From Desulfonatronovibrio magnus (lineage in GTDB: Bacteria; Desulfobacterota; Desulfovibrionia; Desulfovibrionales; Desulfonatronovibrionaceae): a stretch of DNA of 64,000 nucleotides. The notes under the pieces were generated by a model, which saw only the letters and a program-made list of their open reading frames with translations, did no database searches and had not been told where the DNA came from. A program made the position numbers and the translations under genes. This document shows, piece after piece, positions 1 through 64,000 of the stretch. The stretch spans positions 62,001 through 126,000 of the forward strand of contig NZ_JYNP01000005.1 in NCBI RefSeq assembly GCF_000934755.1, in the 5' to 3' direction. How positions within the stretch are numbered: the stretch's first letter is position 1; each line of letters begins with the position of its first letter.

Positions 1-371
1 TTTGAGGTTTTTAAAAAAATCCTGATTCACAGTGCTTCCTGACTTTATTTCCACTGCTGCGAGCCTTTCTCCCTGCTCCAGGAGGAGATCGATTTCCGGA
101 CCCCTGGCCTCTCTGTAGTGAAAAAGATTAGGCTGAGTTCCTCTTGAACTCCATCAATGATAACATCATGGGAATATTGTGCAAGAAATCCGCGTGGGTC
201 GTTGCGGGCAAAGTCCATGATATCAAGTGATTCCAGAGAGAGGTAGCTACGATTGGGCCAGGCCATCCTGCACAGGGTGGTTTTGCCTGACTGACGGGGT
301 TCTGTAATTAAAACCACAGGATAATATCCGGCAAGTTCTTTCAGTTTTCTTTCCAGCGTGCGTTTTATCAT
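1..371 (-). pseudogene. Broken AAA ATPase / DUF4143-type gene, internally deleted
   Basis: Read on the minus strand from 371, the first 90 or so codons match the start of the AAA_14/DUF4143 ATPase family, with a P-loop (PRQSGKTTL, about residues 26-34) and a Walker-B-like stretch (DVIIDGVQE, about 69-77). The reading frame then shifts. In the next frame the sequence looks like the nuclease-like C-terminus of the same family (HYREARGPEIDLLLEQG followed by AAVEIKSGS), and it runs off the left edge of the window. Intact members have about 380-400 residues, so roughly 200 residues between Walker B and the C-terminal domain are missing. The gene is therefore an internally deleted, frameshifted remnant and is probably inactive. 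Two other ATPase-nuclease genes in this window (29.6 kb and 51.8 kb) are broken in a similar way. Confidence 0.75.
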
Positions 372-466
372 GCCAGATGAATGGCAGTTTATTCATAAAT
401 TGTCAATTGGATTGACAGATTATGAACAAGTTGAGCATTTTGCTATCTGGACAGTCAAAAGTGCTC

Positions 467-553
467 CCCGTCATGCCGGACTTGAACCGGCATCCAGTCA
501 TTTATCCTACTATGAAATGATACTGGATTCCGGCTTTCGCCGGAATGACGAAC
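467..553. repeat. Pair of REP-type palindromes
   Basis: Two short palindromes lie side by side: a GCCGGACTTGAACCGGC stem (around 475-492) and ATTCCGGCTTTCGCCGGAAT (around 526-545). The same two cores recur near 9.98-10.06 kb, 11.85-11.94 kb, 25.19 kb and 59.16-59.24 kb. They do not encode protein; the short open frame over them is fortuitous. Confidence 0.8.
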
Positions 554-730
554 AGGTAGAATAACAGTAAATGAATACAAACGGTTAAAAGAACTTTTGA
601 CTCTCAAGTTATGGTAGAATGAGAATGGAAAGGAGCAGCCTCAATCCATAAAAGAACAGTTGCAGGATATCAAAAAATCACCACGTAACCAGAAATTTAC
701 AATGTAGAACCCAAGCTGTCCGTTCTTCTT

Positions 731-952
731 TTAATCTTCTGGAACAGGTTGGGCTGGTAGATATCCTATGTCATCAATGATCAATGCATGATACCTGGAA
801 AGCTTCTTCAGTTGTTTGGCCAGACTAAGCTCCCGCTTGGCAACCAGCAGATCCTGAACCAGGAGGCTGCAGGGGGTGATGAGCTTGAAGTCAGGTGAGT
901 TTGCTAGTTTAAGGCTTGCCACTGCAGTCCTGTAACAAAGAATAGGGAGCAT
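731..952 (-). pseudogene. istB: IS21-type istB remnant
   Basis: The minus-strand translation contains LVQDLLVAKRELSLAKQLKK and then HALIIDDIGYLPAQ. These match the Walker-B region of IstB, the ATP-binding helper of IS21 transposases. Only about 50 of roughly 250 residues remain. There is no P-loop, no istA and no visible IS21 end. The first residues of the open frame come from an adjoining partial copy of repeat E1 (around 942-965), so that repeat landed in, or recombined with, an already decayed istB. This is a dead fragment. Confidence 0.7.
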
Positions 953-1017
953 TGCGCGTTTCTGACAACCAATTGATGTTTACCAAACTAAAAAGACTAG
1001 CGCTTAATGAAACCAGA

Positions 1018-1090
1018 TCTGTCAGGGATGTAATTGGGCAAAACCTGTCATTGCGAGGGAGCCTAAGCGACCGAAGCAATCTGTATGCTA
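1018..1090. repeat. REP-type repeat (CATTGCGAG ... GAAGCAATCTGTAT)
   Basis: This repeat has a CTGTCATTGCGAG arm, a GCCTAAGCGACCG centre and a GAAGCAATCTGTAT arm. Related copies occur at 6.52-6.63, 45.57-45.69 and 51.63-51.77 kb, the last three as inverted pairs. From here to 1259 I see no gene. Confidence 0.75.
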
Positions 1091-1259
1091 AAACCATAAT
1101 ACTCTGAATTTGTTGCCATTTTAGTTGTAGCCACTTTTAAGAAATTGTGGAGTCAATATATGTAATGCATGCTGTTTTAGTCAGATTTCCAGTCTAAAAT
1201 ATGGACTATGGCTATTCAGCAGCACTGGATAAGGGTGTCCAGTCCGCACGCCAAAGTAA

Positions 1260-2450
1260 TTACAGCCTTGACTTGATAACCATATCTGTAATCGGCCCTC
1301 TTGATTTATCTCCTTTGAGAACCAGGTGGGCGTAATTGTTCAGTCCCTTCATTTTTTTTACTATCCAGTTCAGTCCATTATTGGACTCATTGAGGTGGGG
1401 ATTGTCCACCTGCCTGGTGTCTCCAAGGCAGACACACTTGACCCCTTCTCCCATCCGCGAAAGCAGAGATCTGATCTCATACCTTGAGAGGTTCTGAGTT
1501 TCATCAATAATTACAAACGAGTTTTCAATGGTCATGCCCCGAACAAAAGTCAGAGGCAGAATCTCTATTTTTTTAGGGTTGAGTTTCAGTGTTGATTCAT
1601 CAGCATCAAGAAATATTTTCCCGGCTTTTCTTATTTCATGCAGCTTTTGCAGAAGATTGAGGATGTATCTTATATAGGGTGCGATTTTTTCCGAAATATC
1701 ACCAGGCAGATAACCAAGCTTTGGTCCGATTTCATGAGTTGGTTTAACTATATGGATTTTGGAATATTCTTTTTTACTTAAAACCAGTTCAAGAGCTGAG
1801 GCCAGAGCAAGAAATGTTTTGCCGTATCCTGCCTCGCTCTGGATTGTCACCAGGTCAATGCCCGGGTTCTGCATGAGTTCCAGAGCGAGATTCTGATAAA
1901 TAGATCTTGGAGTGACCTTCCAGATATCAAGGGTGTAGTTAATCACCTTTTTACCATTAGGTCCATGAAAAACAGGCTTGCCGTTTTCCCAGGTGAAGGA
2001 GTTGGGTATGGGGTCATCATTTTCTTCCCTGAACCCTGTATAAAGTTGTGATTCAGACTCAAATGGTCTGGAGTGTTTGAACTCCTCGCTGTGTATATTT
2101 AAAAGTCCGGCCTGCAGCCTCAGGAGCTTGTCGTTGGTAACCAGGATGGGGTTATGTATTTCAGGATTGGAGCTAATTTCTGAGAGAATGTAGTTGTCTG
2201 CGATGTCGGTATAGGCTGTGCTAAGCTCTTCATTGCGAATAATACGGATATGGTCCTTATTTTTTTCCAGAGTTTCAACAACTTTGCTGACTATATGGGC
2301 CAGTCTGGGCTCTGTTTTTAGCTTGTTGAGTTCCATTAGGACGTGGTAGGGGATAAAGACATTGTTTTCAGAACCATTTCTCAGGATATCCATGCTTTGA
2401 GGGTTTTCAATGAGAACATTGGTATCCAGGATATAGTTTTTTTGACTCAT
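1260..2450 (-). CDS. PhoH-like protein (PIN domain plus PhoH ATPase)
   Basis: This 396-residue protein opens with a PIN-type nuclease signature (YILDTNVLIENP, residues 6-17) and continues with acidic residues typical of that fold. A PhoH/RecA-like P-loop domain follows: EAGYGKTF near residue 207 as Walker A and SFVIIDETQNL near 313 as Walker B. PIN-PhoH proteins are predicted RNA-processing ATPase-nucleases. The start is supported by AAGGAGCG eight bases before the ATG. It is a little shorter than the usual 430-460 residues but has both domains. It lies 50 bases downstream of phnE on the same strand and may be read from the same transcript, although the functions look unrelated. The family name comes from its similarity to the phosphate-starvation gene phoH and does not by itself mean phosphate regulation. 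Confidence 0.9.
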   Translation of the reverse strand: MSQKNYILDTNVLIENPQSMDILRNGSENNVFIPYHVLMELNKLKTEPRLAHIVSKVVETLEKNKDHIRIIRNEELSTAYTDIADNYILSEISSNPEIHNPILVTNDKLLRLQAGLLNIHSEEFKHSRPFESESQLYTGFREENDDPIPNSFTWENGKPVFHGPNGKKVINYTLDIWKVTPRSIYQNLALELMQNPGIDLVTIQSEAGYGKTFLALASALELVLSKKEYSKIHIVKPTHEIGPKLGYLPGDISEKIAPYIRYILNLLQKLHEIRKAGKIFLDADESTLKLNPKKIEILPLTFVRGMTIENSFVIIDETQNLSRYEIRSLLSRMGEGVKCVCLGDTRQVDNPHLNESNNGLNWIVKKMKGLNNYAHLVLKGDKSRGPITDMVIKSRL

Positions 2451-2502
2451 AACGCTCCTTAAATGGCTGAAATGATGATGTGATTTTTTCCGAACTACAT
2501 GG

Positions 2503-3303
2503 TTATATTACCTTTAACCTGATTCTTGAGGCTACCTGTTCTACAAAGATGACCACCACAAGAATGACAATAATGATGGCCAGGGCTTCATCATAGCGAA
2601 AGAGGTTCATGGCTGAAGTAAGTTCAATCCCAATGCCTCCTGCTCCTACAAGCCCCAGAACCACGGCGCTTCTCACAGCTTTCTCCAGTCCGAACAGGCT
2701 TGTAGCCACAAAAGAAGGAAAGCACTCAGGGACCATGGCTCCAAAAACCACACTTGTTTTGCTGGCACCAATAGCTGTCAGTGCAGTTCCAGGTCCAGGG
2801 TCAACCTCTTCAATTCTTTCTGAAAAGAACCTGGCGCAAAATCCAATGGTGTCGGCGATTATGGCCAGAATCCCAGCTAAAGGTCCAAGACCAACTGCTA
2901 CCACAAAAATCAAGGCCCAGATCAGGTCAGGAATGGTTCTAAGGGTGGCTACCACGATTCTTGAAATACTCATGATCAGCATATTGGGAGCCGTATTTCG
3001 TGAGCAAAGAAGAGCCATGGGAAAAGAAAGAATTATGCCGAAGGTTACACCCACAACAGCCATGCCAAAGGTTTCCAGCATGGATTGAGCAATAAATTCA
3101 ATCCTGGAGAAATTTGGAGGGAAGGCCTCAGCAAGGAATTGACCAAGATTAAAGGTTCCGCGGATTAGTCTGTCGAAAGTGATATTGGAACCGGACATGC
3201 CATGGATAAAAAAAGCAATAAAAACAATCAGGACAATCCATGAAAAAATTGACGGGTTTGTAAATCTACTGGGCATTTGTGATTTTGAATTGTTGTTATT
3301 CAT
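2503..3303 (-). CDS. phnE: Phosphonate/phosphate ABC transporter permease (PhnE-like)
   Basis: A 266-residue inner-membrane permease of the BPD_transp_1 superfamily with about six hydrophobic segments. It contains the loop that docks to the ATPase (ALTAIGASKTSVVFGAMVPE, about 177-196), and the sequence resembles PhnE of the phosphonate importer. Its ATG overlaps the stop codon of the upstream ATPase gene (ATGA at 3300-3303), a normal sign of translational coupling. With PhnC and PhnD it would form a PhnCDE-type importer for phosphonate, phosphite or phosphate esters; sequence alone cannot decide the substrate. No C-P lyase or phosphite dehydrogenase genes are in the window. Confidence 0.9.
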   Translation of the reverse strand: MNNNNSKSQMPSRFTNPSIFSWIVLIVFIAFFIHGMSGSNITFDRLIRGTFNLGQFLAEAFPPNFSRIEFIAQSMLETFGMAVVGVTFGIILSFPMALLCSRNTAPNMLIMSISRIVVATLRTIPDLIWALIFVVAVGLGPLAGILAIIADTIGFCARFFSERIEEVDPGPGTALTAIGASKTSVVFGAMVPECFPSFVATSLFGLEKAVRSAVVLGLVGAGGIGIELTSAMNLFRYDEALAIIIVILVVVIFVEQVASRIRLKVI

Positions 3304-4067
3304 GAATATTCTTCAGAATCCTCAGGTTCTTCACCTTCGTAAAGAGTTTCCAGAATTTGTTTTTCAAGTTTACTGGGAGAAGAGTCAAAAGCTACCAAGC
3401 CCTGCTTGATTCCGATAATTCTTTCAGCGTATTCCAGAGCAAGGTCCAGTTGGTGCAGTACGCACACAACGGTCATTTTTCTTTCCTCCACCACGTCCCA
3501 GAGCAGTTCCATGACTTGACGGCCGGCCTTGGGGTCAAGGCTGGCCACAGGTTCATCAGCGAAGACTACTGCAGGATTCTGCATGAGCATTCTGGCAATG
3601 GCCAGTCGCTGCTGCTGTCCACCTGAAAGTGTATCTGTCCTGCGATTCATAAGATGTACAAGTCCGACTCTATTTAAGCAGTGGCAGGCTTGATCCCTGG
3701 TTTCAGAGCTTGCTGTCAGGTTTAGGCTTCCTAAAAGTCCCTTATGACCCATGATTCCAAAAAGTACATTCTGAAATACTGAAACATTTCCTACCAGGTT
3801 GAAGTGCTGGAATACACTGCCCACCTTCAGCCTGATACGCCTCAAAGTCCTGCCTCTGGATTTTGTGATGTCCTTATCGTCGAATAAAATGCTGCCCTTA
3901 GTGGCGGATTCAAGGCCCAGCATCATTTTAAGAAGAGTTGACTTCCCACAGCCATTGGAACCGAGTATGACCACTCCTTCACCTGGCTTTATGGTAAAAG
4001 AGATATCTTTCAAGGCAACCGTTCCATCAGGATATGTTTTGCCTGCCTCTTTAACAGTGATATTCAT
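3300..4067 (-). CDS. phnC: Phosphonate/phosphate ABC transporter ATP-binding protein (PhnC-like)
   Basis: A typical ABC ATPase of about 255 residues. It has Walker A GSNGCGKSTLLKM, the signature LSGGQQQRLAIARML, Walker B AVVFADEPVASLD and an H-loop (CVLHQLDLAL). The PhnC family is supported by TVALKDISFTIKPGE and by the neighbouring phnE and phnD. The frame stays open upstream to a GTG at 4109, but homologues normally begin like MNITVKEAG, so I place the start at 4067; neither start has a clear ribosome-binding site. The gene is separated from phnD by a terminator and an inserted palindromic element (4139-4281), so it may need read-through or its own promoter. Confidence 0.9.
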   Translation of the reverse strand: MNITVKEAGKTYPDGTVALKDISFTIKPGEGVVILGSNGCGKSTLLKMMLGLESATKGSILFDDKDITKSRGRTLRRIRLKVGSVFQHFNLVGNVSVFQNVLFGIMGHKGLLGSLNLTASSETRDQACHCLNRVGLVHLMNRRTDTLSGGQQQRLAIARMLMQNPAVVFADEPVASLDPKAGRQVMELLWDVVEERKMTVVCVLHQLDLALEYAERIIGIKQGLVAFDSSPSKLEKQILETLYEGEEPEDSEEYS

Positions 4068-4138
4068 ATTTTTATGGTATTGGGGTTTGTGTGCTTGATG
4101 GTTTTGCACAGTTATTGTTATGTCTTTAAAGTCTCTAT

Positions 4139-4281
4139 CACCATAGAGACACTTTATTTATGCTGGAAGGGGACTGGCTCTTTTGCCGCCGAATAGTCCG
4201 GCTTTTTTTAGGGTTTAAGGCTGGCAAAAGAGCCTGTCCCCGGTGCCCGAGGTCATAATTAACCCAAAGTCTCGCTGTAGT
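4139..4281. repeat. Palindromic element E3, copy 1
   Basis: The ends GAGACACTTTATTTATGC and AACCCAAAGTCTCGCTGTAG are imperfect inverted repeats. Inside are AAGGGGACTGGCTCTTTTGCC and its partner GGCAAAAGAGCCTGTCCCC, so the whole element can fold as one long hairpin. Related copies are at 24956-25110 and 58753-58860. It sits between phnD and phnC. Confidence 0.75.
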
Positions 4282-4312
4282 GCTATTGTATCGTAGGATT
4301 TTGTATGAGCAT

Positions 4313-4353
4313 TAAAAAACCTGAGCACATCGACTGGCTCAGGGTTTTTGGGA
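4313..4353 (-). terminator. Rho-independent terminator after phnD
   Basis: On the minus strand a CCTGAGCC stem pairs with GCTCAGG across a short loop and is followed by a run of six T. The plus strand also ends in five T, so it may work in both directions. It begins just beyond the phnD stop codon and would partly uncouple phnD from phnCE. Confidence 0.8.
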
Positions 4354-4361
4354 CACGACAT

Positions 4362-5252
4362 TTAGTTGGTTATGCCCAGAGCAGAGTATGCATCACGGAC
4401 AACATTGTAGTCTTCATCACTTACTTCTACCATGGTAGCACCGATGTACTTATCCCTTTCTCCAGGAGCAAGAATTGCTTCAAGCAGTGTGTCTGCATTA
4501 CTCATCATAGCATCTTTGAGTCCGGCAACACATTCTTTACTGATATGCGGTCCAGCCAGAATGACATCATCAGGCATGGGGTCGCTTTGAGCAATGATTT
4601 TGAAACCTCCCCCAGCTCTATTGATAAAAGGTTCCCAGTCTCTGACACCTGTGCCCACAGCGTGTACGTCACCTGCAATAAGGGCTTCAAATCTGGCACC
4701 ATCAATATTGAGGATTGTTACATCCCGATCCAGGTTAAATCCTTCCTGAATGAGCATATAGCTGGGTATGATATGTCCAGTGGTGGAACCGACATCTTTC
4801 ATTGCAACCCTTTTGCCCCTTAAGTCCTGCAGACTGTTTATTCCACTGTTTTCAGGAGCAATAAAGATTGAGGCGTAACTGGGTCTGGAAATACTGATGA
4901 TGGGCTTGTTGCCAGGAATTCTTGATTCAATGGCAACGTACTCAGAAGGTCCGGCCATGACAATGTCCACCTGCTCAAACCTGAGAGCATTAACAGCGGC
5001 AGTTCTGTGACCTACCGGAAAAAACTGGACTTCTACCTTAAGGACTTTTTCCATGGTATCAATAAATTGACCAAAAGCCCGGCGCAGTTCTTCAAGACCT
5101 TCAATTCCAGTATCCGCAAATCTCAATGTTGCCGGACATACGCCTGAAACATCGGCCTTGCTTTTTACAGGGGTGAACAAAACAGCAACCAGCACCATCA
5201 CCATCACAATCAATAAAAGGTTGGTAAATAAAGATTTCTGACTTCCAATCAT
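4362..5252 (-). CDS. phnD: Phosphate/phosphonate ABC transporter substrate-binding protein (PhnD-like)
   Basis: A 296-residue periplasmic binding protein. Residues 1-33 form a basic start plus hydrophobic helix (LLLIVMVMVLVAVLF), fitting a signal peptide or membrane anchor. The body matches the PhnD/PtxB group: RFADTGIEGLEELRRAF, FFPVGHRTAAVNALRFEQVDIVMAGPSEY and LRGKRVAMKDVGSTTGHI. It would capture the ligand and hand it to PhnE. The start is secured by GGAGG seven bases upstream. It is transcribed first in the phnD-phnC-phnE set, but a terminator follows it directly, a common way to make more binding protein than permease. Which phosphorus compound it binds cannot be read from sequence alone. 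Confidence 0.9.
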   Translation of the reverse strand: MIGSQKSLFTNLLLIVMVMVLVAVLFTPVKSKADVSGVCPATLRFADTGIEGLEELRRAFGQFIDTMEKVLKVEVQFFPVGHRTAAVNALRFEQVDIVMAGPSEYVAIESRIPGNKPIISISRPSYASIFIAPENSGINSLQDLRGKRVAMKDVGSTTGHIIPSYMLIQEGFNLDRDVTILNIDGARFEALIAGDVHAVGTGVRDWEPFINRAGGGFKIIAQSDPMPDDVILAGPHISKECVAGLKDAMMSNADTLLEAILAPGERDKYIGATMVEVSDEDYNVVRDAYSALGITN

Positions 5253-5530
5253 CTGAATCCTCCAAGTTAAAGGTTGTTATGTTAGTTTTCATCCGGAAAC
5301 GGCTCTTTTTCCTTTTGGCGGCGTCAATCTGCACAATTATTCGTCAACGTATTAAGATACGCCTCCTCATAATTGATTGATTTCCTTGCCAAAATAAAAA
5401 ATTTCTCGTTTCCGGAAAGAAAACCAGCAGCTTCAACATTCGGAAAGAAAGACTTTCCGGATGGAAACTATGTTAACTGTCTTAAGTCCAAAGTTGTAAG
5501 GCCAAGGTCCGATGTTTAAGGTCAAATGCG

Positions 5531-5700
5531 AGCTGTGCCCACAACCCAATTTACTTGGAGCGTTAAGTTGGGGTGATAACCGTACTTTTCAGACTGAAGG
5601 CTGAAGAATAAGGTTTTTGGGCATTATTGCTCTTGCAAGGTAAAAAAACTTTCTTGTTTTTTTCTACAGGATTGAAACGATAAGTTACTAAAGTCCTGAG
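5531..5700. repeat. Repeat E6, copy 1
   Basis: A block of about 170 bases beginning around GCTGTGCCCACAACCCAATT. It contains GATAACCGTACTTTTCAG, a short GGCTGAA stretch and TACAGGATTGAAACGATAAG. An inverted copy is at 58556-58735 and a direct one at 62141-62310. The 5253-5530 stretch before it holds no gene. Confidence 0.7.
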
Positions 5701-5765
5701 TCCAATATTTATGTTAAAAGCGTTTCACCGGGGGGCCGGGACCGAACGTGTGGGTAACTGTCTTT

Positions 5766-5826
5766 AAAGTGGAGCCTGCATCCTGCAGGCTATTTAATTC
5801 CAGGCGGCTGGAAGCCGCCTCCACCT
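5766..5826. repeat. REP-type double hairpin (GTGGAGCCTGCATCC...)
   Basis: Two nested palindromes, GCCTGCATCCTGCAGGC and AGGCGGCTGGAAGCCGCCT, are bracketed by GTGGAG and CTCCAC. Copies are at 13448-13508, 50322-50375 (inverted) and 59100-59160. Confidence 0.8.
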
Positions 5827-5846
5827 TGAAGAACAATCCCATATTT

Positions 5847-6045
5847 GAAAATTGGGACAGTCCCCGCGAGGTACTATAAAAAAGATTGATGCTGCGTTGG
5901 TTCCTGGGAGAAATTTGCTTTGATGAAAAAATCTACACAGCGAGGGACAGTCCCCCTCCGGGCTGTAAGCCTCCGGGCAGGAAGCTGTGCCAGGCTCAAA
6001 GTTCCCATCTTTGACGTAACTTTTCTGGCAAATGTGCATCAATCA
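5847..6045. repeat. Repeat E4, copy 1
   Basis: Begins AAAATTGGGACAGTCCCC, includes GCGAGGTACTATAAAAAAG, AGCGAGGGACAGTCCCC and a GCCTCCGGGCAGGAAG segment, and ends near GGCAAATGTGCATCAATCA. It is nearly identical to 6178-6379 and similar to 45273-45440. The minus-strand open frame across it is not a gene. Confidence 0.8.
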
Positions 6046-6104
6046 AAGCAAAAATCGTAAAAATGAAAACCCTAAATGTCTGATTTTACAGCTAATTTGG
6101 TTTT

Positions 6105-6680
6105 AGTTGCTTAGAAGCTCTTCACCTGGGCGGACCAGGACCGAACCTGTGAGTAACTTTACGAGTCTGTCACTTTTCTGGAAATTGGGACAGTCCCCGC
6201 GAGGTACTATAAAAAAGATTGATACTGCATTGGTTCCTGGAAGAAATTGGCTTTAATGACAAAATTTACACAGCGAGGGACAGTCCCCCTCCGGGCTGTA
6301 AGCCTCCGGGCAGGAAGCTGTGCCAGGTGCAAAGTTCCCATCTTTGACGGAACTTTTCAGGCAAATGTGCATGAATCATAAGCAGAAATCGTAAAAATGT
6401 GAAAACTGTAACCAACTGATTTTATTAGAAAAACGATTCTAGTTACTTGTAAGCTCCTCACCCGGGCGGACCGGGACCGAACCTATGAGTAACTTGAAAT
6501 AGCCTCAACGCGTTAGAGATTGCCGCGCTCGAAGACTCGCTCGCAATGACACCTGAGTTGTCAGGGATGTGGTAGCTGAAAACCTGTCATTGCGAGCGAG
6601 CCTAAGCGACCGAAGCAATCTGTATCGTAAAACCGTAATGCTCTGAATTTATTGCTAATTTGGTTTTAGTTATTTGTAAG
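6105..6680. repeat. Composite repeat field: E4 copy 2 between boundary repeats
   Basis: A second copy of E4 (6178-6379) and an inverted pair of CATTGCGAG-type REPs (6517-6627) are separated by a recurring boundary of about 50 bases. The boundary starts with GTTACTTGTAAG, continues CTCACCCGGGCGGACC, then GGGACCGAACC, and ends GAGTAACTT (around 6107-6155 and 6432-6487). The same boundary occurs near 5.73, 9.93, 11.97 (inverted), 45.21, 45.51, 51.58, 57.24 and 59.05 kb. No gene is visible from 5253 to 6711. Confidence 0.75.
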
Positions 6681-6711
6681 TAAAGCCTGCCTCTGATCAC
6701 TTATGATCAAT

Positions 6712-7116
6712 TTACGCATAGTTTCTGTTAAAATCATTGTATTGCCCATTATACTGTCCGGTATTCCCAGCTCTTTGCTCTAAGCTTTCCTGGCACTGGG
6801 CGCAGAGCTTTGCTGTAGGATGGACAAGAAGTCTGCGGGGATTTATGTCATCTCCACAAGCAGCGCAGATACCGTATTCGCCGTTTTCCAGGAGTTTGAG
6901 GGCCTGTTTGATTTCTGTAATCAGTTTTCCGCCGCGACCAGCCTGAGCCAGGAGCAGGCTTTTTTCAGATTCAATGCTTGCCTGATCGTTTTCATCAGGG
7001 CAGATATCAGTGGATAACTCCCCGAGCTTTTGACCGATCATTTCCAGGTTTGTGGTTGTTTCAATTAAAAGGTCTTCAAGCATAATCCTGTAATTATAAA
7101 TCTGGTTCCACGTCAT
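6712..7116 (-). CDS. DksA/TraR-family C4 zinc-finger protein
   Basis: A 134-residue protein with an N-terminal helical part (residues 5-95, likely coiled coil) and a C-terminal four-cysteine finger: CAACGDDINPRR, then LCAQC (C-x2-C ... C-x2-C, about residues 99-122). This is the zf-dskA_traR family, whose founder DksA enters the RNA polymerase secondary channel and acts with ppGpp. The coiled-coil tip residues that define a true DksA (DxxDxA) are not obvious, so it may be a TraR/YbiI-like relative with another role. The start has a good AGGAGG site. It lies downstream of the fused permease on the same strand, with a 61-base gap. Confidence 0.85.
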   Translation of the reverse strand: MTWNQIYNYRIMLEDLLIETTTNLEMIGQKLGELSTDICPDENDQASIESEKSLLLAQAGRGGKLITEIKQALKLLENGEYGICAACGDDINPRRLLVHPTAKLCAQCQESLEQRAGNTGQYNGQYNDFNRNYA

Positions 7117-7177
7117 GATGTTCCTCCTGTGTGGTTAAAAACCAATTTTGAAAAGGTATCCAGTTCGCATACTTTTA

Positions 7178-8878
7178 TTAACGAATCAGGGATATATTTT
7201 TATAACCAAAAAAGTTCAGGACCAGCCTGGCCAGAAGCAGCGAGACAACCACCACGCCCATAATACAGACAGAAAATGCTGCAGCCTGGTTTACAGCGCC
7301 CCGGTCTTCCAGAAGCAGTACTGAGACAGCTGCCACCTGTGAGGTCGGGGTAATGAGAAAAATAACAGCGCTAAGGGTTACCATGCTGCGCATGAAGAAA
7401 AATACTGCCACTCCCACCAGTGTCGGCCACATGAGGGGCAGGGTTACTTTGCGCATGGTCCTGATGAATGTTCCGCCCAGGGTGGCTGAAGCTTCATCGT
7501 AAGTACTGCTGATTTGTTTCATACTTGTTGAGGCGATTAAAAAGCCCTGGGCGTGATAGTAATAGACATTGCAGATGGCTATGAGCAGTAAGGAACCGTA
7601 AATTGCGTAAACAGGATTGGCAGGATTGTTAAAGGCCAGTATATAGCCCAGACCCAAAACCATTCCAGGTACTGCTGCCGGAACAATGCACAGAAAATAA
7701 AGGGGTGAATCCAGAAAGGTTTTGAATCTTTCGGTTACATAAGCGGCCAGTCCTGTTGCTACCACACCTATGGCAGCGGCCATGAGTCCGATATAGATGC
7801 TGTTCCACAAAGGTTGAATCCCGTTTTGCACATCAAAGGCATAATGACGCAGTGAAAAGTCCATTCTATAGGGCCAGAGATGAGTGAAGCTGGCAAAGAT
7901 GACTATGCCCACCACGGTTAGAATGCATAGGCAGACAAGTAAGGAGTATGCTGTAAAAAATATATCGCGGCCTAAATGGGTTTGGATAACCATTGGTTTG
8001 GCGTGTTCCGACAGCTGGGTCTGATTATTTTTGTTGAAAAACTTTTCTACGGCAACGGCTACTGCCACTGGAGCCAGAAGGACCATGCCGATTACAGTGC
8101 CTAATTCAAAGTTGGCCTGTCCAATGACCTGGTTATAGACTTCAGTAGCCAGCACACTGTAGTCACCGCCAATGACCATGGGATTTCCAAAATCAGTTAT
8201 AACCAGGGTAAAAACCACAAACGTGGAAGCCATGAGTGCAAACCTGGTGGATGGCAGGGTCACGGTCATAAAGGTCTTCAATGGCCCGGCCCCGAGTATT
8301 CGGGATGATTCATACAGGCGATTGTCTGCCATGGCCAGGGAAGCGGAAAAAATCAGGAAAGCATAGGGAAACACATAAAGCACACTGGAAATGACAATTC
8401 CCCAGTATCCATAAATAGAGAATTCAGTGCCCAGAGTGCGATTGATGAAACCATTGCGGCCAAGCAGGAGCAGCAGGCCCTGAGCCTGGACCAGAGAAGG
8501 GGCAAATAATGGTATGAGGGCAATGAGCCGGAACAGATTTTTAAATGGCAGGTGAGTTCTTTGAATGGCAAAGGCAAAAATAAAGGCCAGAATAATGGTA
8601 ATGGCCGTGGTCATCAGAGTCACTTCAAAGCTGTTGTATACCAGGCCGAGAAATCTTTGACTGCCAAGGACTGAAGTATAATTGCCAAGCCCAATACCCT
8701 CAGGGGTCTGAAAGCTTCTACTCATAATATGTACCAGAGGGTAAAGTACAAATATGATAAGAGGCAGGGCCACCAGGGCCGCAACAATGAGTTTAAGAAT
8801 TAATTCTCTGTCTAAGTTTGCAAAATTTTGTGGCAGTGCCCTGTTAATGCCATGTTTTATGGCTGAACTTAGTGCCAT
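7178..8878 (-). CDS. 2-Aminoethylphosphonate-type ABC transporter permease (two fused permease domains)
   Basis: This 566-residue protein has about 12 hydrophobic segments in two similar BPD_transp_1 halves. Each carries an ATPase-docking loop (ESSRILGAGPLKTFMTVTLP, about 190-210; DEASATLGGTFIRTMRKVTLP, about 455-475). The fused arrangement is seen in ferric-iron (FbpB-like) and putative 2-aminoethylphosphonate (PhnU2-like) importers. Together with the ATPase and binding protein next door, the latter fits best. Its start overlaps the end of the ATPase gene by 10 bases. Iron or another small anion remains a possible substrate. Confidence 0.85.
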   Translation of the reverse strand: MALSSAIKHGINRALPQNFANLDRELILKLIVAALVALPLIIFVLYPLVHIMSRSFQTPEGIGLGNYTSVLGSQRFLGLVYNSFEVTLMTTAITIILAFIFAFAIQRTHLPFKNLFRLIALIPLFAPSLVQAQGLLLLLGRNGFINRTLGTEFSIYGYWGIVISSVLYVFPYAFLIFSASLAMADNRLYESSRILGAGPLKTFMTVTLPSTRFALMASTFVVFTLVITDFGNPMVIGGDYSVLATEVYNQVIGQANFELGTVIGMVLLAPVAVAVAVEKFFNKNNQTQLSEHAKPMVIQTHLGRDIFFTAYSLLVCLCILTVVGIVIFASFTHLWPYRMDFSLRHYAFDVQNGIQPLWNSIYIGLMAAAIGVVATGLAAYVTERFKTFLDSPLYFLCIVPAAVPGMVLGLGYILAFNNPANPVYAIYGSLLLIAICNVYYYHAQGFLIASTSMKQISSTYDEASATLGGTFIRTMRKVTLPLMWPTLVGVAVFFFMRSMVTLSAVIFLITPTSQVAAVSVLLLEDRGAVNQAAAFSVCIMGVVVVSLLLARLVLNFFGYKNISLIR

Positions 8879-9897
8879 TCTAAAACTCTTACTGTATCTG
8901 GAGAAATATTAATGTATCTGACTGACCCTGTTTCCAGTGTCTGACCAGGTCCCTGGATTTCTGAGGTTACCTTGATGGGCGGTCCACCATTGTTGGTGAC
9001 ATTTAGGGTGACTCTAGTTAAATGGCCGAGTCTGGAAATACGCTCAACTGTACCTTTTAAGGCATGCCTTTCCCGGTTATGATCTGAAAGCCTTACAGCT
9101 TCCGGCCTGAAGCCGAGGATTTTCGGACTTTGGCCCGGGGAGTAACCATTGGATGAATACTCAATGCCCATATCAGCCGGCACAATATTCATTCTGCCTA
9201 TGAACTGGGCCACAAATGGATTTGCAGGCTTAAGATACAGGTCCATTGGAGAACCCATCTGCATGAGTTTACCGTCTTTCATGACCATGATCTGATCCGC
9301 CATGGTCAGGGCTTCTTCCTGATCATGAGTAACCATGATGGTTGTGATTTTGAGTCTTTGCTGCAGGGATCTGATCTCATCACGCAGCTCTTCCCGGACT
9401 CTTGCATCCAGAGCGGACAGAGGTTCATCTAACAGAAGAACAGAGGGCCTTGGAGCTAAGGCTCTGGCCAGGGCCACACGCTGCTGCTGTCCACCAGATA
9501 GCTGGTGAGGAAATTTTTGGGCCTGATCTTCAAGGTGAACCATATTTAGCATTTTCTGAACGCGAAGGGCTATATCGGATTTGTTCCATTTGCGGCATTC
9601 AAGCCCATAAGCCACATTGGCAGCAATGGTCATGTTGGGGAAAAGCGAATAGGACTGGAAAACCATACCGAAATTTCGGTTGCGGGCCGGAACTGTAGAC
9701 ATGTTGAATCCGTCCAGTTTTATGGAGCCTGAGTCTGGCAGTTCCAGACCGGAAATGATTCGGAGCAGGGTGGTCTTGCCACAGCCCGAAGGCCCCAGAA
9801 AACAGACCAGGGATCCTTTTTCCATGCTCATGGAAACATTATCTAAGGCCTTGATCCGACCGAAGGATTTATTGATATTGTGTATTTCTAATGTCAT
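8869..9897 (-). CDS. 2-Aminoethylphosphonate-type ABC transporter ATP-binding protein
   Basis: A 342-residue ATPase of the PotA/FbpC class. It shows Walker A GPSGCGKTTLLRI (about 35-47), signature LSGGQQQRVALARAL, Walker B VLLLDEPLSALD, the H-loop VTHDQEEAL and a C-terminal TOBE-like domain (from about residue 255). It energises the fused permease just downstream, whose start it overlaps. Homologues annotated as 2-aminoethylphosphonate uptake ATPases have this length. The gene is separated from the binding-protein gene by about 310 bases of repeats, so the three genes may no longer be a simple operon. Confidence 0.88.
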   Translation of the reverse strand: MTLEIHNINKSFGRIKALDNVSMSMEKGSLVCFLGPSGCGKTTLLRIISGLELPDSGSIKLDGFNMSTVPARNRNFGMVFQSYSLFPNMTIAANVAYGLECRKWNKSDIALRVQKMLNMVHLEDQAQKFPHQLSGGQQQRVALARALAPRPSVLLLDEPLSALDARVREELRDEIRSLQQRLKITTIMVTHDQEEALTMADQIMVMKDGKLMQMGSPMDLYLKPANPFVAQFIGRMNIVPADMGIEYSSNGYSPGQSPKILGFRPEAVRLSDHNRERHALKGTVERISRLGHLTRVTLNVTNNGGPPIKVTSEIQGPGQTLETGSVRYINISPDTVRVLEWH

Positions 9898-9899
9898 TT

Positions 9900-10130
9900 T
9901 TTTTAAGTTTTAAGTGTTAAGTGTTTCACCCAAGGGGGCCCGGGACCAAACCGATAAGTAACTTACACCCATCAAAACCTGGATTCCGGCTTTCGCCGGA
10001 ATGACGGTAAAGAGTAAAAGCGTGCTTAAACCGTCACCCCGGACTTGATCCGGGGTCCAGTTTTTTTGAAGTTACTTGTAAGATTTAAGTGTTAAGTTTT
10101 AAGTGTTAAGTTTTAAGATTTAAGTGTTAA
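9900..10130. repeat. Repeat cluster between the ATPase and binding-protein genes
   Basis: Contains two runs of a TTAAGTG/TTTTAAG heptamer (around 9902-9925 and 10083-10130). Between them are the boundary repeat and two REP palindromes (ATTCCGGCTTTCGCCGGAAT and CCCCGGACTTGATCCGGGG). Its mirror image, in inverted order, lies at 11826-12000 on the other side of the binding-protein gene. Confidence 0.75.
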
Positions 10131-10159
10131 GGAAAGGCAGAAGAGTCATGCTGCCGGAA

Positions 10160-10202
10160 GCAGGCATCAGCGGCACAGTGTTAATTGCTGCGCCGCTGAT
10201 GG
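10160..10202 (-). terminator. Possible terminator hairpin after the binding-protein gene
   Basis: CATCAGCGGCACAG can pair with TGCGCCGCTGATG just past the stop codon. There is no T-run at its end on the minus strand, so it could be an mRNA-stabilising hairpin instead. Confidence 0.5.
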
Positions 10203-10210
10203 AATAAAAA

Positions 10211-11239
10211 TTATCGCTCAAGGGTGGTTTGCCAGTGATTCAGAATCCGGTCTCTGTTGGCTGCAGACCATGGAAAATCCATATCAACCATGACTGAGCC
10301 GATGTCTTTGGGGAGTCCGGCATCAATAAAGTTCTGGGGCATGGTACCGCCTTCAACCGTTACAATTTCCTTCCATTTGTAGTATTCATTGACCGCATTT
10401 TCGCTCAAGGTCCAGTCAATGAAGCGTTTGGCGGCTTCTTTGTTTCTGGCAGTCTTCATAAGGCCTGTTGCTTCCAGCTCGTTTCCGGCGCCTTCAGCAG
10501 GAATGATCATGGTAATGGGAAAGCCTTCATCAATGTTTTTAATGGCTCTGAGGGCGAAGGAAGCGCCAACGGCAAATTCACCGGCACTGGCCACATTACA
10601 CGGCCTGGAACCGCTTTTAATGTACTGGGCAATATTGTTGTCCAGCTTTTTAAGATATTCCCAGCCTTTTTCTTCTCCTTTCATCTGCAGGATGGAGGCT
10701 ATCATGAGGTAACCTGTACCTGAGCTTGCCGGGTTGGGCATGACAACTTCGCCTTTGAATTCAGGCTTAAGCAGATCTTCCCATGAAGTGGGCATGGGAA
10801 TATTTTTGCGTCTTAAAATTTCATTGTTGACGCAGAAAGCAGCCATGTAGCCGGTTTTGGCAAACCATCTATTGCCTGAATCGCGAAACCTGGCAGGAAC
10901 CTTTTCAATGCCCTTAGGTGTATATGGCTCAAGCATATTCATGATCCTGGTATCGACCATGTTGGTTACAGCCCATCCCCAGATTACATCGTGCCTGGGA
11001 TTGGCACTTTCAGCCAGCATGCGGGCATGCAGATCGCCGGTGGACAGACGCAGAAGGTTGACCCTGATGTCAGGGTTATCGCGGTTGAAAGCTGCCAGAA
11101 AGGCTGCAGCCTCATCTTCTTCATAAGAAGTGTAAACTGTGATTTCTGCGGCATGGGCTTTGAGTGATGATCCGCTCATGGCCATAACCAGAACAAAAGA
11201 CATGCAGAACAGGAAACTGAACACTTGCTTCATGGTCAT
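10211..11239 (-). CDS. Putative 2-aminoethylphosphonate ABC transporter substrate-binding protein
   Basis: A 342-residue exported protein with a clear signal peptide (residues 1-30, ending near SLKAHAAE). The mature part is a type 2 periplasmic binding protein of the FbpA/PhnS2 group: EITVYTSYEEDEAAAFL, DVIWGWAVTN and MPNPASSGTGYLMIASIL. The combination with a fused permease and PotA-like ATPase matches gene sets annotated as putative 2-aminoethylphosphonate importers. The tyrosine pair that marks iron-binding FbpA proteins is not apparent, which favours an organic phosphonate, but I cannot confirm the ligand. The start (ATGACC) has GGAG upstream. The upstream promoter is not recognisable. 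Confidence 0.85.
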   Translation of the reverse strand: MTMKQVFSFLFCMSFVLVMAMSGSSLKAHAAEITVYTSYEEDEAAAFLAAFNRDNPDIRVNLLRLSTGDLHARMLAESANPRHDVIWGWAVTNMVDTRIMNMLEPYTPKGIEKVPARFRDSGNRWFAKTGYMAAFCVNNEILRRKNIPMPTSWEDLLKPEFKGEVVMPNPASSGTGYLMIASILQMKGEEKGWEYLKKLDNNIAQYIKSGSRPCNVASAGEFAVGASFALRAIKNIDEGFPITMIIPAEGAGNELEATGLMKTARNKEAAKRFIDWTLSENAVNEYYKWKEIVTVEGGTMPQNFIDAGLPKDIGSVMVDMDFPWSAANRDRILNHWQTTLER

Positions 11240-11333
11240 TCTTTTTTCTCCAATTCATTTTAATGGTTTAAGGTTTGGTTTTCCGGCTCTGGCAATGATC
11301 ATAAATGGAGCCAGAGCTGTTTTTTGCCATATA

Positions 11334-11500
11334 TGATTTCCCCGCAAAAAGTCAGGAAATGAGGTGACTCGGCAAAAAGTATCTTCATAACTCTTTGTTT
11401 TTACTGACTCCCCTCCGGGGCGTAGGCCCCTATGGGCCAGAGGCTGACCCCTGTCTCCTGACTCCTGCGACTGCAAAAAAGGGTTTTTGCAGTCGAATCA
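11334..11500. repeat. Palindromic element E2, copy 1
   Basis: The left end reads GATTTCCCCGCAAAAAGTC and the right end TTTTTGCAGTCGAATC, an imperfect inverted pair. Inside, CTCTTTGTTTTTACTGACTC is shared with copies at 18117 and 22840. Six-base flanks are ATATAT and ATAGAT (five of six alike), suggesting a decayed target duplication. The right end is also a GACTGCAAAAA hairpin. Confidence 0.7.
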
Positions 11501-11660
11501 TAGATGCTTCCAAACACAGTACGACATGGTTTGGATGTTATTATGAGGAGCTTTATATTTTTGTGAACAGGTGAGGTCACCACAATCAGGTGACGTATTT
11601 GTGGCTTTTCAGTTACGGGGTGAGAAAAAGGAATGGGTTAAAAAAGTGGCTTACCCGCCT

Positions 11661-11800
11661 GCTTGACAAGTCAGCACCTTATTGAAGATTTGTCGTGGCA
11701 AAACCGCAAAGAAGTGCGAAATGATCTTGGCATGTTAATCCATGGGCTTGCGCTACCAGTGATGATGCCTTTAACGATCCTTGCGTCGTTAGGATTGTGA
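11661..11800 (+). pseudogene. Possible C-terminal fragment of an unknown protein
   Basis: An open stretch of 46 codons without a start translates as EDLSWQNRKEVRNDLG followed by a hydrophobic tail (LPVMMPLTILASLGL) and a stop. It looks protein-like but I cannot name the family. The 11501-11825 stretch otherwise holds nothing I recognise. Confidence 0.25.
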
Positions 11801-11825
11801 CACAGCCAACATTAGTTTATCCCCT

Positions 11826-12000
11826 GTCAAAGTTTACAAGTGACTTCAAAAAGCTGGACCCCGGATCAAGTCCGGGGTGAAGATTAAAGCAAGTTTTTAC
11901 TATTTACCGTCATTCCGGCAAAAGCAGGAATCCAAAGTTTCATTCGTGAAAGTTGCTCACAGGTTTGGGCCCGGTCGGCGCGGGTGAGGAGCTTGCATCA
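11826..12000. repeat. REP cluster with boundary repeat, inverted copy of the 9.9-10.1 kb cluster
   Basis: From left to right: CCCCGGATCAAGTCCGGGG, a degenerate ATTCCGGCAAAAGCAGGAAT, and the reversed boundary (CACAGGTTTGGGCCCGGTC, GGGTGAGGAGCTTG). It ends 40 bases before the jetA start, so the promoter of the jet operon is either inside it or created by it. I see no clear -35/-10 pair. Confidence 0.7.
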
Positions 12001-12041
12001 AATTAATTGCCTCCAGCCAGGAGATAAGTTAATGCCGGGAT

Positions 12042-13412
12042 ATGGACCAGGATTATAAAGACGACTTCATTTTTCAGCTTCGGGAGATGCTGGGAAAGTT
12101 TCCTTCAGGACTCAAGCTGTCCCAGCATGATCTTGCTCTGGTGGGCTGGCTTTATTTCTGGGAAAAATCCACCAAAAAGAGAGACGTAACCGGTAGAGAA
12201 CTGGAGTGGCAAATAAAACAGGCGGTTGATGTTTTAAAGTTAAGCGATGCTACTTCATCTGCTGCTTCTCTGGACAGGCTGCTGCAGTACAGGCTTGTCC
12301 GCAGATCCATCACCGAGACCAATGTCCATTTTTTTTGTCTGACCCGGCTTGGCCGGGGGCTGGCTGAAGATATTATTGCTGAAGTAAATCTTGAAAGTGA
12401 TGAATTATCCACGTATATAAATCATGCCTACAGCATTCTTTATCAGCATATTCAAAGCAGCACTGAAGAAGAACTGGTTGGTTTCATCCGGCATGTATTT
12501 CTCAGTTCTGTGGCTGAAAGCATTGAATACAAGCTGCAAAGCATTGAAGAGTCAATTCTTGAGCAGGAAAAGACAGTCAAGGAACTGGATTCAGGTGTGG
12601 ATGATCAGGCATTTGAACTGGCTGTAGGCACCATTCAAACCAGCAGACAATATTTGGAAGAACTTTTGCAGACTCTCCAGACAGGTTCACCGTACTATCC
12701 CCTTTATGACCTGTTTTATGAATGCCGGGAAAGAGAATCCCTGCAGCATATCAGACATGATATTGAATCATGTCTTGATTTTCTGGACTCCCTGCGCAAA
12801 CGCATTGAACAGATGCTTGCTCATATCATCAGCTTTATCCATGAATGTGTGGCTTATCAGAGTGTTATTGGTTCTCTTTCTTACCGGGACAGGTTGTGCC
12901 GCAAGCAGCAGGAAATTCTGAATTATGCCTTGAATAATGATTTGCGGATGCCTGTGTTTGAAGATAAAGCCCTGTGCCATATCAGTATGAACTGGAGTAA
13001 TCAGGAACAGAAAAAGCCGGTTTTGATCAGTATGGATAAGCTTAAGGCCCTTGAAAAATTTGTTCCTGAAGAGGTTAAAACCAGGGAAGTTCCCTGGAAA
13101 AATGATTTTCTTAATCTGGCGCGTACCATGTGGCGGGATGCTGATGCTCCATTGGAGCTTGGCCCCTGGATGTGTACCATGATGGATCAGCTGTCTTTGG
13201 ATCGTGGGGAAATGATCACTGGTTTGTGGCTGCTGATCCAGGATATGCCTGAATGGAACCCAGGTCCTGAGGTGCAGAAGCCTGATCATGGACAATGGCT
13301 GGATATGGGGAGTTTTTATATGGAACCGGTTGTGCTGAGTGTTTCAGTAAGGCTGGAGGCTGAAGGCCTAAGGCTGGAGGCTGAAGGCCTAAGGCTGAAG
13401 GCTGAAGGCTGA
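12042..13412 (+). CDS. jetA: MukF/MksF-like kleisin, JetA of a Wadjet system
   Basis: A 456-residue protein that resembles MukF in layout. It starts with a winged-helix region (about residues 10-110, KLSQHDLALVGWLYFWE ... LVRRSITETNVHFFCLTRLG). A long helical middle follows (150-290). Near the end is a C-terminal winged helix preceded by the kleisin-type motif APLELGPWMCTMMDQL (about 370-385), comparable to the VPLDLG segment of MukF. It would bridge the heads of the SMC dimer formed by the 14.3-kb gene. GGAGATAAG lies 13 bases before the ATG. The last 20 or so residues (RLEAEGLRLEAEG...) are encoded by a heptamer repeat that has grown into the 3' end, so the natural C-terminus is altered. 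Order jetA-jetB-jetC supports the call. The exact Wadjet type cannot be fixed from sequence alone. Confidence 0.85.
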   Translation: MDQDYKDDFIFQLREMLGKFPSGLKLSQHDLALVGWLYFWEKSTKKRDVTGRELEWQIKQAVDVLKLSDATSSAASLDRLLQYRLVRRSITETNVHFFCLTRLGRGLAEDIIAEVNLESDELSTYINHAYSILYQHIQSSTEEELVGFIRHVFLSSVAESIEYKLQSIEESILEQEKTVKELDSGVDDQAFELAVGTIQTSRQYLEELLQTLQTGSPYYPLYDLFYECRERESLQHIRHDIESCLDFLDSLRKRIEQMLAHIISFIHECVAYQSVIGSLSYRDRLCRKQQEILNYALNNDLRMPVFEDKALCHISMNWSNQEQKKPVLISMDKLKALEKFVPEEVKTREVPWKNDFLNLARTMWRDADAPLELGPWMCTMMDQLSLDRGEMITGLWLLIQDMPEWNPGPEVQKPDHGQWLDMGSFYMEPVVLSVSVRLEAEGLRLEAEGLRLKAEG

Positions 13413-13419
13413 AGGCTGG
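13348..13419 (+). repeat. Heptamer repeat (GGCTGAA/GGCTGGA/GGCCTAA) at the end of jetA
   Basis: About ten imperfect 7-base units encode the charged tail of JetA and its stop codon. Long stretches of the same heptamer lie at 57.3-57.5 kb, with short ones inside the E6 repeats. Confidence 0.9.
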
Positions 13420-13447
13420 GGTCTGGGAACAAGAGCAACTGCCTTGA

Positions 13448-13556
13448 TAAGTGGAGCCTGCATCCTGCAGGCTATTAAAAACAGGCGGCTGGAAGCCACC
13501 TCCACCTTGTAGTTACCTGAAGCCACTGACAACCAGAAAAAGCGTAACGCTCCCCG
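13448..13556. repeat. REP double hairpin plus a partial E1 end between jetA and jetB
   Basis: GCCTGCATCCTGCAGGC and GGCGGCTGGAAGCCACC (13448-13508) are followed by GACAACCAGAAAAAGCG and TAACGCTCCCC, the right end of an E1 element (around 13530-13556). This pushes jetA and jetB 175 bases apart, unusual for an operon whose other genes overlap. Confidence 0.7.
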
Positions 13557-13587
13557 TAACCAGCATTTAAACACCATTGGAAAGACT

Positions 13588-14316
13588 ATGCTTGAAGAAT
13601 ATCATGGGCTGGATATGCAGATTTTTCTGGACAATGATCACCTGTCCAGAAAAATTATTCACCGTCTTCAGTCCGGCCAGAATATTGATCCCAGGCTGAT
13701 AACTGAATACAGGTTTCTGGAAGAGTTCTACGACAACTGGTGCTCTCTGTTTTATTTTCTAGGGTATCGTCTGGAGAGATTTTCCAGGGGGGAAGTTTTT
13801 TACTACTTGAGCCACCATTCTTCTCAGGTTCGAGTCAGTTCTTTACGCAGGGGCGCATCTTTTCTTGGCCTTTTTTTATGCAGTCACTTTTTTTCATCAG
13901 GCATTGAGGGCAAGGATGAGGTTCAGGCCCTTGAACTTATGAGCAGGCTGGAGAACAGTTTTGATTTCAATCAGCTGATCAAAGTTTTTAATCCCCAGCA
14001 GTCCAAAGCATCCCGAAAAAAGCAGCACAGCACCAGGCAGACTGAAAAGCTAAGAGGGTGGATACTGACCAATCTCAGGGAACTGCACAAGTTCAGATTT
14101 ATTGAGCTTTCTCCATCCGTCAATGCCCAGGTGGAAAACCTCATGATTATCAGGCTGCCTGGCCTGGCCCGCTTCTGGGAACCAGCCAAACGCAGCCTTG
14201 ACCTTGAATATGATGGCAGAGATGACCTGGCTTCAGCCATTAACAGTATCTGGTCCAGAATAGACTGGAACGAATCACAAGGCGAAAATGAAGCACAGGA
14301 TGAAAATGAGACCTGA
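13588..14316 (+). CDS. jetB: MukE/MksE-like protein, JetB of a Wadjet system
   Basis: A 242-residue protein resembling MukE. The stretch FLEEFYDNW ... GYRLERFSRGEVFYYLSHHS (about 47-78) lines up with the MukE region [23 protein letters not shown]. The second winged helix includes EKLRGWILTNLRELHKFRFIEL (about 152-173), comparable to the EKVRSSLNRLRRLG segment of MukE. KITE proteins of this kind bind the kleisin and touch DNA. The C-terminus is an acidic tail (SQGENEAQDENET). It overlaps the start of jetC by 29 bases, so the two are probably translated together. No strong Shine-Dalgarno is seen; GGAAAGA lies seven bases before the ATG. Confidence 0.85.
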   Translation: MLEEYHGLDMQIFLDNDHLSRKIIHRLQSGQNIDPRLITEYRFLEEFYDNWCSLFYFLGYRLERFSRGEVFYYLSHHSSQVRVSSLRRGASFLGLFLCSHFFSSGIEGKDEVQALELMSRLENSFDFNQLIKVFNPQQSKASRKKQHSTRQTEKLRGWILTNLRELHKFRFIELSPSVNAQVENLMIIRLPGLARFWEPAKRSLDLEYDGRDDLASAINSIWSRIDWNESQGENEAQDENET

Positions 14317-17300
14317 TATACCTGAGGTATTCATACCTGACGATATAATAGCAGACGGGCTGATTCTGGTGGGATACCAGCTTTTTCCGGCTGCTTACAT
14401 TGCCCTGCATCCCAGAATGACAGTTCTTTCAGGCAACAATGCCGTGGGCAAGACCACTATTCTGGATGCTGTGCAGACCATTCTCATCTGTCACCAGCAA
14501 TATATCAACCTGAATGTGGCTACCGGACAGTTTGACCGTTCCCTGTCCGGACAGCTGAGCGGACGGGTGGGCTGGGCAGTCTTGTCCATTGCAGGGCACG
14601 CTGAAATTAAAGCCATAGGCGTACGTCTGCATGCCAGGGCAACAGCAGAGGGTCTTGATTTGACTCCTTTCACCATGACCAGCATGGAGCCCTTTCCTGA
14701 TCTTTTTCTCAACAAAGAAAAATCCCAGATTGTTCCTGATTTTCAAAACTTGAAAAAAAATGTGCTTAAGCAGGATATACAGGCCCAGGTCAACGATTTT
14801 GCCAGTGTGGATGAATATCACCGCCTGTTGTTTTCCCAGGGGCTCTTGCCTGTAACCATGGACAGGCAGGGAAAAAAGAAATTCGCCACACTCTGGAGTC
14901 AGGTTACCCGTCCCAAGTTAGACAGACTGGGTCTCTTTCTAAAGGAAATGCTCTGTCCTGATCCATCCCAGGGAGTCAAGTTCTCTGATGTGGAAAAATT
15001 GATGCGGGATCGCCGCAGTATCAGCAGTCAGATCAAGTCCATTGAAATATTTCGCAAAACCAGACTTGAACTGGAAGAGCAGCGCAAAACCCTTGACAGC
15101 TGCCGCTATAAATATCTTTCTACTGAACTTGGCATGCTTCAGGCCAGAGCCAGGCTTTTTCACTCCAAAATTGAAAGAGAAAAAAAGCGTGAGCAGGAAA
15201 CTGTTGAAGCTCTGAAACAAATCGAGTCCAGACTGGAAAATTCATGGACTGAAAAAAAAGATATTAATCAGGAGCGCGACAAGTATCTGAGCAGACAGAC
15301 TGAGCTTTCGCGTCAGAAAAGACATTTTGAAGAATATCAGAATCTTATTCGTGAAGAAAAGCAGTTGGGCCTGGAAATGTCTAAGATAACAGATGGGTTA
15401 TCAGCAGCTGAAAAATTCAGGCAGGACACAGCAAGTCAGGTTCTTGAAATTAAGGAGCAGCATGGCACAGAGCAGGCCGCTTTCATGGCCCTGCAGGAAA
15501 AGCTTAAATTTCTTCTCGCTGACAAGGAAAAGTATGAGGCTTTTGTCCGGAAACTGGAACAATCCTTGGAAAAAACAGGACGGCCCATAAAGACTTGGCA
15601 GGAACTCAATGAAGCCTGGCTGGCAAGTGAGAAAGAAAAAAACCGCCTGGACAGTCTGCCTGAGCTTAAGGTCAGGCTTGAGGAAATCCGCAGGCGGGTT
15701 GAACTTCGGGAGCAGGCCGTGGAACTGGCTGAGTGGTTTAAACGGAGTTATCCTGAAACTACCCCTTTTTTCTCAGGCAACAGGCAGGATTTTATTTCAT
15801 TGATCCGTCAATGGGAGGACATTGATTTTGAGTCAGGGATAACGAAAAAAGGAGCTGAGCTGGATAAGCTTTTAACCCTCATTGATGGCCTGGAAAAAGG
15901 ACGTCCAGGTATTTCTGATACTGTGGCCAGGCATGTAGATGCAGGCAGGCTGGCTTTAGTTGCTGATAAATATGAGCACCTGGATCTGGAAAGGGCTTCT
16001 CAGGTCCAGGCCGGGCTTGGTCCATATGCCCGCGGGGTTGTGGTTCAAAATCTTGAAGAGGTTGCTCAGCTTGACCTTGGTGATGAAGAGTTCATGCTCC
16101 TGAGCCGGGATGTTGATCCTGACAAGTTGAGACTTGTGCAAACAAGCAAGGGAACTGTGTCCGGCATGGGCGGGCTTTACTGGTTTACTCCTGATGAACC
16201 ACTCTGGCTGGGAGCCCAGGCCAGGGCCAGAGAGTTGTCTAAGTTAAACGCCAGAAGAGAAATCCTGGAAGAAGAGCTTGAGTCTTTGAACAATGAGCGC
16301 AGACAAAATGCCCAGCGCATCAGTAAAGCCAGGGAACTGGCAGGGTTCTGGGCAGGTCTGGAGGACAAGTCATGTGTTGATGAGCTGACTGCTCTGGATG
16401 AGGAGATCAAAAGCCTTGAAAGCCAGGGATGGCGCATCAGGGATACTTATCAATACCTGAACTCACTGGTCCGTAAACGTGATCTGTTTGATCTGCACAC
16501 TGCCCCAAAAATTTATGCCAGGGCGCACAAGCAGGCCCAGGAAGCTCAAAAGTCTCTGGAAAAGCTTAAAGGCAAAATGGCTCGGCTTGAAAAAGAGCAG
16601 GTCAGGGCTGATTCAGATCTCAAGAGGCTGCAGGAGCAGCAGAAGTCTAAGGATAGAAGGCTGACCGAAATTCAGGTAACTGTCCAGAATCTCATCAGAG
16701 AAGAGCCTGTAGAGGTCCTTGAGGGAAAGATAGATTTTTCTCAGGCAGACGCCCTTGCTGGTCGGATCAAAGCCTTTGATGAGCAATTGCGTCGTATTGA
16801 AGAATCAAGAGACAGATCTCATCAGGAAAAAGGTCGTAAGAATGAGCTTTTGCGCCTGATTCAAAAAGAGCTTGAAGGATTTGAAAAAGAACTGAGAGTC
16901 TGTCAAAGTACTGAAGAAAAACGTCTAACTGAGTGGCAGGATTTTTATCCGGATATAAACCCTGAATACAGGCAGGGTAATTTTACCAGGGATGATTCCA
17001 CCCTTTTGAAATCTCAGTGGCTGCAGGCAGAAAAGTTTCTTGAGAAGATCATCAACGATGTCAGCGCAGAGCATTCTTTGCATCTGCCCCATGATGTTTC
17101 TTCAGAAACCAAAGTTGATTTAATCCTGAACAATATTATTCCGCAAGCCGTGGACCTGGACCGGGTTGAAGAACAGTTTCAAAGGCTCAAGGCAGAACTT
17201 AAGGAAATTGAAGCCAGAATCAGAAGCTATGTCCAGGATATCAAGCGCAGGGTGGATCAGGATATTTCCAATCTCAAGAGAAGGTTGGACAAGGTTAACA

Positions 17301-17872
17301 CCATTCTGGCGGATATCAGGTTTGGGCGCATCAGTCAGGTCAGGGTTGAGCTTCAGTATCTGCCATCATATGCAGGCCTGAAGAGCCTGCAGGGAGATCG
17401 GCTCACATTGCTTGATTTTGATAGCAAGACCACTCTGGAAGAGTTTGTGCAGGAGCTTATCAGGAATATTTTCAGGCATGGTCAGACCAGGATAAGTGAA
17501 GATCAGATAGCTGACTACCGGACATATATTGAGATGACCTGGTCCATTACTGATCTTGAGGGCAATGTCAGGCAAAAGGGATTTTCCGGTGGAGAAACCC
17601 TTGGCATCAACCTGGCCATCTGCCTTGGCCTGCTCTTTCATTGGGGTGGGGAGGCAGGCCATGCCAGGCGAGGACTTTTGATTATGGCCTTAGATGAGGC
17701 TGAACGCTTAGATGAACAGGCAGTCAATACTGTCCGGGAGCTTCTGGACCGGGTGGAATGTCAGCTTCTGGTTGCTCTGCCCAGAACCATGCGTGTACCA
17801 AAAACCCTGTGCCATATGCTGACCCCTCTTGCTCAGGGCGTGACTCATATATCAGTTTATCATAAAGGATGA
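14288..17872 (+). CDS. jetC: MukB/MksB-like SMC ATPase, JetC of a Wadjet system
   Basis: A 1194-residue SMC-type protein. The N-terminal half-head has Walker A GNNAVGKTTILDAVQTIL (about residues 49-66) followed by the MukB-like VDEYHRLLFSQGLL. Coiled coil runs from about 260 to 500. A MukB-type hinge (about 515-650) contains GLGPYARGVVVQNLEEVAQL and DEPLWLGAQARARELSK. A second coil (650-1060) leads to the C-terminal half-head: signature FSGGETLGINLAICLGLLFH (about 1098) and Walker B LIMALDEAERLD (about 1131). It is shorter than MukB (about 1480) and near MksB/JetC length. It should extrude DNA loops with JetA/JetB and present circular DNA to the JetD nuclease. ATG codons at 14288, 14300 and 14306 are all possible starts; AGGA at 14296 favours the last. 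The stop is followed after nine bases by the sequence that now also begins jetD 7.5 kb away. Confidence 0.9.
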   Translation: MKHRMKMRPDIPEVFIPDDIIADGLILVGYQLFPAAYIALHPRMTVLSGNNAVGKTTILDAVQTILICHQQYINLNVATGQFDRSLSGQLSGRVGWAVLSIAGHAEIKAIGVRLHARATAEGLDLTPFTMTSMEPFPDLFLNKEKSQIVPDFQNLKKNVLKQDIQAQVNDFASVDEYHRLLFSQGLLPVTMDRQGKKKFATLWSQVTRPKLDRLGLFLKEMLCPDPSQGVKFSDVEKLMRDRRSISSQIKSIEIFRKTRLELEEQRKTLDSCRYKYLSTELGMLQARARLFHSKIEREKKREQETVEALKQIESRLENSWTEKKDINQERDKYLSRQTELSRQKRHFEEYQNLIREEKQLGLEMSKITDGLSAAEKFRQDTASQVLEIKEQHGTEQAAFMALQEKLKFLLADKEKYEAFVRKLEQSLEKTGRPIKTWQELNEAWLASEKEKNRLDSLPELKVRLEEIRRRVELREQAVELAEWFKRSYPETTPFFSGNRQDFISLIRQWEDIDFESGITKKGAELDKLLTLIDGLEKGRPGISDTVARHVDAGRLALVADKYEHLDLERASQVQAGLGPYARGVVVQNLEEVAQLDLGDEEFMLLSRDVDPDKLRLVQTSKGTVSGMGGLYWFTPDEPLWLGAQARARELSKLNARREILEEELESLNNERRQNAQRISKARELAGFWAGLEDKSCVDELTALDEEIKSLESQGWRIRDTYQYLNSLVRKRDLFDLHTAPKIYARAHKQAQEAQKSLEKLKGKMARLEKEQVRADSDLKRLQEQQKSKDRRLTEIQVTVQNLIREEPVEVLEGKIDFSQADALAGRIKAFDEQLRRIEESRDRSHQEKGRKNELLRLIQKELEGFEKELRVCQSTEEKRLTEWQDFYPDINPEYRQGNFTRDDSTLLKSQWLQAEKFLEKIINDVSAEHSLHLPHDVSSETKVDLILNNIIPQAVDLDRVEEQFQRLKAELKEIEARIRSYVQDIKRRVDQDISNLKRRLDKVNTILADIRFGRISQVRVELQYLPSYAGLKSLQGDRLTLLDFDSKTTLEEFVQELIRNIFRHGQTRISEDQIADYRTYIEMTWSITDLEGNVRQKGFSGGETLGINLAICLGLLFHWGGEAGHARRGLLIMALDEAERLDEQAVNTVRELLDRVECQLLVALPRTMRVPKTLCHMLTPLAQGVTHISVYHKG

Positions 17873-17881
17873 TTTCCGGTG

Positions 17882-17890
17882 ATGGATGAT
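17882..17890. other. Left 9-bp target-site duplication (ATGGATGAT)
   Basis: ATGGATGAT lies directly before the left end of E1 copy A. The identical nine bases lie directly after the right end of E1 copy D, at 25397-25405, where they are the first three codons of jetD. This is what insertion of the DNA in between would leave. Before insertion, jetD would have begun nine bases after the jetC stop codon. Confidence 0.8.
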
Positions 17891-18076
17891 GAAAGCATTA
17901 CGCGTTTTTTGAAAACCAGGATGGGGACAGTCCCGAAGCCAGGGACAGTCCCCCCTCCGGGCTGTAAGCCTCCGGGCAGGAAGCCGTGCCATGCCGTAGT
18001 TTATAGCTTTTTACACAAAGATAGCCTTAACACACCCTATTCATATTTTGTTTTCAAAAAAACTCGTAATGCTCCC
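17891..18076. repeat. E1 element, copy A
   Basis: Left end GAAAGCATTACGCGTTTT and right end AAACTCGTAATGCTCCC are inverted repeats. The interior has GGGGACAGTCCCGAAGCC, AGGGACAGTCCCC and GCCTCCGGGCAGGAAGCCG. It is nearly identical to copy C (24559-24740). The short open frame across it is the stub MDD of jetD run into the repeat. Confidence 0.85.
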
Positions 18077-18116
18077 ACCAGCATGTTGGTTTGAAATTTC
18101 CGCTAAGCGCCAATTG

Positions 18117-18360
18117 GATGCACATGCAAAAAGTCGGGAAATGAATAATTCAGGAATAAAACAGCTCCATAAACTCTTTGTTTTGACTGGCTCCTGACTC
18201 CTGCCTGCCCGGTTAAACAAATCCGAAGGATTTCCTGCAAAGCAGGGTTTAACAGGGCCTGCCCCGTGAAACAGCCCGCAGGGCTCCCTGTCGAAGACAG
18301 GGGTTTCACTGGGGACACCTGACTCCTGCGACTGTAAAAATGAGTTTTTGCAGTCGCATC
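18117..18360. repeat. E2 element, copy 2 (with extra internal segment)
   Basis: Ends GATGCACATGCAAAAAGTC and TTTTTGCAGTCGCATC are inverted. Flanks CAATTG and TAATTG share five of six bases. It is longer than copy 3 because of an inserted stretch with GCCTGCCCGGTTAAAC and a GGGTTTCACTGGGGAC part. Its right end is a hairpin directly after the 387-residue gene and could end that transcript. Confidence 0.75.
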
Positions 18361-19523
18361 TAATTGTGCTTCAGCCGTTCAGTCAATCTTCTAAACTCGT
18401 CGCGAATCTCCTTATTGTGAAATGTTTCTGCAGCTGGCACATGAAGATTTGATAATGTTTCAAATGTGTTCAATCCATCTCGGATAAGGGATGCAACATC
18501 AGAGCTTAGTCGTACAGTATTGTAAGTATTTACAGCTACCTGCATCTCCTGTGAACTTACTGATAGAGCTACCTTGACTTGATCCATATGATTGCTGACT
18601 ACTTGGTGATATAATTCAACAACTTGTTTTGTAAGCTCATTTGCTTTGATGTTATTTTCAAGAATTGCTTTATTGCCCCCTGCTCGGATTAATTGTCTTG
18701 CGTCTTTTATATTCTTGTCAGCTTCCCTTGAGAACTCTTTAAGGCTTGGCAACACCTCACTATTTACTTTTTCAATAAAAGTATTTTGCATTTGCACAAC
18801 CAATTTGTGAAGCATTACAAGCATGCCATAGTATCGCCTGGCATATGAAAGGCTCTCCCCGCTTTCCTGGGTTAAGTTGGCCAATTGAAGTGTAACAACT
18901 TCAATATTTGAAAAGACAATGCTCATTGACAAGACATCATCACCGATAACTGAAGAAAGCCAGAATTCAACCTGTTCGGGATTAAGTTCCACTCCCATAT
19001 CCGACAGTAATTCAGACATTTCAGTTTTGATGTTATCCATTTCCATTTCATGTTCTTGAATGTATTGCTGGTAGGCTTCAATTAAAATATCGTAATCACC
19101 GCGTGTTTTTGCCGTCCATTGACGCATGGTCTGGGTTGGAACATATCTTCTTAATGATGGTTCACCTGCTTGGGCTGACAATCTGCGCTCTCTCAAATCA
19201 GCAATACGATCTTGGTCCGCAATGACTGCATCTTCAAGCTTTTGATAATTCTGGCGGAGTTCAAGCAATCTCGGATTTTCAAGATAACCTATAGCTTTTT
19301 CAATATGGTCGTTAATGCGTTTTTCTACTCTTGACCTGTCAGTTCTAAACCAAGCACTTTCACGGACTTCATCCAATCGGTCAAACTCAACGGCAGCATC
19401 ACTAAGAGTGCTTATGACACTGGGCATATCAAATTTAAACTCTGTGTCACCGTAAACATATTCAGTGTTCAAGCTGAACAAAATTATAAACATCAGGAAG
19501 AATTTGAATCTTGGCAACCTCAT
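18360..19523 (-). CDS. Secreted coiled-coil protein of unknown function
   Basis: A 387-residue protein with a signal peptide (MRLPRFKFFLMFIILFSLNTEYVYG, residues 1-25, cleavage near YG-DTEF). The remainder is almost all charged, helical and heptad-like (for example LRQNYQKLEDAVIADQDRIADLRERR, quoted here as two parts about 88-113). This suggests a long coiled coil in the periplasm. It has no cysteine pairs or recognisable enzyme motif. The nearest idea from composition is a chemotaxis-receptor-like or phage-shock-like rod, but I do not recognise a family. It is isolated inside the jetC/jetD insertion. Its TAG stop codon is completed by the first base of repeat E2, which abuts it, so the original C-terminus may have been longer. 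Confidence 0.7.
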   Translation of the reverse strand: MRLPRFKFFLMFIILFSLNTEYVYGDTEFKFDMPSVISTLSDAAVEFDRLDEVRESAWFRTDRSRVEKRINDHIEKAIGYLENPRLLELRQNYQKLEDAVIADQDRIADLRERRLSAQAGEPSLRRYVPTQTMRQWTAKTRGDYDILIEAYQQYIQEHEMEMDNIKTEMSELLSDMGVELNPEQVEFWLSSVIGDDVLSMSIVFSNIEVVTLQLANLTQESGESLSYARRYYGMLVMLHKLVVQMQNTFIEKVNSEVLPSLKEFSREADKNIKDARQLIRAGGNKAILENNIKANELTKQVVELYHQVVSNHMDQVKVALSVSSQEMQVAVNTYNTVRLSSDVASLIRDGLNTFETLSNLHVPAAETFHNKEIRDEFRRLTERLKHN

Positions 19524-19899
19524 ATTCGGTATCCCCTGGAAGCAGTTGAAAAAGTCATCATTTATAGTCCATCTGTTACTTCAGATAAAGAAAATTAAAT
19601 ATTGAAATATGCAATAAGTAAACGGCTTTTTTGTTTTTATCTTTTCACTTACCCCATTACTTACCCCTATTTTTTCCAACAGCCAAAAAGCAATATTTTT
19701 TTGCTGCCCACAGATTATTGACTTTTCGCCAAAGGCCGGATAGGAAAATAAAAATATCATATATTTTGAAGACTGGCAAATCAAGGCTTGACAATTTAGG
19801 CATTTTTGGACTTCTATCAGAACATGACTATATTCAATAAGTACGCAGCAAAAACAACTCAAGGGCCTGCTGGCCCATAAATATGGCTGAGATCAAGAA
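19524..19899. other. Gene-free A+T-rich stretch
   Basis: No gene is supported here. TTGACA at 19788 could be a -35 box for the DUF4160 gene, but there is no convincing -10 box at normal spacing. Confidence 0.4.
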
Positions 19900-20169
19900 A
19901 TGCCTGTTTTATCAATATTTTTCGGCATCATTATAAGGATGAGACATGATGACCATCCCCCTCCACACATACACGCTGCTTATCAGGGATTTGAGGCCTT
20001 GATTGAAATCAAAACAGGCACCATAACCGATGGATACCTTCCGAATAAAGCAGCAAAAATTGTTAAAGAATGGTGTCTTGTACATCAGGCTGAACTGCTT
20101 GAAAACTGGGAAAGGGCACAGCGTTTTGAACCCTTGGAACGTATACAGGGAGCTGACTTCGATGATTAA
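19900..20169 (+). CDS. DUF4160 protein
   Basis: An 89-residue protein with the DUF4160 hallmark RMRHDDHPPPHIHAAYQG (about 13-30) and EIKTGTITDGYLPNKAAKIVKEW (about 37-59, given for position). The family is usually coded next to a DUF2442 partner, as here, and such pairs are often listed as candidate toxin-antitoxin modules; biochemical function is not known to me. The stop overlaps the ATG of the next gene by eight bases, so they form one operon. The pair is cargo of the insertion between jetC and jetD, where an addiction-like module would help keep the DNA in place. Confidence 0.85.
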   Translation: MPVLSIFFGIIIRMRHDDHPPPHIHAAYQGFEALIEIKTGTITDGYLPNKAAKIVKEWCLVHQAELLENWERAQRFEPLERIQGADFDD

Positions 20170-20410
20170 AATTACTCAGGCCAAATATCTTGGCGACTAC
20201 CAGGTTGAGTTGTCATTTTCTGATGGAATGACCGGAATTTTTGACGGAGAATCTCTTTTAAAAAGAAGCGGTCCTTTACTGAAACCATTAAATGATGAGC
20301 TCTTTTTTCAACGTTTTTTTGTAGACTTTGGAGCTTTGAGCTGGCCTCATGGGCTGGAATTGTCGCCAGCCAAACTCTATCAGAGCTGCAATCTGCACAA
20401 GGCCGCTTAG
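20162..20410 (+). CDS. DUF2442 protein
   Basis: An 82-residue protein, MIKITQAKYLGDYQVELSF and then GIFDGESLL, ending with SWPHGLELSPAKLY (about 61-74), the typical DUF2442 layout. The frame is open further upstream, but the ATG at 20162 overlaps the end of the DUF4160 gene and fits the family start. DUF2442 proteins are small, possibly DNA-binding, partners of DUF4160. The assignment as antitoxin-like is inference from this pairing. Confidence 0.85.
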   Translation: MIKITQAKYLGDYQVELSFSDGMTGIFDGESLLKRSGPLLKPLNDELFFQRFFVDFGALSWPHGLELSPAKLYQSCNLHKAA

Positions 20411-20442
20411 TACCATTCTACCTTATACAAAGCCTGAACCAT

Positions 20443-20580
20443 TTAAGCCAGAGGCAACGTAAAGCTGACTGCAGTTCCCTGGCCTGGCTCACTTTCAATC
20501 CAGATCTTTCCGCCATACTGTTCAATGAACTGTTTGCACAGAATCAAACCCAGCCCGGTGACCAGGAAAAATTTCTGGAA
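20443..20580 (-). pseudogene. Histidine-kinase C-terminal fragment
   Basis: The minus strand encodes TGLGLILCKQFIEQYGGK followed by IWIESEPGQGTAVSFTLPLA and a stop. This is the G2-box end of a HATPase_c domain. Everything upstream is lost. It meets, back to back, a response-regulator fragment on the plus strand. Confidence 0.75.
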
Positions 20581-20676
20581 CCCGGAATGGATGATTATAT
20601 AGGAAAACCTGTTAATCTGGAGGACTTTCATAGGGTATTCAGCAAGTTCGTTGGAGAGGAGAAAATACAGGCCTGA
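20579..20676 (+). pseudogene. Response-regulator receiver C-terminal fragment
   Basis: The plus strand reads GMDDYIGKPVNLEDFHRVF then a stop, the conserved lysine (KP) end of a receiver domain. Together with the opposite-strand kinase end it looks like a rearranged piece of a hybrid kinase. The following 20677-20810 contains a short minus-strand open stretch (MTEVVSTRIDRSKLLLSVF, from 20782) that I cannot assign. Confidence 0.7.
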
Positions 20677-20816
20677 TTTTCGACAATCCGGCTATGGACA
20701 TGGCATAGTCCAGTTCAATTGTTTTGAAGACTGACAAAAGAAGTTTGGATCGGTCAATTCGTGTGCTAACTACTTCGGTCATATCATTTGCTCCTGACAT
20801 TTGCATACCGAATATG

Positions 20817-20850
20817 TTGACAAAATATATCTAAGGAGTATATTTTATAT
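20817..20850 (+). promoter_or_regulatory. Promoter and likely operator of brnT-brnA
   Basis: TTGACA (20817-20822), a 16-base spacer and TATATT (20839-20844) form a good sigma-70 promoter. AAAATATAT and GTATATTTT make an inverted repeat across the spacer and -10 box, a likely site for autorepression by the antitoxin. The ATG is only 10 bases beyond the -10 box, so the transcript may be leaderless. Confidence 0.6.
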
Positions 20851-20853
20851 ACC

Positions 20854-21114
20854 ATGAGCTTTGAATATGACCCCAAAAAATCAGATATCAACAAAGATAA
20901 GCATGGAATTAATTTTGTTGAAGCTCAAGAGCTTTGGAATGATCCTGATTTATTTGAAATCCCAGCTAAAACAACAGATGAACCGAGATCCTTGATCATC
21001 GGCAAAATTGGCGAAAAACACTGGGCCGGGATTATCACCTATCGACTTAATAATATACGATTGATCTCAGTAAGGCGTGCTAGAAATGAGGAGGTGGAGC
21101 TTTATGAAAGCTAA
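20854..21114 (+). CDS. brnT: BrnT-family ribonuclease toxin
   Basis: An 86-residue protein with the BrnT layout: FEYDPKKSDINKDKHGINF, EAQELWNDPD, a central RSLIIGKIGEKHWAGIITYR and the end LISVRRARNEEVELYE. Known BrnT toxins are RelE-fold ribonucleases that stop translation and are bound by BrnA. The catalytic-type residues (histidine in KHGI, the arginine pair in RRAR) are present, so it is probably active. The downstream antitoxin gene begins before this gene ends. It is cargo of the jetC/jetD insertion. Confidence 0.88.
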   Translation: MSFEYDPKKSDINKDKHGINFVEAQELWNDPDLFEIPAKTTDEPRSLIIGKIGEKHWAGIITYRLNNIRLISVRRARNEEVELYES

Positions 21115-21334
21115 AGACTTAGAGAAAACATTTGACGAAGGGAAAAGCATTTTAAATCAGTTTGACCTCTCTAAAGCCAGACGTCCTAATCAAGAGCAAA
21201 AAAGAGTTAATGTCGATTTCCCTCTATGGATGATTCAGTCATTAGATAAAGAAGCTAAACGACTTGGTGTCCCCCGGCAATCGATTATTAAGGTGTGGCT
21301 AGCAGAGAGATTACATAAATCAGCCGCTTTATAG
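21104..21334 (+). CDS. brnA: BrnA-like antitoxin (ribbon-helix-helix)
   Basis: A 76-residue protein. Residues 1-35 would contact the toxin, and the end forms a ribbon-helix-helix DNA-binding part: KRVNVDFPLWMIQSLDKEAK, then LGVPRQSIIKVWLAERL. I chose the ATG at 21104, which overlaps the brnT stop and has GAGGTGGAG before it, over an earlier in-frame ATG at 21077. The promoter for both genes lies before brnT and carries an inverted repeat this protein could bind. Confidence 0.85.
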   Translation: MKAKDLEKTFDEGKSILNQFDLSKARRPNQEQKRVNVDFPLWMIQSLDKEAKRLGVPRQSIIKVWLAERLHKSAAL

Positions 21335-21475
21335 TTACCTATGTGCCCGACCGTGCATACTAGAACATTTGCGTGCGCCAGACCGGAAAGGCTGGGCCAC
21401 CACAGCAATGGTCCGGTCTGGGGCTCCTCTTATCCACAGTTATCCTCGTTTTAAGCCTGCCTTCCAGGTTGGTAA

Positions 21476-21657
21476 GGGAGCATTACGCGTTTCTGACAAC
21501 CAGAAAGGGGACAGTCCCGAAGCCAGGGACAGTCCCCCTCCGGGCTGTAAGCCTCCGGGCAGGAAGCCGTGCCAAGCCATGATAAACCGCTTTTAACCCC
21601 AAAAAAGCTGTGACATACTCATCATTTTTTCAGTTGTCAGAAACGCGTAATGCTCCC
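21476..21657. repeat. E1 element, copy B
   Basis: GGGAGCATTACGCGTTTCTG and CAGAAACGCGTAATGCTCCC are perfect inverted ends. The interior carries GGGGACAGTCCCGAAGCC, GGGACAGTCCCCC and the GCCTCCGGGCAGGAAGCCG segment. No target duplication is visible. The next 300 bases to 21956 hold no gene. Confidence 0.9.
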
Positions 21658-21956
21658 CATTTTACAGTTAAGTCACTGAACAGTAACGGCATATTGGTAT
21701 TTTGAACATCCCTAAGACTAAACCATTATGCTCCACTTAAAATTTTCATTTGCGGTTGATATTTGCACGCCCAATCATTATAAAAGCGAAAATCGCCAAA
21801 AATGAACAACATGCATGAGCTTCGAAAATGACATCTTTGCTGAGCAAATCAATGGCATGAAAGGCATGATTCTAATGAAATGCAAACTCAAAGCTTAACA
21901 CTGCTACTCAGCGCAAAAAAAACTGTGGAGCAACTAAACCCAAGAAAGGAGCAGAC

Positions 21957-22343
21957 ATGAGCGACAGGTTTACGACTCACGGAGCTTTCAGCTGGTGCGA
22001 ACTGCTGACCACCAATGTCGAAGGTGCGAAAGAATTTTACAGCGATTTGCTGGGCTGGACATTGGAAGACATGACCACCGGGGGAATGAAATACACTGTG
22101 GTCAAAGCCGGAGATGAGGAAATTGCCGGGATTATGGACATGCCTCCGCAGGTGCCCGAGGGAACGCCGCCGCACTGGGGCACATACATCACCGTAAAAG
22201 ATGTGGACGCCGTGGCGCAAAATGCCGGACAGCTTGGCGGGACCATACTGGTCCCACCCACAGACATCCCTGGCGTCGGACGTTTCAGCGTCCTGCAGGA
22301 TCCGCAAGGGGCGTTTTTCAGCGTCATCACATACAAGACATAA
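21957..22343 (+). CDS. VOC-superfamily protein (glyoxalase/bleomycin-resistance fold)
   Basis: A 128-residue protein, one VOC unit of two beta-alpha-beta-beta-beta modules. It begins with GAFSWCELLTTNVEGAKEFY (about 9-28), then LLGWTLEDM, PHWGTYITVKDVD and ends DPQGAFFSVI. This matches the CFP30B-like group rather than glyoxalase I. The metal ligands normal for enzymes of the fold are only partly evident, so the substrate is unknown. AAAGGAG is seven bases before the ATG. It stands alone within the insertion. Confidence 0.85.
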   Translation: MSDRFTTHGAFSWCELLTTNVEGAKEFYSDLLGWTLEDMTTGGMKYTVVKAGDEEIAGIMDMPPQVPEGTPPHWGTYITVKDVDAVAQNAGQLGGTILVPPTDIPGVGRFSVLQDPQGAFFSVITYKT

Positions 22344-22839
22344 TCAAAGCCGCAGGCAACAGGAAGAGACTGCCTGGCTTCCGGTGTATCTGGAAAAGCC
22401 GCTGTCGGTTCACCCTGAGAAGTATACGGCCTGCATCAACTTGTGCTTCACGACCCGAGTGGTCTGTCATAAACTGTAATGGCATCAAAAGGTGCGAGCA
22501 CCTCGAAGAGGATTTAACTGGGTTCTTAGTCCTGCAAGAAATATATCTTTCTTGAATTTCATGTATATCTGTGTCAACCTGCCTGCCTTGTGCAACAGAC
22601 GAGGTCCCTCTGCGAAGCTGTTTTCACTGGGTGTGATCTGCCTGCCCCGTTGCATTTCTCTCATTTAACCGGGGTAAATCTTCGAACGGGCGGTTAAGGT
22701 TTCTTTTTTTTGGGTTGCTGGAGTAGCCCGCGTTAGAATACCGATAACCCTTAGTGCCCACAAAAAGGCCTGTGGAGGTTAACTTGAAGCTCATTGCATC
22801 ACTATGGTGGTATATCAGTATTTTTCTAATCCCTTACCT
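22344..22839. other. Gene-free stretch
   Basis: No supported gene. A few short open frames here have no family signature. Confidence 0.4.
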
Positions 22840-22965
22840 GATGCACATGCAAAAAGTCGGGAAATGAATAATTCAGGAATAAATCAGCTCCATAAACTCT
22901 TTGTTTTTACTGGCTCCTGACACCTGACTCCTGCGACTGTAAAAATGAGTTTTTGCAGTCGCATC
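22840..22965. repeat. E2 element, copy 3 (cleanest, 126 bp)
   Basis: Ends GATGCACATGCAAAAAGTC and TTTTTGCAGTCGCATC are inverted repeats. The element is flanked on both sides by TTACCT, a perfect 6-bp target duplication (22834-22839 and 22966-22971). Confidence 0.85.
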
Positions 22966-23037
22966 TTACCTGTTACTTTCTGTACTTTGGTAATGTCCTT
23001 GTCCCCTTTATAACTGACCCCAGTTGAGGAAACTTAA

Positions 23038-23859
23038 GTGAAAGACATTCTGCAAGACGTATCTTCTTCTTCGTTAGTGACCGCTATTGAAAGCAATCTG
23101 TTTGCATTTTTGCCATTGTTCGAGCTCTGCCCTCAAGCTGAAATCCATGATGATCCACAGCTGCTGTGGTCTCTTACTGATATTCCTTTTCCGCTGTTCA
23201 ACAGCATCATGCGCGCAAGAATAGCTCCAGATGATGTAAATGCCGCTATCGAAGCAGCCATGACCCGTGGCAGGGAAAAAAATGTACCCATACTGTGGTG
23301 GACCGGACCGACCACTAAACCATCTGACTTAGGGATGTATCTAAATATGCATGGCTTTACCCGTGAAGATGATGCACCCGGGATGGCGCTGAACTTGCGA
23401 TCCCTTAACACAGACTTTCCTGTACCTGACGGTTTAACTTTTGAGAAAGTCAAGGATGCCGAAAGACTTAAGCAGTGGCATTACCCTTTTGCATCGGGAT
23501 TCGGCATGCCAGATTTTGCGGTGAATGCTCTGATAGATTTATTCGAGCAGATCAGCTTTGTTAATCAGCTGCCCTTGCTCCACTACACGGGCTGGCTGGA
23601 AGGAAAGCCAGTGGCAGCGGGATCGGTTTATCTGGCAGCAGGCGTGGCCGGCATTTATAATGTAGTCACCGTTCCAGAGGCTCGACGCAAAGGTATAGGC
23701 ACACTTATCACTCTGGCACTTTTACGAGAGGCTCAGATGGCGGGTTACCGGATCAGCATCCTGCATACCTCCAAAATGGGGCTTAGTGTCTATCGTCAAC
23801 TTGGATTTCAGGAGTATTGCTCTATTGGTCAGTATCTCTGGTCACCTGAACAAGCCTGA
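23038..23859 (+). CDS. GNAT-family N-acetyltransferase
   Basis: A 273-residue protein whose C-terminal half is a GNAT domain. GIYNVVTVPEARRKGIGTLI (about 201-220) holds the acetyl-CoA pyrophosphate loop (RRKGIG), followed by LLREAQMAGYRISILHTSKMG and the end YRQLGFQEYCSIGQYLW. The N-terminal half (WTGPTTKPSDLGMYLNMHGF) looks like a second, degenerate GNAT half, as in other two-domain members. It begins with GTG, with TGAGGAA eight bases before it. The acetyl acceptor is unknown. Confidence 0.85.
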   Translation: MKDILQDVSSSSLVTAIESNLFAFLPLFELCPQAEIHDDPQLLWSLTDIPFPLFNSIMRARIAPDDVNAAIEAAMTRGREKNVPILWWTGPTTKPSDLGMYLNMHGFTREDDAPGMALNLRSLNTDFPVPDGLTFEKVKDAERLKQWHYPFASGFGMPDFAVNALIDLFEQISFVNQLPLLHYTGWLEGKPVAAGSVYLAAGVAGIYNVVTVPEARRKGIGTLITLALLREAQMAGYRISILHTSKMGLSVYRQLGFQEYCSIGQYLWSPEQA

Positions 23860-23908
23860 TCACACAAAAAGGGCTTGCAGATCTTCAGGTTTCTTGATGA
23901 AGGAAAGC

Positions 23909-24395
23909 TTAGGTGAGTGCCGGACTGTCCCAGGTTTCGGCAAAGTACCTCTTCACACTTAGGGTTGCGGGCAAAGCCCGCCTTAATACTGTCTTGTAAT
24001 CAATAACCGCCATTACCCGGCCGTAGGCCAGGGTCGCCAGAATGTCCGCAAAATCGTCCACTTCGGCCAGATCATGGCTGACCATGACCTTAGGCACTCT
24101 TTCCTTCAAAACGTCCATCGCTTTTGTGATTCTGGGCATTTTGCGCTTTTTCATCGAGCCAGCCAAACCGATCAGCTGGCCATATGTCAAAATCCTTGAC
24201 GTAAGGCTTGATATCCAGGACCGGAGTTCCGTCAAGAATATCAACGTTTTCCAGAAACACCTCCCTGCCTTTAATTCCTGTCAGCTTGACTATGGACAGT
24301 CCAATAGAATTGGGACGTTTTGGAGAACGAGTCGCGAAAACCCCGCGTCGTTCAGTGTCCAAAAACCCATTCAAATATATTTTTCCAAAAATCAC
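23909..24395 (-). pseudogene. Broken TsaA/TrmO-type tRNA methyltransferase gene
   Basis: From 24395 the minus strand encodes GVFATRSPKRPNSIGLSIVKL and then DGTPVLDIKPYVKDFD. These are hallmarks of TsaA/TrmO proteins, which methylate t6A37 of tRNA. The usual N-terminal 60 residues are missing. Around 24120-24150 the frame changes, and the second part continues KMPRITKAMDVLKERVPKV to TLSVKRYFAETWD. That extension is found beyond the TsaA domain and I do not recognise it separately. With a lost N-terminus and a frameshift, this is a pseudogene. Confidence 0.7.
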
Positions 24396-24558
24396 ATGAC
24401 TTTCTTAGGCTGTCTTGCAAAGGGTCAGCCGGTATTTCTTGTCAGCGGAAATGGAAGTTGGCAGTGGCGAAACTTTTTCTAATCCGTTTCTTGTTCAATA
24501 AAAAATTAGTGCCGGGGTGCCTGTTTCCACAAGCATGAAATCAAGGATAATTATTAAC

Positions 24559-24740
24559 GGGAGCATTACGAGTTTTTTGAAAATGGATGGGGACAGTCTC
24601 GAAGCCAGGGAAAGTCCCCCTCCGGGCTGTAAGCCTCCGGGCAAGAAGCCGTGCCATGCCGTAGTTTATAGCTTTTTACACAAAGATAGCCTTAACACAC
24701 CCTATTCATATTTTGTTTTCAAAAAACTCGTAATGCTCCC
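24559..24740. repeat. E1 element, copy C
   Basis: Ends GGGAGCATTACGAGTTTT and AAAACTCGTAATGCTCCC are perfect inverted repeats. The interior is almost the same as copy A. The following 24741-24955 contains an open stretch without a start (EAEQEADLMFQVVRRLGWTG) that looks like a protein fragment I cannot place. Confidence 0.9.
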
Positions 24741-24955
24741 GTCTGGAAGCGGAGCAGGAGGCTGATCTGATGTTTCAGGTTGTGCGACGCTTAGGCTGGA
24801 CTGGAAGCCGCGCTATCCTTAAAAGCGCTGAAAAGATACAAATAATCAAAGATTTCAAAGGTCCATTGACAAACCAAAAATGCTGTGTGAACTTGGATGT
24901 TAGCCAAGCGACGTGCAGCTTGTTTGTCCTGTACTAATCACTGACTTTTGTTATC

Positions 24956-25110
24956 ATTACAGCGACACTTTATTTAAGCAGGAAGGGGACTGGCTCTCCC
25001 CGCACTTATTTTTATGGCAGAAAGGCTGCAGAACAATTGCAAAAAATAAGTGCGGGGAGTGCCTGTCCCCGGTGGCCGAAACAATAATTAACTCAAAGTG
25101 TCGTTTTAGG
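24956..25110. repeat. E3 element, copy 2
   Basis: ACAGCGACACTTTATTTAAG pairs with the end ACTCAAAGTGTCGTTTT, and inside CTCCCCGCACTTATTTTT pairs with AAAAAATAAGTGCGGGGAG to form a very stable hairpin. GGGGACTGGCTC and GCCTGTCCCC are shared with copy 1. Confidence 0.8.
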
Positions 25111-25240
25111 TGCTTATTGGAAATTTCAAACCAACATGTTTGGTAACTTCTCAATAACTCCTGGCGATCTTACACTAAGAAAATTCCTGGATTCCGGCTT
25201 TCGCCGGAATGACGAATGAAAACAGGGCGTTGCATTGTGA

Positions 25241-25396
25241 GGGAGCATTACGCGTTTCTGACAACCAGACAGGGGACAGTCCCGAAGCCAGGGACAGTCC
25301 CCGTGCTGATCCGTCATTACTGGGTTTGATCAATCTGCAACTACAACAAACTATAATTCTAATCGAATTGGTTTTCAAAAAACACATAATACTCCC
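25241..25396. repeat. E1 element, copy D (right border of the insertion)
   Basis: Left end GGGAGCATTACGCGTTTC; right end AAAACACATAATACTCCC is more diverged. A short REP (ATTCCGGCTTTCGCCGGAAT, 25192-25211) lies just before it. The right end touches the jetD start codon, so jetD has no ribosome-binding site of its own. Confidence 0.85.
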
Positions 25397-26380
25397 ATGG
25401 ATGATCCTTTGCAGAAATGTCTGGCCTGGACACAGCTTCAAAATCAGGGACGATCGCCTCATCGCAAGGCTTTGGATCCCCTGGTCCAGGCAGGGATTGC
25501 AGAACTTCAGGGCCGGGAAGTTGTGCTCGTGGATCATGAAACCCTGTCTAACATTATTGAATCCCAATGCAGCGCAGTCATTCAGGCCAGGGATGAAGCC
25601 AATGAGCTAATTTCTTCCATGGGCTTAGATGTGAGCATTACATCCAAGCCCATGGAGGCCCTTGCTCTCTTAAGGGAACTCCATAGACGCTCGGCTCATG
25701 AAAAACCATGTCATGTTCAGTCCCTTAGTTCAGCCCTGTTTCAGGATTCCAAGCATATATTGCGCTTTCCGGTTCTCAATAAAATTTATTCCAATTGGTC
25801 TCAAGGCCTTTTTCAGCGTGGTGAATTAAGGGTAAGGTCCTGGTCGGATTTGCATCACAGGCAGGGCTTGAACCTTAAGCATATTACCCGGACTCTGGGT
25901 CAGGCATGCATTCAGGCTGGGAAAGCTTCCAAGACAGAAAATTTTGATTTTTCAGAAATCAGGTTTGTGCTTACTACTGAAAACCTTGCTCCGTTTATGC
26001 AGTTGGAGCTTAAACACGGCCTGCTCATTTTCTGCCAGGGCTATGCCTCAGCTCTGCCCGGGCTTTGGCTGAAAAATCTTCCTCTGCAATGCAAATGGGT
26101 GCATTTTGGTGATTTTGACCCGGACGGGCTGTTTATCTTTGAACAGCTCTTAAAAGCATCCAAAAGAAAAGGACATTTTTTTCCGGATTTGCCTTTTTTG
26201 CAAAGATACAGGGACCGCCTTGCTCCCTGGAATGCTTCCAGAAAGTTTGACCCGGAAAAGTATCAACATGACGACTGCAAAGAGCTTGCCCTTTGGGGAA
26301 AAGAAAACAATGTCTACGCAGAGCAGGAGTGGATAATGGAAATGCTTGGTCCGGACAGGGTTATTGCTGCCATTACCTGA
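25397..26380 (+). CDS. jetD: JetD: TOPRIM-type (DUF2220) nuclease of a Wadjet system
   Basis: A 327-residue protein. The C-terminal half is the DUF2220/TOPRIM fold of JetD/MksG: FVLTTENLAPF (about 191-201) holds the first acidic residue, CQGYASALPGLWL follows, and FGDFDPDGLFIF (about 236-248) is the GDxDxxG metal site. The N-terminal part (about 1-160) would bind DNA and the JetABC core. In known Wadjet systems JetD cuts closed circular DNA that the SMC part has sized by loop extrusion. Motifs are intact, so the nuclease is probably functional if expressed. But the gene is now 7.5 kb from jetC, its ATG lies inside the 9-bp duplication, and directly upstream is the end of repeat E1 with no Shine-Dalgarno. 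Expression may be lost or reduced. Confidence 0.85.
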   Translation: MDDPLQKCLAWTQLQNQGRSPHRKALDPLVQAGIAELQGREVVLVDHETLSNIIESQCSAVIQARDEANELISSMGLDVSITSKPMEALALLRELHRRSAHEKPCHVQSLSSALFQDSKHILRFPVLNKIYSNWSQGLFQRGELRVRSWSDLHHRQGLNLKHITRTLGQACIQAGKASKTENFDFSEIRFVLTTENLAPFMQLELKHGLLIFCQGYASALPGLWLKNLPLQCKWVHFGDFDPDGLFIFEQLLKASKRKGHFFPDLPFLQRYRDRLAPWNASRKFDPEKYQHDDCKELALWGKENNVYAEQEWIMEMLGPDRVIAAIT

Positions 26381-26445
26381 GGGTTTGTTTGCCGGGGTGC
26401 CATACTTTTGAAGCCCTGTCACAAAAAAGTTGTACCATATCTGGA

Positions 26446-26478
26446 TTAAAAGTATCTGGATTACATAGATATCTAAGC
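26446..26478 (+). pseudogene. Short duplicated fragment of the Rpn/DUF4351 gene
   Basis: AAGTATCTGGATTACATAG and the bases after it repeat a piece of the gene at 28501 (positions about 29076-29106, VIKYLDYIDIYAG). It stops at the junction with a G+C-richer block. Confidence 0.6.
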
Positions 26479-26618
26479 CGGTCCGCAGCTACAATCTGTA
26501 TTTGCTCAACGACCAGACCATCCGCCGCGACCAGAACCTGACCGTCCGGGACGTCATCCAGGTCGGCCAGACCTGCTTGCTGTTCATGCCCCTGTGCCAT
26601 GAACAGTTTTGGTGGTAG
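26477..26618 (+). pseudogene. FHA-domain protein, C-terminal fragment
   Basis: An open stretch without a start reads VRSYNLYLLNDQTIRRDQNL, then TVRDVIQVGQTCLLFMPL and a stop. The second part resembles the last strands of an FHA (phosphothreonine-binding) domain. It precedes a kinase start by 13 bases, so it was probably an FHA-kinase gene pair. Codon use is G+C-richer than jetD. Confidence 0.5.
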
Positions 26619-26631
26619 AAGGAGACTGACC

Positions 26632-26859
26632 ATGCAAAGCACCCCAACCGAACATGACTTTCAGCAGCCCTTTGCGGAGGGGCACATGCTGCTGCGTCGA
26701 TTCAGGATCAGAAAAATATTGGGCCGGGGCTGGTTCGGGATTACCTATCTAACCCTGGATACGGAAGAAAATGCCGTCCTACCTCCGGTAGGGCTGGTAT
26801 TAACATGCTGGATACAGGAGATCACTTTATGCGCTATTTTCATTCCTACGGGCCAGTAG
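26632..26859 (+). pseudogene. Ser/Thr protein kinase, N-terminal fragment
   Basis: AAGGAG is seven bases before the ATG. The protein begins MQSTPTEHDFQQPFAEG and reaches the kinase glycine loop RIRKILGRGWFGITYLTLD (about residues 27-45). After the next few codons, the sequence no longer resembles a kinase and it stops. The catalytic lysine and everything beyond are gone. It was fused or truncated where the AAA-type gene begins. Confidence 0.7.
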
Positions 26860-28427
26860 ATTGTGAAGAGCATTTTTGCGTTGCGCGTACGGATCTGGTG
26901 CAGCAGTGCGTAAGCCAATTAGTGGCCAATCCGGAAAAGAGCGGGCACTATTTCACCATCTGGGCACCTCGACAGTGCGGCAAGACGTGGCTGATGCGGC
27001 AGGCCAGGCTGGAAATTGAACATAAATACGGGGACAGGTTCCTGGTCGGAATGATGTCTATGCAGGGCGTGGTCTTCAATGACCCTGACTCTCCTGACGA
27101 GATATTGCCCTGGTTTGCGGACCTGTTCGAGGACGCCCTCGGCATTCGGCCTGACCCTCCTGACGACTGGCAGGACTGGACCACCCTGTTTCGCAAGTCC
27201 AGAGGCATATTTTCCAAGCCTCTGATTCTGTTCATTGACGAGTTCGACAGCCTGCCGCCAAAAGCCATTGACCGCCTGGTGACCATGTTTCGCAACATGT
27301 ATCTGCAGCGGGAGGCCTATGCCCTGCATGGTCTGGCCCTGATCGGCGTGCGAGCCTTGCTTGGGGTGGACTCTGACCGGGGCTCGCCTTTCAACGTACA
27401 GCGCTCCCTGCACGTCCCCCGGTTCACACGGGAGGAAGTCGAGGATCTGTTTGGCCAGTACCAGTCTGAAAGCGGCCAGTCCGTGACCCCGGAAGTGGTC
27501 CAGAACGTATACGGGGCCACCCTGGGTCAGCCTGGGCTGGTCTGCTGGTTCGGGGAGCTTTTGACGACAAAATACAATCCAGGGCCAGGCATGGTCATTG
27601 ACCGTGCGGTATGGTCCCAGACCTATAGGCGGGCCTGTTTTTCGGAATGGAACAACACCGTACTCAACCTGCTTAAAAAAGCCAGGGGCCAATACCAGCA
27701 GCATGTTCTGGAACTGTTCACCCGCTCCGACATCCAGTTCAGCATCGATGTCCCCTGGTGCAGTTATCTGTACCTTAACGGGATCATCGACCGAACTGAG
27801 GTCATGGATGATCGCGGCGAGACACTGGATGTCTGTCGGTTCGCCTCGCCCTTTATCCAGCAACGCCTGTACAACGCCCTGACCCGAGATCTGATGGGCG
27901 AACAAACCCCGATCCTGGCCCTGGAGCCCCTGGATGATCTGGCGGACGTTTTCTCCGGGCCGGAGCTGGACCTGCCGGCCCTGCTTGAGCGCTACACTGC
28001 CTATCTCAATCGGCTCAAGGCAGCGGGCCGCAATCCCTGTCAGGACCAGCCCCGCCGTTCAGACCTGCATTATACCGAATACGTGGGCCATTTTCATCTC
28101 TATTTCTGGCTACAAAACGCGGTGCAGGACCATTGCATCGTCAGCCCGGAGTTCCCAACGGGCAACGGCCGGGTGGACCTGCATCTGAAGTGTCCACGCA
28201 ACGAAGGGGGCAAAGAGGGGGTCATCGAGGTCAAGAGCTATATCAACCAGGCCAAAATGCACCGCCACATCGACCAGGCCGCGAACTACGCCCGCAACCT
28301 GGGCCTGCCATCCATCACCCTGGCCCTGTTCGTTCCAGTGGAGGACGAGGCTGTTCTGGCCAAATTGTCCGGTACGCATGAGATCGAGGGCGTGCGAGTG
28401 ATGGTCAAAGCCATTGGCTGGGTGTGA
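26829..28427 (+). CDS. AAA-like ATPase with C-terminal PD-(D/E)XK-type nuclease domain
   Basis: A protein of about 532 residues. I start it at MRYFHSYGPVDCEEHF (26829, AGGAG seven bases upstream), which is how relatives begin, rather than 26805. The P-loop is APRQCGKTWLMRQ (about 44-56) and Walker B is LILFIDEFDSLP (about 129-140). The far end has RVDLHLKCPRNEGGKEGVIEVKSYI (about 453-477, shown for position), a PD-(D/E)XK core with the E-V-K motif. It is intact, unlike three other ATPase-nuclease genes nearby. Its role is unknown; members of this group occur in accessory and defence regions. It belongs to a block that is clearly G+C-richer than its surroundings, suggesting transfer. Confidence 0.8.
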   Translation: MRYFHSYGPVDCEEHFCVARTDLVQQCVSQLVANPEKSGHYFTIWAPRQCGKTWLMRQARLEIEHKYGDRFLVGMMSMQGVVFNDPDSPDEILPWFADLFEDALGIRPDPPDDWQDWTTLFRKSRGIFSKPLILFIDEFDSLPPKAIDRLVTMFRNMYLQREAYALHGLALIGVRALLGVDSDRGSPFNVQRSLHVPRFTREEVEDLFGQYQSESGQSVTPEVVQNVYGATLGQPGLVCWFGELLTTKYNPGPGMVIDRAVWSQTYRRACFSEWNNTVLNLLKKARGQYQQHVLELFTRSDIQFSIDVPWCSYLYLNGIIDRTEVMDDRGETLDVCRFASPFIQQRLYNALTRDLMGEQTPILALEPLDDLADVFSGPELDLPALLERYTAYLNRLKAAGRNPCQDQPRRSDLHYTEYVGHFHLYFWLQNAVQDHCIVSPEFPTGNGRVDLHLKCPRNEGGKEGVIEVKSYINQAKMHRHIDQAANYARNLGLPSITLALFVPVEDEAVLAKLSGTHEIEGVRVMVKAIGWV

Positions 28428-28500
28428 GGTTCTCCGCAGTCACCGGGCAGGATATCGGACTCGGCACTATAAATGACTATAACCAGCTGGAGTCGGTTTA

Positions 28501-29391
28501 ATGAGCAATGATCAGAACTTTAAAAATCTTATCCTTGATTATCCCTATGATTCTCTGGAACTATTTGCTTCCAGGGAGGCTACAGAAATAAAGCAAGGGG
28601 CCCGGATTCTTCCAGTCCGGGAAGAACAGCTCAAGGAACGGCTGGGTGACAGGTTCAGAGAACTTGATGTTCCTTTGCTGGTTGATTGGCCAGACGGGAG
28701 AAGGGAGGCTCTGCTTTTTGTACTTGAAAACGAAACCGATCCCTCTCGTTTTTCCATTCATCGCCTGGCTCATTACTGCCTGGACCTGTCAGATCTTTTA
28801 AAAACCAACCGGGTTGTCCCTGTGGTAATATTCCTGCGGAAAGGTTCATTTGCCCGCGAGCTTGTTCTTTATGGTGACCAGCAGGATTATCTGCGCTTTA
28901 CTTACATCAGCTTTGCATTCAAGGGTCTTGGCTATGAGCAGTATCAAGAGAGCAACAATATCGTAGCCAGGCTGAACCTGCCTAATATGAATTATGAACC
29001 AGAGCAGAAGATTGATGTATACGCAGCCGCAGTGAGGGGCCTGCGCAGACTTGAGACTGACACTGAAAAAGTTATAAAGTATCTGGATTACATAGATATC
29101 TATGCCGGGCTGGACGAAAATGAAAGGATTGTGTATTCACAGAAATATCCAGAGGAGGATAAGTATATGAGTACTTTTGCAGAAAGATTTATCAATCAGG
29201 GAATGCAGCAGGGAATGCAGCAGGGCATGCAGATTGGCGAGGCCAATGTGTTGCTCAGACTGTTGTCACTGAAATTCGGTGAAATTTCTGAAGACAAGAA
29301 GAAGATGATTCTGTCCGCTGATTCAGAACGGCTGCTCAAATGGTCGGAAAGAATTCTTTTTGCCGATGATGTTGATGATGTTTTGCAGTAG
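28501..29391 (+). CDS. Rpn/DUF4351-type protein (PD-(D/E)XK-like)
   Basis: A 296-residue protein. The first 130 residues look like the Rpn/transposase-like PD-(D/E)XK fold (LLVDWPDGRREALLFVLENET, about 59-79, with E and D in metal-site order). There follow a helical region, a short repeat QGMQQGMQQGMQIGEA (about 235-250) and a C-terminal DUF4351 domain (LLRLLSLKFGEISEDKKKMI). The repeats arise from a tandem 12-base duplication. Such proteins are linked to recombination-promoting nucleases. A fragment of the same gene type lies at 26446. Downstream, 29392-29460 shows nothing. Confidence 0.75.
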   Translation: MSNDQNFKNLILDYPYDSLELFASREATEIKQGARILPVREEQLKERLGDRFRELDVPLLVDWPDGRREALLFVLENETDPSRFSIHRLAHYCLDLSDLLKTNRVVPVVIFLRKGSFARELVLYGDQQDYLRFTYISFAFKGLGYEQYQESNNIVARLNLPNMNYEPEQKIDVYAAAVRGLRRLETDTEKVIKYLDYIDIYAGLDENERIVYSQKYPEEDKYMSTFAERFINQGMQQGMQQGMQIGEANVLLRLLSLKFGEISEDKKKMILSADSERLLKWSERILFADDVDDVLQ

Positions 29392-29469
29392 TATTAGGCC
29401 TTCCTCTTATTCCCCGGCTGGAGCTTGGGGCGTTTTGCTCTTGCGGCTCCAGCCGCTTGCCCTGTGGTG

Positions 29470-29553
29470 AAAAGAAAAGTATGTCTACGCAGAACGGATT
29501 AGATAATGGAGATGCTTGGTCCGGACAAGATTGTTGTTGCTATTACCTGAGTT
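29470..29553 (+). pseudogene. Duplicated 3' end of a second jetD gene
   Basis: AGTATGTCTACGCAGAACG and then GATAATGGAGATGCTTGGTC to the TGA repeat the last 25 or so codons of jetD (26305-26380), with scattered differences. These changes show it is an older or different copy. It suggests another jetD, or part of one, once stood here. Confidence 0.7.
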
Positions 29554-29577
29554 TTTTTGTTTGAGGGTTTTTTGGGT

Positions 29578-29622
29578 GAATAAATTTGTTCAGTCAGGAA
29601 TGAATAAATTTATTCATTGACA
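29578..29622 (+). promoter_or_regulatory. Twin palindrome operator and -35 box, decayed copy
   Basis: GAATAAATTTGTTC (29578-29591) and GAATAAATTTATTC (29602-29615) lie 24 bases apart, followed directly by TTGACA. It is the same arrangement as at 34945-34989, but now leads into a pseudogene. Confidence 0.65.
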
Positions 29623-29639
29623 AACATCTATATTTGTCA

Positions 29640-30070
29640 ATATTCATTACACATTGATCTTAGATTTCTGCCGCATAACACCCATCTGGATTCACCTGAA
29701 CAATACAGCCAATTAGACCCACATCTGCGCCAACTTGGCAAACAGCCCCTTGTTCATAAATCACGTCTTCTTGATATCCTGCCCAGCAACAATCCGGGTA
29801 TATTCACCTTAAGCGGAGGCCGGCAGATAGGCAAAACCACCCTGATGAAACAGTAGATGGCAGAGCAGTGTTCATGACGGACGATTCTGGCCTGTGGAAG
29901 TCAAGTGGACTTCTCAGCTTCGCCCTGGAGAGCTCAAGCAGATAGTCAAGTATCCCAACGGGCTTATTCTCAACAAGTCCAGACAAAGGGGCTCAATACA
30001 AAACGTACCAACCCGTCCTCTGCCCCTGGAACTTTTACGACTTGGTGCTCGTAGTCAGGACAGCCAATAA
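29640..30070 (+). pseudogene. Internally deleted copy of the 35-kb AAA ATPase gene
   Basis: DLRFLPHNTHLDSPEQYSQL up to GGRQIGKTTLMKQ matches the first 65 or so residues of the ATPase at 35020. An in-frame stop follows. From about 29870 the DNA continues with the last 70 codons (VHDGRFWPVEVKWTSQLR region). About 970 bases are missing between the two. Its tail runs on to CACGAGCAATAATATG, the same bases that precede and begin recQ at 36593, so the duplication once included the recQ start. The initiator ATG is ATT here. Because this copy lacks the E1 insertion, it preserves the empty target site of E1 copy E. Confidence 0.85.
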
Positions 30071-30172
30071 AATAACACGAGCAATAATATGGTGTCTCCT
30101 GAACCTGAAAGTTCATTGACAAAACCAAAATAACGTAATTACATTATGCTTACCTGGAGCAGGAGGTGACTT

Positions 30173-30424
30173 ATGAGGGCGCGTGTAATTAAAATTGGTA
30201 ACTCTCAAGGATTTCGTATTCCCAAGCCTGTCCTTGAGCAAACTGGAATAAAGGATGATGTTGAAATCGAGGTGGATAAAGATCAAATAATCATCAGGCC
30301 CGTAACAAAAGTTCGCGATGGCTGGGACGCCGCATTTAAGAAGATGGCCCAAAAAGGTGATGATGAACTGATATTTGATGAAATTACTGATCACTCTTGG
30401 GATGATGAGGAATGGCAATGGTAG
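30173..30424 (+). CDS. mazE: MazE-like antitoxin (AbrB fold)
   Basis: An 83-residue protein. The N-terminal part is an AbrB/MazE swapped hairpin (RARVIKIGNSQGFRIPKPVL, residues 2-21). The C-terminal tail is acidic (DELIFDEITDHSWDDEEW) and would wrap the toxin. Its stop codon overlaps the start of the toxin gene. AGGAGG is six bases before the ATG. MazE-type antitoxins repress their own operon; I see no clear operator. Confidence 0.9.
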   Translation: MRARVIKIGNSQGFRIPKPVLEQTGIKDDVEIEVDKDQIIIRPVTKVRDGWDAAFKKMAQKGDDELIFDEITDHSWDDEEWQW

Positions 30425-30741
30425 TCAAGCGCTTTGAGGTTTACCTGGTAAATCTCGATCCAACTATCGGTGCAGAGATTCAAAAGACCAGACCTTGCCT
30501 CGTTGTTTCCCCTGATGAAATGAACCGTAACATCCGCACGGTGATGATTGCTCCCATGACCTCTGCCCAGAACGATTATCCCACCCGGGTTTCATGCACT
30601 TTTGCAAATAAAAAAGGGCAAATTGTGCTGGATCAGCTGCAAACAATTGATAAGGTGAGGCTTATTCAAAAGCTTGGCACCATAGGCTCAAACGCGCAAT
30701 TGGAGGTTGTTTCAGTGCTTCAAAAATTATTTGCATTATAA
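30418..30741 (+). CDS. mazF: MazF-family mRNA interferase toxin
   Basis: A 107-residue protein with the PemK/MazF layout: VVKRFEVYLVNLDPTIGAEI, QKTRPCLVVSPDEMN (the RP-x-hydrophobic motif), a central VMIAPMTS, and GQIVLDQLQTIDKVRL near the end. MazF cuts mRNA at short sequences. ATG codons at 30412 and 30418 are both possible; the second gives better spacing to GAGG. The arginine and threonine/serine active-site residues appear conserved, so it is probably active. Confidence 0.9.
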   Translation: MVVKRFEVYLVNLDPTIGAEIQKTRPCLVVSPDEMNRNIRTVMIAPMTSAQNDYPTRVSCTFANKKGQIVLDQLQTIDKVRLIQKLGTIGSNAQLEVVSVLQKLFAL

Positions 30742-30951
30742 TAGAAGCCAAGAGGTTTTGCCCACGGAACACACGGAAGGACACGGAAAGTGTCTTTTTT
30801 CTTTACTCTGTGTTTTTTGAAGTATTCCGCTGCCCCGTGAAACAACGCTGAAAGCGTTCTTTAACGTGGGCTGGTTTTCAGCAGCAAGGGATGCGGTATT
30901 TTATACATGCCAGATGGAAACAAAAAGCCTTAAGCTACATGAGGAAACAGT

Positions 30952-32679
30952 ATGTCTAAAAAAATAGCCTATGGTCCTTATTTGGAGAAGATTGAGGAAA
31001 TATGCAAGCCCCTGTCCAGAAATGATCTGCATGAAATTATTATGGCCATGGCCAGGGAAGCGCGGATTCATGAGCGAAGCATGTTTATTGAGAAGATAGA
31101 GGCTTGCCTGCCCGGGAAGCAAAGCCAGTGGGACACTGAACCTGAAGAAGATGTTTTTGATGGAATAGAGGCCCTGAAAGAGAGCATCCAGGAAAGGATA
31201 GAACTTATTGAAGACGGTGAATATCATGAACTGGAAGATTATGATGTTTATGACTCATATTATGATGACAATCCCGATGAAGTTAGCCAGGAACAGATGG
31301 ATGAACTGGAAAGCTATTTTTATGATGCAGGCCGTTATTTTCTGGAAGGCAAACTGGAAACAGCCGGAAAGATTTATGAAGCTTTGTTTGCCCTGATTGA
31401 AGAAACAGAGATCAAGCACCTTCTTTATGAGATAAATATCCTTGAAGAAAGGGCACGTTTTTGCCGCTGCGTATATGAGCTGACAGAAGGACCAGGCAGG
31501 GTTGACGCGTTATTAAAAGCCATGAACCCCGACTTTGAAGAATCTGCCTTCATGCCTTCCAGAGATAATTATCCTGCCCTTAAAGATGTAATGGACACTT
31601 TGGTAGAACCGCTGCCTGATTTTGAATCATTCTTGCCTGAGTGGGAAGCGGCTTTGTCACAATCTGGTGGCATTCCCGGACTGCGAAGAGCCAGGCTGTG
31701 GCTGGAGGCGGTCAGTTTTAGAAATGATTTTGAAAAAATCAGTGAGCTGGCCAGAACGTGGGCTGATCAACAGCCATATGGATATATATTCTGGCTTGAG
31801 CAGCTTGAACCAAAAAAATCCTGGACAGAGTCAGCAGCCGTTTCCAGGGAAGCCCTGAACATTATCAGCCCAGGAGAGCGGAGGGCAAAAGTCGCGGGCC
31901 ATCTTATTTCAGCCGGTGAACAGCTTGATGATAAAATGATGATTCTCCAAGGCAAGCGGGAGCTCTTTTTCTCAACCCCAACTTATCATACCCTGGTAAC
32001 ATTTATTCATGAGGCGGAAAAAAACAATCTCCGGCAACAGGAGTTGGACAAAGCTGCTGAATATCTCGATCAGGCTGAGGACCGAATACATTCAAAAGAC
32101 GATATGCATATTACAGTCTTGATCATGGGCGGCAGAATAAGTGAAGCTTTCACACGTTCAAAAGATGCAGCGCCTGTTGGCTGGTCATATAGTAGTTCCA
32201 GTGGCCTGCTGTTCAGCTGCGCCCTTTATCTGTACAGCCTGATGAATGATCAATGTTCAGTTACAAGTACTCTTATGGAAGATAATGCAGACAGGAATTA
32301 CTTTGATACACTTGATTACGGTTTTTCTGACAGGGATGCCCTTGAAGGGGAGTGTTTGAGACAGATCATGCAAGGCTTGGCCATGACCAGACTGCCAGAT
32401 GCGGAATTGAAAAAATATTTTCAATGGGCAGTTAAGCTCGGAGAGAAAAGAATTCAGCATATTGTCAGCAATAAATATCGCAAAGCCTACAAAAGAGCTG
32501 CAAAGGTGCTTGTGGCCATAGCCGAGGCCTATGCGGCCAATAATGATAATCAAAAGGCAGCTTCAATGCTGAAAAAATACTATTATGAGCTTTTCAACCG
32601 CTTCAGCGCCTTCAGAAGTGAAGTCAGGGAAGTGCTGGGCATGTCTGAAATATTGAGAAAGAAGTCTATTGGAGTGTAA
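30952..32679 (+). CDS. Large helical-repeat (TPR-like) protein of unknown function
   Basis: A 575-residue, acidic, almost wholly helical protein. Its middle and end show TPR-like pairs of helices (LEGKLETAGKIYEALFALI, about 132-150; AEAYAANNDNQKAASMLKKY, about 523-542), with a strongly acidic stretch around residues 60-120 (DYDVYDSYYDDNPDE). There is no signal peptide, membrane segment or catalytic motif. The layout resembles proteins found as partners of SWIM zinc-finger genes, but none is adjacent. AGGAAACAG is seven bases before the ATG. It is followed by a strong terminator and stands as a single transcription unit between mazEF and a broken nuclease gene. Confidence 0.7.
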   Translation: MSKKIAYGPYLEKIEEICKPLSRNDLHEIIMAMAREARIHERSMFIEKIEACLPGKQSQWDTEPEEDVFDGIEALKESIQERIELIEDGEYHELEDYDVYDSYYDDNPDEVSQEQMDELESYFYDAGRYFLEGKLETAGKIYEALFALIEETEIKHLLYEINILEERARFCRCVYELTEGPGRVDALLKAMNPDFEESAFMPSRDNYPALKDVMDTLVEPLPDFESFLPEWEAALSQSGGIPGLRRARLWLEAVSFRNDFEKISELARTWADQQPYGYIFWLEQLEPKKSWTESAAVSREALNIISPGERRAKVAGHLISAGEQLDDKMMILQGKRELFFSTPTYHTLVTFIHEAEKNNLRQQELDKAAEYLDQAEDRIHSKDDMHITVLIMGGRISEAFTRSKDAAPVGWSYSSSSGLLFSCALYLYSLMNDQCSVTSTLMEDNADRNYFDTLDYGFSDRDALEGECLRQIMQGLAMTRLPDAELKKYFQWAVKLGEKRIQHIVSNKYRKAYKRAAKVLVAIAEAYAANNDNQKAASMLKKYYYELFNRFSAFRSEVREVLGMSEILRKKSIGV

Positions 32680-32710
32680 CAGTCCATGCTATGGGTATGG
32701 GCATTCTGCA

Positions 32711-32766
32711 AAAACGAACCCAATTGCGGGTTTGTCATGACAAATCCGCAATCAGGTTCGTTTTTG
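32711..32766 (+). terminator. Strong rho-independent terminator
   Basis: ACGAACC, ATTGCGG and TTTGTC in the left arm pair with GACAAA, CCGCAAT and GGTTCGT in the right, giving a stem over 20 pairs long with two small bulges, ending in five T. Because the left side is A-rich it may also act for the other strand. Confidence 0.9.
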
Positions 32767-32819
32767 TCTTGAAGTGTCAAGCTAATGCAGTGTAAGCATT
32801 CAGGGGGATGTTGAAACCG

Positions 32820-32925
32820 GCCTGGGGACAGTCCGTCAGTGAAAACTGCAGCACAATGAAATGTTATCTCTGGTTGAGTGCCGGACAGTCCCTTGTGTCT
32901 TAAAAAAAGCTAAACTGTTACCCAA
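32820..32925. repeat. Partial palindromic repeat (E5-like)
   Basis: GGGGACAGTCCGTCAG and CCGGACAGTCCCTTG, then GCTAAACTGTTACCC at the right end. The left E5 terminus is absent. Confidence 0.5.
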
Positions 32926-32978
32926 GGAAGAGTGAACGCATATTCTGGCATTTCTAATGGAGTCTTTAGGGGTATGAA

Positions 32979-34229
32979 ATGAGCACTGATATTCAAGAAA
33001 AAAATAATGATTCTCTTTTCAGCCGAGTCGTCACAATTCTCGAGAATGCCCGATCTAATGTTGTCCGTTCGGTTAATTCCAATATGGTTGCGGCTTACTG
33101 GCTGATCGGGCGGGAGATTGTGCAGGAATTGCAGAAAGGCGAAGAGCGGGCTGAGTATGGAAAGCAAGTTATAGAGGATTTGTCTGATGTCTCACAGCAC
33201 AATATGGAAAAGGCTTTTCGACAACCAATCTTTGGTATTTCAGGCAGTTTTATCAGAAATATCCTAACCGTCTTTCAATTCTCCACCCGCAGGGTGGAGA
33301 ATGTGTAAAATCCGGAAATCTCCACCCGGCAGGTGGAAAATTTCCGGAAGAACAAAAAAGTTACCCAACTGATTGCCAATCTGTTGCAAAATCAATTAAA
33401 TTCTCATCTGGTGGAGATTTGAGCCAGGCCTTCTCCCCACAACTTTCCTGGTCCCACTACCGTGCATTAATGCGGGTAAAAGACGAAAAAGCCCGCCTTT
33501 TTTATGAGCAGGAAGCCATTGACTGCGGCTGGAACAAAGCTCAGCTGGAACGACAGATCCACTCATCGTATTACGAGCGAATTATTTCAAATCGCGGTGA
33601 AGCCGGTCTGAGTGCTGCTGACAGAGAACGCCTTCCTGGAAAGCCCCTGCCGCCTGATGCAATTCTGAAAAATCCATATGTGCTGGAGTTTCTTGGATTG
33701 CCTGATTCCCCAAATCTCCATGAAACCACATTGGAGCAGGCCATTATTACCCATCTACAAAATTTCCTTCTGGAACTGGGGAAGGGCTTTGCTTTTGTGG
33801 CCAGACAGAGGCGGCTTAGATTTGATGACACAGATCTCTATGTGGACCTGGTCTTTTATAACTGCATTCTCAAATGCTACCTGCTGATTGATCTCAAGAT
33901 GGGTGAGCTGTCATACAAGGATGTGGGACAGATGGATGGATACGTGCGCATGTTTGATGATCTTTATACAGCAGAAGATGACAATCACCATGGGACTGGT
34001 TCTATGCACAAAGAAAAATGAAGCCGTTGCCAGATATTCTGTATTGAATGAGCGGAAACAGATTTTCGCGTCGAAATATATGCTCTACCTGCCAAGCGAA
34101 GAAGATTTGAGGCTGGAATTAGAAAGAGAGCGTAAGATAATCGAGGAGCAGTTGGAAGAGCTTAAGCGAACCTTAAGTTGGAGACGGATAGAATCGGTGA
34201 GGCTTCCCCCATTGGATGGACAAGTATAA
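32979..34229 (+). pseudogene. Broken DUF1016/YhcG-type PD-(D/E)XK nuclease gene
   Basis: Three open frames make up one ancestral gene. The first (32979-33308) is DUF1016_N, AAYWLIGREIVQELQKGEER and YGKQVIEDLS. The second (about 33419-34021) has LSWSHYRALMRVKDEKARLF, ERIISNRG and the nuclease core DDTDLYVDLVFYN ... LLIDLKMG (D and D-x-K). The third continues GLVLCTKKNEAVARYSVLNE and a charged coil to 34229. Frame changes near 33200-33420 and 34005 break it. Intact members have about 340-360 residues and are linked to recombination, restriction and anti-phage regions. Inactivation appears recent because the sequence is otherwise well preserved. Confidence 0.85.
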
Positions 34230-34308
34230 GGTGTAAGCCCTTTTGCAGGGAGATCATGGATGTTTGACATGGATTCTTGAAAACCTTGTGTGCGGATTTT
34301 CCTGGCTG

Positions 34309-34459
34309 TAACAGTTTAGGCCCTTTCTCAGGAAAGCAGGGGACAGGCACCCCGGCACCCACTTGGCCGATAAAAAAATCATTCAATCTCAAAATACAGC
34401 TCAAGAGGGTGCCGGGAGAGCCAGTCCCCGTGCTACATGCAAATGGCTAAACTGTTACC
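34309..34459. repeat. E5 element, copy 1
   Basis: TAACAGTTTAG and CTAAACTGTTA are perfect inverted ends. Inside are GGGGACAGGCACC, GGCACCC with GGGTGCC, and CCAGTCCCC. CCTGGCTG stands directly at the left (34301-34308) and again at the right (34460-34467), an 8-bp target duplication. Confidence 0.8.
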
Positions 34460-34469
34460 CCTGGCTGTT

Positions 34470-34839
34470 TTACCCCACGTCTTGAATCAGTTCGCTGGCA
34501 TATTTATGCAATACGCTGCCAATGAGAGTCAGGTATGGGATACCTTCACGGTCTGCTTTACGCTGCAGGGCAAGAAGGTCATTTTCTGAAATACGGATGA
34601 TTATCTTTCGGTTTTTTCATAGTGCTGCGGGCTGCAGCCTGAAAATCAATGCCAGATTCAGAAGGCTTTAACTCTCCTTTTTCTTAGGCATTGAGAATTT
34701 CTTTTTCCTCGAGGTCAAGTTTAATTTTATCCGGTTGATGGGCCATGTTTTCCCTCGTTTTCGAATACGATCCCTCTTTCACGGGTCAGGAGTTCTTTTT
34801 TTCAGCGTTGCATTTGAATGAGTCAATATCATATGGCAT
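34470..34839 (-). pseudogene. Decayed BrnT/antitoxin-type toxin-antitoxin pair
   Basis: From 34839 the minus strand starts MPYDIDSFKCNAEK and, after a frame change, KELLTRERGIVFENEG, like the beginning of a BrnT/DUF4258 toxin. About 60 codons are then missing. The antitoxin begins at 34746 (MAHQPDKIKLDLEEKEILNA), hits a stop, and continues SGIDFQAAARSTMKK and, after another frame change, ISENDLLALQRKADREGI to QDVG and a stop at 34470. This is the usual CopG-like antitoxin sequence. Both partners are broken, unlike brnT-brnA at 20.9 kb. Confidence 0.65.
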
Positions 34840-34944
34840 GGCAATGTGCGCACAATATCAACCATCATGTGAAAGTGGTCACTTTGGCGAAGCCATTTTT
34901 AGGTTGTCATGGGGTAGATTTGGGTAGTCTCTTTTTTTCATTGT

Positions 34945-34989
34945 GAATAAGTTTATTCATTCCTGATTGAATAAATTTATTCATTGACA
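34945..34989 (+). promoter_or_regulatory. Twin palindrome operator and -35 box before the ATPase gene
   Basis: GAATAAGTTTATTC (34945-34958) and GAATAAATTTATTC (34969-34982) are spaced 24 bases centre to centre, about two helix turns. TTGACA (34984-34989) follows at once. Expected transcription start is about at the ATG (35020), with no Shine-Dalgarno, which suggests a leaderless message under a dimeric repressor or activator. Confidence 0.65.
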
Positions 34990-35019
34990 TGTGATTAAAT
35001 TTGTCATTACCTATTGCTC

Positions 35020-36438
35020 ATGGATCTCAGGTTTCTGCCGCATAATACTCATCTGGATTCTCCAGAACAATTCAGCCAATTGGACCCCCATCTGCGCCAA
35101 CTTGGCAAACAGCACCTTATCCACAAATCCCCTCTTCTTGATATCCTGCCCCGCAACAAGCCGGGCATATTCACCTTAAGCGGAGGCCGGCAGATAGGCA
35201 AAACCACCTTGATGAAACAGTGGATGGCAGAGCAACTTTTGCAGGGTACGCCTCCAGAAAATATCCGTTTTGTTACAGGTGAGCTTATTGAAGACCATCA
35301 TGCCTTAGTCAGGCTTTTCAGTGATATGTTGTCCGCCATGCCTGAAGCCGAACACAAATATCTGATTCTGGATGAAGTGACTTATATCCGGGAGTGGGAC
35401 AAGGCAGTTAAATATCTGGCAGATGCAGGGTTATTGGAAAGGGTGGGGCTTTTTTTAACTGGCTCTGATATGACCCTCATCAAAGAGGCACGGATGCGTT
35501 TTCCTGGCAGGCGGGGAAAAGAGAGCAGGGTTGATTTTCATCTTTATCCCCTGAACTTTTTAGAGACTGTCCAGTTGAAAGAAAACTTCAGTTCGTCTGA
35601 TATTGACACCCTTGTCAATGAACAGGCTGAGCCTTCCCTGGATCTGATGGATAGGCTTTTCCGGGAGTTTGAATGTTATCTCATCCACGGAGGTTTTTTA
35701 ACAGCCATGAATGATCTGGAGGAGCATGGGGCTATTTTGCCGGCAACTTATTATACCTACACTGACTGGGTCAGAGGGGATTTTTTGAAGCGCGGTCGCC
35801 GGGAAAATTCATTGCAGGAAATTCTGAGAGCCATTATCAAATCTTATGGCAGTCAGGTAACCTGGAATTCTTTAACCCGGGAAATGAGCATTGAGCATCC
35901 CAAAACCGTGGCCGACCATGTGAGTCTTCTTGAATCTATGGATGTGGTCTTTGTGCTGCATGCTCTTATTGAAGACAAGCTTGCTGCAGCCCCAAAAAAA
36001 GCCCGCAAGGTGTTTTTTTGCGATCCGTTCATTTTCCACTGCGCCATGTCCTGGCTTTGGCCCTGTTCTAATCCTTATCAGGATCAAAGTTTGCCGTTAC
36101 TTGCTGATTCACGAAAAGCAGGCCTGCTGGTTGAGTCTTGCGCCGCATCTTTATATGGCCGAAACTATCCTGTTTACTATATAAAAGCCAAGGGTGAGGT
36201 AGATATAGCCTATGTTCATGACGGACGATTCTGGCCTGTGGAAGTTAAGTGGACTTCTCAGCTTCGCCCTGGAGAGCTCAAGCAGATTGTCAAGTATCCC
36301 AACGGGCTTATTCTCAACAAGTCCAGACAAAGGGGCTCGATACAAAACATCCCTACCAGTCCTCTGCCTCTGGAACTTTTACGACTTGGGACTCATAGTC
36401 AGAACGGGAGCATTACGCGTTTTTTGAAAACATATTGA
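35020..36438 (+). CDS. AAA_14/DUF4143 ATPase with C-terminal nuclease-like domain
   Basis: A protein of 472 residues. The P-loop GGRQIGKTTLMKQW lies at about 53-66 and Walker B HKYLILDEVTYIREWDKA at about 113-130. DFHLYPLNFLE and a winged-helix-like part (TWNSLTREMSIEHPKTVADH) follow, and near the end comes VYYIKAKGEVDIAYVHDG with WPVEVKW, the PD-(D/E)XK-like core. I take ATG 35020 over TTG 35014 because homologous DNA at 29.6 kb changes only this codon. The last residues (NGSITRFLKTY) and the stop are encoded by repeat E1 copy E, so the original end was a few codons different. A damaged duplicate lies 5.4 kb upstream. Function unknown; related proteins are common in mobile regions. Confidence 0.85.
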   Translation: MDLRFLPHNTHLDSPEQFSQLDPHLRQLGKQHLIHKSPLLDILPRNKPGIFTLSGGRQIGKTTLMKQWMAEQLLQGTPPENIRFVTGELIEDHHALVRLFSDMLSAMPEAEHKYLILDEVTYIREWDKAVKYLADAGLLERVGLFLTGSDMTLIKEARMRFPGRRGKESRVDFHLYPLNFLETVQLKENFSSSDIDTLVNEQAEPSLDLMDRLFREFECYLIHGGFLTAMNDLEEHGAILPATYYTYTDWVRGDFLKRGRRENSLQEILRAIIKSYGSQVTWNSLTREMSIEHPKTVADHVSLLESMDVVFVLHALIEDKLAAAPKKARKVFFCDPFIFHCAMSWLWPCSNPYQDQSLPLLADSRKAGLLVESCAASLYGRNYPVYYIKAKGEVDIAYVHDGRFWPVEVKWTSQLRPGELKQIVKYPNGLILNKSRQRGSIQNIPTSPLPLELLRLGTHSQNGSITRFLKTY

Positions 36439-36557
36439 ACATGGGTTTGTAACACCTATTGTCTGCGAAACAGGTAATAGTGAACAGCCTGGCAAGGGGA
36501 CTGTCCCTGGCTTCGGGACTGTCCCCAACTACTTTTCAAAAATCGCGTAATGCTCCC
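36406..36557. repeat. E1 element, copy E, with 8-bp target duplication
   Basis: GGGAGCATTACGCGTTTT and AATCGCGTAATGCTCCC are the inverted ends. GTCAGAAC occurs immediately before (36398-36405) and immediately after (36558-36565). The pseudogene copy at 30050 has only one GTCAGGAC at the same point and no element, so insertion is directly shown. It lacks the CTCCGGGCTGTAAGC segment of copies A-C. Confidence 0.92.
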
Positions 36558-36592
36558 GTCAGAACTGCCAACAAAACCACACGAGCAATAAT

Positions 36593-38521
36593 ATGCTGAA
36601 TCAAGCCCTTGAAAAGAATTTCGGATTTACCGGGTTCAAGCCGGGACAAAAACAGGTCATGGAAAAAATCATGCAGGGCAGGTCCTCACTGGCTGTGTTT
36701 CCAACCGGGGCCGGCAAGTCCCTGTGTTATCAGCTGCCTGCTGTTCTCCTGCCCCACATGACCCTGGTGGTATCGCCTCTGCTCAGTCTGATGAAGGATC
36801 AGGTTGATTTTCTGCAAAGCAAATCAATACCCGCTGCCAGGCTGGATTCCTCCCTTTCTTTTGATGATTACATGAACATACTTGGGCAGGCCAAAAGCGG
36901 CCAGCTCAAGATACTTATGATTGCTGTGGAAAGGTTTAAGAACGAGCGCTTCAGGCAGCATCTGAAACAGATGCGGGTATCGCTCATGGTGGTGGATGAG
37001 GCGCACTGCATATCAGAATGGGGTCATAATTTTCGCCCAGACTATCTTAAACTCCCTGTATACAGGCGGGAATTTAATATCCCCCAGGGGCTTCTTCTGA
37101 CAGCAACAGCCACACCAAGGGTCATGCTGGATATGTGCGCCAGGTTTGACGTGGATAAAAGTGATGTTGTGGTTACTGGGTTTCACCGTCCCAATCTAAT
37201 ACTGAAGGTAGCTCCCACCCCGGAGGCTGACAAAGCAGATGTTCTGGTTCGGAGACTCCTTGAGTCCCGGGAAGCGCCGACTATTGTATATGTTACTCTG
37301 CAGAAAACAGCGGAGCAAGCGGCTGAGATTCTTGCTGATGCCGGAATTGAGGCCAGGGCTTATCATGCGGGTATGACCAATGAGCACAGAGAAGCCATTC
37401 AGAATGACTTCATGTCCGGCAAAGTCCATTGCGTGGTGGCCACCATTGCCTTTGGCATGGGGATTGATAAAAAGGATATCCGCAGGGTGATTCATTATGA
37501 CCTGCCAAAGTCCATAGAAAATTACAGCCAGGAAATAGGGCGGGCCGGGCGCGATGGAAAAGAATCCCTGTGTCTGACACTGGCCAGTAAAGACAAAGTG
37601 AATGTTCTGGAAAATTTTGTGTACGGCGATATGCCGGAAAAGCAGGGCATTGCAAGGCTGCTGAGGATTATTGCTTCAAGTGAGGATGATGAGCTGCACT
37701 TAAGCCTTTATTCCCTGTCAGGTGAGTTGAATATCAGGCTTCTTCCGTTAAAAACTTTACTGGTATATCTGGAACTGGAAAAAATCCTTGAGTCCCGAGC
37801 ATCCTATTATTCCCAGTATTCATTCCAGCCTGTAAAAGACCTTGAGGATATTTGCCGCAGTTTTCAGGGAGAAAGGCAGGAATTTGTGCGGATCATTTTC
37901 AGAAACAGTCAGGCCAAACGAACCTGGACTCATGCAGATATTGACGGGGCTGCAGCTGAGTCAGGCTCTCCAAGATCAAGGGTGGTGACAGCCCTGGAGT
38001 ATTTTAATGAGCAGGGCTGGATAATGCTCAGGGCGTCAGGCACCATGGATGTTTTTCAGATCATAAACAGGAATTTTGATCAGCAGGAGCTGACTGAAAA
38101 GCTTTATGCCCTTTTCAAAAATAAGCAGGATCATGAAATCAACCGCATTCATCTTGTGTTGCGTTTTCTGCAAAGCTCTCCCTGTTTGAGCTTCAATCTG
38201 GCCAGATATTTTGGAGAGCAAATGCCTGAAGGGGCGTGTGGAAAGTGTTCAGCCTGCCGTGACGGAGGTCCTGCTGTACTTGAAGATACAAAGAAACTTG
38301 CTCCGCTGTCAGACCCAGAACATCAGGAACTGCTTGAAAGGTCTGTGAAATTTTTTGGCCGAAATGTTGAGCTTAGAAGTCTGACCAGGTTTTTGTGCGG
38401 GGTAAACTCGCCCTCACTGACAAAACTAAAGGCATCCAAGTCCGGGGATTTTGGACGGCTTCAGGATTATCCCTTTGCCTCTGTTCTGGAGTGGGTCAAG
38501 AAAGGTCTGGAAAGAAGGTAG
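36593..38521 (+). CDS. recQ: ATP-dependent DNA helicase, RecQ family
   Basis: A 642-residue superfamily 2 helicase. Motif I is VFPTGAGKSLCYQLPA (about 40-55) and motif II is VVDEAHCISEWGHNFRPDY (about 134-152). Motif III includes LLTATATPRV and motif VI QEIGRAGRDGKESL (about 311-324). The zinc-binding part near residue 545 (CGKCSAC) is present although one outer cysteine is less clear, and the C-terminus may be HRDC-like. RecQ unwinds 3'-to-5' at stalled forks and in recombination. No classical Shine-Dalgarno is evident. The gene is directly downstream of E1 copy E and the ATPase gene. Confidence 0.9.
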   Translation: MLNQALEKNFGFTGFKPGQKQVMEKIMQGRSSLAVFPTGAGKSLCYQLPAVLLPHMTLVVSPLLSLMKDQVDFLQSKSIPAARLDSSLSFDDYMNILGQAKSGQLKILMIAVERFKNERFRQHLKQMRVSLMVVDEAHCISEWGHNFRPDYLKLPVYRREFNIPQGLLLTATATPRVMLDMCARFDVDKSDVVVTGFHRPNLILKVAPTPEADKADVLVRRLLESREAPTIVYVTLQKTAEQAAEILADAGIEARAYHAGMTNEHREAIQNDFMSGKVHCVVATIAFGMGIDKKDIRRVIHYDLPKSIENYSQEIGRAGRDGKESLCLTLASKDKVNVLENFVYGDMPEKQGIARLLRIIASSEDDELHLSLYSLSGELNIRLLPLKTLLVYLELEKILESRASYYSQYSFQPVKDLEDICRSFQGERQEFVRIIFRNSQAKRTWTHADIDGAAAESGSPRSRVVTALEYFNEQGWIMLRASGTMDVFQIINRNFDQQELTEKLYALFKNKQDHEINRIHLVLRFLQSSPCLSFNLARYFGEQMPEGACGKCSACRDGGPAVLEDTKKLAPLSDPEHQELLERSVKFFGRNVELRSLTRFLCGVNSPSLTKLKASKSGDFGRLQDYPFASVLEWVKKGLERR

Positions 38522-38524
38522 CGC

Positions 38525-40957
38525 TTACGCACTCCTGGCGTACATTTCCCAGGTCTGGTCAAAAGCCTTTTCAAATGATCTTCCTTCCATATAAACTCTG
38601 GCCTGGTGGCCCATCTGTTTGAGTCTTGCAGGGTTATTAACCAGAGCATGAACCGCATCTTTCAGGGCCTGGCTGTCGTCAGCCTGGATGATGAGTCCTG
38701 TTTTGTTGTCCAGGATATTTTCCAGAGGTCCACCCTCATTGACCACAATGGCTGGAATACCAGAGGCCTGGGCTTCCAGAACTACATTGCCGAAAGTATC
38801 TGTGGTGCTGGGAAAGACAAACAGATCTGATGAAGCATAGGCCTGGGTCAGGTCTTCACCGCTTAAGTATCCAGTAAATGTGACTGGAAGATCTTTGAGT
38901 TTGTATTCCATCTCAAAACGATATGGTCCATCTCCGATAATGATGAGATGGATATCCCTTGATATTTTAGACAGTTCCACAAAGGCCTGTTCCAGTATGT
39001 GCAGGTTTTTCTCTTTTGATACCCGGCCTACATACAAAAGTTTTATCTTGTCTGTGATGCCAAAGTTTTTGTCAAAAAAACCATTGCGTTTTTTGGGGCT
39101 GAACCTGTTAATGTCAACACCCCTTGGATAGACCTTGAGTTTTTCCTGACGCACTCCTTTGGCCTGCAGTTCTCTAACAGTGCTTTTGGACGGAGCAAAA
39201 ACTGTATCCAGTTGATTATAATACCAGACCATATATTTCCACATTACTGCCTCTAAGGCATAGTCTCCGGTTAAGTATCCGGTGTATTGAGGCAGGGAAG
39301 TGTGATATGTTCCGAAAATAGGCAGGTGAAGCAGTTTAGAAACAGCCAGAGCAGCCATGCCAATGGGGCCTGGGGTGGCTGTATGGATATGAGTGATTTT
39401 CTGATCAAAGCAAAAGTCGAGCATTTCCAGAAAAGGAGGATAGAAAAGCCTGATTTCAGGGTATTCAGGCAGTTCAAAAACTCCGATGGGATCAAAGTTT
39501 TTCACGTTGGGACGTTCAGGCATATATCTATGTTCCGGCTTGCATGTGATAATGGTCAGCTCTTTATCGGATCTTGAAGCAAGATCAGCCTGCTGCTGCA
39601 GAGTCAGAGCTACACCATTGACTTCATAAAAAGTATCAGTGAAGTGAGCCACTTTTATGTCTTTTTGAAGAAAGGTTATGTTTTTATTGTGGTTGTACTG
39701 GGTTAAAAACTCAGAACTCAATTTACGGTCATGGTTGAACATGGAGTATGAGACAAAGTAAGGGGCAAGCATGGAGTACAGACTTCCTGCAGATCCAAGG
39801 GTTTGAAAAGCGCTCATGAATCCTGAAGACGAGGCCTGCCTGAGAAGTTGTTCAGCACTGTGGGAGAGGACCTTGTTGGAAGCCTTGGATGCAAATCTAA
39901 ACCATTTGGCCCCCATATGCTCATGAGGATTGACGCTGGAACGAACCATCTTTTTAATTTCCGGGTCAGTGCGTATCAGATGCTCAGTTTCGTGACTCAA
40001 AAGCTGATGCAGTTCTCTGTTGCCGTGACCCGGGCGAAATTTTCTTTTGGAATTGAGAAAAGTGATGAAAGAGTTGATCATACTCCTGGGACGAATCTGC
40101 CAGGGATGCAGGCTTTTATCCATGAATTGTAAAAAGCTGTCCCTTCCAATATATTTTTCCAGGTTAAATTTCTTTTTGCAGAATTGATATCCAATGGCGT
40201 ATAAATTATGGGCAAGGGTTTTGGGGGTTGAGGCAGTACCCATGGCCTTTGCATGGCCATTATTTATACCTTCAAGGAATGTATCTTTAATGTGCGCTCC
40301 AGGGACTTCAGTGAACATACGCCCAATATTCAGTGAGCTGTGGTCATCTGATCCGCCAATAAAGCCTTTTTCCCAGGGACGGACAGACTTGGCCTTAAAC
40401 CCGTGTTTGTTTTCAAGGTATTCAAAATCTTTGGGGCAGAGGTGGTTTAAAATGTACTCCAGGCCGGTATTCAGACTTGCATCTCTGGCTCCGTTGATCT
40501 CAAAGATCTTAAAAAGCAGTAAAAGCATTTCAAAGTTATCATAGTCAAGCTTGCCGTTTGTGGAAAACATGGGATGGGCAAGGCCGTGAACAATATTTTC
40601 CTGGAGCAGGTAGTTCACAAGTTCATGCACATTGGGCCGGACTTTCTGAATCTCCCTGTGCTGGGCCTCAGATATGTCATAGGCCAGGACATGGAGTTTG
40701 CACTTGTCTTCAGGAAGATAGGTTGTGATTTCTTCGCTGATAAAGGTGTCATCAAGGTTTGCGATTTCCAGGCAGGCATCTATGCAATTGTGATCTGTAA
40801 TGGTCACCAGGTCCATGCCCTTTTCCTTGAGCCTGCTGTAAATAAACTCAGGCTCAGTATAGCTTTCAGAACAACCAAGTTTTTTCAAAATCCACTGAGC
40901 CGGTTTTGTGGAATATTTAGAATGTACATGCATATCCATCCGGGTGCAATCTTTCAT
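38525..40957 (-). CDS. PHP-domain / GT4-type glycosyltransferase fusion
   Basis: An 810-residue protein. Residues 1-230 are a PHP-like phosphoesterase domain with metal-binding MDMHVHSKYS (8-17), ITDHNCIDA and GGSDDHSSLN. The middle (240-420) is helical and not assigned. From about 427 there is a GT-B fold GT4 transferase: DTFYEVNGVALTLQQQADLA, then TYHTSLPQYTGYL and the donor site LLYVGRVSKEKN and FVFPSTTDTFGNVVLEAQASG. It would add a sugar from an NDP donor to a lipid or glycan; the PHP part is fused in homologues too. The ATG is preceded by AAGGAGATAT. It faces recQ tail to tail with a gap of only three bases. Confidence 0.88.
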   Translation of the reverse strand: MKDCTRMDMHVHSKYSTKPAQWILKKLGCSESYTEPEFIYSRLKEKGMDLVTITDHNCIDACLEIANLDDTFISEEITTYLPEDKCKLHVLAYDISEAQHREIQKVRPNVHELVNYLLQENIVHGLAHPMFSTNGKLDYDNFEMLLLLFKIFEINGARDASLNTGLEYILNHLCPKDFEYLENKHGFKAKSVRPWEKGFIGGSDDHSSLNIGRMFTEVPGAHIKDTFLEGINNGHAKAMGTASTPKTLAHNLYAIGYQFCKKKFNLEKYIGRDSFLQFMDKSLHPWQIRPRSMINSFITFLNSKRKFRPGHGNRELHQLLSHETEHLIRTDPEIKKMVRSSVNPHEHMGAKWFRFASKASNKVLSHSAEQLLRQASSSGFMSAFQTLGSAGSLYSMLAPYFVSYSMFNHDRKLSSEFLTQYNHNKNITFLQKDIKVAHFTDTFYEVNGVALTLQQQADLASRSDKELTIITCKPEHRYMPERPNVKNFDPIGVFELPEYPEIRLFYPPFLEMLDFCFDQKITHIHTATPGPIGMAALAVSKLLHLPIFGTYHTSLPQYTGYLTGDYALEAVMWKYMVWYYNQLDTVFAPSKSTVRELQAKGVRQEKLKVYPRGVDINRFSPKKRNGFFDKNFGITDKIKLLYVGRVSKEKNLHILEQAFVELSKISRDIHLIIIGDGPYRFEMEYKLKDLPVTFTGYLSGEDLTQAYASSDLFVFPSTTDTFGNVVLEAQASGIPAIVVNEGGPLENILDNKTGLIIQADDSQALKDAVHALVNNPARLKQMGHQARVYMEGRSFEKAFDQTWEMYARSA

Positions 40958-41018
40958 GATATATCTCCTTACCTGGCAAGGTCCATTTCTTAAGTTAAAG
41001 CGTTAAGCTGCCCGTAAC

Positions 41019-41171
41019 GGGAGCATTAAGCTTTTCTGAAAAGTTAATTGGGGACAGTCCCGAAGCCAGGAACAGTCCCTGTGCCAGGCCGTCACAATCG
41101 GGTTTTAACCCCAAAAAAGCTATGGCATACAACTCAAACTTAGAGTTTTTTTTGAAACGCGTAATGCTCCT
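41019..41171. repeat. E1 element, copy F, inserted in an E5 end
   Basis: Ends GGGAGCATTAAGCTTTTCTG and TTTGAAACGCGTAATGCTCC. Flanks GCCCGTAAC (41010-41018) and GCTCGTAAC (41172-41180) differ at one base of nine. The right flank runs into CTGTTTAG, the start of an E5 element, so E1 landed at the edge of E5. Confidence 0.8.
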
Positions 41172-41177
41172 GCTCGT

Positions 41178-41257
41178 AACTGTTTAGTCATTTCCTTAAG
41201 GAAAGCAGGGAACGAGTCAAACCCCCGTGCCACATGCAAAGGTCTAAACTGCTATAG
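41178..41257. repeat. E5 element, copy 2 (short)
   Basis: AACTGTTTAG with TTCCTTAAGGAAAGCAGGG at the left and CCCCGTGCCACATGC then TCTAAACTG at the right. Its right end supplies the TAG stop codon of the EAL-GGDEF gene. Confidence 0.7.
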
Positions 41258-43535
41258 CTGCCCCTTTTGGTAGAATTGCGCAGCCATCATCTGCAGGAAG
41301 CCTTCTGTTGCGGACAAAAACATTGCCCGGTCTTGATTTGGCCAGTTTTTTGGTGCCTGCAGCAAGCTTGCTGATCTGGTTGAGGGTCATGTTTTCAAAA
41401 CAGTCCACAATGGCCAGAGAAATGGAGATCATGGGAAAGTTTTTGTCCTGGCCATCTCTGTTTTTGGCCTGGATATAACCTCTTTTACGGTCTTCTTCGG
41501 AATAAAAGCTTTTCCCCAGCCTTTGGAAACACCTGACAATGGCTTTACAGATCCGGTCAGCTTTGTCAGTGCTCGTGATTATGATAAAATCATCTCCGCC
41601 TACATGACCGATAAAGTCATCGCCCAGACCATGTCTTCTGGTGGCCCATGTCAATACTTTGGCCATAAACTGGATTATCTGGTCTCCATGTTTAAAACCG
41701 TAAACGTCATTGTAGGCTTTAAAGTTATCCAGATCAGCATAAATAATGCTGATTTTACGACCATTCTTCCCTATTCTCGACTCAACCGCGCTTTCAATAT
41801 ACGTATTGCCAGGCAATCCGGTTAGGGGGTTAACGCCTTTTGCAATTTCAACCTGAATTTTGGTCAGGGTGTCCAGCATTTTCTGGACCGATACAGTACC
41901 GAGGTATCTGCCCTGGTCAGTAACAATAATATTGTCAAAATATTTGTACTTATTTCTTTTAACAGCCATGTTGGCCACCTGTTCCACGAGTTCGTCGGCA
42001 TCGACAATGAGCGGACTGGAGTCCATGAGGTTGGTAACATCACGACTATAGTAAAGGGCAACGCCATAAAAATTGCTGAGCTGCTGATCCAGGTGATGGC
42101 TCATAATCAGCCCCTCAGGTATTTCATTATCACAAACTACAATAGCTGAAATAGGATCATTGTCATCGCCTTCATCTTCGAAGTATGACTTTATACTGCT
42201 GATTTTAGTTTCTCTGGCAACAGCAACAGTTGTTTCAGTAAGTTCTCTGATTTTCATGCGCCCGAAAAATTTGGCATTGCTCAATGTTTCTTTGGGTATA
42301 TACGCTTTAAAGTTAAAAGAAGGCGCAGGCTTTGGGAATTCTGGTCGAGCCAGGAAGAAACCCTGACCGCTATGAGCGCCCATGGCAACAAGCGCTTCCA
42401 GCTGGTTACGTGTTTCAATGCCCTCAGCTATCACTTTGGCGTCCATTTTCTCTGCAAAAGTGATAATGGCTTCCACTAGTGCTCTTTTGGCGGGGTTGCT
42501 GTCCACGCCTCGAGTCAGACTCATATCTATCTTGATGAAATCAGGCTTGATTTCGGCTACGGAAAACAGACCATTATATCCTGCACCCAGATCATCTACT
42601 GCAACCATGTAGCCCTGTTGTCGATAATGGTTAAGGGATTCGAAAAACAATGTGAAATTTCTTGTACTGTGCCTTTCTGTAATTTCAAAAACTACATTGT
42701 CCGGTGTAAGTCCGTTTTGTTCGAGCAGGCGCATGGTTTCACCTGTTTTGAAGTTGGGATCTACCAGGGTTTGGGGATGGATATTTAGAAATATTTTCTG
42801 ATCACGCCCCAAAGGACCTATGGACTTAATAGCCTGTTCTCGACAGGTTCTTTCCAGCTGAAAAAGCATGCCAGTATCTTCGGCAAAATCAAAAAGGGCA
42901 AGGGGAGTATGAAACTGGCTGTTTTCAGGCCCTCTGGCCAGAGCCTCCCAGCCGATAATGTTATTGGTTCTAAAGTCCATAATGGGCTGATAAAGGGCTT
43001 TAATGCCTGGCAGCTCAATAATATTTCTAAGTTCCTGTAGAAGAGGAAGTTCATTTAATTCAAGCTTGCAGGCTGATGATTGTCGAGCCTGCATAGCAGC
43101 CTTATAGATACTTTCCTGGAATGTACTTCCATTATTGGTGATAAATGAGTAACCTGCTTTGAGGTCTGCCTTTTGTCCGGTCAGGGGAAAGAAGACTTTA
43201 TTGACCTCTTCTCTGACCTGAGGCCGAATTTTCACCAGAAGGTTTACAACGGCTTGTGGATCAGGCTGGTCTGTTTCAAATATGATGATGTGGCTGGAGT
43301 TATCTAACGCCTTAATTTCACTGAAGCCTCTAAGCAGGCCCGAGCAAAGTTTATGAAGACAGGTGTTCGCTTTGTCCATTGCCTGCAAGGTTACGGCTGA
43401 GCCAAAAAAACTTTCAAAAAGATGAAAGTCGTTTATCTCAAAATAAAGCAGTGCCATTTTGCGCTGGACAAATAAATTTCTGGAAACATTGATATTATGG
43501 AGTGACTGGGCCTGGGTAGTACTTTGGTATTGCAT
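41244..43535 (-). CDS. EAL-CBS-GGDEF cyclic-di-GMP protein
   Basis: A protein of about 763 residues. The EAL domain comes first, GWEALARGPENS (about 195) and later EITERHS, VAVDDLGAGYNGL, FIKIDMSL and VIAEGIETRNQ, with all metal and catalytic acids. Two CBS motifs follow (about 415-560). At the end is a GGDEF domain, NPLTGLPGNTYIE, DLDNFKAYND and HVGGDDFIIIT (GGDDF, accepted by active cyclases). It may both make and break cyclic di-GMP, with CBS domains sensing a nucleotide. The frame is open to a GTG at 43577, but that part lies in a duplicated sequence, so I use ATG 43535. Its last codons, GAAIAV and stop, fall in repeat E5, so the end is a little altered. Confidence 0.9.
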   Translation of the reverse strand: MQYQSTTQAQSLHNINVSRNLFVQRKMALLYFEINDFHLFESFFGSAVTLQAMDKANTCLHKLCSGLLRGFSEIKALDNSSHIIIFETDQPDPQAVVNLLVKIRPQVREEVNKVFFPLTGQKADLKAGYSFITNNGSTFQESIYKAAMQARQSSACKLELNELPLLQELRNIIELPGIKALYQPIMDFRTNNIIGWEALARGPENSQFHTPLALFDFAEDTGMLFQLERTCREQAIKSIGPLGRDQKIFLNIHPQTLVDPNFKTGETMRLLEQNGLTPDNVVFEITERHSTRNFTLFFESLNHYRQQGYMVAVDDLGAGYNGLFSVAEIKPDFIKIDMSLTRGVDSNPAKRALVEAIITFAEKMDAKVIAEGIETRNQLEALVAMGAHSGQGFFLARPEFPKPAPSFNFKAYIPKETLSNAKFFGRMKIRELTETTVAVARETKISSIKSYFEDEGDDNDPISAIVVCDNEIPEGLIMSHHLDQQLSNFYGVALYYSRDVTNLMDSSPLIVDADELVEQVANMAVKRNKYKYFDNIIVTDQGRYLGTVSVQKMLDTLTKIQVEIAKGVNPLTGLPGNTYIESAVESRIGKNGRKISIIYADLDNFKAYNDVYGFKHGDQIIQFMAKVLTWATRRHGLGDDFIGHVGGDDFIIITSTDKADRICKAIVRCFQRLGKSFYSEEDRKRGYIQAKNRDGQDKNFPMISISLAIVDCFENMTLNQISKLAAGTKKLAKSRPGNVFVRNRRLPADDGCAILPKGAAIAV

Positions 43536-43585
43536 TTTTTTTGAGCGCCATGGTTTAGTTGAAAGTCCGGCGTTCACTGCATGGG
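43512..43585. repeat. Direct repeat, copy 1 (second at 43849-43921)
   Basis: CTGGGTAGT, then TTTTTTTGAGCGCCATGG, TTAGTTGAA and CACTGCATGGG are shared with 43849-43921. Copy 1 includes the start of the EAL-GGDEF gene (minus strand); copy 2 lies before the MFS gene and looks like a copied gene start. Between them there is no gene. Confidence 0.75.
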
Positions 43586-43972
43586 TGCTGTTAGTGAACG
43601 CCGAACAAGACTCAGGAGGCGTATACCTTTCTGTTTTCAGGAGGCACAGAAAAAGATAAGACGCTTGCCCGGCACCCTTAGCCGGACGAGTCTCTGATAA
43701 TCAATAAATATGTAGCTCACGTGACGTAAATGTATCTTTTAGGTCACATATGGAAGGAAGTGGATATTTGGTAACGCATCAATATCAGGAAAAAATGAAA
43801 CGGACTCAATACCGTATTTTTCTTTCCAATCCTTGACAATACATGAGTCTGGGTAGTGATTTGGTATTGCTTTTTTTTGAGCGCCATGGTTTAGTTGAAG
43901 CTCCTACTTTCACTGCATGGGGTTATTCTTATCAAGTTTCAAAATTCACTGAGTGTTCCCGGAAACAGGGCC

Positions 43973-45133
43973 ATGAAAAAATGGGTTGCGCTTCTGGCTC
44001 TTCTCACGGCATTTCCTCCTCTTTCCACCAACATGTACCTGCCAGCCATGCCCGAGCTTGCTAATCAATGGCAGGAACCATTCTGGGTGATCAACCTGAC
44101 CCTGGTTCTGTTTTTTCTTATTTTCAGCATTTTTCTGCTGGTCTATGGACCATTATCGGACCGATTTGGAAGAAGAGCTGTGCTGCAAGCGGGGATCTCG
44201 ATTTTTATTCTGGCCAGTATAATGTGCGCTTTTTGCCAGAATGTGGTCAGCCTTATTATTGTCCGAATGATTCAGGCTGCCGGGGCCGCATCAGCGGCTG
44301 CTTTAGCTCTGGCTATTACCAAGGATGTGTTTGAGGATATTCAAAGAGAGAAGGTGCTTGCTTATATTGCCATGGTAGTGGCAATGTCTCCCATGGTAGG
44401 TCCGGTAATAGGCGGCTGGTCTCTGACATTATTTTCATGGCAAGCAATTTTTATCATTCTGGCAATCATGGGTTTAATCGGTCTTATGGGAGTCTGCAGA
44501 ATGCCCGAGACCCTGCCTGTAGATGAAAGAACTGCCCGGGTTGAGCTTTTTTCAGGCTATCTCGCCTTGTTGCTCAACAAAAGGTATATTGCTCTGACCT
44601 CGTTGACCACCTGTAGCACAATTCCTTTATTTGCCTTTGTAGCAGCTTCGTCTGAGATATACATTTCCGAATATGGGCTAAGTCCCAAAGCTTATGGATA
44701 TTTTTTCGGTTTTAATGCCCTGGCTTTAATGGCTGGTTCCTTTACATGCATCAGGATAGTAAAAAAGGTCATGTCCCGTAATATTTTGATTTTAGGGTTT
44801 ATGGGAATCGCTCTTGGTGGAGTCTGGTTGTATTTTGGGAACAATGAAGGGCCCTGGGATCTTGCATTGCCAATGTCTGTCATGTCTTTTTCACTGGGAC
44901 TGAGCCGACCCCCAAGTCATAATCTGGTGCTTAAGCAGGTTCAGAAAGGAACAGGAGCAGCATCATCCATGCTTATGTTTGCCATGATGACCACAGGAGC
45001 AGGGGGTATGTGGTTTATATCTCTTGGCTGGAGTGAAGTGACAAATGTGCTTGGTCTTATGGGTATGTGCTTTGCGAGTTTTGGTCTGGTCAGCTGGATT
45101 ATGATCCTGAAGTTCTCATCAAGGCCATGGTAA
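43973..45133 (+). CDS. Bcr/CflA-type MFS drug transporter
   Basis: About 386 residues and 12 membrane helices. MFS loop 2-3 has GPLSDRFGRRAVLQAG, and helix 4-5 has VRMIQAAGAASAAALALAI with the proline-rich antiporter motif C (AMSPMVGPVIGGW). The N-terminus AFPPLSTNMYLPAMPEL is typical of Bcr/CflA. Such pumps export bicyclomycin, chloramphenicol-like drugs or sulfonamides; the substrate is not predictable. I start at MKKWVALL (43973), since the preceding 26 codons of open frame lie in the direct repeat. No good Shine-Dalgarno is seen. Confidence 0.88.
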   Translation: MKKWVALLALLTAFPPLSTNMYLPAMPELANQWQEPFWVINLTLVLFFLIFSIFLLVYGPLSDRFGRRAVLQAGISIFILASIMCAFCQNVVSLIIVRMIQAAGAASAAALALAITKDVFEDIQREKVLAYIAMVVAMSPMVGPVIGGWSLTLFSWQAIFIILAIMGLIGLMGVCRMPETLPVDERTARVELFSGYLALLLNKRYIALTSLTTCSTIPLFAFVAASSEIYISEYGLSPKAYGYFFGFNALALMAGSFTCIRIVKKVMSRNILILGFMGIALGGVWLYFGNNEGPWDLALPMSVMSFSLGLSRPPSHNLVLKQVQKGTGAASSMLMFAMMTTGAGGMWFISLGWSEVTNVLGLMGMCFASFGLVSWIMILKFSSRPW

Positions 45134-45202
45134 CAGCAATTGAAAGCAGATCATTGCTCTGAATGTCAAGCTAAGCAGGTAATGCAATGCATTAGCAGTA
45201 AA

Positions 45203-45745
45203 TAGTTGTAAGCTTCTCACCTGGGGGCCCGGGATCGAGTCTGGGAGTAATTTTACGAGTCTGTCACTTTTCTGAAAATTGGGACAGTCCCCGCGAGGTA
45301 CTATAAAAAGGATTGATGCTGCATTGGTTTCTGGAAGTAATTTGCTTTAATGATAAAATTTACACAGCGAGGGACAGTCCCTGTGCCAGGCGCAAAGCTC
45401 TCATCTTTGACGGAACTTTTCTGGTAATTGAGAATCAATCATATGTAAAAATCTTAAAATTGTGAAAACTATAACCGTCTGATTTTGTTGATAATTTGGT
45501 TTTAGTTACTTAGAAGCTTCTCACCTGGGGGCCCGGGATCGAGTCTGGGAGTAACTAAATATCAGCCTTAGCACGTTTGAGATTGCCGCGCTCGAAGACT
45601 CGCTCGCAATGACACCTGAGCTGTCAGGGATGTAGTTGCTGAAAACCTGTCACCCACGAGGGAGCCTAAGCGACCGAACTAATCTGTATGGTAAAGCCAT
45701 AATGACTTGATTTTATTACTTATACGATTGTAGTTACTTGTAGGA
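45203..45745. repeat. Composite repeat field: boundary repeats, E4 copy 3 and REP pair
   Basis: Boundary (TTCTCACCTGGGGGCCCGGG, 45212 and 45521), E4 (about 45273-45440, without the GCCTCCGGGCAGG part) and an inverted pair of CATTGCGAG REPs (about 45570-45690), ending GTAGTTACTTGTAGG. Same order as at 6.1-6.7 kb. Nothing gene-like from 45134 to 45914. Confidence 0.75.
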
Positions 45746-45914
45746 AGAACACCATTCTGGAGTTTCTTCTTGACTTGAAATTATGCTTTGAGGTAAAAAA
45801 TTAATCTTGGTCTTTTCTTTTTCTGTATAATGTTGTTAAAATTAATTCCCGACTAAAGTGATGGTTTTTTAGCTTTTACTTGCCTGTCCATGTCCTTTTA
45901 TTCACAAGGTGCTT

Positions 45915-50222
<4,308 letters not shown>

Positions 50223-50321
50223 GGTTGGCACAATTGCGATGTATAGACATTGGCCCCATGGATCAAATCTTAATCAACCCGAATGGCTTAAACTGTTTAC
50301 AGGGTGCCTCAGTCTGGAGGC

Positions 50322-50375
50322 GACTTCCTGCCGGCTGAGCTTTAGTATTCTGCAGGATGCAGGCTCCACTCATCA
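50322..50375. repeat. REP double hairpin, inverted copy
   Basis: GGCGACTTCCTGCCGGCTG and CTGCAGGATGCAGGCTCCAC, the reverse of the repeat at 5766. It lies between the convergent kinase and DUF362 genes. Confidence 0.7.
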
Positions 50376-50423
50376 AGGCAGTTATTCCCAGGTTCGGTCC
50401 TGGTCAATCAGGGTGAGACTTTT

Positions 50424-51539
50424 CTACCTTTTTTGAAGTAAGCGCAGAAATCGTCCTGACAGCCTGATGGCATTTTCAGGACACATTTCCTGACAGCAGT
50501 AACAGTGAATGCATCCTTTCTTGTCCAAACGTGGACCTTCAGACGACATCTTCATTGCTTTTACCGGGCAGTGGCCGGCGCATATGCCGCAGGCTGTACA
50601 ACGGTGACTCACAACTTCAGGCAGACAATTGGCCCATCTTGACAGGTATCTGTTAAGGATGATTCCAGCAAGTCCAGGCACAAAGGTTCTGGGAAACCTG
50701 AATCCTTTGACCTTGGGCACTTTTCCAGTAATGTTCATTAACTTGAGGTCTGACTGTCCCAGTTCTCTTGCTGCTGCCACTTGCAAATGCGGCACTGCAG
50801 CTGGTTTGTGACCCAGCATGTGGATTGCTGCGCAGTCAAGTGTAACAGCATTTTCAGAAGCCATAATCTGGCTTAGATGCACAGGTTTCCCATTGGAAGG
50901 TCCGTTGCCTTCCATGGCCATAATGGCGTCCATTATATTCAGCTCAGGTGGGCGGATCTGATATATATCTACAAGGCCATGGGCGAATTGAAGGGGTGTT
51001 GGGCAGGCTGCATGCACACGCATTTTATCAGCTCCAACAATATAGCCGAAAGTATTCTTGACTGCACCGGTCAGTACTGTCAGAGAGTGGGTCTTGAGTT
51101 TTGGCAGGTTAATAAGCTCATCTGCATCAAGAATTTCTCCTGATACAGTGATTTGGGAAAAATAGTCAGACTTGACCTTGATCCGAACTGGGTTCAACCC
51201 AAGGTTTATGTAGGAGTCTCCGGAGCATTCCAGAAGCCCGCATTCCCGGGCTGCCCTTTGGGAACGTCCATATCCGCCCATACCGGGATTGTCGCCCACC
51301 ATAACCCGGGCACCACAATCTTTAAGTTTGCGAATTACAGCGCTGACCAGGGCAGGATGGGTTGTCACCGCTTTTTGCGGTGCATGAGCACCAAGTATGT
51401 TGGGTTTGACCAGAATATTACTGTTTTTTCTGTTGGCTGGAAATAGAGATAGTATTTCCTCGACAATGCTGTCCAGTGAATGATCATACTGTCCTTCAGT
51501 AATATAAACTGTTGAGCTATGCTGTGGTTGTTGATTCAC
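50424..51539 (-). CDS. DUF362 protein with two 4Fe-4S clusters
   Basis: About 371 residues. The DUF362 part has VKPNILGAHAPQKAVTTHPA (about 44-63) and VGDNPGMGGYGRSQRAAREC. The C-terminus is a bacterial ferredoxin: CTACGICAGHCP (about 315) and CIHCYCCQEMCP (about 342), each with three cysteines plus CP. Such proteins are thought to be iron-sulfur redox proteins of anaerobes; reaction unknown. The long open frame could start at TTG 51596 inside a repeat, but GTG at 51539 (MNQQPQHSSTVYI) has AGGTGA before it and fits better. Confidence 0.85.
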   Translation of the reverse strand: MNQQPQHSSTVYITEGQYDHSLDSIVEEILSLFPANRKNSNILVKPNILGAHAPQKAVTTHPALVSAVIRKLKDCGARVMVGDNPGMGGYGRSQRAARECGLLECSGDSYINLGLNPVRIKVKSDYFSQITVSGEILDADELINLPKLKTHSLTVLTGAVKNTFGYIVGADKMRVHAACPTPLQFAHGLVDIYQIRPPELNIMDAIMAMEGNGPSNGKPVHLSQIMASENAVTLDCAAIHMLGHKPAAVPHLQVAAARELGQSDLKLMNITGKVPKVKGFRFPRTFVPGLAGIILNRYLSRWANCLPEVVSHRCTACGICAGHCPVKAMKMSSEGPRLDKKGCIHCYCCQEMCPENAIRLSGRFLRLLQKR

Positions 51540-51574
51540 GCTTAAATCACCTGTAAACCTGTTTTCAATAAAAA

Positions 51575-51815
51575 GCTCCTCACCCGGGCGGACCAAGACC
51601 GAACGTGTGAGTAACTAAAAAATCAACCTTAACACGAGATTGCTTCGCTTCGCTCGCAATAAGGATTGCCGCGCTCGAAGACTCGCTCGCAATGACACCT
51701 GAGCTGTCAGAGATGTAGTTGCTCAATACCTGTCACCCACGAGGGAGCCTAAGGGGCCGAAGCAATCTGTGTGTTAAAGCCATAATGTTTTGAATTTATT
51801 ATATATACGACTGTA
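51575..51815. repeat. Boundary repeat and multiple CATTGCGAG REPs
   Basis: CTCCTCACCCGGGCGGACC, GACCGAACGTGTGAGTAAC, then REP arms GAGATTGCTTCGCTTCGC, GATTGCCGCGCTCGAAG and the GAAGCAATCTGTGTG end. Closes with GTAGTTACGTGTAAG. Third example of this boundary-core-boundary layout. Confidence 0.7.
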
Positions 51816-51835
51816 GTTACGTGTAAGAACGTTCA

Positions 51836-52688
51836 CTAAACCTGTTCCCATTCAAACCCCACGATATTTCGTTTCTCGCGGTCAAACTCCACACCGATAA
51901 GGTAGATGGTTTCCGCTTCTAAGCGGTATTTGTCAGCATAGCCTTTGATCTTGATTTGTTCTAAGGCACTGCCCGGGGTCTGGTCCAGATCTAAAACCTT
52001 GAACTCAAAGATGAAGGCCCGGTTTTCCAGGAGTACAGTCATGTCTATGCGTCCATGGCTTGTAGATTCTTCAGGTCGTGTGTCCAGGCCAAGTCCTGCA
52101 AAGTAACAATAAAATACTGAACAGTAGTAGCCTTCATATCTGGCCAGATTATTCCTGCGGTACCAGTCGTTGGGGATGGAGGCAAACAGGGAATGGAAAA
52201 CTGCTTCCAGGTCTTCAATCTGGCCGCGGCGCAAAGCATTCCACGAGAACTACCACATGACCGTATTTGCGGGCTGTGTTTTCTATGAGCTGCCCAAAAC
52301 GCCCGGAAATGGTTTGAAATGCGCAATGGACGCCGAGTCGCTTTTAATGCAGTGTAAGTTGTTCCCAGATTTTTTCCTCCAACCGATTTCGGTAACTGGA
52401 AACCCCTTCTCCAAAAGAAAATCGGATAACCGGATATTGTGTCTCCCAGTCCCAATGTTCCTCGAGCCACAAGCCCTTAAAGAGTTGACGATTACCTTCA
52501 AAGGCCTCCTTGAGGGTATCCACAAGCAGGGACTTGCCAAAACGTCTGGGACGGGAAAGGAAGTAGTAAGAACCATTTTCCACCAGTTCATGAACAAATC
52601 TCGATTTGTCCACGGAGGCGTAGTCTTCGTTTATAATTTTGCTTAGTGTAGCAATACCTATGGGCAGTTTTTTCATAATGCGCCTCAC
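51836..52688 (-). pseudogene. Broken AAA-ATPase-like / DUF1703 nuclease gene, middle deleted
   Basis: From 52688 (MRRIMKKLPIGIATL) the minus strand has SFYFLSRPRRFGKSLL-like sequence (YYFLSRPRRFGKSLLVDTL, about 42-60), the P-loop region of the AAA-ATPase_like family. After a frame change it reads ISGRFGQLIENTARKYGHVV, ending at the Walker-B strand. It then jumps to RRGQIEDLEAVFHSLFASIP and the C-terminal nuclease GRIDMTVLLENRAFIFEFKV. Full-length relatives have about 510-520 residues; here about 280 codons in the middle are gone and the frame is broken. Same style of damage as the genes at 1 and 29.6 kb. Confidence 0.85.
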
Positions 52689-55600
52689 TAAGGGTGGTTA
52701 GTCTTTGGCCTGAAAAATAAGTAGTAACTTATGGGAATCAGGATCAGAGTAAACATTGTGGAGGCAATAAGCCCAAAAATCAGGGCCCAGGCCAGTCCGG
52801 AAAAAACTGGGTCCCTGGTTATGGGCCAGACCCCAATGGCTGTAGTCAGAGCAGTAAGCACAATAGGTCTTAACCTGACTGCGCCGCTTTGCAGGATTGC
52901 CTCAGTAAGATCCAGCCCTTTTTTTAGAGCTGAGCTGATAAAATCAATAAGCACCAGGGAATTACGAATAACTATTCCGCCCAAAGCAATCATGCCGATC
53001 ATGGCAGTTGCTGTAAAAAAGACCGGATCGGCAAAGCCGTCCACTTCTTTGCCAACTATCAGATTCAAAAGAAAGAATCCAGGCATGATGCCCATCAGGG
53101 TCAAAGGAATGGCAGACATTATAAGCAGGGGCAGTCCCAGGGATCCAGTCTGAATGATTAACAGCAGATAAATAGCACCCAGAGCAAATGCAAAGGCCAG
53201 TCCGAGATCTCTGAACACATCTATGGTTATTTTCCATTCTCCTTCACCTTGCCAGTCCACAATAAAACCTTGAGGGAGCGGGTTGGCCTTGAGGCTGGAC
53301 TTCATATCCAGAATGGCTTCACCTGGAGGCTGTCCAGCCATTTCTGCAGTAACATAAACTACACGGCGCAGATTTTTATGCAGGACAGGCTCGTCTGCAG
53401 CAACTTTTTCAAAGTGTCCCAGTTCGCCTATGGGGATGAGATGGCCGGTTTGAGAGACCATTTGCAACTGCTCAAGATTTGTTATGCCTGCCCGTTTTTC
53501 TAAGGGCAGGACAATGCGGATATCAAGGGCTTCCCTGTTATTGGCGCTGTGCAACTGAGCCGGAGTTGCTCCTTTAATGAAAATATTCATATTTTGCATT
53601 ATTTCCCGGGCATCTAAGCCATGAAGTGCTGCCTTGGTTCGATCCAGGACAAAATCATAACGCTTGTGCGGGTATTGGGCGCTGTAATCCACATCCCGGA
53701 TAAATTCCTTTTCCATCATTATTTTTTTCACATGCTCTGCTGCGGATATCATTTCCGGGTATGTTTTATGAGGTTCAGCATATATTTCTGCCACTATGGT
53801 AGCCAGCACAGGCGGTCCAGGGGGAACTTCCACTAGCTCCATTACAGCTCCATATCTTAGAGCGATGTTCTCCAGATCCCTTCGCATGGAAAGTATCAGT
53901 GCATGGCTGTCAGTCGTTCTTTCTTTTCTGGGCAGAAGATTTATGCGGATATCGCCCTGATTGGCTCTTTCTCTGGCATAGTACTGTCTGACCATGGCGT
54001 TGAAGTCCATGGGGGAAGACATGCCGGCATAGCTGGTAAAAGTTGTTATCTCGGGGATGTAGGAAAAATACGCTTCAAAATCTCGCAAAACAGCGTCTGT
54101 CTGCTCCAGAGTAGAACCTTCAGGCATATTTATTACGACCTGAAATTCATCCTTATTGTCAAACGGGAGCATCTTCAGGGGTACAAATCTGAATATGGCC
54201 AGAGAAACAGCTGTCAGAAGCATGACTGCAACCAGGGCGAACAGGGCGCGGCGCAGCCAGGGTGAGTTCAGGAAAGGAAGCATGATTTTTCTGTAGCCGT
54301 GCGAAAGCCAGTTTGGAACTCCCTGATGTTCTGATACAGTGCTGCTTACAGGTGTGCTCTTTAAAAAACGGTGGCACAGCCATGGTACTATGGTTACAGC
54401 ACATAATGTAGAAAATGTAACTGTCAGGGGAACATTGGCAGCCATGGGGGCCATGTAGGGTCCCATCATGCCGGTTATGAAAAAAAGAGGCAGGAAGCAG
54501 GCAATAATGGCCAGGGTAGACATGACCACAGGTACAAGCACTTCGCTGACCCCGCTGAGCACAGCGTTTGCCGGATCCTTTCCTCCCATGGCCATATGAC
54601 GTTTAACATTGTCCACATTGGTAATGGGGTCGTCTACAACGAGTCCGAGAGAGAGGATAAGTGCAAAAAGGGTGACCCGGTTGATGGTGTAGCCAAGCAG
54701 GTAGCTGCCAAAAAGGGCCAGTGAAAAACTTACTGGTATGGCCAGTCCCACCACCAGTGCCGGACGCCATCCAAGAGTAAGGCTTAGGACCAGAACTACC
54801 GTAGTAACAGCAAAGAACAGGGAGCGAAAAAGATCGCTGACCTTTTCATGGGCAGTCAGGCCATAATTACGGGTGACTTCAGTGTAAACGCCTGAAGGCA
54901 AAAAAACTTCTGCCAGTTCATCCAGTTTGTCAAGAATACTGTCTGCCACAGCCACAGCACTGGCTCCCTGTTTTTTGGCCAGGGCCAGGGTGACTGAAGG
55001 CATAGACAACGGTAAGTGCTGCATTGAAGCACTTTTCTGATAACTTTCAGATAAACCCAGGCGGGTATAGTACTCAGGTTCGGCTGGGCCGTAGGTAACA
55101 CGGGCTACATCTTTTAAATATACAGGCAGGCCATCTATGTTCTCGATTACCAGATCAGCTACCTGATCCTCATGGGTAAGCCAGGCATCTCCCAGTACCT
55201 GAAAAAGCCTGTTGCCCTGGGGAAAATGCCCCAAAGTCAGAGAGTAATCAGCATTGTCTATGGCCTGATATATCCGGGCTGGTGAAATCCCCCGGCCAGC
55301 CATGGCCTGCGGGTCTAACTCCACCAGAACCTGGCCACGCCTGCCGCCGTAAACCCCGGTTCTGGATACGTTTTCAACTTCAGACAGCCTGGCCAGGAGT
55401 TCGACACCAAATCGGCGTAGTTCATAATCACTGTATTTATCAGAAAAAAGTGTAATATTTAGAATGGGAACATCATCAATACTTACAGGTTTGATTATCC
55501 AGTCCGACACTATGGAAGGGACCTGATCCTTGTGCATGAAGATCTGGTTGTGCAGCCGGACCAGGGATTCTTCCAAGTTCTGGCCCACAAAAAAGCGTAC

Positions 55601-55891
55601 GGTTACAATTGCTCTGTCTCTTTGTGAACTGGAGTAAACATATTCGACACCGTTTAATTGCCACAAGAGTTTTTCCAGCCTGGTTGCCACGAGTTTTTCC
55701 ACTTCCCGGGCGCTTGCTCCTGGTACATCCACTATGACATCTGCCATGGGCACCACAATTTGCGGCTCTTCTTCATGCGGAGTAATGTTCATGGCCAGAA
55801 TGCCGAGAGAAAGGGACAGGAAAAGCAGAATCGGGGCAAGATAGGAAGTGATAAAAGGCTTAAGGAAGGACTGGACGGGAGTGCTGGGCAT
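52688..55891 (-). CDS. RND efflux pump inner-membrane subunit (AcrB/HAE-like)
   Basis: About 1067 residues with 12 membrane helices and two large periplasmic loops typical of RND pumps. TM4 has the proton-relay pair within LSLGLVVDDPITNVDNVKRH (two aspartates, about 396-415). The N-terminus PFITSYLAPILLFLSLSLGI and the porter part VDVPGASAREVEKLVATRLE fit AcrB/CzcA relatives without heavy-metal motif. The open frame begins at 55936, overlapping the adaptor gene, but MPSTPVQSFL at 55891 is two bases past the adaptor stop and has GGAAGG upstream. Together they export drugs or lipophilic molecules; an outer-membrane TolC partner is not in the window. Confidence 0.9.
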   Translation of the reverse strand: MPSTPVQSFLKPFITSYLAPILLFLSLSLGILAMNITPHEEEPQIVVPMADVIVDVPGASAREVEKLVATRLEKLLWQLNGVEYVYSSSQRDRAIVTVRFFVGQNLEESLVRLHNQIFMHKDQVPSIVSDWIIKPVSIDDVPILNITLFSDKYSDYELRRFGVELLARLSEVENVSRTGVYGGRRGQVLVELDPQAMAGRGISPARIYQAIDNADYSLTLGHFPQGNRLFQVLGDAWLTHEDQVADLVIENIDGLPVYLKDVARVTYGPAEPEYYTRLGLSESYQKSASMQHLPLSMPSVTLALAKKQGASAVAVADSILDKLDELAEVFLPSGVYTEVTRNYGLTAHEKVSDLFRSLFFAVTTVVLVLSLTLGWRPALVVGLAIPVSFSLALFGSYLLGYTINRVTLFALILSLGLVVDDPITNVDNVKRHMAMGGKDPANAVLSGVSEVLVPVVMSTLAIIACFLPLFFITGMMGPYMAPMAANVPLTVTFSTLCAVTIVPWLCHRFLKSTPVSSTVSEHQGVPNWLSHGYRKIMLPFLNSPWLRRALFALVAVMLLTAVSLAIFRFVPLKMLPFDNKDEFQVVINMPEGSTLEQTDAVLRDFEAYFSYIPEITTFTSYAGMSSPMDFNAMVRQYYARERANQGDIRINLLPRKERTTDSHALILSMRRDLENIALRYGAVMELVEVPPGPPVLATIVAEIYAEPHKTYPEMISAAEHVKKIMMEKEFIRDVDYSAQYPHKRYDFVLDRTKAALHGLDAREIMQNMNIFIKGATPAQLHSANNREALDIRIVLPLEKRAGITNLEQLQMVSQTGHLIPIGELGHFEKVAADEPVLHKNLRRVVYVTAEMAGQPPGEAILDMKSSLKANPLPQGFIVDWQGEGEWKITIDVFRDLGLAFAFALGAIYLLLIIQTGSLGLPLLIMSAIPLTLMGIMPGFFLLNLIVGKEVDGFADPVFFTATAMIGMIALGGIVIRNSLVLIDFISSALKKGLDLTEAILQSGAVRLRPIVLTALTTAIGVWPITRDPVFSGLAWALIFGLIASTMFTLILIPISYYLFFRPKTNHP

Positions 55892-55892
55892 A

Positions 55893-56996
55893 TTAATTGG
55901 AACCTTCCTGTTCAATGACAATTTTTTCACCGACATTTAAACCAGAAAGAATTTCGATCATATTATTGATTTGTCTGCCGGAGCGAATATGTCTGAACTG
56001 TGTTTTGTCACCTTCCATGACCATGACTGTCTCCAACTGGCCTAGAAAGCGAACAGCATTTTCCGGTATAAGAATCACGTCTTCATGTTCTAAAGGAAGT
56101 AACAGTCTGGCAAGCATTCCAGAATAAAGAACATGCGTGCCAGGCTCAATATCCAGCTTAATGAGAAAACTGCGTACAGCCCTATCAGCCTGGGGCGCAA
56201 TCTCAACAACCCTGCCCTGGAACTTTGTTTTCATAGAATCAACCCTGACAATATGTTGCTGATCCAAAGCTATACGTGAAATTAGCCTTTCAGGGATAGT
56301 GGTCTCCAAGCGTGGGAGGTTTCTGGATTGCATTTCAAGTAAAGCCTTACCTGGCGAAGCCATGTCACCCGGGTGCGTAAACCTTTGTACAACCTGGCCT
56401 GAGTTAGCTGCTCTGATCTCAGTATATTGAAGCAAGACGTTCTGTTCTTTAACTTTCTCTCTAACTGCAGCCTCACTATGCAGTGCATTCCGGCCGGCCA
56501 TAAGCGTGGACTTATGTGCGGCCAAAGCCTGATAATATGTGGAGGCGGTTCTGTCGAGTTCCTGCCTGGAAACAACATTGCGGGCATAAAGATCTTTATG
56601 TCGGTCATACTCAAGAGAGGCTTCATCCAAAACAGCCCGGGCCCTGGCAGTTTCCTGTTCAGTCTGTCTTACAGCAGCTCTGGCAGCCTGATACTGCTCT
56701 ACAGCCTGCTTTTGACGGCTTTTAAACTCTCTGTCGTCCAGACGAATCATAAGTTGACCGGGTTCAACCTCATCACCGGGATTGACCAGTACTTCAAGAA
56801 CTTCGGCCTGAACCCGGGAGCTGATGGTTGGATTTTCTTTGGGACGAATAGTTCCTATTGCTTCGTAATAATGGGTAATTTGTTTTTTCTGAACCTCCAA
56901 ATACAATTGATCTGAATCATTTGCATGCACTGAGTTCACTGGAATGAGAAAGCCTGAAAAGAAAAACATAAAAGAGATAAATCTTAGATAGTTCAT
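55893..56996 (-). CDS. RND efflux periplasmic adaptor protein
   Basis: A 367-residue membrane-fusion protein with a signal peptide (residues 1-25, FFFSGFLIPVNSVHA). Then comes the lipoyl-like half RVQAEVLEVLVNPGDEVEPG (about 62-81), the coiled-coil hairpin (about 95-180, including YDRHKDLYARNVVSRQELDR) and the second lipoyl half QVVQRFTHPGDMASPGKALL, and then the beta-barrel. It connects the RND pump coded directly after it to an outer-membrane channel. The two are in one operon with the pump starting two bases beyond the stop codon. No regulator is adjacent. Confidence 0.9.
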   Translation of the reverse strand: MNYLRFISFMFFFSGFLIPVNSVHANDSDQLYLEVQKKQITHYYEAIGTIRPKENPTISSRVQAEVLEVLVNPGDEVEPGQLMIRLDDREFKSRQKQAVEQYQAARAAVRQTEQETARARAVLDEASLEYDRHKDLYARNVVSRQELDRTASTYYQALAAHKSTLMAGRNALHSEAAVREKVKEQNVLLQYTEIRAANSGQVVQRFTHPGDMASPGKALLEMQSRNLPRLETTIPERLISRIALDQQHIVRVDSMKTKFQGRVVEIAPQADRAVRSFLIKLDIEPGTHVLYSGMLARLLLPLEHEDVILIPENAVRFLGQLETVMVMEGDKTQFRHIRSGRQINNMIEILSGLNVGEKIVIEQEGSN

Positions 56997-57234
56997 TTGA
57001 AATTACCGGATTTGGCATCTTGATGTTTAAAGGATATGCTTTGTATGTATCTATCAGGATTCAGTATTTTTGCCAAGATTATGTTTGTAGGCGGTTTTCA
57101 CCCTGAAAAGACTGTTAGCGTTTTGACTATGTTCGGACAAAAGTCCGGCCAGCATTGACTTTTCAAGCTTGCAGATATAGCAACATGCGAAAATGCAAGA
57201 GTAAGTTTTTCTCTGGAAATTATTTTCTTTCAAA

Positions 57235-57280
57235 AACCTCACCATGGGGACCGGGACCACGCCTGCGAGCAACTTTACGG
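57235..57280. repeat. Boundary repeat
   Basis: CTCACCATGGGGACCGGGAC and CACGCCTGCGAGCAACTTTA, matching the boundary at 6.1 kb. Confidence 0.6.
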
Positions 57281-57293
57281 GCCAGTCTGGTTG

Positions 57294-57490
57294 AAAGGCT
57301 GAAGGCTAAATAAAGGCTGAAGGCTGAAGGCTGAAGGCTGAAGGCTGAAGGCTAAAGGCTGAAGGCTGAAGGCTCAAGGCTAAAGGCTAAAGGCTGAAGG
57401 CTGAAGGCTGAAGGCTGAAGGCTGAAGGCTGAAGGCTGAAGGCTGAAGGCTAAAGGCTAAAGGCTGAAGGCTAAAGGCTGAAGGCTGAAG
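57294..57490. repeat. Heptamer array (GAAGGCT / AAAGGCT), about 28 units
   Basis: An almost perfect tandem array of 7-base units, mostly GAAGGCT with AAAGGCT and one CAAGGCT. It lies about 100 bases before the UDP-xylose synthase start. It has no spacers of CRISPR type and does not code for a convincing protein. Confidence 0.95.
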
Positions 57491-57587
57491 GTTGAAGTGT
57501 GAAGTGTGAAGGTTGCAGATGCACCACGCAACATGGTGAATAGTTACTTAACATTTTAAATATTGTGTATACAATTTGGAGCAATCA

Positions 57588-58559
57588 ATGATCAATTACT
57601 TCAGGAAAACTGCCCTTATTACAGGGGGCGCAGGGTTTATTGGGTCTCATCTTTGCGACAGATTAATTAATGACGGATATTCAGTTCTTTGTGTGGATAA
57701 CTACTTTACAGGCAGCAGGGACAGTATTGCACACCTTCTGGAAAGTGATCATTTTGAGACCTTGCGTCATGATATTACGTTTCCATTATATGTAGAAGTT
57801 GATGAGATTTGGAATCTGGCCTGCCCTGCCTCGCCTATACATTATCAGCGTGATCCTGTTCAAACCACCAAAGTCAGCATAATGGGTGCCATTAATATGC
57901 TGGGACTGGCCAAAAGGCTGGGCTGTAAAATTTTCCAGGCTTCCACCAGCGAGGTTTATGGTGATCCAGAAGTGCATCCTCAGGTTGAAAGCTATACAGG
58001 CAATGTCAATCCCATAGGGCCGCGCTCCTGCTACGATGAGGGCAAGCGCTGCGCAGAGACGTTGTTTTTTGATTATAAGCGCAAGCATAATCTGGAGATA
58101 AGAGTTGCCAGAATTTTTAATACATACGGCCCCCGAATGCATCCCGCAGATGGCAGAGTTGTATCCAACTTTATTATTCAGGCTTTGAAGAATGAGCCTA
58201 TAACTCTTTATGGTGATGGCATGCAGACCAGGTCCTTTTGTTACATTGATGACCTGGTGGACGGATTTATAAAATTGATGAATAACGATGAAGGCTTCCA
58301 GGGACCGTTAAATCTGGGCAATCCCGGAGAATTCACAGTAAGAGAGCTTGCCGAGACCATTGTAGAGCTTACTAACAGTAAGTCAGACCTGGTCCGCAGG
58401 CCATTGCCTGAAGATGATCCTCAGAAGAGACGTCCAGACATCAGCCTGGCCAGAGAAAAAATTGGCTGGGAACCTAAAATACCCCTTGAAGAGGGCTTGA
58501 AAAAAACCATTGTCTATTTTGAGGAGCTGGTCAGACAAGGCTGTGAAAGATGTTCTTAG
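57588..58559 (+). CDS. uxs: UDP-glucuronate decarboxylase (UDP-xylose synthase)
   Basis: About 323 residues, extended SDR family. The NAD loop is [15 protein letters not shown] (about 12-26), followed by [12 protein letters not shown]. The catalytic triad is evident: Ser in [10 protein letters not shown], Tyr and Lys in [12 protein letters not shown] (YxxxK). UXS signature [20 protein letters not shown] and [12 protein letters not shown] are clear. It converts UDP-glucuronate to UDP-xylose for glycans or lipopolysaccharide. The frame opens at TTG 57576, but ATG 57588 with TTGGAG six bases before it is the likely start. It stands alone, with the heptamer array upstream and a repeat E6 downstream. 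Confidence 0.92.
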
Positions 58560-58735
58560 TAACTTACTATTTTAATCCTGTAGAAAAAAACAAGCAAGTT
58601 TTTTAACCTCGAAAGATCAATAATGCCCAGGAACCTTATTCTTCAGCCTCAGTCTTCAGCCTTCAGTCTGAAAAATACGGTTATCGCCCACAGCTTAACA
58701 ATCTTTGTTTAAATTGGGTTGTGGGCACAGTCCGC
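58556..58735. repeat. Repeat E6, copy 2 (inverted)
   Basis: The reverse of 5531-5700: GTAACTTACTATTTTAATCC, CTGTAGAAAAAAAC, a CTTCAGCC-rich heptamer part, TACGGTTATCGCCCACAGC and GGGTTGTGGGCACAG. It begins at the uxs stop. Confidence 0.75.
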
Positions 58736-58752
58736 ATTAGTTAAGACCTTTC

Positions 58753-58860
58753 AACACTACAGCGACACTTTTGCCGATCTCAAATCGTAAATCAGCCGTA
58801 TAATCAGGCTGCAAAAGAGTCAGTCCACTTATAGCTTGAATAAAGTGTTGCTGTAGTGTT
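58753..58860. repeat. E3 element, copy 3
   Basis: AACACTACAGCGACACTTT and AAAGTGTTGCTGTAGTGTT are inverted repeats with one mismatch in 19. Best-preserved ends of this family. The 58861-59323 stretch contains only repeats: a boundary at 59040-59095, a GTGGAG double hairpin at 59100-59160, and REPs up to 59240. Confidence 0.85.
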
Positions 58861-59039
58861 AAGTTCTTGGCCTTAATTTTCGCAAGATGCAAAAACTTTC
58901 CAGGTTGCGTTGTTGTGCCTGGGAAGTTCAGGGTAAACCTTAAACTATCATAAAAACTTGACTTCCTTGCGGGTATGATTCAATTTCAAAATTTATCCGG
59001 ATTTTCTGGATCAGGATAAAAATCTATATTCATGCCTCT

Positions 59040-59240
59040 AATTTTAGAAGCGTCTCACCCGGGCGCGGCCGGGTTCGAACCTGCGAGTAACTGCCTTGAT
59101 AAGTGGAGACTGCATCCTGCAGGCTATTAAGGCACAGGCGGTTAGAAGCCGCCTCCACATTGACCCCGGATCTGGTCCGGGTTTCCGGTTAAGGCATGTA
59201 GTTGCTCTTCTTCGTGATTCAGGCGAAAGCCGGAATCCAC
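59040..59240. repeat. Boundary repeat, REP double hairpin and two REP palindromes
   Basis: CTCACCCGGGCGCGGCCGGG and TTCGAACCTGCGAGTAACT, then GTGGAGACTGCATCCTGCAG, GCCGCCTCCAC, CCCCGGATCTGGTCCGGG and GGCGAAAGCCGGAATCC. It resembles the left side of the 9.9- and 13.4-kb clusters. Confidence 0.7.
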
Positions 59241-59323
59241 TACAGTTCAATAGAAAGGCTGTATGTGGTGAATAGTTACGTGAGTTTTTGCAGTTGAATC
59301 TTTCAAGAATAAAGGCGGAGTAA

Positions 59324-62134
59324 ATGACTGATTATAAAAAGACCCTCAATCTTCCCAAAACTTCTTTTCCCATGCGGGCCAACCTGACCCAGAATGAGCC
59401 CAAAATGCTGAGCTTCTGGGAGGAAATCAATGCTTACCAGGAGATGGTTAAGGCCAATGTGAATGGTAAGCCCTATGTGCTGCACGATGGTCCTCCTTAC
59501 GCCAATGGCCATATCCACATGGGCACGGCCATGAACAAGGTGTTAAAAGATATTATTGTCAAATCCAGAAACATGATGGGCTTTTGCGCGCAGTACGTTC
59601 CTGGATGGGATTGTCATGGGCTGCCCATTGAGCATAAGGTAGCTCAGGAACTGAAAGCCAAGGGCAAAGTTGTACCTTCCATTGTGATTCGCAAAATCTG
59701 CCGTGAGTATGCGTCTAAATTCTTAGATATTCAGCGTAAGGAATTTAAGCGCCTGGGAGTGATGGGAGAATGGGACAATCCATACCAGACCATGCATCCT
59801 TCATACGAGGCAGCAACAGCGAGAGAGCTGGGCAATTTCATTAAAAACGGTTCAGTTGTTCGGGGAAAAAAGCCAATTTACTGGTGCATTGACTGCGAGA
59901 CAGCACTGGCAGAGGCCGAAGTGGAGTATGATGATCACACATCTCCGTCCATTTTTGTGGCTTTTCCCGTCAAAGATCACAAAGTCAAGGATACTTTTCC
60001 CCAGGCAGACTTAGATAAAACTTTTGCGGTCATCTGGACCACCACCCCCTGGACCATACCCGGCAACATGGCTGTAGCTGTTCATCCTGAATTTGAGTAC
60101 AGTCTGGTCAAGGCAGACAATGCTCACTATATTCTCGCAACTGAACTTGTCTCTGACCTGTCTGAAATTTTCGGTTGGAAGGCTTATGAAATTCAGGGCA
60201 AGGTGCAGGGTGCTGAGCTTGAAGGTATAAAGGCCGCTCATCCCTTTATTGATCGCGAATCTCCTCTGGTTCTGGCCAGTTATGTAACTCTGGATTCAGG
60301 TACGGGTTTAGTGCATACTGCTCCCGGTCATGGTCGTGAAGACTATGAAACAGGCATGAAGTATGGTCTTGAGGTACTTTCTCCACTTGACGATCAGGGC
60401 AGATTTCTATCCAGCATTGACTTTCTTGAAGGTAAAAATGTTCATGAAGCCAATCCGCTGGTAATTGAAAAGCTGGAGAATGCTGGTCTGCTATTGAATC
60501 AGAATAAGCTTTCACACTCTTATCCCCATTGCTGGCGCTGCAAAAAATCGGTCATATTCAGGGCCACCACCCAGTGGTTTATCTCCATGGAAAAAAATAA
60601 CTTACGCTCCAGAGCCTTAGACGCCATCATGAATGATGTTCAATGGATTCCAGCCTGGGGAAGGCAGCGTATCTATTCCATGATTGAAAATCGACCTGAC
60701 TGGTGCATATCCAGACAGAGAAACTGGGGAGTGCCCATCATAGCACTGCTTTGTTCCAAATGCGACCATACCTATATGGATCCGGAATGGATTTTTTCCA
60801 TTACTGATAAATTTGAAGCTCATGAGCGAGGTTGCGACTACTGGTTTGAGGCTGACCTCCATGAAGTGATGCCTGATGGTCTGACCTGTCCTGGATGCGG
60901 ATCACAAGACTGGAAAAAAGAGGACGATATTCTTGATGTCTGGTTTGATTCCGGCACCAGTTTTGCTGCAGTGCTTGAAAAACGCAAGGAATGCACATAT
61001 CCTGCTGATATGTATCTCGAAGGAACGGATCAGCATAGAGGCTGGTTTCACAGCTCTCTGCTTGCATCTGTCGGTACTCGAGGGCAGGCACCCTACAAAT
61101 CGGTTTTGACGCACGGTTATGTAGTAGATGGGGATGGACGCAAAATGTCCAAATCTCTCGGCAATGTCATTGCTCCCCAGGAAATTATCGACAAGTATGG
61201 AGCTGAGATTTTGCGCATATGGGTAGCTGCAGTGGACTATCAGGAAGATGTGCGCATTTCCGATGAAATACTCAATCGCCTGGTTGATGCTTACCGCAGA
61301 ATCAGAAATACTTCCCGTTACTTTCTGGGTAACCTTTTTGACTTTGATCCTTCAGAAGATATGGTTGCCAATGATGAACTGCTCCCTCTGGATAGATATG
61401 CCTTGACCCTGATTCTAAATAAACACAGCACCATGCAAAAGGCTTATGAAAAATTCGAGTTTCACAAAATTTTTCATACTCTGCATAATACTTGTGTTGT
61501 GGAGCTTTCTTCATTTTACTTAGATATCATCAAGGACAGATTGTATGTTTATCCTCCCAAAAGCTTAGAAAGAAGGTCCGCCCAGACAGCTCTTTTCCTG
61601 ATGCTTGAATCCATGCTCAGCAACATGGCGCCAGTGTTGAGCTTTACTGCTGAAGAAATTTACCAGCATCTTCCTCAGAAGCTTAAAAGGTACGGCCGGA
61701 CTGTTTTTGGATTAAGGCCTGACTTTAAGGACTACCCTGGTTCAGGTCAGGATGAAAAAGATCTGTGGGATATGGTTTACGCAGTGCGCCAGGAAGTAAC
61801 CAAAGCTATTGAACCCTTGAGAAAATCCAAGGAACTGGGGCACTCCTTAGACAGCATGGTGGTTTTGTATGTAGACGAAGACAAGTTTGATGGTCTTAAG
61901 GCCTTGGAAAAGGAACTGGGCTTTATATTTATTGTGTCCAAGGCAGTTGTTAAGCCCATGAATCAGGCCCCGGAAGGCATATTCAAAAGCCAGGAAATGG
62001 ACGGACTAATGGTGGAAGTAAGCAGGGCACCTGGTGAAAAATGCTCCAGGTGCTGGATTTACAACGAAACCCTGGATTCTGAAATGGCCTGCCCAAGGTG
62101 TTCTGGGATCATGAAAGAACTGACATTGGACTAA
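59324..62134 (+). CDS. ileS: Isoleucyl-tRNA synthetase
   Basis: A 936-residue class I synthetase of normal bacterial length. HIGH motif [19 protein letters not shown] is at about 58-76, the editing domain at about 200-400 ([18 protein letters not shown]), the tRNA/isoleucine region [14 protein letters not shown] near 465, and the KMSKS loop [12 protein letters not shown] near 605. The C-terminus has a zinc finger: CSRCW and CPRCSG. It charges tRNA-Ile with isoleucine and removes valine. The ATG has GGCGGAG before it. It probably begins a transcription unit with lspA and lgt, a common order in this group, though a 190-base gap with repeat E6 now lies between. Confidence 0.97.
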
Positions 62135-62140
62135 TTTGGG

Positions 62141-62310
62141 CTGTGCCTGCAACTCAACTTAAACAAGGATCGTTAAGCTGGGGCGATAACCGTTTTTTTC
62201 AGGCTGAAGGCTGAAGGTGCAGGATCCAGGTCATTATTGCTCTTGTCAACTTCGAATAGTTTTCCTGTATTATACTGCAGGATTGAAACAGTAAACCACA
62301 TAAACTCTTA
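62141..62310. repeat. Repeat E6, copy 3
   Basis: GGGCTGTGCCTGCAACTCAA, GATAACCGTTTTTTTCAGGC, two heptamer units and ACTGCAGGATTGAAACAGTA, in the same direction as copy 1. It is inserted between ileS and lspA. Confidence 0.7.
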
Positions 62311-62327
62311 AATATTACAGCAAGACA

Positions 62328-62822
62328 ATGAAACTAAAGCACAAAATTGTATTCATTTTAGCTGGTGTAATTCTGATCATGGATCAGATCACCAAGGTCT
62401 GGATTCAAAACACCATTCCGTTGTGGGAGTCCAAAACAGTTATTCCAGGATTCTTTAATCTGGTTCATGTGCTTAATAAGGGTGCTGCCTTTGGTTTTCT
62501 GGCAGACCTTGAGGGCAACATGCAGACCTATTTTTTCATCGGTGTTACAGGCCTGGCCGTCGTTTTGATTTTTCATCTGCTAAGGACAGTGGACCGTCAT
62601 GATCCTTATTTGTTTACTGCCTTAGGTCTTATTCTGGGCGGGGCCCTGGGAAATCTTATTGATCGTATCAGAATTGGCATGGTCATTGATTTTCTGGATA
62701 TTCATATAGGTGGTCATCACTGGCCAGCTTTCAATGTAGCTGACATGGCTATTTCAACAGGAGCCATTTTGCTGCTGGTTTCATTTTACAAGAAAAAGAG
62801 ATATGCATCCGGTTCTGATTGA
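62328..62822 (+). CDS. lspA: Lipoprotein signal peptidase (signal peptidase II)
   Basis: A 164-residue protein with four membrane helices. Catalytic aspartates are in GNLIDRIRIGMVIDFLDI (about 106-123) and FNVADMAIS (about 136-144), the two standard motifs of the aspartic peptidase LspA. It removes signal peptides of lipoproteins after the diacylglyceryl step by Lgt, coded directly after it and overlapping by 20 bases. The start has no strong Shine-Dalgarno (AGCAAGAC). Repeat E6 precedes it. Confidence 0.96.
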   Translation: MKLKHKIVFILAGVILIMDQITKVWIQNTIPLWESKTVIPGFFNLVHVLNKGAAFGFLADLEGNMQTYFFIGVTGLAVVLIFHLLRTVDRHDPYLFTALGLILGGALGNLIDRIRIGMVIDFLDIHIGGHHWPAFNVADMAISTGAILLLVSFYKKKRYASGSD

Positions 62823-63555
62823 GTTTGGTCATTTTGCTTTTTATTCGTATGGTTTCTTTGTTTCAGCCGCGTTTTTGCTTGGCATGGCCTGGACCATGCG
62901 TGAAGCAGAAATAAGGGGCTTGGATCACCGTCTCGTACTTGACGCCGGGTTCTATGTTATCTTAGGCGGTATTCTGTGTTCCCGTCTTGTTTTTGTTGCT
63001 GCCAACTTTGAAATGTACAGTGATGATCTTCTGGATATCCTGAGGCTCTGGAAGGGTGGAGTTGTTTTTATGGGCGGGGCGGTGAGCAGCGCCTTGATGC
63101 TGATCGTGTTTTTGCACTATAAAAAGCAGCCAGTAGCCAAATGGCTGGATGCTGCTGCCCCTGGTGCCGCTCTGGGGATCGGTGTGGGCTGGCTTGGCTG
63201 TCTTGCATCAGGATGTGCTTATGGAAAACCAACTGACTTGTTCTGGAGCATAACTTATACTCATCCAGATGCTGTTGGACCACTTTTTGTGGCCATGCAC
63301 CCGGTTCAGGCTTATCAGGCCCTTGCAGCTTTTCTGTGTTTTATTTTTCTGGTGCTGGTTCGAAACAAGATTGCAGAACCGGGCAGATTTGCCGGATTGT
63401 TTCTCACAATTTATGTGCCGCTCAGAATGGCCATGGACCTGTTTCGAGGTGATCTTCAGCCAGAACTTGGCATAATATCAATTAACCAGGTGCTGGGGAT
63501 TGCAGTGTTTGTAACCGGGGTCGTACTGCTAAAAAGGTCTGTTTCCAGTTCATAA
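62803..63555 (+). CDS. lgt: Prolipoprotein diacylglyceryl transferase
   Basis: A 250-residue protein with seven membrane helices. The Lgt signature is GWLGCLASGCAYGKPTDLFW (about 127-146), and the end has HPVQAYQALAAFLCF. The essential arginine, in the segment RFAGLFLTIYVPLRM with MDLFRGD, is present. It moves diacylglycerol from phosphatidylglycerol to the lipobox cysteine. The ATG lies inside lspA. One unusual point is that the classical HGG motif region reads GAAVSSALM-like (MGGAVSSALML), as in other deltaproteobacterial forms. Lipoprotein maturation thus has its first two steps side by side. Confidence 0.92.
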   Translation: MHPVLIEFGHFAFYSYGFFVSAAFLLGMAWTMREAEIRGLDHRLVLDAGFYVILGGILCSRLVFVAANFEMYSDDLLDILRLWKGGVVFMGGAVSSALMLIVFLHYKKQPVAKWLDAAAPGAALGIGVGWLGCLASGCAYGKPTDLFWSITYTHPDAVGPLFVAMHPVQAYQALAAFLCFIFLVLVRNKIAEPGRFAGLFLTIYVPLRMAMDLFRGDLQPELGIISINQVLGIAVFVTGVVLLKRSVSSS

Positions 63556-63605
63556 ATCAATGACAGACAATTGCAGGCATCCAGGGTTGTCTGCACTTAG
63601 TCATA

Positions 63606-63718
63606 GAGAGCATTACGCGTTTCTGAAAGCTATAGCTATTTTGGGGTTAAAACCAGATTGTGACAGCTTGGCATGGGGACTGTCCCCAATTGACTTTTCA
63701 GAAATGCGTAATGCTCCC
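63606..63718. repeat. E1 element, copy G (short)
   Basis: GAGAGCATTACGCGTTTCTG and CAGAAATGCGTAATGCTCCC are inverted ends; the interior has only GGGGACTGTCCCC. Flanks (TTAGTCATA, GAGTCAGA) share AGTCA, a possible decayed duplication. Confidence 0.85.
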
Positions 63719-63761
63719 GAGTCAGACGCAAGAAGTTAAATTGTTTCTTTGGAGATAATGA

Positions 63762-63974
63762 ATGTATGATGTTTTTTTTGAAAATCCAGTTCTGATAGTA
63801 TTAGTTTTACTGCCAATTTTGCCAAATCTGTGGGCAATACTGCATGTTTTCAAAAATGATTTTGAAACACCCCAGGAAAAAATGATCTGGATTGCCCTGG
63901 CAGTTTTTATTCCTGTTCTCGGGGGACTGGCCTACCTTGTCTTTGGCAGAAGGAGAGTTATCAAAAGTGTTTAA
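63762..63974 (+). CDS. Small membrane protein, PLDc_N-type
   Basis: A 70-residue protein with two membrane helices (PVLIVLVLLPILPNLWAILH and WIALAVFIPVLGGLAYLVFG). It ends with a basic tail after the GRRR turn. The second helix with its PVLGGLAYLVFGRRR resembles PLDc_N, normally the membrane start of cardiolipin synthase but also found alone as here. GGAGATA is six bases before the ATG. It often sits beside ileS-lspA in related bacteria. Function unknown. Confidence 0.8.
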   Translation: MYDVFFENPVLIVLVLLPILPNLWAILHVFKNDFETPQEKMIWIALAVFIPVLGGLAYLVFGRRRVIKSV

Positions 63975-64000
63975 GGTTAAATTTTTGCTTTCAGCTTTAT

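Follow-up and report, generated by a model that had tools for sequence, protein, structure and literature searches.

Translocatable units of IS26 are reported to integrate beside a resident IS26, and RecA-dependent recombination is described as sufficient when the transposase is inactive (PMC4894685). In Acinetobacter, class 1 integrons flanked by MITEs have been described, with transposition or homologous recombination named as the routes (PMC3934969). TIMEs and mosaic non-autonomous transposons are miniature elements that bound unrelated DNA; the TIMEs described have 38-bp Tn3-family ends and 5–6 bp duplications, and their ability to mobilise DNA was demonstrated (PMC4133298). A review states in general terms that MITEs are recombination hotspots (PMC10969869). 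The locus analysed here, where a miniature element named E1 bounds several foreign genes, resembles each of these systems in part. As in the account of IS26 (PMC4894685), the resident element would be the dock and the incoming DNA would come to lie between two direct copies with no new target duplication; unlike IS26, E1 has no visible transposase ORF, the dock is only about 150 bp long, and the copies have diverged enough to reveal mixed joints. With the Acinetobacter integrons it shares a cargo between two direct MITE copies and a short target duplication outside them, but the MITEs in that report are identical, 439 bp long and bracketed by 5 bp (PMC3934969), whereas here the bounding copies are chimeras and an allele with a single MITE has the same duplication. 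Compared with TIMEs as reported (PMC4133298), E1 has other ends and 8–9 bp duplications, and block transposition is not indicated. Beyond the general statement of the review (PMC10969869), the present case shows both states of one site.

The window, that is, the whole stretch of 64,000 nucleotides that was analysed, contains an operon that is predicted to be Wadjet-like and of the anti-plasmid defence type (features are given in window coordinates and lie on the forward strand unless stated otherwise). A JetC SMC-like ATPase, JetB/MksE and a JetD nuclease, which together characterise a Wadjet operon, are recognised there by the Pfam domains MukB, MksE and JetD_C. The jetC-like gene (14288–17872) encodes a MukB/JetC ATPase with Pfam MukB and SbcC_Walker_B domains and a PADLOC match to JetC1 (5e-20), and the jetD-like gene (25397–26380; Pfam JetD_C, PADLOC JetD1) has an intact reading frame. 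The jetB position, where Pfam places MksE, has no PADLOC match, and the 456-aa protein at the jetA position matches neither Pfam nor PADLOC. The spacing from jetC to jetD is 7.5 kb. The original prediction placed a repeat of ATGGATGAT just outside the outermost E1 copies, A and D, and we found it exactly there: the left copy (17882–17890), nine bases behind the jetC stop (17872), lies directly outside the terminal inverted repeat of E1-A, and the right copy (25397–25405), directly outside that of E1-D, constitutes jetD codons 1–3, as had also been claimed. The 9-mer itself is not rare (6 occurrences in 64 kb compared to 1.06 expected), and its significance rests on position, not rarity. Among 7,320 flank comparisons between different E1 copies (3,660 in the same orientation and 3,660 inverted, from 61 paired copies), the left flank of A and the right flank of D gave the sole perfect 8/9-bp match; five more cross-matches had one mismatch.

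E1 is mostly 150–186 bp long (113–198 bp among aligned copies), and its ends, GGGAGCATTACG and CGTAATGCTCCC, contain terminal inverted repeats. These ends were matched 93 and 98 times at up to 2 mismatches compared to none for the reversed control. From these sequence features, and with no transposase ORF seen in it, E1 is a multicopy MITE. The 61 paired copies are a sample from fetched stretches, not the whole genome, and count one element twice, with alternative right ends (L142). An own perfect 8/9-bp duplication is present in 25 of them, 37 have one with at most one mismatch, and the remaining 24, including all four copies in the insert (A, B, C and D), have more than one mismatch. The duplication-bearing copies show slightly better inverted-repeat pairing (median 21 vs 18, p = 0.048). 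E1 end spacing was inspected for an autonomous partner in 20 stretches of the same genome and 15 loci of relatives. The exact 13-base E1 end is present in 4 of 25 relatives; a one-sided end in one of the relatives, G009 (L106), is accompanied by no ORF longer than 150 aa, and its flank is not repeated beside any E1 end.

A Desulfonatronovibrio MAG (G004) is the only close relative carrying the locus. At the same point between jetC and jetD it has one 153-bp E1 bracketed by two copies of ATGGATGAT, and the cargo is absent; the duplication can thus be explained without it. Its JetD is 91% identical to the one in the window, the dN/dS of jetD between the two is 0.149, and the flanks are 88.6% identical on the jetC side and 91.5% on the jetD side. 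The MAG is 77% complete, in about 360 contigs; a search of it for E1 gave a single match, with all 8 candidates scored, and GGGAGCATTACGC does not occur there in exact form, which makes a repeat-driven assembly jump unlikely in this MAG. Its contig is letter-identical, on the reverse strand, to PWPY01000240.1. An uninterrupted, E1-free junction, which had been predicted, was not found in close relatives, as the only one with the locus has the single E1, whereas seven more distant operons (30–54% identity over the aligned part of jetC) have no insert at the site. Joining the flanks may restore the ancestral junction, as was also claimed, but the insert-free examples are confined to these distant operons.

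E1-A (17891–18076) and E1-D (25241–25396) have mixed and complementary make-up. A is of resident type on the left and C-type on the right (typed R/C), and D is B-type on the left and of resident type on the right (typed B/R). The left part of A agrees with the G004 E1 in 30 of 32 columns and the right part of D in 90 of 97; the right part of A agrees with a copy on contig C128 in 123 of 125 columns, and the left part of D with the B-type in 30 of 31. With the G004 E1 as parent, a single switch explains all 79 informative sites in A and all 82 in D, compared to 71 of 74 and 67 of 70 when a sibling copy on contig C42 is the parent. The inferred switches fall inside, or a few bases to the left of, a 31-bp hairpin core common to E1 copies (17923–17953 in A), and the cores of A (26/29) and D (26/28) differ from the G004 core. 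Both parts could be assigned a type in 24 of the 61 copies (10 lacked a recognisable core and 27 scored too low), and among these 24 only A and D are mixed; eight of them are type references, leaving an independent count of 2 mixed copies in 16, both from the present insert. The left–right combination of the resident type recurs in two other full-length copies, on C42 and C123, each with its own perfect duplication, which indicates a natural E1 type. In the E1 alignment, G004 shares an altered left end, GAAAGC, with A alone and the right end CATAATACTCCC with D alone. Inverted-repeat pairing was dropped as a test for chimeras, as its scores (17 for the left of A with the right of D, 18 for A and 14 for D with themselves) do not separate the models. 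The CAGCAC/GTGCTG match around the G004 core was likewise dropped as proof of the ancestral state, as the intact C42 sibling has GGAT there.

We consider it probable that the duplication was made by an old landing of a single E1 and that 7.3 kb were added later inside it by recombination between E1 copies. A single E1 would have entered the jetC/jetD junction in an ancestor common with the G004 lineage, duplicating ATGGATGAT. A donor consisting of unrelated genes with E1 sequence on both sides, or of a circle with one hybrid E1, would then have recombined with this E1 at or close to the common 31-bp core. The resident copy would thereby have been divided, its two pieces becoming the outer portions of A and D with 7.3 kb between them. 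This corresponds to the second of the two histories in the original prediction, recombination into a single earlier E1, and it fits the G004 allele and the complementary chimeras. The marks of integration into a resident repeat, a single copy at the site and two direct complementary hybrids afterwards, are both present. What was observed directly is the single duplication-flanked E1 of G004, the hybrid nature of A and D and the rough positions of their switches; the sequence of the two steps, the role of homologous recombination, the donor DNA and the number of events that brought the 7.3 kb are inferred.

The other history that had been proposed, composite transposition of 7.5 kb, is not supported, given the single E1 with its flanking duplication in G004 and the complementary chimeras. 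In that scenario a transposase would have moved the A-to-D block as a unit into the jetC/jetD junction and made the duplication, and an exchange between A and D would afterwards have removed the cargo from G004. The block does end in E1 copies, its perfect 9-bp duplication is of a size that single E1 copies also make, and blocks flanked by MITEs with target duplications are reported from Acinetobacter (PMC3934969). The test for chimeras also works in part in the other direction: at 76 of 81 sites the G004 E1 fits the left of A joined to the right of D, the product of cargo loss, with four of the five misfits belonging to one 4-base gap. However, both A and D would have to be mixed beforehand, with their resident-type parts facing outward, and no other typed copy is mixed. 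The alterations at the outer ends are common to G004, which has only one E1. A composite transposon has a duplication from its own insertion and two ordinary end copies, a combination that A-to-D most likely does not show. That G004 lost the cargo is less likely than that it was gained later here, and we regard transposition of the whole block as unlikely. A second MITE, E6, is represented beside D by its left 98 bp only (25143–25240), which break off precisely where E1-D begins; this would be expected in either history and gives no choice between them. Full-length E6 elsewhere is 155–156 bp. Its right part was not found in the window when up to 8 substitutions were allowed, and a search for E1 next to that part, with up to 3 mismatches, gave none.

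Within the preferred scheme of recombination into a resident E1, the incoming DNA would have been either circular or a linear fragment with E1 at both ends. A circle would have carried a hybrid E1, the left part of D joined to the right part of A, and entered by a single reciprocal crossover. One such crossover requires overlapping switch intervals in A and D, and these are obtained with the C42 sibling as parent (columns 27–62 in A and 31–62 in D) but not with the G004 parent (27–29 and 44–62). The hint of a circular intermediate is the permuted gene order in another genome, G006: the genes for a GNAT acetyltransferase and a 387-aa protein, which lie towards the two opposite ends of the insert here, are adjacent there with about 400 bp between them, and their order is the one that a circle joint would give; among the 119 other genomes searched for each, both genes occur only in G006 (cut-offs of E up to 0.001 for the 387-aa protein and up to 1e-20 for GNAT). 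A linear donor between a C-type and a B-type E1 would give the same product, though, and the permuted order may have another cause, considering that divergence from G006 is unequal (86% aa identity for GNAT vs 64% for the 387-aa protein), that no E1 match is reported on that G006 contig, and that another repeat lies beside both genes here (18117–18361 and 22840–22967). We advance the circle only tentatively. A misjoining of contigs at E1 repeats would also place cargo between E1 copies; the source genome is a draft of 134 contigs, E1 is abundant, and all four E1 copies of the insert lack an own duplication. Yet an error of this kind would need two false joins that both lead back to one locus. 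Shuffling at E1 would also be expected to leave matching duplications elsewhere, and no other perfect cross-match occurs in the 61 copies examined; 37 of these have coherent flanks with at most one mismatch. Such an artefact seems highly improbable.

The cargo is a patchwork of BrnT with a partner, DUF4160, VOC, GNAT, the 387-aa protein and a TrmO fragment. The gene for the 387-aa protein (18360–19523, complementary strand) has no Pfam match, and its nearest relatives are 64% (G006) and 54% (G045) identical. It is followed by the DUF4160 gene with an overlapping downstream ORF (19900–20410), in a segment 96% identical to G009, a 322-nt part of which is 97% identical to G004, and by the BrnT toxin gene with a small overlapping downstream ORF (20854–21334), 97% identical to G003. 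Beyond E1-B (21476–21657), B-type in both parts, lie a glyoxalase/VOC-fold protein (21957–22343; Pfam), the GNAT acetyltransferase (23038–23859; Pfam), and a TrmO_N domain fragment on the complementary strand (24090–24395; Pfam profile positions 56–116 of 116), followed by E1-C (24559–24740), C-type in both parts. The pieces 96–97% identical to those in G003, G004 and G009 are closer than the jetC and jetD sides are to G004, which fits a late arrival. Comparison of the insert with plasmids gave matches in three records, to the BrnT region only (67–71% identity), and comparison with phages gave none. Neither B nor C has its own target duplication, and so there was further history inside the insert; as proof of recombination this absence was rejected, since the well-paired copies L012, L142 and L147 also have none. 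No donor for the three segments between E1 copies was found in the same genome and 20 relatives (best 14–30 candidates scored per genome). Among 171 E1 ends there was no perfect partner for the six inner flanks and one with a single mismatch, for the right of B; neither a donor nor a reciprocal product turned up among the partner flanks and E1–E6 joints examined.

A perfect target duplication around a transposon-ended block is usually taken as proof that the block has jumped. At the present locus the site is known with the single element alone and the bounding copies are scarred by recombination, so that the duplication most likely predates the cargo. The process is of a known kind, and the record of it is unusually clear. 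An abundant repeat of about 150 bp can thus open an operon, here one of anti-plasmid defence, to foreign genes with the reading frames of the operon intact. As the most speculative extension, and a very improbable one, the 31-bp hairpin could be a preferred site of exchange and E1 copies portable docks that swap cargo at their centre, perhaps with a REP-type (RAYT) single-strand nuclease, which one ORF in the genome presumably resembles. E1 would then collect cargo like the cassettes in an integron, with no transposition of the cargo. C-type-like and B-type-like E1 ends are also present in G006 and G003, indicating that these types are not confined to the lineage of the window.

The jetC/jetD junction carries four copies of the short element E1 in the same orientation, A (17891-18076), B (21476-21657), C (24559-24740) and D (25241-25396). 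E1 is a multicopy MITE with 63 BLAST matches in its own genome, part of them to the inverted-repeat arms only; its ends gave 191 matches with at most 2 mismatches compared to 0 for the reversed pattern. A perfect 9-bp duplication outside copies A and D, as originally predicted, is confirmed: jetC ends at 17872, ATGGATGAT follows after nine bases directly before copy A (17882-17890), and its right copy (25397-25405) forms the first codons of jetD. The word by itself carries little meaning because it occurs 6 times in the window compared to 1.06 expected. Its significance was calibrated on 61 paired E1 copies from the fetched stretches (one element, L142, counted twice), where an 8- or 9-bp duplication was perfect in 25, had one mismatch in 12 and more mismatches in 24. 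None of copies A to D has a duplication of its own. Among 3,660 same-orientation and 3,660 inverted comparisons of flanks between different copies, the left flank of A with the right flank of D was the only perfect match, and five matches had one mismatch; an initial set of 44 copies likewise gave this pair as the sole perfect match in 1,892 same-orientation comparisons.

The operon is Wadjet-like by its Pfam matches to MksE, MukB and JetD_C and its PADLOC matches to JetC1 and JetD1; PADLOC gave no match at its jetA or jetB position and Pfam none at jetA. JetD has matches in 11 of the 61 genomes searched, counting the window's own. The closest relative is G004, a genome of the same genus (JetD 91%); its contig has exactly the sequence of the opposite strand of PWPY01000240.1, which belongs to a MAG, Desulfonatronovibrio sp. 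isolate CSSed10_448R1. There the order is jetC, ATGGATGAT, a single 153-bp E1, ATGGATGAT and jetD, with the cargo absent; this resident copy is the only E1 match in that genome. The flanking DNA is 88.6% identical to that of the window over 1,920 nt on the jetC side and 91.5% over 1,137 nt on the jetD side. Seven more distant relatives (L033-L038, L040) have no such insert, as their jetC and jetD alignments end 19-145 nt apart; the comparison covers loci with both genes alignable, leaving out L039 (no jetC match) and L041. Both jetC and jetD have for the most part been retained, with dN/dS against G004 of 0.141 (613 codons compared) and 0.149, values uninformative on selection specifically after cargo arrival because G004 lacks the cargo. 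The left ATGGATGAT, the old jetD start, begins a 70-codon frame through copy A (17882-18094), compared to 32 codons from the same start in G004.

Copies A and D are mosaics. With the G004 element and the C-type copy on contig C128 as parents, a single switch fits 79 of 79 informative sites in A; with the B-type copy on C66 and the G004 element, it fits 82 of 82 in D. The resident type also has two full-length siblings, at C42:4006-4156 and C123:27476-27626, and both carry a perfect duplication of their own. If the C42 sibling replaces the G004 element as resident parent, a single switch fits 71 of 74 sites in A and 67 of 70 in D. The switches lie inside a common 31-bp sequence that forms an imperfect hairpin, GGGGACAGTCCCGAAGCCAGGGACAGTCCCC, or at most 5 columns to its left. 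Their intervals do not overlap with G004 as parent (columns 27-29 and 44-62) and overlap with the C42 sibling (27-62 and 31-62). Copies B and C are unmixed between the tested types (38/39 and 41/41 sites). Of the 61 copies, 10 had no recognisable core, 27 scored too low and 24 could be assigned a type on both sides. Among these 24, A and D alone were mixed, an independent count of 2 in 16, as 8 of the 24 are type references.

In the simplest history, which is quite probably the right one, E1 came first and the cargo was added later by E1 recombination. One E1 would have inserted before the window and G004 lineages split, and E1-bearing DNA would later have recombined with this resident copy, leaving the cargo inside. 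The original prediction offered both recombination of a circle into a single earlier E1 and transposition of a composite; the single-E1 site in G004 and the mosaic copies A and D favour recombination with an earlier E1, from either a circle or a linear piece. Much less probably, a composite transposed as a block and G004 lost the cargo afterwards; the G004 element can be read as the left part of A joined to the right part of D at 76 of 81 sites. However, both end copies would then have to be mixed before the move and to match in their outer parts, and none of the other typed copies (24 in all) is mixed.

For recombination with a resident E1, the donor may have been a circle. In G006, a relative's genome, the 387-aa gene and the GNAT gene are adjacent in the order expected across the circle joint of the insert, which favours a circle, as one case with unequal divergence (DNA identity 71% and 87%, respectively). 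Against this, another repeat adjoins both genes in the window. This dispersed repeat lies at 18117-18361 (beside the 387-aa gene) and 22840-22967 (beside GNAT), near the start of G006 similarity in both. Among 119 other genomes, G006 and G045 alone encode relatives of the 387-aa protein above 50%, with five more at 24-29%, and the GNAT protein (E up to 1e-20) matches only in G006, G033 and G049. Other cargo segments match different genomes at differing identities: 19823-20563 shares 96% identity with G009 and, over a 322-nt part, 97% with G004, and 20686-21261 shares 97% with G003. Plasmid matches of the insert are weak and limited to the BrnT region, and phages gave no match. Inverted 30-bp repeats, 90% complementary, lie just inside both insert ends (18082-18111 and 25109-25138).

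The only part of E6 in the window, its left 98 bp (25143-25240), is cut at the boundary of copy D. E6 is a second MITE family of 155-156 bp with ends GTAACTTCTCAATAACTCC (stretches L186-L193, L195 and L196), multicopy in G006 and also present in the window's own genome, where a search found no E1 adjoining the right part of E6 that the window lacks. Two more E1 copies in the window, at 36406-36557 and 41019-41171, have their own duplications (8/8 and 8/9). A second E1 cluster, with two copies paired and without own duplications, is located on contig C114 (L073, 5379-11022), near ORFs that presumably resemble Rpn proteins and a RAYT transposase.
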